Part shown: piece by piece, positions 1 to 33,138 of the stretch | Position numbering within the stretch: the stretch's first letter is position 1 | How the letters are laid out: every line of letters starts with the position of its first letter | Source: Lachnospiraceae bacterium | GTDB lineage: Bacteria; Bacillota; Clostridia; Lachnospirales; Lachnospiraceae | DNA length: 33,138 nucleotides | Assembly: GCA_017440575.1 (NCBI GenBank) | Contig: JAFSGY010000003.1 | Location: 1-33,138 of the forward strand | Reading direction: 5' to 3' | Notes under the pieces: model-generated | The model's input: the letters and a program-made list of their open reading frames with translations, nothing else | Told to the model about the DNA's origin: nothing | The model's database searches: none | Made by a program: the position numbers and the translations under genes

Positions 1-2
1 AT

Positions 3-170
3 AAAAATGTTGTGGTTAATGTCAGTCATTTTGATGTTTTGGGTGATAAACCTCTTGATGGATGCATTATCCGAAGCTCAGACAATGAGGGCGAATATGT
101 AGTTGGCTGTAGAATGCCGGCAGATAATAACGCCATTAAGGAATATGTAAGTCAAAATTATTGCGAATAG
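3..170 (+). CDS. C-terminal end of a truncated gene, possibly PilZ-like
   Basis: An open frame runs in from the left edge and stops with TAG at 168-170, giving the last 55 residues of a protein whose start lies outside the window. The tail reads as alternating beta-strand segments followed by a short helix, with VVGCRMP followed by IKEYV near the end. That resembles the end of the beta-barrel and closing helix of PilZ (c-di-GMP-binding) domains, but the diagnostic RxxxR and DxSxxG motifs would lie upstream and cannot be checked. Codon use matches the neighbouring genes. The frame being coding is fairly safe; the family is a guess. Confidence 0.5.
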   Translation, partial: KNVVVNVSHFDVLGDKPLDGCIIRSSDNEGEYVVGCRMPADNNAIKEYVSQNYCE

Positions 171-272
171 TATAAAATTCCTCTGTTTACAGATACTAGA
201 ATCATAACACTAGAATTTGTAAATGGAGGATTTTTTTGTCTTAGATAGAAGTCCTGCATGAAAGGAGAACTT

Positions 273-821
273 ATGAAAGCAACAGGTATAGTCAGACGTA
301 TCGACGATTTAGGGCGTGTTGTTATCCCGAAGGAAATACGTAGAACATTGAGAATTCGTGAAAGCGATCCCTTAGAGATATTTACAGATCATGAGGGTGC
401 AATTATTTTAAAAAAATATTCACCGATTGGTGAGATGGGAATCTTTGCAAAACAATATGCAGAGAGTCTTTCTCAAGTATCAGGGCATATTGCACTCATT
501 GCAGACAGGGATCAGATTATTGCATCAGCAGGAAGTAATAATAAACAGTTCTTTGGTAAGAGTATTAGTAAAGAATTAGAAGAAAAAATGAATGCAAGAG
601 AGATTGTGAATGCATCGAAGGGAGATCGTAAGTGTATTCCGGTAACTCGTGAAGAGACAGAGGAATTCCAGCATCAGGTTATTATTCCAATTATTACACA
701 GGGAGATATCATAGGTGCAGTTATCCTGTTGTCCTTAGAAGCTGGTAATCCAATGAATGAGGTAGAGCTAAAGCTAGCACAGTCAGCGGCAGATTTTCTT
801 GGAAAACAGATAGAGCAGTAA
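273..821 (+). CDS. spoVT: Stage V sporulation protein T (SpoVT), AbrB-type regulator
   Basis: Transcription factor of the forespore that tunes sigma-G-dependent genes in Bacillus and clostridia. Residues 1-50 form an AbrB/MazE swapped-hairpin DNA-binding domain (GIVRRIDDLGRVVIPKEIRR), and residues of about 58-182 form the GAF-like domain typical of SpoVT. The 182-aa length matches the family (about 178-183). An in-frame ATG at 258 exists, but AAAGGAG at 261-267 lies 5 nt before the ATG at 273, and the protein family begins MKATGIVRR, so 273 is the better start. The gene stands alone and is followed by a strong terminator. It suggests descent from, or membership in, a spore-forming lineage. 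Confidence 0.95.
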   Translation: MKATGIVRRIDDLGRVVIPKEIRRTLRIRESDPLEIFTDHEGAIILKKYSPIGEMGIFAKQYAESLSQVSGHIALIADRDQIIASAGSNNKQFFGKSISKELEEKMNAREIVNASKGDRKCIPVTREETEEFQHQVIIPIITQGDIIGAVILLSLEAGNPMNEVELKLAQSAADFLGKQIEQ

Positions 822-830
822 GAAAAGGAA

Positions 831-874
831 AACACCGGTATGTCGAATTGGAGAGGACATACCGGTGTTTTTGT
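831..874 (+). terminator. Rho-independent terminator of spoVT
   Basis: A perfect 14-bp stem (831-844 with 856-869, arms AACACCGGTATGTC/GACATACCGGTGTT) with an 11-nt loop is followed by a T-run. It starts 9 bp after the spoVT stop and separates it from the converging minus-strand gene. Confidence 0.9.
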
Positions 875-902
875 AATACATATAGTTGAAAACTAGAATT
901 AC

Positions 903-1550
903 CTAAGCTACATAAAAATACATAAAGATAAAGTGACAGATGCTACCGCCCATAACAAATAAGTGAAAGATTTCATGGGAGCCAAAGTTCTTATGAATGG
1001 AATTAAAAAGCGGGAGCTTTAGGGCATAGATTACACCGCCAATCGTGTAGATAATTCCGCCTGCAAGCAGCCATGCAAAGGCAGCATGAGGGAGTGTGTC
1101 CCACAGGGTTCCAAAAACCAATACACAAGTCCAGCCCATTGCAATATAAATTGCAGAGGAAAACCACTTAGGGCATGTAATCCAGAATGCCTTTATGGTC
1201 ATACCGGCTATGGCGATTCCCCAGACAAGAGCAAGAAGAGTATAGCCCAGTTTTCCCCCAAGAACAATAAGACAGACAGGAGTATAAGAGCCTGCGATTA
1301 AGACAAAAATCATCATATGGTCAATCTTACGAAAAATCTTTAGTACTTTATCCGAAACAGCCACACTGTGGTAAGCGGTACTGGCACCATAGAGTAAAAT
1401 CATACTTGCTGAAAAAATAATCATTGCCATAGCAGCAAGTGGAGAAGAATCCCAAGCTTTGACAATAAGTGGTGAAGCTGCAATGACTGCTAAAAGCCAC
1501 GCAATAAAATGTGTAATAGCACTACCTGGTTCTCTAATTGTTACCTGCAT
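903..1550 (-). CDS. Hemolysin III / TrhA family (PAQR-like) integral membrane protein
   Basis: Seven-transmembrane protein of the hemolysin III (YqfA/TrhA, PAQR) family; relatives have been linked to membrane homeostasis, and the haemolysin name is historical. Visible family hallmarks are the ASTAYHS motif (His61), the KIDH motif with Asp77, and the GSHEIFHLF helix near the end with His192 and His196, a probable metal-binding set. About 215 residues, normal for the family. An in-frame ATG exists 10 codons upstream, but AAGGAGG lies just before the ATG at 1550 and the family start (MQVTIREPGSAITH) fits, so the shorter form is chosen. It has its own promoter at 1618-1646. No partner gene suggests a more specific role. 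Confidence 0.88.
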   Translation of the reverse strand: MQVTIREPGSAITHFIAWLLAVIAASPLIVKAWDSSPLAAMAMIIFSASMILLYGASTAYHSVAVSDKVLKIFRKIDHMMIFVLIAGSYTPVCLIVLGGKLGYTLLALVWGIAIAGMTIKAFWITCPKWFSSAIYIAMGWTCVLVFGTLWDTLPHAAFAWLLAGGIIYTIGGVIYALKLPLFNSIHKNFGSHEIFHLFVMGGSICHFIFMYFYVA

Positions 1551-1617
1551 ATAAAAAGCCTCCTTAAGACGATAAAACACAACATGTAGTTTTTAAAACT
1601 ATGTTTAATATGTTTTA

Positions 1618-1646
1618 ATACTACGATATATTATTCCGAGTGTCAA
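1618..1646 (-). promoter_or_regulatory. Sigma-A-type promoter of the hemolysin III gene
   Basis: On the minus strand, TTGACA (1641-1646) is separated by exactly 17 bp from TAGTAT (1618-1623), about 68 bp before the start codon. A TAGTTTT-T-AAAACTA palindrome (1587-1601) lies in the resulting leader. Confidence 0.6.
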
Positions 1647-1682
1647 TAGAATTATACAAAATAAAGAATGAATGTAGCGCAC

Positions 1683-1712
1683 AAAAAAACATGCCCGTGT
1701 GAGCATGCTTTT
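1683..1712 (-). terminator. Terminator of the 88-aa gene
   Basis: On the minus strand, a stem of about 10 bp (1703-1712 with 1685-1694, one G-U pair, 8-nt loop) is followed by a run of Ts. The stop codon of the gene at 1711 lies within the stem base, so the terminator starts immediately at the end of translation. Confidence 0.75.
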
Positions 1713-1977
1713 AATCTTCTTCAATGACCTGAATTTCTAGATAATCGAAGTCAATGGATTCTATAAAGTTGTCTGCAGTAAATCTTGCTTTATCATGTTT
1801 TTTAAAATCAGCAATCGTAGAATCAAGCCAGATAGGTTTTCCGAGGTCGAATTGATAACAAATCTCTTCAATTGCACGAAATACCTTATGTGTTCTCGTA
1901 TCGTCTGATTCATCACAGATGACAGTGTCCTGTAGCATGTGATTATCTTGAAACGTTCTTGCCCATAAGCGGAACAT
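1711..1977 (-). CDS. Small conserved protein of unknown function (88 aa)
   Basis: An 88-residue acidic soluble protein. I recall similar proteins from Lachnospiraceae (start MFRLW, an ICDESDDTRTHKVFRA segment, end YLEIQVIEED) but know no function. It has no signal peptide, membrane segment or recognisable catalytic motif. It is a real gene: a good AAGGAGG sits before the ATG, a dedicated terminator overlaps its stop, and the residue composition is typical of coding sequence. The ribosome-binding site lies at the edge of a 54-bp tandem duplication (1984-2098) that forms most of its leader. A plausible promoter with an extended -10 is at 2112-2140. Confidence 0.8.
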   Translation of the reverse strand: MFRLWARTFQDNHMLQDTVICDESDDTRTHKVFRAIEEICYQFDLGKPIWLDSTIADFKKHDKARFTADNFIESIDFDYLEIQVIEED

Positions 1978-1983
1978 ACAATC

Positions 1984-2098
1984 CTCCTTGTTTTGCGAAG
2001 CAAAATGCGACTGCCAATGCAGGAGCAGAGGATTTTACTCCTTGTTTTGCGAAGCAAAATGCGACTGCCAATGCAGGAGCAGAGGATTTTACTCCTTG
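1984..2098. repeat. 54-bp tandem duplication with TTTTGCGAAGCAAAA palindrome
   Basis: Two identical 54-bp copies (1984-2037, 2038-2091) are followed by 7 bp of a third. Each contains the perfect palindrome TTTTGCGAAGCAAAA (1991-2005 and 2045-2059). Read on the minus strand, each copy starts with CAAGGAG, a ribosome-binding-site-like sequence, and the last copy abuts the real site of the 88-aa gene. The same TTTGCGAAGCAAA core recurs at 23551-23563. Confidence 0.95.
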
Positions 2099-2111
2099 AA
2101 ATGCTTTATTC

Positions 2112-2140
2112 AGTATAACATAAAATGAAAAAGATGAACA
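2112..2140 (-). promoter_or_regulatory. Possible promoter of the 88-aa gene
   Basis: On the minus strand, an extended -10 TGTTATACT (TATACT at 2112-2117) lies 17 bp from a weak -35 TGTTCA (2135-2140), upstream of the tandem duplication. It is supported by position and by the -10, not by the -35. Confidence 0.35.
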
Positions 2141-2159
2141 TATATTTATTTAATGTGTT

Positions 2160-2183
2160 GTTGTAAACGGAGTAAACAGTATC
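2160..2183 (+). repeat. Possible decayed copy of the 26-bp palindromic element
   Basis: The stretch contains AACGGAGTAAACAGTATC, which matches the right two thirds of the intact element at 5890-5915 (AACGGAGTGAACAGTAAC) at 16 of 18 positions. The left arm is degraded and no flanking duplication is visible. Confidence 0.45.
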
Positions 2184-2302
2184 AAAAACTGAAAAAAACA
2201 TAAAATCTGCTTGTTTTATGCACATTCATGAGGAAGTATGGTATGATAATAAAGGTAGAGAAGAACGGCTTATTGCTGTGTGAAAAAAGAATGAGGATAG
2301 AG

Positions 2303-2956
2303 ATGGAATATAGAGTAAATAGAAACTCAGAAGTAGACAGTTGGAAGGAAGTTATGCTTGTGTATCAGTCGGCATTGAAAGAGATTGGAACCAAGCTTGA
2401 AATTCTAAACGATGAATTTCAGCATGTACATAGATATAATCCGATTGAGCATATCAAGTCAAGACTGAAAACTTCAGAGAGTATCGTGAAAAAGCTTAAA
2501 AGAGATGGTTATGAATCGACCATTGAAAATATGGTAAAGTATGTAAATGATATTGCAGGTATACGTATTATTTGCTCTTTTACAACGGATATCTATCGCA
2601 TTGCAGAGATGATTGGAAGCCAAAGTGACATTAAGGTATTGTCAGTAAAGGATTACATTCAGAATCCCAAGGCAAGTGGTTATAAGAGCTATCATATGAT
2701 AGTGTCGATTCCTATTTACCTGTCAGATAGAATTATTGATGCAAAGGTAGAGATTCAGATTAGAACAGTTGCCATGGATTTCTGGGCAAGTTTAGAGCAT
2801 AAGATTTATTATAAATTTGAAGGAAATGCGCCGGAGCATATTACAGAAGAATTGTTTGCCTGTGCGCAGATGGTGTCAGCATTAGATGCAAAGATGCTGT
2901 CGTTGAATGAAGAGATTCAGGCAATTGAAAGGGAAAATGGGAAAGATATGTCATAA
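2303..2956 (+). CDS. Small alarmone synthetase, RelQ/YjbM type (GTP pyrophosphokinase)
   Basis: Transfers pyrophosphate from ATP to GTP or GDP to make (p)ppGpp. It is a single-domain RelA/SpoT synthetase without hydrolase, TGS or ACT domains. Motifs include YNPIEHIKSRLKT, NDIAGIRIICSF with the metal-binding Asp83, NPKASGYKSYHMIV, and EIQIRTVAMDFWASLEHKIY with the second acidic residue. At 218 residues it matches RelQ proteins (about 210). In-frame ATGs lie upstream at 2228, 2243 and 2291, but only the one at 2303 has a well-spaced GAGG (2293-2296). It is monocistronic; a weak hairpin at 2978-3003 follows. Confidence 0.9.
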   Translation: MEYRVNRNSEVDSWKEVMLVYQSALKEIGTKLEILNDEFQHVHRYNPIEHIKSRLKTSESIVKKLKRDGYESTIENMVKYVNDIAGIRIICSFTTDIYRIAEMIGSQSDIKVLSVKDYIQNPKASGYKSYHMIVSIPIYLSDRIIDAKVEIQIRTVAMDFWASLEHKIYYKFEGNAPEHITEELFACAQMVSALDAKMLSLNEEIQAIERENGKDMS

Positions 2957-3083
2957 AAAGCCTTAAAAATGAGGAGTGCCCCGATACCTTTCGGCATCGA
3001 GGCTATTATGAAAAAATTTATCTATGTGTAATGAAAACATTACGTTGTTCCCTTAACTATGAGTAAATATTACTATAAAAAAA

Positions 3084-3131
3084 TGAACAAAATGTGAACA
3101 AATTGTGATATTATTGTTAATATCACAATTT
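3084..3131. repeat. Direct repeats joined to a 14-bp perfect palindrome
   Basis: TGAACAAAATG (3084-3094) and TGAACAAATTG (3095-3105) are adjacent near-identical 11-mers. AAATTGTGATATTA (3100-3113) is exactly inverted at 3118-3131 around a TTGT loop, followed by TTTTATT. It could be a regulator binding site or an AT-rich terminator. Confidence 0.8.
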
Positions 3132-3183
3132 TTATTAAAAAACAACATAGATATATGTAAAAAATGCACAATAATATATTTGG

Positions 3184-3212
3184 TTGTAAGTGCAACTAAT
3201 TAATGTTAAAAT
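3184..3212 (+). promoter_or_regulatory. Probable promoter of the coiled-coil / flavin-reductase-like pair
   Basis: TTGTAA (3184-3189), 17-bp spacer, TAAAAT (3207-3212). Transcription would start near 3219, which also argues for the ATG at 3260 as the start codon. Confidence 0.5.
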
Positions 3213-3259
3213 GTAACTATTCAGGTAGGTTGAAGCATTTTGCACAAAGGAGTATAAAT

Positions 3260-3871
3260 ATGGATAACTTTATGGATAAGCTCGCGCAGAAGTTCAATGC
3301 GCAGGAAGTGATTAAGGCAAATTCACAGGCAGAAGCAGCTGAGATGAAGAAGCTTCAGCTTCAGGTTGCAGAATATGAGAAGATTTTACAGGAGATGAGA
3401 AAGCTTAATTATAAGAATTCAGAGCTTTCCGATAAAATAGATGGATTGGTTGGTGAGAATGCCAATAAGATTCAGGGCTTACAGGAAGAAGAAACAAAGC
3501 TGCTTTCTATATTAAGAAATCTGACCGATGAGCAAACAAGAATGCGTGAGGAAGAGTTTGCAAAAAAGGAAGCTGAGCGTGCTGAGGAAACGAAAAGGAC
3601 AGAGGAACAGAAACAGCAGTTGGTAGAGTTGGAGGAACGCTTCAAACAGTCTAATGATTTTGTGCATAAGGAAAATGTTAAGGTTTATCGAAATGTGCAG
3701 GCAGTTATAGTCGATGAACTGAAGAATCAGACAGAGGCTCTGATGCAGGAGAATCAGAAGCTTGCCAAGAAATGGAACATAGTATTGGTGTTTAGTATTC
3801 TGGCAATGGTATTCTCAGCGGCTGGTATTGCGTTGCAGATTCTATCTGCTCTTGGTATTCTACCGTTTTAG
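3260..3871 (+). CDS. Coiled-coil protein with a C-terminal membrane anchor
   Basis: I do not recognise a family with an assigned function. The 203-residue protein is charged and heptad-rich from about residue 15 to 165 (many Glu, Lys, Gln and Leu, including a repetitive KKEAERAEETKRTEEQKQQ stretch), then has one hydrophobic segment at about 172-200 ending LGILPF. This predicts a tail-anchored protein with a long cytoplasmic coiled coil. The start at 3260 has AAGGAG at 3247-3252. An upstream ATG at 3203 lies inside the promoter and is rejected. The next gene follows after 15 bp, so the two are probably co-transcribed. Confidence 0.8.
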   Translation: MDNFMDKLAQKFNAQEVIKANSQAEAAEMKKLQLQVAEYEKILQEMRKLNYKNSELSDKIDGLVGENANKIQGLQEEETKLLSILRNLTDEQTRMREEEFAKKEAERAEETKRTEEQKQQLVELEERFKQSNDFVHKENVKVYRNVQAVIVDELKNQTEALMQENQKLAKKWNIVLVFSILAMVFSAAGIALQILSALGILPF

Positions 3872-3886
3872 AATGGAGTGATAGAA

Positions 3887-4492
3887 ATGGCAAAAATATC
3901 ATTTAAACCAGGAAATATGTTATACCCACTTCCAGTGGTCATGGTAAGTGTTGCAGACAAGGAAGGAAACTCCGACATTGTAACAGTAGCCTGGGCTGGT
4001 ACGATTTGTACGAATCCTCCTATGGTCAGTATTTCTGTCAGACCAGAGCGTTTTTCGCATCATATGCTTATGGAAACAGGAGAATTTGTTATAAATCTAA
4101 CTACGAAGGAGCTGGTATATGCTACCGATTATTGTGGCGTAAAGAGCGGCAGGGATGTAGATAAGTGGAAGGAAATGAACCTGACTCCAGTTATGGGCAA
4201 TGTGGTAAAGGTGCCTTGCATCGCAGAGAGTCCGGTCAATATAGAGTGTAAGGTTGTTAAGGTAGAAAAGCTTGGTTCACATGATATGTTTACAGCAGAG
4301 GTTGTAGCAGTTCAGGTGGATGATGCCTATATGGATGAGAAGAATAGCTTTCATCTGTCACAGGCGAACCCGATTGTATATTCACATGGTGAGTACTATC
4401 TGCTTGGGGAAAAGCTTGGCAGATTCGGATATAGCATTCAGAAGAAGACAAAGCCCAAAAAGAAATCCTCTAAATATAGAAAAAATGCTTAA
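3887..4492 (+). CDS. Flavin reductase-like (FMN-binding split-barrel) protein
   Basis: Flavoredoxin/flavin-reductase domain protein that probably binds FMN and takes part in an NAD(P)H or ferredoxin-linked reduction; the substrate cannot be told. Typical features are the N-terminal PGNMLYPLPVVMVSV strand, TVAWAGTICTNPPMVSISVRPERFSH (flavin-binding region) and GEFVINLTT. The 201-residue length suits the family. The C-terminus is a Lys-rich tail (KKTKPKKKSSKYRK), unusual for the core fold. The start is the ATG at 3887 with GGAG 8 nt upstream; a GTG at 3878 is less likely. It is the second gene behind the coiled-coil membrane protein. Confidence 0.85.
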   Translation: MAKISFKPGNMLYPLPVVMVSVADKEGNSDIVTVAWAGTICTNPPMVSISVRPERFSHHMLMETGEFVINLTTKELVYATDYCGVKSGRDVDKWKEMNLTPVMGNVVKVPCIAESPVNIECKVVKVEKLGSHDMFTAEVVAVQVDDAYMDEKNSFHLSQANPIVYSHGEYYLLGEKLGRFGYSIQKKTKPKKKSSKYRKNA

Positions 4493-4528
4493 CGAGATAT
4501 GAAACAGTAAGTGTATAATATATAGTAG

Positions 4529-4577
4529 AAAACCGTAATCCTTTCTTATGGAGTGCAAGAAAGGATTACGGTTTTTT
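4529..4577. terminator. Bidirectional terminator between converging genes
   Basis: A perfect 17-bp stem (4531-4547 with 4557-4573) with a 9-nt loop is followed by seven Ts on the plus strand and a short T-run on the minus strand. The stop codon of the Y-family polymerase gene (4566-4568) lies in the right arm. Confidence 0.9.
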
Positions 4578-5813
4578 TGTGTTTGTATGGGGAGAAGACT
4601 GTAGTAAAGTACCACGAACGATTGCATCTTTTCCATATTTTTGGCGTATAGAATCAATTGCCTGATCGAGCTTCTTATTGCGTTCATTTTGAGGCTTGGT
4701 TGCCTGATAAGAAAAGAGGTCAAGCTGAACGGGAGCAGACTCTTCCTTGAGCTTGGTAGCACGCACTCCCAGCAGTCTGACAGGACTTCCATCCCATAAC
4801 TCCTGCAAGAGCGCCATACTGGATTCATAGATGGTGCTAGTTGTATTATTCGGCGCGGGAAGTGCCATCTGGTGAGAACAGGAATGGAAATCAGCATATT
4901 TAATTTCAACAGTAATTGTACCAGCGTTGGACTGGATTGACCGAAGTCGCTTGGAAACAGATTCGGAAAGACTAAGGATGATGGGTTTCATTTCTTCTAT
5001 ATTTACTGCATCCTTTGACATGGTCGTAGAATTCCCGATTCCCTTAGCGGGAGCAGGGGCTGGACATATGCCGGAGGAATCGATTCCGTTTGCATATTCC
5101 CAAAGGAGTTGTCCGTGACTCTTCAAATGATATAGGAGCAGATTCTTATCGCAGTGTGCCAGCTCTCCAATGGTAGTGATGCCTAGCTTTCTTAGCGTTT
5201 CCTGACTGGAGCGTCCACACATGAGCAGGGAGGAAATGGGAAGTGGCCACATTTTTGTTTCTATTTCATGTGCAAAAAGGGTATGAACCAAATCAGGTTT
5301 CTTAAAGTCGGATGCCATTTTAGCAAGAACCTTTCGGTTGCTAATGCCGATATTAACGGTGAAACCGAAGGTATCACGCACTCCATTTTTGATTATGTTT
5401 GCAGCCTCGACAGGTGATGAGAAATCATTTTGAATAGGAGTAAAGTCCATATAACATTCATCAATACTAACCTGTTCAATCATGGGGCAGTAAGAGCTTA
5501 GATAGCTCATTAGCCTATGACTGTGTTCGCTGTATGAAGAGTGACTTGGCTGTACAATTGTAAGGTTAGGACATTTTTTTATGGCAGAAGCAATCGGTTC
5601 TGCGGTGTTAATGCCATATTTTTTGGCGGGGATGGATTTTGCAAGTACGATACCATGGCGTGTCGAAGAATCTCCACCTATAATTGAAGGAATGTCACGC
5701 AGATCCACATAGGTATTCAGCGTACCGTCCAGCTGAGCTTGCCTTTTTAAATCAATGGCTGTCCAACTTAAAAAGGCAGAATTAACATCAATATGAAAGA
5801 AAATAGAATCCAT
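4566..5813 (-). CDS. dinB: Y-family DNA polymerase (DinB / Pol IV-like)
   Basis: Error-prone translesion polymerase. Catalytic carboxylates are visible as Asp9 (FFHIDVNSAF) and Asp118-Glu119 (SIDECYMDF). GGDSSTRHGIVLAKS followed by AKKYGI is the fingers region in the variant common among Firmicute DinB/UmuC-like proteins. QLDLF at residues 363-367 is a classic beta-clamp-binding motif, placed about 48 residues before the C-terminus. The protein has 415 residues. The chosen start at 5813 is preceded by AAGGAGGTG; a start 7 codons upstream would bury that site. A LexA-like box overlaps the predicted transcription start, so SOS control is likely. Whether it is true Pol IV or a UmuC-like paralogue is not settled. 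Confidence 0.9.
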   Translation of the reverse strand: MDSIFFHIDVNSAFLSWTAIDLKRQAQLDGTLNTYVDLRDIPSIIGGDSSTRHGIVLAKSIPAKKYGINTAEPIASAIKKCPNLTIVQPSHSSYSEHSHRLMSYLSSYCPMIEQVSIDECYMDFTPIQNDFSSPVEAANIIKNGVRDTFGFTVNIGISNRKVLAKMASDFKKPDLVHTLFAHEIETKMWPLPISSLLMCGRSSQETLRKLGITTIGELAHCDKNLLLYHLKSHGQLLWEYANGIDSSGICPAPAPAKGIGNSTTMSKDAVNIEEMKPIILSLSESVSKRLRSIQSNAGTITVEIKYADFHSCSHQMALPAPNNTTSTIYESSMALLQELWDGSPVRLLGVRATKLKEESAPVQLDLFSYQATKPQNERNKKLDQAIDSIRQKYGKDAIVRGTLLQSSPHTNTKKP

Positions 5814-5827
5814 ACAACACCTCCTTA

Positions 5828-5841
5828 CGAACATATATTCT
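5828..5841 (-). promoter_or_regulatory. Candidate LexA (SOS) box of dinB
   Basis: CGAACATATATTCT resembles the Gram-positive LexA consensus CGAACRNRYGTTYG. One half (CGAAC) is perfect; in the other, ATTCT replaces GTTCG. It lies between the promoter and the ribosome-binding site of dinB, close to the predicted transcription start, a suitable place for repression. Confidence 0.6.
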
Positions 5842-5847
5842 ACCTTT

Positions 5848-5876
5848 ATTTAAACACGTTTTTTCATATTACGCAA
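5848..5876 (-). promoter_or_regulatory. Probable promoter of dinB
   Basis: On the minus strand: TTGCGT (5871-5876), 17-bp spacer, TTAAAT (5848-5853). Modest match to consensus, but ideally placed relative to the LexA-like box and start codon. Confidence 0.45.
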
Positions 5877-5889
5877 GGGTAATCAATAC

Positions 5890-5915
5890 GTTACTGGAAC
5901 GGAGTGAACAGTAAC
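5890..5915 (+). mobile_element. 26-bp palindromic mini-insertion with 8-bp target duplication
   Basis: The element runs GTTACTGGAAC ... GTGAACAGTAAC, with inverted ends GTTACTG/CAGTAAC. It is bracketed exactly by the direct repeats ATCAATAC at 5882-5889 and 5916-5923. The same organisation occurs at 24835-24860, and a longer relative is at 23477-23610. It lies between the divergent dinB and M23-peptidase promoters, and its right duplication abuts the -35 box of the latter. Confidence 0.7.
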
Positions 5916-5923
5916 ATCAATAC

Positions 5924-5952
5924 TTTACAAGGCAGAAAAAGGCTGATAGAAT
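5924..5952 (+). promoter_or_regulatory. Probable promoter of the M23 endopeptidase gene
   Basis: TTTACA (5924-5929), 17-bp spacer, TAGAAT (5947-5952). A perfect TACGGTTT-TTG-AAACCGTA hairpin (5970-5988) lies in the leader, 34 bp before the start codon. Confidence 0.55.
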
Positions 5953-6022
5953 ATAATGGATTATGAGCATACGGTTTTTGAAACCGTAATTTATGAATTT
6001 GGGATAAAAATTGGAGAAATAA

Positions 6023-7594
6023 ATGAAAAAAATACATCACTATCATAGGAGATTTCGTCTAAGCATGATGAAAGCAGGCGTATGGGCAGCGGTTATTTGT
6101 GCTTTTGTTCTGCCGTCCTATGTAGAATATGAGAAAACAGGAAATAATTTCTTCACTGTCAGCTTAAATGGCGTATCAGTGGGATGTGTAGCAAGTGAAG
6201 CTTTGGCAGAAGACTATTTGATGGAAGCACGAAGACAGATTGCGGCAGTTAATGAGGATCTTGTTTTTATTGAAACAGATTTACAGATAAAAGGAGAAGA
6301 GATTCTCTGGGGGCAAGTGGATGATACCGAGCAAGTGATTGCAAATATGGTTCGTGTAATGGAGGAGCATGTAAAGGAAACTCTTCAACGTTCTTATACT
6401 GTAAAGATTAACGAGGTGTCTGTAAATCTTGCTTCCTCTGAAGAGGTTCATGAGCTGTTGATACAGGCTCTAGCGCCGTATGATACGCAGCAGGAATATG
6501 AAGTAAATCTTGTATTGGACGATACCAGAGAGGTAAATGTATTAACGACACAGTTACAAAAGAAGGAAGATATTAAGATAACAGATGATTTACGTCTGAG
6601 TGCTGGAATCCAGACAGAGCTTGATATGATGTATCAGGATGATGTAGAACCGGAAAACATCGGATTTGAAGATTATGAGCTTGGTCTGGTAGACATTGGT
6701 TACGAAGATAAGATAGAGATTGTAGAAGCATATCTCTTGGAGGAGGAGCTTCAGACTGTTGAGGAGGCTGTGAATCTGGTAACAAAGGAGCAGGAGACGC
6801 AGGTTATTTATAAGGTACAGTCAGGAGATACGTTATCTGAGATTGCCATTGCCAATAATATACCGATGGAAGAGCTGATTGCTATTAATGATGCTCTTGA
6901 GGATGAAAATACAACGATTCGTGTTGACCAAGAGCTTGTGATTACAGTTCCTGAGCCTGATTTATCTGTTATTTGGAAGGATGAACAGATTATTACAGAG
7001 GATTATGAGGCAGAGATTCAGTATGTGCCAAACGATGACTGGTATACCACACAGAAGGTGACTTTACAGGAGCCTTCTGCCGGAAGACGTAAGATAGTAG
7101 CAGTTACGACTTACAAGAATGGGCAGGCACAGAGTAGGGAGATTTTAAAGGAAGAAATTTATGCAGAAGCAGTGCCAAAGATTGTAGAACGTGGTACCAA
7201 GATTCCACCAACTTATGTTAAGCCAATTTCAGGTGGTCGCTTAAGTTCAAGGTTTGGTTCTAGAAGTGCGCCAACTAAGGGGGCATCAACGAATCATAAG
7301 GGTGTTGACTGGGCGGTACCTATTGGTACGGCAGTAGTAGCTTCCAATGCCGGAACTGTTACTAAGGCAGGCTGGGCAAGTGGTTATGGCTATGCTGTTT
7401 ATATTAAGCATGCAGATGGTAGAGAGACCAGATATGCACATTTGAGTAAGGTATTGGTAAAGGCAGGACAGACCGTTTCTCAAGGACAGCGTATTGCGTT
7501 AAGTGGTAATACAGGACGAAGTACAGGACCACATTTACATTTTGAAATTCGAATTAATGGAGTTGCAGTTGATCCATTAAAACATTTGAATTAG
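6023..7594 (+). CDS. LysM-G5-M23 peptidoglycan endopeptidase
   Basis: Surface-attached or secreted zinc metallopeptidase that cleaves peptide cross-links in peptidoglycan. The 523-residue order is: an N-terminal hydrophobic segment (about 15-32, signal anchor after an RRFR-rich start), a long linker domain, LysM (about 265-312, YKVQSGDTLSEIA), G5 (about 320-400), and peptidase M23 (about 403-523). Zinc and active-site residues are intact: His425 and Asp429 in NHKGVDW, the YAHLS histidine, and His504/His506 in PHLHFE. A GGAG site precedes the ATG. It is transcribed away from dinB. The murA gene follows in the same direction, but promoters in the gap argue for separate expression. No clear terminator follows. 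Confidence 0.93.
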   Translation: MKKIHHYHRRFRLSMMKAGVWAAVICAFVLPSYVEYEKTGNNFFTVSLNGVSVGCVASEALAEDYLMEARRQIAAVNEDLVFIETDLQIKGEEILWGQVDDTEQVIANMVRVMEEHVKETLQRSYTVKINEVSVNLASSEEVHELLIQALAPYDTQQEYEVNLVLDDTREVNVLTTQLQKKEDIKITDDLRLSAGIQTELDMMYQDDVEPENIGFEDYELGLVDIGYEDKIEIVEAYLLEEELQTVEEAVNLVTKEQETQVIYKVQSGDTLSEIAIANNIPMEELIAINDALEDENTTIRVDQELVITVPEPDLSVIWKDEQIITEDYEAEIQYVPNDDWYTTQKVTLQEPSAGRRKIVAVTTYKNGQAQSREILKEEIYAEAVPKIVERGTKIPPTYVKPISGGRLSSRFGSRSAPTKGASTNHKGVDWAVPIGTAVVASNAGTVTKAGWASGYGYAVYIKHADGRETRYAHLSKVLVKAGQTVSQGQRIALSGNTGRSTGPHLHFEIRINGVAVDPLKHLN

Positions 7595-7703
7595 TTGACA
7601 TAGTGTGGTGGGAATTGGTAAAATAGTACTAAAGTGTGAAGAAAATGTAATTTTTTTCCATAAAAGTCAATGAGTTTACAAATGTGCTTTTTTGAGGTAT
7701 ACT
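7595..7703 (+). promoter_or_regulatory. Tandem promoters upstream of murA
   Basis: The proximal promoter is TTTACA (7675-7680), 17-bp spacer, TATACT (7698-7703). A second candidate starts right at the stop of the preceding gene: TTGACA (7595-7600), 18 bp, TAAAAT (7619-7624). A hairpin AAATTCG-GATA-CGAATTT (7714-7731) would lie at the 5' end of the proximal transcript. Confidence 0.65.
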
Positions 7704-7788
7704 GTGTCAGAAGAAATTCGGATACGAATTTTGGTCTTGTGAAGAGGGAACTATATGAAATAAGTATAGGATTTGTATGAGGTGCGCG

Positions 7789-9081
7789 ATGGAACAATAC
7801 GCAATTAAGGGTGGAAACCCGTTGGTTGGTGAGGTTGAAATCGGCGGTGCAAAGAATGCAGCGTTAGGAGTTTTAGCCGCAGCCATTATGACAGATGATA
7901 CGGTTATTGTAGATAATTTACCTGATGTTAGAGATATAAATGTTTTGCTGAATGCAATGGAAAGCATTGGTGTTGTAGTAAACAGAACAAATAGACATAC
8001 TGCTAAGATTAACGGTTCTATGATTCATGGGTTCGTAATCGAAGATGAATTTATTAAAAAGATTCGAGCTTCCTATTATCTATTAGGTGCATTGCTTGGA
8101 AAATATAAGCATGCAGAGGTTGCATTGCCAGGTGGCTGTAATATTGGAAGCAGAAAGATTGATTTGCATATCAAGGGCTTTAAGGCTCTTGGGGCAGAGG
8201 TAAAGATTGAACATGGGCTTATTATTGCGCATGCAGATAAGCTGAAAGGCGCTCATATTTATCTTGATACGGTTTCGGTAGGAGCAACCATTAATATTAT
8301 GCTTGCAGCTGCACTTGCGGAGGGTAAGACCGTTATTGAGAATGCGGCAAAGGAGCCACATGTCGTTGATGTTGCGAATTTTTTAAACTCTATGGGCGCA
8401 AATATCAAGGGAGCAGGAACCGATGTTGTTAGAATTACAGGAGTTCAAAGACTTCATACAACGGAATATTCTATTATTCCGGATCAGATTGAGGCAGGAA
8501 CCTTTATGCTTGCGGCAGCGATTACTAAGGGAGATGTTACGGTTAAGAATGTAATTCCCAAGCATTTAGAGTCCACATCTGCCAAGCTCCTTGAAATGGG
8601 ATGCCAGATTGAGGAATCAGATGATGCAGTTCGAGTAGTAGCATCCAGAAGATTGGAAAGTACACAGGTAAAAACTTTACCATATCCAGGATTTCCTACC
8701 GATATGCAGCCACAGATTTCAGTTGCACTTGCATTGGCACAGGGAACCAGTATCGTAACAGAGAGTATTTTTGACAATCGATTTAAATATGTAGATGAGC
8801 TTGCAAAGATGGGATCAGATATCAAGGTAGAGGGGAACACTGCCATTATTGAAGGTGTGAAGCACTTTACCAGTGCCAATCTAACTGCACCTGACTTACG
8901 TGCGGGAGCAGCATTAGTACTTGCATGCCTTACCGCAGAGGGTTTTAGTACGGTTGAGGATATCAAGTATATTGAGCGAGGTTATGAGGATTTTCATATT
9001 AAGCTTCAGGGACTTGGTGCACAGATTGATAAGGTCGAGTCAGATAAGGACTTGCAGAAATTTAAATTCAAAGTTGGATAA
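7789..9081 (+). CDS. murA: UDP-N-acetylglucosamine 1-carboxyvinyltransferase (MurA)
   Basis: First committed step of peptidoglycan synthesis: adds enolpyruvate from PEP to UDP-GlcNAc in the cytoplasm. Substrate-binding GGAKNAAL lies at residues 19-26. The active-site cysteine, the target of fosfomycin, is Cys117 in GGCNIGSRKID, so the enzyme is predicted to be of the Cys type. FPTDMQPQ and FDNRFKYVDEL are further MurA signatures. The 430-residue length is typical. The start at 7789 (MEQYAIKGG) matches the family; an ATG four codons earlier adds atypical residues. Firmicutes often carry two MurA paralogues, and this one cannot be assigned as MurA1 or MurA2 here. Confidence 0.95.
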   Translation: MEQYAIKGGNPLVGEVEIGGAKNAALGVLAAAIMTDDTVIVDNLPDVRDINVLLNAMESIGVVVNRTNRHTAKINGSMIHGFVIEDEFIKKIRASYYLLGALLGKYKHAEVALPGGCNIGSRKIDLHIKGFKALGAEVKIEHGLIIAHADKLKGAHIYLDTVSVGATINIMLAAALAEGKTVIENAAKEPHVVDVANFLNSMGANIKGAGTDVVRITGVQRLHTTEYSIIPDQIEAGTFMLAAAITKGDVTVKNVIPKHLESTSAKLLEMGCQIEESDDAVRVVASRRLESTQVKTLPYPGFPTDMQPQISVALALAQGTSIVTESIFDNRFKYVDELAKMGSDIKVEGNTAIIEGVKHFTSANLTAPDLRAGAALVLACLTAEGFSTVEDIKYIERGYEDFHIKLQGLGAQIDKVESDKDLQKFKFKVG

Positions 9082-9093
9082 GAATAGAATGAT

Positions 9094-9139
9094 AACAAGC
9101 CCTGTGCTTCGATTTAACGAGGCACAGGGCTTGTTTTGC
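9094..9139. terminator. Terminator between murA and the converging AraC/GGDEF gene
   Basis: An 18-bp stem (9094-9111 with 9118-9135, one G-U pair) with a 6-nt loop is followed by a short TTTT-type tail on the plus strand. The hairpin is strong but the tail is short. A CAGTAA-CTAC-TTACTG palindrome (9139-9154) follows at the end of the converging gene. Confidence 0.75.
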
Positions 9140-9144
9140 AGTAA

Positions 9145-9945
9145 CTACTTACTGTCTTTAATTGCAAGGTGTAGATTGGTGAAAAGCTCATTATACTTTA
9201 CAGGTGAGTTATCAAAACGGGTGATGGAAACGTGAAGGCTCAGAGGGATATCTTGATTTTCATAGCGGAAAGTCTGTTCATTACAGCTTCTTATTTTATC
9301 GGCAATAGCCTCTGCGTAAGCAATATCGGTACTCTCTGTTAATAGAGCAAATTCATCTCCGCCAATACGAAAAACAACATCTGTGTCAGAAGAAGCTGCA
9401 ATCATACGGTTCATGGATTCCAAAATGGCTAAATCGCCCGCTTTATGGGATATATTGTTAATAGGGACAAGGTGCTTGATGTCACAGCATACAAAGTAAC
9501 AGTTTTTTCTGGTTACAAATAAATCATATAATTCACTAATATCAACGTGTTTTCTTTCTCTCATATAAATATCTCCATTCTCCAAAGGACTCTCTATCCT
9601 TGGAAACAACTCCGAAAAGCGGGTATTGTGCCGAAATTCGGAAGGGTTACAGTTCCATACCTGTCTGAATGCGCGAGTAAAGGCTTCATTCGTGCTATAT
9701 CCATAGTTTAACGCAATATCAAGAAGTCCGATTTCTGGTTTCACGATAATCAAACGTGCAGCCTTCATCATGCGTCGGCGTATCAGATAGTCTCTCACCG
9801 AGATATTGTTCACGCATCGAAACAGCTTTTCAAGGGTAGACTTAGAACAAAAGCATGCATCCGCAACATCCTGTGTTTTGATGTCTTTCTCAAGATGATT
9901 TTCAATATAGGTAAGTGCATTTGTCAGAAGCTCCATATTGTTCAT
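9145..9945 (-). CDS. AraC-type HTH / GGDEF fusion protein
   Basis: Two-domain cytoplasmic protein of 266 residues. Residues 1-105 are an AraC/XylS DNA-binding domain with two helix-turn-helices (TQDVADACFCSKSTLEKLFR; then IALNYGYSTNEAFTRAFRQVWNCNPSEFR). Residues of about 140-266 form a GGDEF domain with an intact GGDEF signature at 195-199, preceded by a conserved Asp in FVCCDIKHL and AGD. The far C-terminus (LHLAIKDSK instead of the usual AD..LY.AK..G) is shortened and divergent. It may be a transcription factor that makes or senses c-di-GMP; catalytic activity is uncertain. The start has a GGGGGT site. It is transcribed away from metK. Confidence 0.88.
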   Translation of the reverse strand: MNNMELLTNALTYIENHLEKDIKTQDVADACFCSKSTLEKLFRCVNNISVRDYLIRRRMMKAARLIIVKPEIGLLDIALNYGYSTNEAFTRAFRQVWNCNPSEFRHNTRFSELFPRIESPLENGDIYMRERKHVDISELYDLFVTRKNCYFVCCDIKHLVPINNISHKAGDLAILESMNRMIAASSDTDVVFRIGGDEFALLTESTDIAYAEAIADKIRSCNEQTFRYENQDIPLSLHVSITRFDNSPVKYNELFTNLHLAIKDSK

Positions 9946-10212
9946 AAGCCTACCCCCTTTTTCTTAAATCGGTACCGTAACTATATCATAACAGATATCG
10001 GATATGGGCGCTTGACTTTTTGAGTAACAGTTTAGCCATGTACAAAAATGAAAAATGCTATTGGAAGCTTGCTTACAAAATAGTATTTTGAAATTTTTGT
10101 ATATGGCGTTCTGCCACACCGAAAAGAAGCAGCATAGTTGCGGATTTGAGGTGGCAGGGCTGAACTGAACTGAACTGTTGTAGATTCTAACCATTCAGCC
10201 AAAAAATTCCTA
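9946..10212. other. Hairpin-rich intergenic region before metK
   Basis: No convincing gene is seen here. The stretch contains a 73-bp imperfect palindrome (10035-10107), a nested CTGCCAC/GTGGCAG pair (10111-10117 with 10151-10157), three tandem TGAAC units (10161-10175), and a GGCTGAA/TTCAGCC pair. A 76-codon minus-strand frame here has no ribosome-binding site and no coding character. Confidence 0.6.
10035..10107. repeat. 73-bp imperfect palindrome
   Basis: The left arm GCCATGTACAAAAAT (10035-10049) pairs with ATTTTTGTATATGGC (10093-10107) with one wobble. Pairing continues inward (AAAATGCTATT with the AATAGTATTTT region), leaving a loop of about 15 nt. The RNA of either strand could form a long hairpin. 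No target duplication is visible at its ends. Confidence 0.8.
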
Positions 10213-10241
10213 TTGACACTACATACAAATCTGTATACAAT
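10213..10241 (+). promoter_or_regulatory. Promoter of metK
   Basis: TTGACA (10213-10218), 17-bp spacer, TACAAT (10236-10241). Transcription would start near 10248, about 28 nt before the SAM riboswitch. Confidence 0.85.
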
Positions 10242-10275
10242 ATATACGATATGACAATTCCATATTGTGTTAAAA

Positions 10276-10391
10276 CTCTTATTCAGAGTGGTGGAGGTAC
10301 AAAGGACCTACGAAGCCACGGCAACCCCCCGTAAAGAGGAAGGTGCCAACCTGAGCGAGTCATGCTAGAAGTATAGTTCGAACAATAAGAG
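10276..10391 (+). promoter_or_regulatory. SAM-I (S-box) riboswitch aptamer
   Basis: Binds S-adenosylmethionine and shuts off metK when SAM is plentiful. The P1 helix is CTCTTATT (10276-10283) with AATAAGAG (10384-10391). Conserved S-box core elements are present: GGTGGAGG, GAAGCCACGGCAACC, then AGGTGCCAACCTGAGCGAG, in the expected order. It lies between a strong promoter and metK, a classic S-box target, and is followed by a terminator that can be rearranged (see 10420-10452). Confidence 0.93.
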
Positions 10392-10419
10392 GATTTGATT
10401 ATCGTAGATACTAATCACG

Positions 10420-10452
10420 TCCGCTTATTTTATAATAAGCGGATTTTCTTTT
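10420..10452 (+). terminator. Riboswitch-controlled terminator in the metK leader
   Basis: A perfect 10-bp stem TCCGCTTATT (10420-10429) / AATAAGCGGA (10434-10443) with a 4-nt loop is followed by TTTTCTTTT. The left arm can instead pair with AATAAGAGGA (10384-10393), the 3' strand of the aptamer P1, in 9 of 10 positions. This gives mutually exclusive antiterminator and terminator forms. Confidence 0.9.
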
Positions 10453-10478
10453 ACCTTAATGAAAGAGGAGGAAATACA

Positions 10479-11666
10479 ATGGAGAAATTATTATTTACTT
10501 CAGAATCCGTAACAGAAGGTCATCCTGACAAAGTCTGTGATGCCGTTTCTGATGCGATTTTAGACGCTTTGATGGCGCAGGATCCAATGAGCCGTGTTGC
10601 TTGTGAAACAGCAGCATGTACTGGCTTTGTATTAGTAACAGGTGAGATTACAACAAAGGCTTATGTTGATATCCCTAAGATTGTACGTGATACCGTAAAG
10701 GAAATTGGTTATGATAAGTCAGAGTATGGCTTTGATGGCAATACTTGTGCTGTTTTCACTGCTATTGATGAGCAGTCAAGTGATATCGCTATGGGTGTGG
10801 ACAAGGCTCTGGAAGCAAAAGAGAACAAGATGAGTGATGAGGAAATCGAGGCAATTGGTGCTGGAGACCAGGGTATGATGTTTGGATATGCAACAAACGA
10901 AACAGAAGAGCTTATGCCATATCCGATTTCTCTTGCTCATAAGCTTGCATTACAGTTAACAAAGGTTCGTAAGGATGGTACTTTAACTTATTTAAGACCG
11001 GACGGAAAGACTCAGGTTTCTGTAGAATATGATGAAGCTGGCAAGCCAAAGAGATTAGAGGCTGTTGTATTATCTACACAGCATGATCCAGATGTAACAC
11101 AGGAGCAGATTCATGCAGATATTAAGAAGCATGTATTTGATGTGATTCTTCCAGCAGAGTTAATTGATGCAGATACAAAGTTCTTCATCAACCCAACTGG
11201 ACGTTTCGTTATCGGTGGACCACACGGTGATGCAGGTCTTACAGGACGTAAGATTATCGTAGATACTTATGGTGGATATGCTCGTCATGGCGGCGGAGCT
11301 TTCTCTGGTAAGGACTGTACAAAAGTAGACAGAAGTGCAGCTTACGCAGCTCGTTACGTTGCAAAGAACATCGTAGCAGCAGGTCTTGCTGATAAGTGTG
11401 AGATTCAGTTATCCTATGCAATCGGTGTAGCACAGCCTACTTCAATCAACATTGATACCTTTGGAACAGGCAAGCTAGACAGCGAGAAGCTAGTAGCTAT
11501 CGTTCGTGAGAACTTCGACCTTCGTCCGGCAGGAATCATCAAGATGCTTGATTTAAGAAGACCAATCTACAAGCAGACAGCGGCTTATGGACATTTTGGA
11601 CGTAACGACCTTGATTTACCATGGGAGAAGCTTGATAAGGTTGACACATTAAAGAAATATTTATAA
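10479..11666 (+). CDS. metK: S-adenosylmethionine synthetase (MetK)
   Basis: Makes S-adenosylmethionine from methionine and ATP in the cytosol; the product is the methyl donor and the ligand of the riboswitch in its own leader. Signatures: [17 protein letters not shown] (ATP and metal binding), [12 protein letters not shown] (methionine/ATP loop), [14 protein letters not shown] and GGGAFSGKD (phosphate loop and K+ site). The length of 395 residues is normal. An in-frame ATG at 10395 lies inside the riboswitch and terminator region; the ATG at 10479, preceded by GAGGAGG, is the true start. A terminator lies directly downstream. Confidence 0.98.
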
Positions 11667-11676
11667 GAAATCATGG

Positions 11677-11707
11677 GAGCCTTGTATGAAAATACAGGGC
11701 TCTTTTT
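11677..11707 (+). terminator. Terminator of metK
   Basis: A 10-bp stem (11677-11686 with 11693-11702, one G-U pair) with a 6-nt loop is followed by five Ts. The next gene starts 17 bp beyond, so read-through is its likely route of expression, as no promoter is apparent between them. Confidence 0.85.
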
Positions 11708-11723
11708 GAAAAGAGGAAAGGTT

Positions 11724-12323
11724 ATGGTGAAAAATATTGTATTTGACATGGGAAATGTACTGACTGGATACACTATGGCAGAATATATTTGTAGGCATAC
11801 AAATACAGATAGTGAAAGAAAAATTATAAAAAATGAGGTATGTGGTTCTATAGAATGGATTCAGATGGATAGAGGGATTTTGACGGATGAAGAAGCGATT
11901 GCTTCTATATGTAAGAGAGTACCAGAAGTATATCATAGTCTTGTAGAGCAATTTATCCGAGAATTTCGTATGGAGCAGGAATCAAATCCGCCGATGGAGA
12001 ATCTAGTGCGTAAATTATGTGAGGCAGGATATGATCTATATCTGCTATCGAATACATCATGGCGTTTTCATAAGTTCTCCAAGAATATCTTATCCATTTC
12101 TTATATGAAAGGTATCTGGATTTCCTGTGAACATGGATATCTGAAGCCGGAAAAGGAAGCATATTTTTGTTTTTTTGAGAAGTTTGGCTTAAAGCCAGAG
12201 GAATGTCTTTTCATAGATGACTCTGCAGCTAATATTGAGGCTGCCATGCGGTGTGGTATGCAGGGGATTGTGTATCATGGTGATGTAGAAGAGTTGGAAA
12301 ATGAAATATCAGAAAAAATATAG
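11724..12323 (+). CDS. HAD-family hydrolase (YihX-like phosphatase)
   Basis: Haloacid dehalogenase-superfamily hydrolase, probably a sugar-phosphate or nucleotide phosphatase; the substrate is unknown. Motif I is FDMGNVLTG with nucleophile Asp8 and the DxGN variant seen in the YihX-like group, motif II LLSNTS, motif III around LKPEKEAY, motif IV LFIDDSAANIEAA. The 199-residue length fits. A longer frame starting at 11673 begins inside the metK terminator; the ATG at 11724 follows an AGAGGAAAGG site and is preferred. It is expressed, if at all, by read-through from metK or from an unseen promoter. Confidence 0.88.
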   Translation: MVKNIVFDMGNVLTGYTMAEYICRHTNTDSERKIIKNEVCGSIEWIQMDRGILTDEEAIASICKRVPEVYHSLVEQFIREFRMEQESNPPMENLVRKLCEAGYDLYLLSNTSWRFHKFSKNILSISYMKGIWISCEHGYLKPEKEAYFCFFEKFGLKPEECLFIDDSAANIEAAMRCGMQGIVYHGDVEELENEISEKI

Positions 12324-12389
12324 TACAACGTGTTTAAAGTGTTATAATAATAGGTGATGTTTAGAATAAAATAAAAAGGAGAGAAAAAA

Positions 12390-12962
12390 ATGGGAATATT
12401 CGATTTTTTGTTTGGTAGGGACAAAAGTAATTCAGAGGAATTAACGGAATCAATGCCACAGAATGATTCAGAAAAATGGACGGTGGCAGTTTATGCGTTG
12501 TGGTCTGAATATTGCGGAGGTAGTTATAAGTATTTTGGAGGATATGAGAAGACTAGTGCGAATGAACGAATGCTAAAAAAAGTGCTTAAAGACGATTGGC
12601 TTATATCAAATAAGCAGGGTGTCATTAAAATGGTTGATTATCTGTTAGACGAGAAAAATAACTCTGGTGATCAAGCAGAAGAAGCGGCTTTTAGTTATGG
12701 TTGTGCTGGAAATATTGCAGCAAGGGGATATCTTTGTGGCTATCTCACAAGAGAAGAGATGTTACAACAGGCTGCAAGAATTGCAACAGTTATAAGAGAA
12801 CATTACCACTCATGGGATGAATATGTACAACAGTATATTATTGGGCTTGGCACAGGCAGTAATGTTTCGGAAAAACAGGAGGAGTTTAGAAAGAATTATG
12901 AACGACTTCGTGCTATGCCAAAGGGACCATATAGTGTTGACTGGAATACAGTAATTTTATAG
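12390..12962 (+). CDS. DUF1266-domain protein
   Basis: A 190-residue soluble protein of unknown function. The second half (about 95-152) matches the DUF1266 pattern: a GCAGNIAARGYLCGYLTREEM helix pair followed by SWDEYVQQYIIGLG, in which Trp/Tyr and the closing Gly-rich turn are characteristic. The N-terminus (MGIFDFLFG) is a short amphipathic start often seen in this group. The start is supported by AAAAGGAGAG. A TATAAT at 12343-12348 may serve as a -10, without a good -35. It is followed by its own terminator. No neighbour suggests a role. Confidence 0.72.
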   Translation: MGIFDFLFGRDKSNSEELTESMPQNDSEKWTVAVYALWSEYCGGSYKYFGGYEKTSANERMLKKVLKDDWLISNKQGVIKMVDYLLDEKNNSGDQAEEAAFSYGCAGNIAARGYLCGYLTREEMLQQAARIATVIREHYHSWDEYVQQYIIGLGTGSNVSEKQEEFRKNYERLRAMPKGPYSVDWNTVIL

Positions 12963-12971
12963 TATAGAAGA

Positions 12972-13014
12972 AGAGAAGCTGCACAGGGATTATTTCGTGT
13001 ACAGCTTCTCTTTT
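12972..13014 (+). terminator. Terminator of the DUF1266 gene
   Basis: AGAGAAGCTGCAC (12972-12984) pairs with GTACAGCTTCTCT (12999-13011) with one mismatch and a 14-nt loop, followed by a short T-run. Confidence 0.8.
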
Positions 13015-13137
13015 ATCATATTAGTCTTCCCAAGTAAAGTAAAATGCATTATGATAATGAAAGAACTTATGTAACTATTATTATATAGAAGAAACAAACA
13101 TTCTTATAGATAGAGAATAACAGCAAGGAGGCATACG

Positions 13138-16100
13138 ATGGCATTCACACATCTGCATGTACATACGGAATATAGTCTTTTGGACGGTTCGAATAAGATA
13201 AAAGAATACGTAAAACGCTTGAAAGAGCTTGGTATGGAGAGTGGTGCCATTACAGACCATGGTGTTATGTTCGGTGTTATTGACTTTTATAAGGAAGCAA
13301 AGGCACAGGGCATTAAGCCAATTCTTGGCTGTGAGGTTTATGTAGCGCCGAATTCCCGATTTGATAAGGAATTGACAGGTGGTGAGGAACGATATCATCA
13401 TCTTGTTTTGCTTGCGGAAAATAATACCGGTTATGCAAATCTGATGAAGATTGTCAGCCGTGGCTTTACGGAAGGCTATTACTATAAGCCACGAGTAGAT
13501 ATGGAGGTATTAAATACCTACCACGAAGGGATTATTGCATTATCGGCATGCCTTGCCGGAGAGGTGCAGAGATATATTACAAAGGGTTTATATGAAGAGG
13601 CGAAAAAGTGTGCCTTAAAATATGAAGCATGCTTTGGAAAAGGAAACTATTTCCTTGAGCTACAAGACCATGGAATACCGGAGCAGAAGACGGTCAATCA
13701 GGCGTTGCTTCGTATGAGTAAAGAGCTTATGATACCATTGGTAGCGACCAATGATATTCACTATACCTATGCAGAGGATGCGGAGCCACATGACTTGTTA
13801 CTGTGTCTGCAGACGGGGAAAAAGGTAACAGATGTCGATAGAATGCGCTATGATGGGGGACAGTACTATGTGAAAAGTGAGATGGAGATGCGTGCTCTTT
13901 TCCCATATGCACAGGAAGCCATTGATAATACAGCAAGAATTGCTGACCGTTGTAATGTGGACATTGAATTTGGCGTAACAAAATTACCTAAGTTTGATGT
14001 GCCGGAAGGTTATGACTCATGGAGCTATCTGAATAAGCTTTGTTTTGATGGTTTAGCAGAGCGTTATCCCGAGGATGATGGAACGCTTGCGGACAAGCTG
14101 CGCTATGAGCTGGATGTTATCCAGACCATGGGCTATGTGGATTACTTCCTTATTGTATGGGATTTTATTAACTGGGCAAGAAACCATGATATTCCGGTAG
14201 GACCGGGACGAGGAAGTGCGGCAGGAAGTATTGTTTCGTATTGTCTACACATCACGAACATTGATCCGATTCGTTATAGTCTTCTCTTTGAGCGATTCCT
14301 GAACCCGGAGCGAGTATCCATGCCCGATATTGATATCGACTTCTGTTATGAGAGACGACAGGAGGTTATTGATTATGTAGGCGAGAAATACGGTCAGGAC
14401 AAGGTGGTACAGATTGTAACGTTTGGTACGCTTGCGGCAAAGGGTGTTATTCGTGATGTGGCAAGAGTATTAGACCTGCCTTATAACTTTGCAGACAGTA
14501 TTTCCAAGATGATTCCGAATGAGCTGAATATCACGCTTGAGAGAGCGTTGGAGATTAATCCGGAGCTTCGTAAGCTGTATGAGCAGGATGAGCAGGTACA
14601 CTATCTGATTGATATGTGTAAACGTTTGGAGGGATTGCCTCGCCATACGTCCATGCATGCGGCAGGTGTTGTTATCTGCCAGAAGCCTGCGGATGAGTTT
14701 GTACCATTATCAAGAGGCAGTGATGGTTCGATAACGACACAGTTTACGATGACAACAATTGAAGAGCTTGGACTTTTGAAGATGGACTTCCTTGGCCTTC
14801 GTACACTGACGGTTATTAAAAATGCCGTCAAAAATATAGAAAAAACAAATGGTATTTTCATTGATGTAGACCATATTGATTTTGATGATAAAAAGGTTCT
14901 TTCTTCCCTTGGAACAGGAAAAACAGATGGTGTGTTCCAGCTGGAAAGTCAGGGAATGAAGAACTTCATGAAGGAGTTAAAGCCACAAAGTCTGGAAGAT
15001 GTTATTGCGGGTATTTCGCTGTACCGCCCGGGGCCTATGGACTTTATTCCAAGCTACATTAAGGGTAAGAACAACCCAAATCAGGTAACTTATGCAACAC
15101 CACAGCTTGTGCATATTTTGCAGCCAACATACGGATGTATCGTGTATCAGGAGCAGGTTATGCAGATAGTGCGTGACCTTGGTGGCTACACGATGGGGCG
15201 AAGCGATTTGGTGCGTCGTGCCATGAGTAAGAAAAAAGCTTATGTTATGGAACAGGAGCGTAAGAATTTTGTATATGGTAATGCAGAGGAAGGAGTTCCG
15301 GGTTGCGAGTCAAACGGAATTGCACCGCAGATTGCCGAGCAGATATACGGTACGATGATGGACTTTGCAAAGTATGCATTTAATAAATCACATGCAGCAT
15401 GCTATGCAGTGGTTTCCTATCAGACTGCTTATTTAAAATACTATTATCCGGTTGAGTTTATGGCGGCATTATTAACCTCCGTTATTGACAATTCCACCAA
15501 GGTATCGGAATATATCATGACCTGTAAGAGTATGGGAATTGAGATATTGCCGCCGGATATTAATGAGGGTGAGGCAGGCTTTTCGGTATCAGGCAATGCG
15601 ATTCGTTATGCACTTACCGCCATCAAAAATATCGGTAGACCGGTTATTGATGCGATTGTAAAAGAACGTGAAGAACACGGCAGTTATGTGAGTCTGAAGG
15701 ATTTTATGGAAAGAACGTCGGAATATGATGTGAATAAGCGTGCCTTGGAGCATTTTATTAAGGCGGGAGCCTTTGACAGCTTTGGAGCAACGAGAAAGCA
15801 GCTTATGAGCGTATATTCTCAGATTTTGGATAGTATACAGCATGGCAAAAAGAGTACCATGCAGGGGCAGATGTCATTATTTGATATTGTGGCAGAAGAG
15901 GATAAGGAAGAGCTTGAGATTAAGATGCCAAATGTCGGTGAGTATACCAAGGAGCTGCTTCTTAGTTTTGAAAAAGAGGTTCTTGGTTTTTATGTCAGTG
16001 GACATCCGATGGAGGAATATCAAGCCTTATGGAATAAGTACATTACGGCAAAGACCTCGGATTTTTATCTGAATGATGAAACGGGTGTCATTTCACTAAG

Positions 16101-16590
16101 TGATGGCAGTACAGCTACCATTGGCGGCATGATTATGGATAAGAAGATTAAATACACAAAGAATGATAAGATTATGGCATTTCTTACGATAGAAGACCTT
16201 GTTGGCAGTGTGGAGGTTATCGTATTTCCGAATAATTATGAGAAGTATTCCTATAAGCTGACTGAGGAGAGTAAGGTATTTATTCAAGGGCGTGTGGCAG
16301 CAGAGGATGAGCGGGATGGTAAGCTTATTTGTGAGAAGATTACAGCCTTTGATGAGATTCCACGTAAGGTCTGGTTGAAGTTTCCAAATGTAGACGAATA
16401 TACCAAACGCGAGCAGGAGCTTTTGGCAGCCATTGCAGAATCGGAGGGAAAAGACAGCATTATTATTTATCTCGAAGACACGAAACAAATGAAGCAGCTT
16501 CCACCGAATCGAAATATTCATGCGGATAGTGAAGTGCTGGATGTTCTTCGGGCTATGCTTGGATCGGATAACGTTCGTGTTGTATGCTAA
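13138..16590 (+). CDS. dnaE: DNA polymerase III alpha subunit, DnaE type
   Basis: Replicative C-family polymerase. The 1150 residues run: PHP domain (1 to about 270), palm/fingers/thumb, helix-hairpin-helix region (about 830-900), and an OB fold (about 990-1065). Polymerase carboxylates are Asp397 and Asp399 in MPDIDIDF and Asp550 in LKMDFLGLRTL. PHP metal ligands appear complete: HLHVHTEYS, TDHG, GCEVY, YHHL, LQDHG and NDIHY, so the PHP domain may bind metals. There is no embedded DnaQ-type exonuclease, so this is DnaE and not PolC. AAGGAGG precedes the ATG. It stands alone; no strong terminator is seen before pfkA. Confidence 0.97.
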   Translation: MAFTHLHVHTEYSLLDGSNKIKEYVKRLKELGMESGAITDHGVMFGVIDFYKEAKAQGIKPILGCEVYVAPNSRFDKELTGGEERYHHLVLLAENNTGYANLMKIVSRGFTEGYYYKPRVDMEVLNTYHEGIIALSACLAGEVQRYITKGLYEEAKKCALKYEACFGKGNYFLELQDHGIPEQKTVNQALLRMSKELMIPLVATNDIHYTYAEDAEPHDLLLCLQTGKKVTDVDRMRYDGGQYYVKSEMEMRALFPYAQEAIDNTARIADRCNVDIEFGVTKLPKFDVPEGYDSWSYLNKLCFDGLAERYPEDDGTLADKLRYELDVIQTMGYVDYFLIVWDFINWARNHDIPVGPGRGSAAGSIVSYCLHITNIDPIRYSLLFERFLNPERVSMPDIDIDFCYERRQEVIDYVGEKYGQDKVVQIVTFGTLAAKGVIRDVARVLDLPYNFADSISKMIPNELNITLERALEINPELRKLYEQDEQVHYLIDMCKRLEGLPRHTSMHAAGVVICQKPADEFVPLSRGSDGSITTQFTMTTIEELGLLKMDFLGLRTLTVIKNAVKNIEKTNGIFIDVDHIDFDDKKVLSSLGTGKTDGVFQLESQGMKNFMKELKPQSLEDVIAGISLYRPGPMDFIPSYIKGKNNPNQVTYATPQLVHILQPTYGCIVYQEQVMQIVRDLGGYTMGRSDLVRRAMSKKKAYVMEQERKNFVYGNAEEGVPGCESNGIAPQIAEQIYGTMMDFAKYAFNKSHAACYAVVSYQTAYLKYYYPVEFMAALLTSVIDNSTKVSEYIMTCKSMGIEILPPDINEGEAGFSVSGNAIRYALTAIKNIGRPVIDAIVKEREEHGSYVSLKDFMERTSEYDVNKRALEHFIKAGAFDSFGATRKQLMSVYSQILDSIQHGKKSTMQGQMSLFDIVAEEDKEELEIKMPNVGEYTKELLLSFEKEVLGFYVSGHPMEEYQALWNKYITAKTSDFYLNDETGVISLSDGSTATIGGMIMDKKIKYTKNDKIMAFLTIEDLVGSVEVIVFPNNYEKYSYKLTEESKVFIQGRVAAEDERDGKLICEKITAFDEIPRKVWLKFPNVDEYTKREQELLAAIAESEGKDSIIIYLEDTKQMKQLPPNRNIHADSEVLDVLRAMLGSDNVRVVC

Positions 16591-16715
16591 ATGGCGAAAA
16601 AACTCGAAATCACTCTGATAATTTTTTATCAATTAGATATTGTAATCTGAACCAAAATAGATTAGAATAATATAAATTGAGTTTTCGTGCTCAAAGCAAT
16701 TAGGTAAGGATATTG

Positions 16716-16760
16716 CTAACTGTTCGGTATCATATAACTATGAAGGAACTGAATAGTTAT
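16716..16760 (+). repeat. Decayed relative of the palindromic element in the pfkA leader
   Basis: It begins CTAACTGTTCGGTA, matching the left end of the 134-bp element at 23477 (GTAACTGTTCAGTA) at 12 of 14 positions. It ends with a 27-bp palindromic unit (16734-16760, TAACTATGAAGG ... TGAATAGTTA) that matches the 27-bp right end of that element (23584-23610) at 23 positions. The 80-90 bp interior is missing. No clear flanking duplication. GGAATAGTTAT repeats once more just downstream. Confidence 0.7.
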
Positions 16761-16805
16761 GGAATAGTTATAAAATATGTAAGTTTACATATAGGAGGTA
16801 TTATC

Positions 16806-17780
16806 ATGGCCAAAGAGATAAAGACAATTGCTGTTTTAACAAGTGGTGGAGATGCACCTGGTATGAACGCTGCGATTCGTGCAGTCGTTAGAAAAGCTCT
16901 CTCCAACGGAGTTAGTGTGAAGGGAATCAAAAGAGGTTATGCAGGACTTCTTAATGAAGAAATAGAAGATATGGATGCTCCAAGTGTTGCAGATATTATT
17001 CAGACAGGTGGTACGATTCTTGGTACAGCACGTTGTCTGGAAATGAAGGAGCCAGAGGTACAAGCACATGCAGCTGATCTTTGTCGTAAGCATGGCATTG
17101 ATGGACTTGTTGTAATCGGTGGCGACGGTTCTTACCGTGGTGCACAGGCTCTTGCAAGAAATGGTATTAATACGGTTGGTATTCCGGGAACTATCGACCT
17201 TGATATTGCATGTACAGAGTACACGATAGGATTCGATACAGCAATCAATACAGCGATGGAAGCTATCGATAAGGTAAGAGATACTTCGTCTTCCCATGAA
17301 AGATGTTCTATCATTGAGGTAATGGGAAGAGATGCAGGATATATCGCACTGTGGACTGGTGTTGCCACTGGTGCAGAGGATATTCTTCTGCCAGAGAAAT
17401 ACGACTATAATGAGCAGGAATTGATTAACAATATCATTGCTAGCAGAAAACGCGGTAAGACACATCACATTATCGTTAATGCTGAGGGTATTGGACATTC
17501 AACATCTATGGCTAAGAGAATTGAAGCAGCTACCGGTATTGAGACTAGAGCAACTATTCTTGGTTATTTGCAGAGAGGTGGTCGTCCAACATGTAAGGAT
17601 CGTTTCTATGCATCAATCATGGGAGCTTATGCAGCAGATATTCTCTGTGCAGGTAAGTCTAACAGAGTAGTAGCATACAAGCATGGTGAGTTTGTTGATT
17701 ATGATATCGAAGAGGCTTTAAATATGTCAAAGGGTATTGATGAATACCAGTATGACATTTGTAAGAAGCTGTCAAGATAA
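16806..17780 (+). CDS. pfkA: ATP-dependent 6-phosphofructokinase
   Basis: Phosphorylates fructose 6-phosphate to fructose 1,6-bisphosphate in glycolysis. SGGDAPGMNAAIRA binds ATP. GGDGS (105-109) has Gly108 where PPi-dependent enzymes carry Asp, indicating ATP use. The catalytic Asp131 is in PGTIDLDI; the usual Asn between the two aspartates is Leu132 here. GRDAGYIAL and GYLQRGGRPTCKDR complete the family pattern. 324 residues. The start at 16806 follows AGGAGG (16793-16798) and gives the canonical N-terminus; a frame from 16713 would translate the repeat-bearing leader. The leader carries a decayed palindromic element. Confidence 0.95.
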   Translation: MAKEIKTIAVLTSGGDAPGMNAAIRAVVRKALSNGVSVKGIKRGYAGLLNEEIEDMDAPSVADIIQTGGTILGTARCLEMKEPEVQAHAADLCRKHGIDGLVVIGGDGSYRGAQALARNGINTVGIPGTIDLDIACTEYTIGFDTAINTAMEAIDKVRDTSSSHERCSIIEVMGRDAGYIALWTGVATGAEDILLPEKYDYNEQELINNIIASRKRGKTHHIIVNAEGIGHSTSMAKRIEAATGIETRATILGYLQRGGRPTCKDRFYASIMGAYAADILCAGKSNRVVAYKHGEFVDYDIEEALNMSKGIDEYQYDICKKLSR

Positions 17781-17806
17781 TGCTAGGATAGATAAGAAGA
17801 ACGAAG

Positions 17807-17838
17807 AGAAGGTAGAAGAGATTTTACCTTCTTTTTTT
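17807..17838 (+). terminator. Terminator of pfkA
   Basis: AGAAGGTA (17807-17814) pairs with TACCTTCT (17825-17832) around a 10-nt loop, followed by a run of Ts. Confidence 0.85.
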
Positions 17839-17997
17839 GTGCGAAATTGCATGCATAAAACGACATTTATAGAAAAAATGCTGATAATAAACGATAAACT
17901 TGTGTAATAAACAGGCAAATGATAAAATATTAATAAATATAATTGAATAATATATAGGTATTGTTTGAACAAAAAATAAGAAAGGTATGGTATTTGG

Positions 17998-19476
17998 ATG
18001 GATTTTACGAATAAGAGTGTAGCAGATCAAAGTAGAAATAAGGTAGCAGTAATAGGTTCGGTTATTATGAATTTGATTCTTGCTTTGGCGTATGTAATTG
18101 AAGTTTTTAAAGGAGCTAGAACGATAGGTTCCTATCTTGTGGTTTTTGTTTTATGCATGATACCTATGATTTTGACGTGCGTAACATATATAAAGAAAAA
18201 GGATACCATAGTAACGCGCTATATTATTAGCATCGGATTTGCATTGCTGTACAGCTATATCATGTTTACTTCATCGACAACAATAACGTTTTGTTATGTT
18301 ATTGTTATTTTTGTCATACTGATGGTGTTTATGGACAGAAAAATATTGATTTCCTTAGGAGTGTTTGCCATTTTAGTAAATGTGGCTCGTTTTATGTTGA
18401 ATCTGACAAAGGGGGCTGTATCAGCAGCAGATGTGACAGAATTTGAAATTGTATTGGCATGCCTTGGGCTTTCTGTTGTATTTGCGATTCTTGCATTGAC
18501 TAAGATTAATCAGATAAATGAAGCCAATATCATGAAGGCAAGGGATGAGAAAGAGCAGACAACGGTATTGTTGGAAAAGATTATGACAGTAACGGATTCT
18601 GTTGCAGAAAAAATTAGTCAGGTTACCAATGAAACAAATTTTTTAAATGAGTCAATAGAAGCAACCAAAAATGCAATGGAGAATCTTTCGGGAGGTGCCA
18701 ATACTGCGACAGAGGCTGTTATGACACAGCAAAAACATACAGATGAGATAGATGAACATGTGCAGGCGGTAGGAAGAGGAACTAAGGCTGTCTTTGATAG
18801 TGCGACTAATTCGCAGGATAATTTAAAAAAAGGACAGGAAATTATGTCTACCTTATTACAGCACGTGGATGATTCGCAGAAGATTAATAATATGGTTGCA
18901 GATGAGATGAAGGACTTACATGAGAAGTCAGAGCAAATGGGTAGTATTATTGATTTGATTAATGAAGTAGCTTCCCAGACTGAGTTATTGGCTTTGAATG
19001 CCAGTATTGAGGCTGCAAGAGCTGGTGAGGCGGGGAAAGGATTTGCAGTAGTGGCAGCGGAGATAACAAGCCTTGCCGGTCAGACAGAGGATGCAACTGG
19101 AAAAATAACACAGCTGATAGTAGGAATCAGAGAGTCATTGGATCGGGTAAATCATTCTGTTAAGAGACTTGTAGAGAGCAGTCATAAGCAAAGTGAACTA
19201 GTGGGTGAAAATGCTAGAAGTTTTGAGGCAATCAGTGATAATACAAGTGATATTATCAATCAGATTCAGCAGCTTCAGAAGGTTGTGCAGACAGTAGAGG
19301 TCTCTAATAAGCTGGTTGTTGAGAATATTACAAATATTACGGCAGTAACGGAAGAAATTACAGCTGAGGTAAATAGTACGTTAGAGAACTGTGAAATGAA
19401 TCAGAAAGCAGTTCACAAGGTAGGTATATTGATAGGAGAACTGAATCAGAAGGCTGAGGAATTAAAGCAGGAATAA
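17998..19476 (+). CDS. Membrane-bound methyl-accepting chemotaxis protein
   Basis: Chemoreceptor-type signalling protein of 492 residues. The N-terminal 175 residues contain about five or six closely spaced hydrophobic helices (for example about 18-38, 44-62, 75-90, 95-125 and 148-172) with no large extracellular ligand-binding domain, so it may sense a membrane or intracellular cue. The rest is a long coiled coil with the conserved hairpin tip [20 protein letters not shown], which docks CheA/CheW. It suggests a chemotaxis system and possibly motility. The ribosome-binding site is weak (AAAGG about 12 nt upstream). A poor promoter, TTGTGT-N17-TAAAAT, lies at 17900-17928. A terminator follows. 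Confidence 0.92.
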
Positions 19477-19482
19477 TGGAAT

Positions 19483-19524
19483 ACAATAAAAGGAATGCAG
19501 TTAGTATTGCATTCCTTTTATTGT
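19483..19524 (+). terminator. Long perfect hairpin ending the chemoreceptor gene
   Basis: A perfect 17-bp stem (19483-19499 with 19508-19524), 8-nt loop. The lower stem is A/T rich so that the 3' arm itself supplies TTTTATTGT as a tail. It lies 6 bp after the stop codon. Confidence 0.8.
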
Positions 19525-19609
19525 GTACACAAGAGCAACTAAATGTGCTATACTATGCAGGAAAATACTTTATTGCTTTAAAGGAAGCATGTAATATGGG
19601 AGAGGGAGT

Positions 19610-20956
19610 ATGAAGAAAGAAAAAGAGAAAAAGAAGCAGTCTACCACACGAACGATTGCATTTGGTTTTGCAATGATTATTTTGGTGGGGGCGTTATTAT
19701 TAACGCTTCCGATTGCTACAAGAACGGGAGAAGTAGATTTCCTGACTTCTTTGTTTACAGCAACCTCAGCTACCTGTGTAACAGGATTAATCGTAGCAGA
19801 TACGTATCAAAATTGGACAACCTTTGGACAGATTGTCATTATTAGCATGATACAGCTCGGTGGTCTGGGGTTTATGACGGTAGGTGTATACATATCGGTT
19901 TTATTAAAGAAAAAAATTGGGCTACAAGAGAGAGAATCCATTCATGAGAGTGTGAATACATTGGAGACAGCAGGGGTTGTAAGGCTTGTAAAAAAAATTG
20001 TACAAGGAACCTTTATAATAGAAGGAATCGGAGCAATTTTACTTGCAACAAGATTTATTCCAAGGTTTGGATGGAGAAGAGGGATTTATTATTCCATCTT
20101 TCATGCTATTTCAGCGTTTTGTAATGCGGGCTTTGACCTTATGGGAATCGAAGGAGAATATTCTTCTCTGGTTGCTTTTGAAGGAGATATTGTAGTAAAT
20201 GTGGTAGTCATGCTGCTGATTCTGACAGGAGGAATTGGATTTATTGTATGGGATGATATTCAAAGGAATAAGTGGCACTTTAAAAAATATCTGTTACATT
20301 CCAAAATAGTATTGACATCAACTGTTATAATAACGGCTGTTACCACTGCTTTGTTCTTGATTTTTGAGTACAATCACACCCTTCAGGATATGTCGGCAGT
20401 AGAAAAGCTACTCGGTGAAGCTTTTTGTTCTGTAACTCCGAGAACAGCAGGCTTCAATACAGTAGATACAGCAGCACTTTCAGAAGCGGGGAAGTTACTT
20501 ACCATGATTCTGATGTTTATTGGAGGAAGTCCCGGTTCTACAGCAGGTGGTGCGAAAACAACGACGATTGTGGTGCTTGTGTGTTATGCAATAGCCATGA
20601 TTCGAAGCCATGAGGATATTAATCTGTTTGGTAGACGTCTGACGGCAGATGTTGTAAAAAAGGCAAATGCAGTTGTTATGATTAATCTGACCTTGTCATT
20701 GATAGTAGCTATGATTATTATGGCAATGCAGCCTATGTTATCAGGAACAGATGTTATGTTTGAAGTGTTATCGGCAATCAATACAGTAGGTATGACAACT
20801 GGAATTACAAGAGATTTGAATATGATTGCGAGAATGCTTGTTATTATATTGATGTATTGTGGACGATTAGGTAGCTTATCCTTTGCGCTTGTGTTTGCAC
20901 AGAAGAATACAACGAACAGTGTAAGACAACCGCAGGAGAAAATTATTGTAGGATAG
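19610..20956 (+). CDS. ktrB: KtrB/TrkH-type potassium uptake channel subunit
   Basis: Membrane subunit of a Ktr-type K+ (Na+-coupled) transporter. The 448 residues show the four repeated membrane-pore-membrane units, each with its selectivity-filter glycine: TSATCVTGL, ISAFCNAGF, TPRTAGFNT and INTVGMTTG. A basic N-terminus (KKEKEKKKQ) precedes the first membrane helix. It is followed 14 bp later by the matching RCK-domain subunit, forming a ktrBA-type operon. GAGAGGGAG precedes the ATG. A TATACT (19549-19554) is a candidate -10 without a convincing -35. Confidence 0.93.
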   Translation: MKKEKEKKKQSTTRTIAFGFAMIILVGALLLTLPIATRTGEVDFLTSLFTATSATCVTGLIVADTYQNWTTFGQIVIISMIQLGGLGFMTVGVYISVLLKKKIGLQERESIHESVNTLETAGVVRLVKKIVQGTFIIEGIGAILLATRFIPRFGWRRGIYYSIFHAISAFCNAGFDLMGIEGEYSSLVAFEGDIVVNVVVMLLILTGGIGFIVWDDIQRNKWHFKKYLLHSKIVLTSTVIITAVTTALFLIFEYNHTLQDMSAVEKLLGEAFCSVTPRTAGFNTVDTAALSEAGKLLTMILMFIGGSPGSTAGGAKTTTIVVLVCYAIAMIRSHEDINLFGRRLTADVVKKANAVVMINLTLSLIVAMIIMAMQPMLSGTDVMFEVLSAINTVGMTTGITRDLNMIARMLVIILMYCGRLGSLSFALVFAQKNTTNSVRQPQEKIIVG

Positions 20957-20970
20957 AGAGGGAGAAGAAT

Positions 20971-21636
20971 ATGAAATCGATTTTAATTATTGGTATGGGA
21001 CGTTTTGGACATCATTTGGCACATGATTTTCTGGAGAATGGGCATGATGTTATGATTATTGACGAAATCGAAGAAAAGGTAGAGGATATGGTGCCTTATG
21101 CAACCAGTACCAAAATTGGTGACTGTACCAAGGAAGAAGTGCTAAAGAGCCTTGGGATCAAGAATTTTGATGTTGTATTTGTCTGTATCGGTTCAAATTT
21201 CCAGAGCAGTCTTGAGATTACAAGCCTTGTAAAGGAGCTTGGTGCAAAGCGTGTTGTCAGCAAGGCAACAAGAGACATTCAGGCGAAGTTTTTACTTCGA
21301 AACGGTGCAGATGAGGTTATTTATCCGGAAAAGGATATTGCAAAGAAATGGGCAGAGCGTTATAGTCTTGATAATATTTTTGATTATTTCAATCTGCCGG
21401 GCAACATTGGTGTATATGAGATGAATCCTCTTCCAGACTGGATTGGTAAAAGTATTCGTGAATCCAATATTGCCGCAAAGCATAAAGTCACCATATTAGG
21501 TGTAAAGAAGCAGGGCGATGAGGAAATGAGCATGCTACCTTCTGCGGATTATGTGATTAATGAGAATGAACATCTCATGGTTATGGCAGAGAATGATGTG
21601 GTAGAGAAGCTGCTGTCAAAGAAGAGAAAAGCGTAA
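20971..21636 (+). CDS. ktrA: KtrA/TrkA-type regulatory subunit of the potassium transporter
   Basis: Cytoplasmic gating ring protein of 221 residues. RCK_N domain (1 to about 130) with the nucleotide-binding GMGRFG (7-12) and the acidic end of strand 2 (IIDEIEE), followed by an RCK_C domain (about 140-221). Rings of this kind bind ATP/ADP, and in several Firmicutes the RCK_C domain binds c-di-AMP; whether this one does cannot be seen. It lies directly behind ktrB. The rRNA methyltransferase gene follows after 31 bp. Confidence 0.93.
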   Translation: MKSILIIGMGRFGHHLAHDFLENGHDVMIIDEIEEKVEDMVPYATSTKIGDCTKEEVLKSLGIKNFDVVFVCIGSNFQSSLEITSLVKELGAKRVVSKATRDIQAKFLLRNGADEVIYPEKDIAKKWAERYSLDNIFDYFNLPGNIGVYEMNPLPDWIGKSIRESNIAAKHKVTILGVKKQGDEEMSMLPSADYVINENEHLMVMAENDVVEKLLSKKRKA

Positions 21637-21667
21637 AATCCATAAGTGATGGAAGGAAAAATTAAAT

Positions 21668-22450
21668 ATGATTACAAGTGCAACAAATAACAGGATTAAG
21701 AGAATTGTGGCATTAGGACAGAAGGCAAAGCTTAGAAGAGAAGAGGACTGTTTCTTGGTAGAGGGAACTAAGATGTTTTTAGAGGCACCAAAGAACTGGA
21801 TTAAGGAAGTATATGTTTCGGAATCCTTTCTTGCAAAGTGTAGCTTTCGAGAAGTGTTAGAAGGCTATCCTTACGAGGTGGTTTCGGATGAAGTGTTCCA
21901 GAAGATGTCAGATACAAAGACGCCACAAGGGATTTTAAGTGTGTTACAGTGTCCTCATTATGATATAGAGCAGTTACTTTCAAAGCCCAATGCATTACTG
22001 GTTATTTTGGAGAATTTGCAGGATCCTGGTAATCTGGGTACGATACTTCGCACTGGAGAGGGCGCAGGAATTGATGGTGTGATTATGACAAAGGAAACTG
22101 CAGACCTGTTTAATCCCAAGGTCATTCGTGCCACGATGGGTTCTATTTATCGTATGCCATATCTTTATGTGAATGATATTTTAACCTGTATTGAGGAATT
22201 GAAAAGCCGAGATATAGCTGTATATGCAGCACATCTTGATGATAGTGTATGTTATGATGTGCCGGATTATAAAAAGGGTACAGCATTTTTGATTGGAAAT
22301 GAAGGAAATGGACTAAAAAAGGAAACCGCAGACAAGGCATCGCAATATATTAAGATTCCGATGCAGGGACAGGTGGAATCCTTAAATGCAGCGATTGCAA
22401 CGTCCATTCTCATGTATGAGGCTGCTAAACAGAGAAATAACGCAAAATAA
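21668..22450 (+). CDS. SpoU-family (TrmH/RlmB-like) RNA 2'-O-methyltransferase
   Basis: Methylates ribose 2'-OH in rRNA or tRNA using SAM; SPOUT knot fold. An N-terminal substrate-binding domain (about 1-95, MITSATNNRIKR start) precedes the three SpoU motifs: NLQDPGNLGTILRT (with the conserved Asn and Arg), FLIGNEGNGL, and IPMQGQVESLNAAIATSI. The 260-residue length and domain order match the YsgA/RlmB-like group found in Firmicutes. The exact target nucleotide is unknown. It probably shares a transcript with ktrBA and proC (gaps of 31 and 14 bp). Confidence 0.92.
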   Translation: MITSATNNRIKRIVALGQKAKLRREEDCFLVEGTKMFLEAPKNWIKEVYVSESFLAKCSFREVLEGYPYEVVSDEVFQKMSDTKTPQGILSVLQCPHYDIEQLLSKPNALLVILENLQDPGNLGTILRTGEGAGIDGVIMTKETADLFNPKVIRATMGSIYRMPYLYVNDILTCIEELKSRDIAVYAAHLDDSVCYDVPDYKKGTAFLIGNEGNGLKKETADKASQYIKIPMQGQVESLNAAIATSILMYEAAKQRNNAK

Positions 22451-22464
22451 AAAGGAGAGTACAT

Positions 22465-23259
22465 ATGAAAATAGGATTTATTGGTTTAGGAAACATGGCA
22501 ACCGCAATGATTGGCGGTATTTTAGGGAAGGGACTGTATACAAAGGCAGATATTATTGGTTCTGATAAGATGCAGGCAACAGCAGATAATGCAAAAGAAA
22601 AGTTTGGAATCACAACCTATGGGGATAACAAAGAGGTAGTAAAAAATGCAGATATTATTGTCTTTGCGGTAAAGCCAATCTTTTTACCAGAGGTTATTGC
22701 AGAGATTAAGGATGAGATGACAATGGACAAGCTTATTATTTCCATTGTTGCAGGTAAGAGTATCGCATGGATTGAGGAGGCATTTGATAAGCAGATTCGT
22801 CTGGTGCGTTGTATGCCGAATACACCAGCCTTTGTGGGAGAGGGATGTACAGCAATTTGTCTGAACTCCTCTGCAACCAAGGAGGATGAGAAGCTTGCTC
22901 TCGACATTATGAATAGCTTTGGTAAGGCAAGTGTTGTAATGGAGCATCTTATGGATGCTGTTGTGGGTGTCAGCGGAAGTTCACCAGCATATGTTTTTAT
23001 GTTCATTGAGGCAATGGCAGATGCGGCAGTTCTTGCCGGAATGCCAAGAGCGCAGGCGTATGAATTTGCAGCTCAGTCTGTTCTTGGAAGTGCTAAGATG
23101 GTGCTGGAAACGGGAAAGCATCCGGCTGATTTGAAGGATATGGTATGCTCACCGGGAGGAACTACCATCGAAGCTGTTAAGGTATTAGAGGAAAAGGGCT
23201 TTCGAGCAGCAGTTATAGATGCAATTGGAGCCTGTGTAGAGAAATCGAAAAATTTATAA
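22465..23259 (+). CDS. proC: Pyrroline-5-carboxylate reductase
   Basis: Last step of proline synthesis: reduces 1-pyrroline-5-carboxylate with NAD(P)H. Rossmann motif GFIGLGNMATAMIGG at the N-terminus, FAVKP, RCMPNTPAFVGEG, VSGSSPAYVFMFIEA and the C-terminal signature around DMVCSPGGTTIEAVKVLEE. 264 residues, normal. AAAAGGAGAG precedes the ATG. It ends the ktrB-to-proC run; the possible terminator downstream (23319-23353) doubles as part of the next promoter. Confidence 0.96.
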   Translation: MKIGFIGLGNMATAMIGGILGKGLYTKADIIGSDKMQATADNAKEKFGITTYGDNKEVVKNADIIVFAVKPIFLPEVIAEIKDEMTMDKLIISIVAGKSIAWIEEAFDKQIRLVRCMPNTPAFVGEGCTAICLNSSATKEDEKLALDIMNSFGKASVVMEHLMDAVVGVSGSSPAYVFMFIEAMADAAVLAGMPRAQAYEFAAQSVLGSAKMVLETGKHPADLKDMVCSPGGTTIEAVKVLEEKGFRAAVIDAIGACVEKSKNL

Positions 23260-23318
23260 GGGAATAAAAACACATCCTAGCATTTGGTAAAAAGTTAGAA
23301 TATTTTTGTGAATTTTTA

Positions 23319-23353
23319 AAAGAGTCCGAAACTTGACAAGAGACGGACTCTTT
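23319..23353 (+). terminator. Possible proC terminator
   Basis: AAAGAGTCCG (23319-23328) and CGGACTCTTT (23344-23353) form a perfect 10-bp stem with a 15-nt loop. The T-tail is short (the arm ends in TTTG), so termination may be partial. Confidence 0.5.
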
Positions 23354-23361
23354 GTTAATAT
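23333..23361 (+). promoter_or_regulatory. Promoter of the SleB-like hydrolase gene
   Basis: TTGACA (23333-23338), 17-bp spacer, TAATAT (23356-23361). The -35 box lies in the loop, and the spacer in the right arm, of the inverted repeat 23319-23353. The transcript would have a leader of about 260 nt that includes the 134-bp element. Confidence 0.7.
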
Positions 23362-23476
23362 ATGGATTTGTAATGAGTGTTAACAATTACGTAATATTTG
23401 TTATTAGGAATGTATAATTTATGTAAATAATAGTAACAATGAAGAATAATTTCCGAAGTTTTTTATGGAAATCAAG

Positions 23477-23610
23477 GTAACTGTTCAGTAGGAATACGCA
23501 TTTACTGCGGATTCCGTAAGAAAATGTAGTTTGTATAAGCAAAAATCCTATTTGCGAAGCAAATTTAAGATGGATTTTTGCATGTAACTATGAAGGTAAT
23601 GAATAGTTAC
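23477..23610 (+). mobile_element. 134-bp MITE-like element with 8-bp target duplication
   Basis: The ends GTAACTGTTC (23477-23486) and GAATAGTTAC (23601-23610) are inverted repeats (9 of 10). Perfect direct repeats AAATCAAG lie at 23469-23476 and 23611-23618. The interior folds into three hairpins: 23491-23515 (GGAAT/ATTCC ends), 23539-23581 (GCAAAAATCC/GGATTTTTGC enclosing TTTGCGAAGCAAA), and the 27-bp palindromic right end (23584-23610). It has no coding capacity. The right duplication overlaps the AAGGAG ribosome-binding site of the following gene. GTAA ends and 8-bp duplications are known from IS66-family elements, which might mobilise it; that link is inference. Confidence 0.8.
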
Positions 23611-23627
23611 AAATCAAGGAGATTAGT

Positions 23628-24722
23628 ATGAAAGCGAATTGCCAAAGGTGGAGAAGTCTTTTTTCCGCAGTAACTTTTTCCGTAGTGTTGTGTGCCACAT
23701 CGATGAGTGTATTAGCAGATGATACAAAAGCAGAAGTAAGGGAGATACCATTAAGTGCAGGTGCAGCGCTTCTGCTAGATATGGATGTCGCAACAACTGA
23801 TGAAGAAATTGTTGAAATTGTTAAGAACAATACAAAAGCCAATGTATCCACCAAAACGATAACCAAGCAGGAGGAATCCACTCTTGTTATGGCGAAGGTG
23901 AATGAGTATGTGAATATTCGTAAGGAAGCTAATCAGGATTCAGAAAAGCTTGGTGTGTTATACAAGGATTGTGGCGGTCATGTTGTAGAACGTCAGGGAG
24001 AATGGTCGAAGATTCAGTCAGGTGATGTTACGGGCTGGGTTAAGGATCAGTACCTGTATTTTGGTCATGAGGCTGAGCAGCTTGCAGAAGAGGTAGGAAT
24101 GCTGGTAGCATATGCACAGACAGATACCTTGCGAGTACGCAAGGAAGCAAGTCTGGAAGGCGGAGTGCTTGGATTGCTTTCAAAGGGTGAAGCACTAGAA
24201 GCTATTAAAGAGCAGGACGACTGGGTAGAAGTAAGCTATGAGGGTACAACAGGATACGTTTCCGCAGAGTATGTTAAGGTTGAGTTTGATATCGATGATG
24301 CGGAATCCATGGAAGAGATTCGTGCAAGAGAAAAGGCAGAAGCAGAGGCGAAAAGACATCAGCAGAAAGCAGCTGTATTAGCCACAGCTTCAGAACTGCA
24401 GATTCTTGCTGCGCTTATTCAGTGTGAGGCTGGTGGAGAACCATATGAAGGTCAGGTTGCAGTTGGTTCAGTTGTAATGAACCGTGTCAGATGTGCGGCT
24501 TATCCTAATACCGTTACAGAGGTTATCTATGCATCTGGACAATTTACACCGGCTGTTACAGGTAAGCTTGACAGAGTGGTATTAAGTGGAAATATTAAGC
24601 CATCCTGTCTTCAGGCAGCTCAGGAAGTATTAAATGGTGTTACAAATGTAGGAGATGCATTGCATTTCAGACGAGTAGGTAATAAGCAGGGAATTATTAT
24701 TGGAAATCATGTATTCTGGTAA
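23628..24722 (+). CDS. Secreted SH3-domain cell wall hydrolase (SleB-type)
   Basis: Probable peptidoglycan hydrolase or lytic transglycosylase related to the spore-cortex enzyme SleB. 364 residues: signal peptide (1 to about 31, cleavage near SVLADD), a threonine/lysine-rich linker, two bacterial SH3 domains (about 86-145, VNEYVNIRKEANQ; about 158-222, TDTLRVRKEASLE), a Glu/Ala/Lys helical linker (about 228-255), and a Hydrolase_2 domain (about 260-364) with LIQCEAGGEPYEGQVAVGSVVMNRV, in which Glu267 is the likely catalytic acid. Despite SleB kinship it may act on the vegetative wall. The leader carries a 134-bp insertion immediately before the ribosome-binding site, and a terminator follows. 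Confidence 0.92.
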   Translation: MKANCQRWRSLFSAVTFSVVLCATSMSVLADDTKAEVREIPLSAGAALLLDMDVATTDEEIVEIVKNNTKANVSTKTITKQEESTLVMAKVNEYVNIRKEANQDSEKLGVLYKDCGGHVVERQGEWSKIQSGDVTGWVKDQYLYFGHEAEQLAEEVGMLVAYAQTDTLRVRKEASLEGGVLGLLSKGEALEAIKEQDDWVEVSYEGTTGYVSAEYVKVEFDIDDAESMEEIRAREKAEAEAKRHQQKAAVLATASELQILAALIQCEAGGEPYEGQVAVGSVVMNRVRCAAYPNTVTEVIYASGQFTPAVTGKLDRVVLSGNIKPSCLQAAQEVLNGVTNVGDALHFRRVGNKQGIIIGNHVFW

Positions 24723-24733
24723 TAGCAATATAG

Positions 24734-24768
24734 AGATGTAAGGTAGTAAAAAACCTTGCATCTTTTTA
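24734..24768 (+). terminator. Terminator of the SleB-like gene
   Basis: An 11-bp stem (24734-24744 with 24753-24763, one G-U pair), 8-nt loop, then five Ts. Confidence 0.88.
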
Positions 24769-24792
24769 TTTACATGCTTTATTCTAATAATC

Positions 24793-24821
24793 TTGCCCAT
24801 GATGGAAAAACGTAGTAGAAT
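24793..24821 (+). promoter_or_regulatory. Possible argF promoter
   Basis: TTGCCC (24793-24798), 17-bp spacer, TAGAAT (24816-24821). Transcription would start at about 24828, placing the 26-bp element at the very 5' end of the mRNA. Confidence 0.45.
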
Positions 24822-24834
24822 GGAAAGTAGCTTT

Positions 24835-24860
24835 GTTACGGGAGTGTATCGAACAGTAAC
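24835..24860 (+). mobile_element. 26-bp palindromic mini-insertion with 9-bp target duplication
   Basis: The element runs GTTACGGGAG ... CGAACAGTAAC with GTTAC/GTAAC ends. AGTAGCTTT occurs immediately before (24826-24834) and immediately after it (24861-24869). It shares length, ends and the GAACAGTAAC right half with the element at 5890-5915. It lies 34 bp before the argF start codon. Confidence 0.7.
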
Positions 24861-24894
24861 AGTAGCTTTTGAAAGCGAGAAATGGAGGAGAATT

Positions 24895-25884
24895 ATGGAT
24901 TTAAAAGGACGTCATTTTTTAACACTGAAGGATTTTACAGCAGAAGAGATTGTCTATCTGGTAGACCTTGCAGCTTCTTACAAAGAGAAGAAAAAGAACG
25001 GAATCGCTCATGATACATTAAGAGGGAAAAATGTTGCATTGATTTTCGAGAAGACAAGTACACGTACCAGATGTTCTTTTGAAGTAGCTGCTCATGACTT
25101 AGGTATGGGAACCACTTATCTTGAGCCAGCAAGTTCTCAGATTGGCAAGAAGGAAAGTATTGCAGATACCGCAAGAGTTCTTGGAAGAATGTATGAAGGT
25201 ATTGAATATAGAGGGTTTGAACAGACTATTGTTGAGGAGCTTGCAAAGTATGCAGGTGTCCCAGTATGGAATGGTTTGACCAATGAGTATCATCCAACAC
25301 AGATGTTAGCTGATTTATTAACCATTAGAGAGCATTTTGGAAGATACAAGGGTATTAAGCTTACCTATATGGGAGATGCACGTTATAACATGGCAAATTC
25401 TCTTATGATTATGTGTTCTAAGCTTGGTATGCATTTTACAGCGTGCACTAACAAGGCATATTTCCCAGATTCTGAGCTTGTAGCATTATGTCAGGAATAT
25501 GCAAAAGAATCCGGTGCTACCATAACCTTAACAGAAGATGCATTGGCAGGAACAAAGGATGTAGATGTTGTTTATACTGATGTATGGGTATCCATGGGTG
25601 AACCGGAAGAAGTATGGGAGGAGCGTATCAAGGTGCTTTCGCCATATAAGGTTACTAAGGAGATTATGCAGAACGCAGGAGAGCAGGCTATCTTCTTACA
25701 TTGTCTTCCTGCATTCCATGACTTAAAGACCAAGGTAGGTAAGGAACAAGGCGAGAAATATGGCTTTACAGAGCTTGAAGTAACGGATGAGGTATTCGAA
25801 TCTGCGCAGTCAAAAGTATTTGATGAAGCTGAGAACCGTATGCATACCATTAAGGCAGTTATGGCAGCTACATTAGGAGCATAA
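24895..25884 (+). CDS. argF: Ornithine carbamoyltransferase
   Basis: Makes citrulline from ornithine and carbamoyl phosphate. STRTRCSFE binds carbamoyl phosphate, [11 protein letters not shown] follows, and [10 protein letters not shown] with its cysteine is the ornithine-site signature that separates it from aspartate carbamoyltransferase. 329 residues. The ATG at 24895 has GGAGGAG upstream and the family N-terminus ([14 protein letters not shown]); a frame from 24793 would translate the leader and insertion. It may serve biosynthesis or the catabolic arginine deiminase route; no other arg genes are nearby. It begins a tightly spaced five-gene run through dusB. Confidence 0.96.
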
Positions 25885-25890
25885 TCGTTC

Positions 25891-26691
25891 ATGGATAGAG
25901 AGAGATTAGCAGGTCTGATAGTAGATAATACAGCTTGGCTTGCAAGGAATCTGTTTTTTTACGAAGAAACAGGTTCGACCAATGAAGATATAAAGCAGTT
26001 AGCAAAGGAGGGTGCCGCTGACGGTACTCTCGTTGTTGCTGATATGCAGACAGCAGGACGAGGCAGACGAGGCAGGGATTGGTTTTCACCAAAAGGTGAG
26101 TCTATTTATATGTCATTGTTGCTTCGGCCAAAGTGTATGCCGAATCAGGCATCTGCACTGACACTTGTTATGGCGCTTGCTGTGCTAGAGGCGATAGAAG
26201 AAATTGTTCCCGGTATGTGTGGCATTAAGTGGCCGAATGATATTGTGATAAATGGCAAAAAGGTCTGTGGAATCCTGACAGAGATGGGATTAAAGCATAA
26301 CGAAATTGACTACGTGGTAATTGGAGTGGGCATAAATGTGAACCAAAGCTCTTTTGCAGAAGAAATAGCTACGACAGCCACATCCATAGCGTTAGAGTGT
26401 GGAACGAAGATGGAACGTGCAGAACTGATTGGGCGTGTATTGTATTATTTTGAACAGGAATATGCCCGGTTCGAGAAGACTTATGATTTGACAGGATTGG
26501 TAGACAGATACAATCAGTACTTGCTGAATAAAGAGCGTCAAGTACGAGTATTAGATCCAAAAGGTGAGTATGAAGGTATAGCGCTTGGTATCAATTCGCA
26601 GGGTGAACTTTTGGTAAAGTGTCAGAGTGGCGAGATGATAGAGGTCTATGCTGGAGAAGTATCAGTACGTGGTATTTACGGATATGTTTAG
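25891..26691 (+). CDS. birA: Biotin-[acetyl-CoA-carboxylase] ligase, group I
   Basis: Attaches biotin to the biotin carrier protein via biotinoyl-AMP. The 266 residues hold only the catalytic (about 20-215) and C-terminal SH3-like domains. TGSTNED, GRGRRGRDW (the biotinoyl-AMP loop) and KWPNDI are intact. It lacks the N-terminal winged helix of bifunctional BirA, so it cannot itself be the biotin-operon repressor. AGGAG at the end of argF serves as ribosome-binding site, 6 bp separate the genes, and translational coupling is likely. Confidence 0.94.
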   Translation: MDRERLAGLIVDNTAWLARNLFFYEETGSTNEDIKQLAKEGAADGTLVVADMQTAGRGRRGRDWFSPKGESIYMSLLLRPKCMPNQASALTLVMALAVLEAIEEIVPGMCGIKWPNDIVINGKKVCGILTEMGLKHNEIDYVVIGVGINVNQSSFAEEIATTATSIALECGTKMERAELIGRVLYYFEQEYARFEKTYDLTGLVDRYNQYLLNKERQVRVLDPKGEYEGIALGINSQGELLVKCQSGEMIEVYAGEVSVRGIYGYV

Positions 26692-26705
26692 TGGAGGTTG
26701 TTTAG

Positions 26706-27065
26706 GTGGAAGCGAATAACAATCGTATTGTTTTATGCGGTGCGAATGCATATGATAAAAAGTATTATTTTAATGAACAGTTTAAGGGAATCCCGGCATC
26801 CATTCAGGAGGAGCTGCATATTATGTGCGTGCTTTTCACAGAGGAAGTGGGCGGTGTATTCACGATTGTATTTGAAGAGGATGGAAGTGTCAGCTTTGAT
26901 ACGGAATCCTATGAAGAGGATATTTTGTATGATGAGGTGAGCAGTGGGCTTTTGATTCATGACATGAAGATTAAGCGCAAGGAGCTGTTAGAGTCACTTA
27001 GCATGTATTATAGAGTATTTGTTTTGCAAGAGCCTTTGGATGAGGCACTTGGGGAAGAGAGTTAG
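26706..27065 (+). CDS. DUF6145-like small protein of unknown function
   Basis: A 119-residue acidic cytoplasmic protein; I recognise it as the type annotated DUF6145 in Lachnospiraceae (VLCGANAYDKKYYFNE, then EELHIMCVLFTEEVGG and EEDGSVSFDTE). Function unknown. Start is GTG at 26706, supported by GGAGG at 26693-26697 with 8-nt spacing; no ATG is better placed. It sits between birA (14 bp) and coaX (3 bp), so it is firmly within the operon. The position hints at a housekeeping or cofactor-related role, but nothing in the sequence shows one. Confidence 0.8.
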   Translation: MEANNNRIVLCGANAYDKKYYFNEQFKGIPASIQEELHIMCVLFTEEVGGVFTIVFEEDGSVSFDTESYEEDILYDEVSSGLLIHDMKIKRKELLESLSMYYRVFVLQEPLDEALGEES

Positions 27066-27068
27066 TGT

Positions 27069-27839
27069 ATGGTTTTAGTAGTTGATGTAGGAAATACCAA
27101 TGCTACATTTGGTGTATATGATGGGAAAGAACTTGTAACGACCTTTCGTCTGATGTCAAAGACACCTAGGACATCCGATGAATATGGTGTCTTAATTACA
27201 GAGATGCTTAATAAGAATCAGATTGCGATAAAGAATATCACAGGCGTTATTGTAGCCAGTGTAGTTCCTAATATTATGCATTCTCTGACAGGTGGTATTA
27301 GACGCTATGTAAATGAAAAGATTCTGACGGTAGGTGCAGGAGTTAAGACAGGAATCAAGATTGTAACAGAGAATCCAAAGGAAATTGGTTGCGACAGAGT
27401 AGTAGATGCGGTAGCTGCTTATGAAATATATGGTGGACCTGTTCTTGTAATTGATTATGGTACAGCGACTACTTATGACTTGGTAACAGCAGATGGCTGC
27501 TTTGCAGCAGGAATTACAGCTCCGGGTATTCGTATCTCTGCAAAAGCTTTATGGGAAGGTACCGCTAAGCTTCCAGAGATTGAGATTAAGAAGCCGGCAT
27601 CTATTTTAGCACAGGAAACCATTTCCAGTATGCAGGCAGGACTTGTATATGGTCAGATTGGACAGACTGAGTATATTATTCAGCGTGTGAAAAAGGAAAC
27701 TGGTTATGATAATCTCAAGGTTGTTGCAACTGGAGGACTTGGACGAATCATTGCTGAGGAAACTTCTATGATTCAGGAGTACAACAGCTCTTTGACCTTA
27801 GAGGGACTCAGAATCATTTATGAGAAGAATAACAGGTAA
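27069..27839 (+). CDS. coaX: Type III pantothenate kinase
   Basis: First step of coenzyme A synthesis from pantothenate; the CoaX type is not feedback-inhibited by CoA. ASKHA fold with [11 protein letters not shown] (phosphate 1 motif with the catalytic Asp), [13 protein letters not shown] (pantothenate/dimer interface), DYGTATTYD (phosphate 2) and ATGGLGRII. 256 residues, normal. It follows the DUF6145-like gene by 3 bp and precedes dusB by 5 bp. Its clustering with birA is common in Firmicutes. Confidence 0.96.
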
Positions 27840-27844
27840 TAGTA

Positions 27845-28807
27845 ATGGAGTTAAAAATAGGGAATGTAACCCTTGAAAATAATGTGATTCTTGCACCGAT
27901 GGCAGGGGTCACAGACTTGCCATTCCGACTCTTGTGTAAAGAGCAAGGGGCAGGACTTTTATGTATGGAGATGGTAAGTGCCAAGGCAGTACATTATAAT
28001 AATAAAAATACAGAGGCACTGATGGAGATTCATCCTGATGAGCAGCCGGTTTCTTTACAGCTATTTGGTTCTGAGCCGGATATTATGGCAGAAACGGCAG
28101 CAAGAATTGAGGAGCGTCCCTTTGCTATTTTAGATGTCAATATGGGCTGTCCCGTTCCGAAGGTGGTAAATAACCATGAGGGAAGCGCTCTGATGAAGGA
28201 GCCAAAGCTTGTCGGGGAAATCGTAACAGCTATGGTAAAGGCGGTAAAAAAGCCAGTAACTGTTAAGATACGAAAAGGCTTTGATGATGACCATGTCAAT
28301 GCGGTTGAAATAGCAAAAATCATTGAGGCAAGCGGAGCTGCTGCCATTGCGGTACATGGCAGAACCAGAGAACAGTATTATTCCGGCAAGGCGGACTGGG
28401 ATATTATCCGTCAGGTGAAGGGAGCAGTAAAGATTCCGGTTATTGGAAACGGAGATGTGACAGATGCCGTTTCTGCGAAAAAAATGATGGATGAGACAGG
28501 CTGTGACGGCATTATGATAGGTCGTGCAAGCCGTGGAAACCCTTGGATTTTTAAGGAAATTACACAGTATCTGGACACCGGAATCTTGCCAGAGCGCCCA
28601 TCGATGGAAGAGGTACGAAATACCATTCTGCGTCATGCGGCATTGCAGCTGGAATTCAAGGGTGAGTATACCGGAATCCGCGAGATGCGAAAGCATGTAG
28701 CGTGGTATACCGCAGGCTATCCGCATTCTGCAAAGCTTAGACGCATGGTAAACGAGATGGAGACATTTGCGGAACTGGAAGAGAGTATTTGTGATATATT
28801 TCGGTAA
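27845..28807 (+). CDS. dusB: tRNA-dihydrouridine synthase (DusB type)
   Basis: FMN-dependent reductase that makes dihydrouridine in tRNA. TIM barrel with APMAGVTDLPFR at the N-terminus, NMGCPVPKVV with the catalytic Cys102, KIRKGFDDDH, HGRTREQYYSGKADW, IGNGDV and GIMIGRASRGNPW (FMN phosphate), then the C-terminal helical domain. 320 residues. DusB is favoured over other bacterial Dus types by this motif set, and it is the usual Firmicute form. Last gene of the argF run; a terminator follows at 28893. Confidence 0.93.
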   Translation: MELKIGNVTLENNVILAPMAGVTDLPFRLLCKEQGAGLLCMEMVSAKAVHYNNKNTEALMEIHPDEQPVSLQLFGSEPDIMAETAARIEERPFAILDVNMGCPVPKVVNNHEGSALMKEPKLVGEIVTAMVKAVKKPVTVKIRKGFDDDHVNAVEIAKIIEASGAAAIAVHGRTREQYYSGKADWDIIRQVKGAVKIPVIGNGDVTDAVSAKKMMDETGCDGIMIGRASRGNPWIFKEITQYLDTGILPERPSMEEVRNTILRHAALQLEFKGEYTGIREMRKHVAWYTAGYPHSAKLRRMVNEMETFAELEESICDIFR

Positions 28808-28821
28808 ATAGCATATAAAAA

Positions 28822-28864
28822 TGCAACATAGACATGCCAAGTTGCAACATGCGCATGGACAACT
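28822..28864 (+). repeat. Two tandem 21/22-bp imperfect repeats after dusB
   Basis: TGCAACATAGACATG... and TGCAACATGCGCATG... are adjacent copies that share TGCAACAT and CATG. CAAGTTG/CAACTTG within them can also form a hairpin. They lie between the dusB stop and its terminator. Confidence 0.6.
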
Positions 28865-28892
28865 TGAATAGAGATTGGATTTATGTAATGAT

Positions 28893-28928
28893 ATAACCAG
28901 CCCAAGAGAAAACGGGCTGGTTATTTTT
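28893..28928 (+). terminator. Terminator of the argF-dusB cluster
   Basis: A perfect 11-bp stem ATAACCAGCCC/GGGCTGGTTAT (28893-28903 with 28914-28924), 10-nt loop, then TTTT. Confidence 0.9.
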
Positions 28929-28983
28929 GTAGAAGGTGTCAAGGCACATTCTATGATAAAAGGCGACAAATGGGGAGAAGAGA

Positions 28984-29445
28984 ATGCAGGTTCATTACTA
29001 CAAGGATGAAAAATTACAGGAAAACAGAGTTGAGGTTTATTTTAATAAACAAGACGAGGAGATAAAAAACCTCAGGGCATTTTTGGAGGATGACAAAGTA
29101 CTGCTTGGCAGTAAAGATAAGAGTACCAAGAGGATTTTTCCGACAGAGATTTTTTATCTGGAAATCGTAGACAGACATTGTTTTGCTTATCTGGAAAGCG
29201 ATGTGTACCAGCTGGAGATAAGCCTGAGGGATTTCTTGGAGAAATATCATACATATGGTTTTGTACAGATTGGGAAGTCCACGATAGTAAATGCGAAGAA
29301 AATAGAGCATATCGTACCGGATATCAATATGCGAATGCATTTGATTTTGGAAAATGAGGAGCGGCTTGTAGTGAATCGTAGCTACAAAAAAGAATTCATG
29401 GCACATTTGAAGGGAGAGGGAAAAGACAATGAAAATCATCAGTAA
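28984..29445 (+). CDS. LytTR-domain DNA-binding regulator
   Basis: A 153-residue transcription regulator without a receiver domain. Residues of about 48-145 are a LytTR DNA-binding domain: IFPTEIFYLEIVDRHCFAYL, the helix RDFLEKYHTYGFVQIGKSTIVNAKKI and the closing NRSYKKEFMAHL. Stand-alone LytTR proteins are commonly paired with a small membrane protein that inhibits them, and here a DUF3021 gene overlaps by 17 bp. The gene is probably autoregulated, as is usual for the type, though no binding site is evident. The frame opens about 60 bp after the preceding terminator. Confidence 0.92.
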   Translation: MQVHYYKDEKLQENRVEVYFNKQDEEIKNLRAFLEDDKVLLGSKDKSTKRIFPTEIFYLEIVDRHCFAYLESDVYQLEISLRDFLEKYHTYGFVQIGKSTIVNAKKIEHIVPDINMRMHLILENEERLVVNRSYKKEFMAHLKGEGKDNENHQ

Positions 29446-29854
29446 GAAAGAATTTATGCCAACGGTGTGTGTATGCTATACGGTATTATCGCTTGGAAAG
29501 ATTGTATTAGAGTATATGACACAAGGAAGATTTGGAAACTTTCAGGCGAATATGCTGGTTATGTTTGTAATTTCCTTAGCTGCAACCTTTGTACTTTCAC
29601 AACATTACCGGTTTGAACGATTTCCATTGCTTGCAGTCATTTTGGTGCAGTATCTGCTATTAATTGCCGGTGTGATGGGATTTATCTGGATATCAAGCTT
29701 TTGGACTGAGGTACATCCGGATGGTTATCATGATATGTTCTGGTCCTTTACGATACCGTATATAATTGGTGCAGGGGTGTATTATTTAGGACTGTTTCAT
29801 GAGATTAAAAAGGCAGATAAGCTGTTGCAGGAATATAAAGAAAATAAAATTTGA
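29429..29854 (+). CDS. DUF3021 membrane protein, partner of the LytTR regulator
   Basis: A 141-residue protein with four membrane helices (about 10-28, 40-58, 66-88 and 106-124) and a short charged C-terminal tail, the standard layout of DUF3021 proteins. It overlaps the end of the LytTR gene by 17 bp, with GAGAGGG as ribosome-binding site, so the two are translationally coupled. Such pairs are known as LytTR regulatory systems in Firmicutes, in which the membrane protein holds the regulator inactive. The signal is unknown. Confidence 0.88.
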   Translation: MKIISKKEFMPTVCVCYTVLSLGKIVLEYMTQGRFGNFQANMLVMFVISLAATFVLSQHYRFERFPLLAVILVQYLLLIAGVMGFIWISSFWTEVHPDGYHDMFWSFTIPYIIGAGVYYLGLFHEIKKADKLLQEYKENKI

Positions 29855-29962
29855 TAATATAGCAAGATAAGGTAAAAGAATTGTGTAGTAGGTATGTGTA
29901 CTTACGGCGAATATCGAAATAAAAATATTATACATATAAAGAAGGAAAGGGAGTATTGAGAG

Positions 29963-30658
29963 ATGAAAGCAATGACAGTAGGAAAGAAGAGAGAGAAAAA
30001 AGCAGAGAAGAAGATTACAGGCTGGAGTTATATGGATTTAGCAATTACGGCATTTGCAGGACTTGGTATAGAAGTATTGTATGCCTTTTTCCTGGAACCA
30101 TTCTTATATGGGGAAGCTATGCAGGAATGGGGAGCTGTACAGAATATTTTCCATTGGATTCTTACCTGTGTTACATGGGGATTGATGGCATTGTATGTGG
30201 TTCGTTCAGGAAAGAAGCAGTTACAGTTTGATATATGGGAGAAGGGAGAGAAAGTAAAGCCTTGGCAGTGGGCGCTCGTATTGGTAGCTGTAGTAGCGTG
30301 TATTGTGATGAATTATAGAGACTGGGGCGGATTTAAGTTTGTGATGGAGTTTCAGAAAAAAGGTATTGTTTTGTTTTCTTTTCAGTATCTGTATTACATG
30401 TTTGAAACCGTATTAGTATTGCTGATTGTTGTTTTCGGGCAAAAGGCAATGGAGTTGTGGTTACAGCATAAGAATATCCCTTGGGGCGGAATTGTATGTG
30501 GCCTGACATGGGGACTTGCTCATGCAATGACGAAAGGAAGCCTGGAAATGGGACTGATGGGATTGCTGTGGGGAACATTGTTTGGTAGTGCTTATCTTTT
30601 GACAAATCGTGACTGTAAAAAGGCGTATGTCATTATGCTGATTATGTTTGCATTTTAA
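29963..30658 (+). CDS. Multi-pass membrane protein, CPBP-like without clear catalytic set
   Basis: A 231-residue protein with a basic N-terminus (KKREKKAEKK) and about six or seven hydrophobic helices. The C-terminal part, WGLAHAMTKGSLEMGLMGLLWGTLFGSAYLLT with His187, resembles the second half of CPBP (Abi/CAAX-protease-like) proteins. The EExxxR motif of active members is not obvious; only a single Glu in YYMFETVLV is near the expected place. It may be a degenerate CPBP protein or something else. The gap of 108 bp from DUF3021 holds a GTAGGTA/TACTTAC hairpin (29890-29907 region) and an AT-rich stretch. It is a plausible target of the adjacent LytTR system by position only. Confidence 0.65.
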   Translation: MKAMTVGKKREKKAEKKITGWSYMDLAITAFAGLGIEVLYAFFLEPFLYGEAMQEWGAVQNIFHWILTCVTWGLMALYVVRSGKKQLQFDIWEKGEKVKPWQWALVLVAVVACIVMNYRDWGGFKFVMEFQKKGIVLFSFQYLYYMFETVLVLLIVVFGQKAMELWLQHKNIPWGGIVCGLTWGLAHAMTKGSLEMGLMGLLWGTLFGSAYLLTNRDCKKAYVIMLIMFAF

Positions 30659-30668
30659 TATGGATAAT

Positions 30669-30697
30669 AGGGCTCAGATGTAAAGCTGAGCCCTTTG
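30669..30697 (+). terminator. Terminator after the CPBP-like gene
   Basis: A perfect 9-bp stem AGGGCTCAG/CTGAGCCCT (30669-30677 with 30686-30694), 8-nt loop, short TTTG tail. Confidence 0.75.
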
Positions 30698-30713
30698 TAT
30701 GTGCTTTATTCTA

Positions 30714-30742
30714 TTGACATCAATTCAAAAAAAGGCTATAAT
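30714..30742 (+). promoter_or_regulatory. Consensus promoter of greA-lysS
   Basis: TTGACA (30714-30719), 17-bp spacer, TATAAT (30737-30742): a perfect sigma-A promoter. The leader of about 95 nt has a small GGGC/GCCC hairpin (30756-30770). Confidence 0.92.
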
Positions 30743-30844
30743 ATCATAGCTTATAGGGCGTAGTCTGCCCAAAATACGGTAATATTATTTTGCAGAAGAA
30801 ATAGATGACATATATTATAATTTAAAAAAGGAGAGGGAACACTC

Positions 30845-31330
30845 ATGGAAGCAAAGAAGAATCTATTAACTCGTGAAGGTCTGAAAAAGTACGAAGATGA
30901 ATTACATGAACTGAAGGTTATCAAGAGAAAAGAAGTTGCTCAGAAGATTAAGGAAGCAAGAGAACAGGGTGACTTATCAGAAAACGCTGAGTACGATGCA
31001 GCAAAGGACGAGCAGCGTGATATTGAAGCAAGAATTGAAGAGCTTGAGAAAATCTTAAAGAACGTAGAAGTTTTCGATATGGAAGAGGCTGCAAGCAACG
31101 ATAAGGTAAGCTTTGGTCTTGTTGTTAAGGTAAAGGATAATGAATTCGATGATGAAATGGAATTCAAGATTGTAGGTGCAACAGAGGCAAACAGCTTAAA
31201 GGGTAAGATTTCTAACGAGTCTCCTCTTGGAAAAGCATTAATCGGCGCTAAGAAGGGTGATGTTGTAACCGTAGAAGCACCAGCAGGAATTATCGAATAT
31301 ACCATTTTGGACATTTACAAGCCAGAATAA
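30845..31330 (+). CDS. greA: Transcription elongation factor GreA
   Basis: Rescues backtracked RNA polymerase by stimulating transcript cleavage. 161 residues: N-terminal antiparallel coiled coil (about 1-75) whose tip carries the acidic residues in [13 protein letters not shown] that reach the polymerase active site, then the FKBP-like C-terminal domain (about 82-161, ending [11 protein letters not shown]). AAAAGGAGAGG precedes the ATG. lysS follows after 19 bp with no terminator between; the greA-lysS pairing is common in Firmicutes. Confidence 0.96.
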
Positions 31331-31349
31331 GTTTGAAAGGAGTATTGGA

Positions 31350-32966
31350 ATGTCACAGGAACAGAACAATAACCAGAAGAATCAGGAGCAGGATGTAAAT
31401 CAGCTCTTAAAGGTTAGAAGAGAAAAGCTTGCAGCATTGCAGGAAGCAGGAAAGGATCCTTTCCAGATTACAAAATATAATCAGACTCATCATACCTCTG
31501 ATGCAAAGGAGCTTTATACAGCACATGAGGCTGAGCTTTTAGCAGGAAGACCTGAGCCATCTGTAGAAGGTCTGGATGAGCAGCAGGCTAAGGAAGTATT
31601 GAATGCAGATTATAATGAGAGAAGAGCCATTATGGATGCAAGTCCTATCGAGGTTTCCATTGCAGGACGTATGATGTTCAAGCGTGTTATGGGAAAAGCT
31701 TCTTTCTGTAATATTCAGGATTTAAAGGGTAAGATTCAGGTATATGTAGCAAGAGATGCGATTGGCGAAGAAGCATATGCAGAATTTAAAAAATCCGATA
31801 TCGGTGATATTTATGGTATCAAGGGATATGTTTTCAGAACGAAAACCGGTGAGATTTCTGTTCATGCAGTAGAAATGACCATGCTTACCAAGAGCTTACA
31901 GATTCTTCCTGAGAAGTTCCATGGACTGACCGATACCGATACACGCTATCGTCAGCGATATGTTGACCTTATTATGAATGAGGACAGCATGAAGGTATTT
32001 TTGAAGCGTTCTCAGATTATTAAGGAGATTCGTAACTTCCTTGCAGAGCGTGATTTTATTGAAGTAGAGACTCCAATGCTTGTATCAAACGCAGGTGGAG
32101 CTGCAGCAAGACCTTTTGATACACACTACAATGCTCTGGATGAAGATGTAAAGCTTCGTATTTCTCTTGAGCTTTACTTAAAGAGATTAATCGTAGGTGG
32201 AATGGAAAGAGTATACGAAATTGGTCGTGTATTCCGTAACGAAGGTGTAGATACCAGACATAACCCGGAATTTACTCTGATGGAATTATATCAGGCTTAT
32301 ACTGATTATGAAGGTATGATGGAATTAACAGAGTCTATGTTCAAGTATCTTGCAGAGAAGGTATGCGGTACTTCCAAGATTGTTTATAATGGCATGGAAA
32401 TCGACTTCGGCAAGCCATTTGAACGTATTACCATGATTGACTGTATCAAGAAGTATGCAGGTATTGACTTTGATACCGTTGCAACAGATGAAGAAGCTAA
32501 GGCATTAGCAAAGCAGCATCATGTAGAGTTTGAAGAGCGTCATACAAAGGGCGACATCGTAAACCTCTTCTTCGAGGAGTTCTGCGAGAAGAACTTAATC
32601 CAGCCGACCTTTGTTATGGATCATCCACTGGCTATTTCTCCACTTACTAAGAAGAAGCCAAGCGATCCTTCTAAGGTTGAGCGTTTTGAATTATTTATTA
32701 ATACATGGGAAATGTGTAACGCATACTCTGAGTTAAACGATCCAATTGACCAGAGAGAGCGTTTCGCAGCACAGGACGCAGCTTTTGCAGCCGGTGACGA
32801 AGAAGCAAACCACACAGACGAGGACTTCTTAAATGCCCTTAGCGTTGGTATGCCACCAACTGGCGGTATCGGTTATGGTATCGACAGATTGGTTATGTTA
32901 TTGACTGACTCACAGGCGATTAGGGATGTATTATTGTTCCCGACGATGAAGTCACTTGATAAATAA
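31350..32966 (+). CDS. lysS: Lysyl-tRNA synthetase, class II
   Basis: Charges tRNA-Lys. 538 residues: N-terminal OB-fold anticodon-binding domain (about 100-190, with [21 protein letters not shown]), then the class II core with motif 1 around [20 protein letters not shown], motif 2 [20 protein letters not shown] and motif 3 [19 protein letters not shown]. It is about 40 residues longer than Bacillus LysS (about 499); the extra length is in the first 100 residues, a Gln/Asn-rich start and a Glu/Ala-rich insert (about 52-95). Second gene of the greA transcript. Confidence 0.97.
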
Positions 32967-33138
32967 ATGCAGTAAAATCAAGGGTTTGAGGACATCAAAG
33001 AGAATTTTTACTACAAATTTACTACAAATCTACAACGCATAATGCAGTATAATACACGATAATGCAGAGTAGACGGAATAATTGAATTTAATATTTGTAC
33101 GAATTAAGGACATTTTTCTAAAAGAAATTTTGGAAGAG
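32967..33138. other. Non-coding right edge with repeat cluster
   Basis: No gene is seen after lysS. Two abutting copies of TTTACTACAAA lie at 33007-33017 and 33018-33028, followed by TCTACAAC. AATGCAGTA occurs at 32966-32974 and 33041-33049, and AATGCAGA at 33061-33068. On the minus strand the first repeat reads TTTGTAGTAAA, similar to the GTAGTAAATT arm-type sites bound by Tn916-like integrases. Confidence 0.6.

Follow-up and report, generated by a model that had tools for sequence, protein, structure and literature searches.

A putative IS66-type MITE with covarying hairpins in the leader of a cell-wall hydrolase gene of a Lachnospiraceae bacterium

The element and the genes around it

The window, meaning the whole stretch of 33,138 nucleotides that was analysed, belongs to a Lachnospiraceae genome assembly of 2.8 Mb in 122 contigs that is 78% complete. 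A gene at 22465-23259 with a pyrroline-5-carboxylate reductase domain is followed by a 134-bp element, which ends 17 bases upstream of the ATG (23628) of a cell-wall hydrolase gene. The features are as follows.

23469..23476, no strand: target-site duplication, left copy, 8 bp, AAATCAAG (from the sequence)
23477..23610, plus strand: putative IS66-type MITE, 134 bp, sense to the hydrolase gene with its left end upstream; 144 bits with covariance model R1, which was built partly from this copy
23477..23488, plus strand: left terminal inverted repeat, GTAACTGTTCAG (from the sequence; compared with IS66 ends)
23491..23515 (approximate), plus strand: hairpin 1, with conserved apical GCATTTACTGC and variable complementary arms (alignment and pairing analysis)
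23539..23581 (approximate), plus strand: hairpin 2, a 10-bp outer stem and an inner stem around CGAAG (alignment and pairing analysis)
23584..23610 (approximate), plus strand: hairpin 3, 27 bp, in which the right end pairs with the inner arm GTAACTAT; the same unit is found solo elsewhere
23599..23610, minus strand: right terminal inverted repeat, ATGAATAGTTAC, reading inward (reverse complement) as GTAACTATTCAT
23611..23618, no strand: target-site duplication, right copy, 8 bp, AAATCAAG, a perfect match to the left copy (from the sequence)
23616..23621, plus strand: ribosome-binding site AAGGAG, half within the duplication (by eye)
23628..24722, plus strand: cell-wall hydrolase of 364 aa with Pfam Hydrolase_2 and SH3_3 (reading frame and domain search)
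16716..16760, plus strand: probable internally deleted relic of the same MITE family, left end and hairpin 3 (R1 26.9 bits, E 5.8e-4)

An earlier note on this DNA had described a non-coding element of 134 bp with three hairpins, inverted ends and perfect 8-bp flanks, and base-by-base reading agrees: 9 of the 10 outer bases of the end repeats match, the hairpins lie at the positions listed, and no reading frame of at least 80 aa falls within the 134 bp, the minus-strand frame at 23588-23881 overlapping the right end. The same note held that the ribosome-binding site was kept and partly supplied by the downstream duplication copy, which the sequence confirms; that copy of AAATCAAG contributes the AAG of AAGGAG, and six bases separate AAGGAG from the ATG. 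The whole window was scanned for perfect direct repeats of 8 bp around a stretch of 60-300 bp whose arms agree at 9 of 10 bases or better; the arrangement occurs in this single place and in 0 of 100 first-order Markov resamples, and an origin by chance was rejected on these grounds. A known Rfam RNA was likewise rejected as the identity of the element, since no Rfam covariance model matched the window copy or four other copies (L154, L056, L040, L001). Elsewhere in the window, a SAM riboswitch (RF00162, 74 bits) lies at 10276-10391, just upstream of a reading frame listed from 10395. The relic at 16716-16760 is also in a gene leader, about 45 bases upstream of the likely ATG at 16806, and the window may therefore hold two insertions of the MITE family in leaders.

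Copies of the family and their target sites

Searched at the DNA level, the window's own genome gave 40 scored matches, several of them partial and many full length with other flanks, so that the copies with different 8-bp flanks that the earlier note had named as a check are present; R1, a covariance model made from 33 copies, found 34 matches in the same genome. Across 60 genomes including this one, the DNA search found matches in 29, all within one genus. R1 matched 31 of the 38 genomes of that genus, own included, with at least 80 to 88 matches in each of four of them, and 55 in a family-wide sample of 299 that again includes the own genome. The MITE family is not confined to one genus. 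It was not found in the openly licensed PubMed Central literature, as far as the texts were available in part, which is weak evidence of novelty.

The flanking repeat has a length of 8 bp in a set of 48 copies from the own genome, relatives in the genus and locus L154 (47 of 56 rows kept by length and end scores, plus L154): mean identity is 0.79 at 8 bp as against 0.30-0.35 at 4-7 and 9-12 bp. At least 7 of the 8 positions agree in 35 of the 48, and in 11 of 2256 mispaired flanks. When one copy was taken from each of 29 other genera, with end positions adjusted by as many as 6 bases for better end pairing and a GT start, irrespective of the duplication, 23 of 29 had a duplication of at least 7/8. 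The larger set, for which 60 places were chosen among the best-scoring R1 matches listed, comprised 162 model matches, reduced to 157 after removal of repeats and including one of only 85 bp; the duplication agrees at 7 or 8 of 8 positions in 119 of these and falls below 7/8 in the other 38. Purines occupy position 1 of the duplication in 100 of the 119 and pyrimidines position 8 in 66, so the target preference is not symmetric. Three copies from other genera (L226, L232, L233) have an inner arm that is a complete third copy of the end repeat, which gives a long end hairpin.

Leaders of the hydrolase gene, up to 230 bp each and one of them cut by a contig end, were compared in 30 cases including the own genome; the named relatives that carry the gene are Lachnospiraceae, and L061, which shares its leader with L127/L245 (G020), was treated with them as one genome and counted once. 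The leader in G023, whose hydrolase is 86% identical to that of the window, has a single AAATCATG and no element; GGAAATCATGGAGATTAGTATG stands there in place of the window's AAATCAAG-element-AAATCAAGGAGATTAGTATG, and this leader thus provides the empty site in a relative that the earlier note had proposed to look for. Full elements occur in two of the 30 leaders, that of the window and that of G010 (L154), at different positions. The L154 element differs in its stem sequences but not in the plan of its parts, its duplication is 7/8, and by eye the leader of L152 resembles its empty site. The G020 leader holds a 26-bp solo hairpin. Inspection by eye of leaders L126, L127, L141, L147, L151 and L154 gave the element in G000 (the window's genome) and G010, the solo hairpin in G020, and imperfect GTAA..TTAC palindromes elsewhere. 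The hydrolase leader looks as if insertions had landed in it more than once.

Two further copies, on contig 14, have no counterpart at the syntenic place in G023 or G020. For the copy at 42321 the flank has diverged in the relatives, with no clean single target copy; for the other there is a partial match to one target copy at the syntenic place. The reading of the element as mobile, put forward in the earlier note, is borne out by the dispersed copies with different 8-bp flanks together with the empty site in a relative.

Fold, orientation and the solo hairpin

The fold was assessed in two separately aligned sets. In A1, a sequence alignment of 33 of the 48 copies on which the end stem, hairpin 1 and a two-part hairpin 2 were drawn by hand, 94.0% of 1216 cells are paired and 19 of 37 pairs show double-sided changes; none of 500 shuffles was as high on the paired share or on double-sided changes, slid controls pair at 26-42%, and 34 of the 500 shuffles had at least as many further pair types, bearing in mind that related sequences can beat shuffles even without structure. 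The rival pairing, in which the inner arm and the right end form hairpin 3, reaches 94.4% with double-sided changes in 19 of 33 pairs, its further pair types being reached by 228 of 500 shuffles. The hairpin-3 form thus pairs as well as the end-stem form, and the right end can pair with either partner. In A4, whose 26 copies come from other genera (24 of the 29 described above, with L307 and L310 added), a fold predicted afresh has 24 pairs, 13 of them with double-sided changes, and contains the end stem, hairpin 1 and, for hairpin 2, the inner stem without the outer one. Hairpin 1 could be read by its loop pattern in 149 of 162 rows, four of which are visibly misread, and has 43 distinct arm pairs. 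On these alignments the interior hairpins are conserved by compensatory changes, beyond what is seen in an ordinary MITE.

Why the fold is kept can be argued at the level of DNA or of RNA, and the two causes are about equally likely. A DNA-level cause, in which extruded hairpins would aid transposition or template switching would rewrite both arms, is a serious possibility that stops short of being probable. It agrees with stem changes that are nearly all double-sided, with nine alternative hairpin-1 arm pairs that are perfectly Watson-Crick over the 8 positions compared, and with an end hairpin that has dispersed by itself. G-U pairs are rare as well, making up 1 of 787 ungapped cells in hairpins 1 and 2 of A1 and 23 of 396 in the end stem; such scarcity is unexpected if RNA pairing alone were selected, and leaves room for a cause in the DNA. 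Some common forms of hairpin 1 have fixed mismatches, however, such as a GA/GA internal loop, and these persist through whole subfamilies when rewriting of the arms should remove them. The orientation of the copies is also left unexplained.

That orientation is one of the points in favour of selection on RNA. On this reading, which can be entertained tentatively, copies in leaders and between operon genes would serve as mobile structured parts of the mRNA and might, for instance, protect, insulate or regulate the transcripts that contain them. Among the 157 copies, those between co-directional genes are sense in 80 cases and antisense in 26 (P 1.4e-7), or 66:19 (P 3e-7) after copies with a homologous neighbour on either side are merged; genes were called by a simple longest-ORF rule, by which start distances are rough. 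Only one of the 157 lies inside a reading frame of at least 100 aa; with a limit of 80 aa, the figures are 2 of 47 in one subset and 3 of 42 in another, L203 being among the latter. Covarying stems and conserved apical loops in both aligned sets are also as selection on RNA would predict. Against it stand the near absence of G-U from hairpins 1 and 2 of A1, tempered by 14 of 344 positions over the 43 distinct hairpin-1 arm pairs, mostly in single copies, and the uneven behaviour of the subsets: 27:5 in the subset of 47 loci, but 16:9 (P 0.23) in the subset of 42 alone, which includes L203 with wrong coordinates. A matrix of target sites by itself expects a sense:antisense ratio of 0.93 to 1.65, varying with the copies used to build it, and the sense excess has P 0.001 against a null of 1.5:1 and P 0.06 against 2:1. 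Target choice may explain part of the sense bias, and probably does not explain all of it.

The 27-bp right hairpin has a distribution of its own. With up to 3 mismatches it occurs at 58 places in the own genome, full copies included, and its reversed control at 0. Sites classed as lacking hairpin 2 number 35, by a simple test that misplaces a few partial or full copies, and 12 of them have an 8-bp repeat of at least 7/8. At the one solo site that was resolved, G020 is empty and has no full element. A deletion between the left end and the inner arm, which repeat each other in the same direction, would leave exactly the solo unit with the original duplication, and the solo hairpins elsewhere would then have arisen in a manner comparable to solo LTRs; direct transposition of a 27-bp unit may also account for the solo form. 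Two copies in the own genome, L155 and L082 (G000 C27:2827 and C74:13981), seem to keep the hairpin-1 sequence and the end hairpin without hairpin 2, a form that suggests stepwise internal deletion.

IS66 ends, a candidate mobiliser and the meaning of the family

The ends of the family share a 12-bp core, GTAACT(A/G)TTCAG, which is carried by IS66 transposons. No match to the IS66 transposase family PF03050 was found in the own genome at its 78% completeness; PF03050 proteins are present in 18 of the 38 genomes of the genus. Of 30 IS66 loci read in the genus (L089-L118), many of which may not reach an end, L104 alone has the exact core. Other IS66 lineages of the genus have other ends, for example GTAAGC-type in L101, and a few weak end pairs were seen in genus loci, among them GTAACAGTTCAG around part of L106 and the GTAAGC-type pair in L101, neither with a duplication. 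One end-reading pass covered a single strand, and its minus-strand rows are uninformative; the clear cases are L104, L102/L179 and those from later protein searches.

The TnpC fragment of L104 (in G034, also of the genus) is separated by 6 bases from a downstream CTGAATAGTTAC, and CTGAATAGTTAC follows TnpC reading frames in L104, L119, L248, L251 and L252; in L120 the frame is followed by CTGAACAGATAC, one base off, and L249 and L250 have exact GTAACTATTCAG ends. The last 68 residues of the L104 TnpC, used as a query, found relatives in 3 of 299 family genomes: G153, where a broken frame ends in GTACTGAATAGTTAC, G075, which ends in CTGAACAGATAC, and G114 (L124), with an exact GTAACTGTTCAG about 50 bases beyond the TnpC fragment. 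The G075 element encodes a 487-aa protein (PF03050, 5.5e-34) between GTAACTGTTCAGAACCCCC and GTATCTGTTCAGAACCCCC, without a flanking duplication, and this protein as a query was found in 4 of 397 genomes. The IS66 copy at L122 has both ends and, by eye, no duplication; the left end of the window element equals its GTAACTGTTCAG, the right end being one base off the core. On one contig of G005 (L179), also in the genus, a PF03050 protein (1.8e-11) is flanked by GTTACTATTCAC at 3040 and by its inverted form at 5239-5250, and a GTTAC-type copy of the MITE is present as well; the IS66 element runs to the contig end, so that any duplication lies out of view. The L179 ends fit a second subfamily of the MITE with ends GTTACTGTTCA(C/G). 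IS66 elements with GTAACTATTCAG or GTTACTATTCAC ends are thus known in the genus from G034 and G005. A phage collection searched with the TnpC fragment gave no match.

Outside the family, an element annotated as IS66 on the Geobacillus kaustophilus plasmid pHTA426 has the ends GTAACTATTCAGCC and GTATCTATTCAGCC, with cores GTAACTATTCAG and GTATCTATTCAG, and a perfect 8-bp duplication, AACTCGTC. The part of PMC8024623 available tabulates one IS66 copy, of the ISBst12 subgroup, for pHTA426 in this strain. The names conflict: in the L313 record the IS66 element is ISGka4-like, but the same part of PMC8024623 gives the name ISGka4 to an ISLre2 element. Repeats of 8 bp are in print for IS66 (excerpts of PMC3281130 and PMC11946415), and the excerpt of PMC11946415 has IS66 repeats start with GTAAGCG; the window element starts with GTAAC and has only GTAA in common with that sequence. 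The annotated Geobacillus IS66 also starts with GTAAC, so GTAAGCG is not valid for the ISBst12 subgroup and was not used as defining. Like the window element, the pHTA426 element combines an end that has the family core (here GTAACTATTCAG) with a second end that departs from it by one base, and its 8-bp duplication is perfect; it differs in carrying a 1.46-kb transposase gene, where the window element has no gene and three covarying hairpins.

The link to IS66 drawn in the earlier note therefore holds, through TnpC genes in relatives that are followed by the family end and through a Geobacillus IS66 with matching ends and an 8-bp duplication; judged from sequence, it is near certain that the window element is a mobile IS66-type MITE. 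That the element is moved by a non-IS66 DDE transposase producing 8-bp duplications is improbable: the own assembly has no IS66 transposase match and most IS66 loci seen in the genus lack the MITE end, but exact ends lie next to IS66 proteins in several genomes of the family and also in the annotated Geobacillus element. A reading without insertion, in which the hydrolase gene has kept an ancestral regulatory leader, can practically be dismissed: palindromes or insertions do occur in some relatives' leaders, but the full element is in only the two leaders of 30, at different places and with different stems, and G023 shows the empty site.

Very probably, then, a non-autonomous mini-transposon of the IS66 family (ISBst12-like) inserted here once, after the lineage had split from that of G023. 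An IS66 TnpC transposase would act in trans on the GTAACT(A/G)TTCAG ends, and the 134-bp unit would enter a staggered 8-bp target, mostly in intergenic gaps. Lying sense in the leader, the element would be transcribed with the hydrolase mRNA and the transcript would fold as three hairpins, or in a closed form with the left and right ends paired; translation would be kept because the duplicated target leaves AAGGAG intact, and the structured leader might alter expression of the hydrolase, as the earlier note suggested.

Several known systems are similar in part. MITEAba12 of Acinetobacter is short and non-coding, is credited to a resident IS with matching ends and has AT-rich targets, but measures 111-114 bp, makes 9-bp duplications, is tied to ISAba12 and has weak predicted structure (excerpt of PMC6382973). 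The bcr1 and other stem-loop repeat families also have a predicted common secondary structure, with about 31 to 167 bp among the rows listed, and are from other genera among those rows (part of PMC2267715). REP palindromes resemble the solo 27-bp hairpin as short palindromes of 20-40 bp in many copies, but carry GTAG or CGTC tags in the available part of PMC3733652; the solo hairpin has neither tag, ends in GTAAC...GTTAC and often has the 8-bp duplication.

What goes beyond an ordinary MITE is the compensatory conservation of the hairpins and the excess of sense orientation, the latter partly explicable by target choice. The earlier note could not see the covariation, the breadth of the family, the sense excess or the solo right hairpin. 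A family-wide mobile RNA, in which an IS66-driven transposon carries a selected, covarying mRNA structure as its cargo rather than a gene, would seed sense-oriented modules into Lachnospiraceae leaders and operon gaps, change the expression of the genes it joins and shrink to a 27-bp hairpin that keeps the duplication; this wider reading is on balance doubtful.

The hydrolase leader is a natural experiment with four states: empty, with the window element, with an independently gained element of different stems, and with a solo hairpin. These four states make the action of the hairpins on mRNA, and the cause of the pairing, directly testable. Lachnospiraceae are major gut bacteria. In their genomes the MITE family, as yet without a name, would commonly supply leaders and operon gaps with structured sequence.
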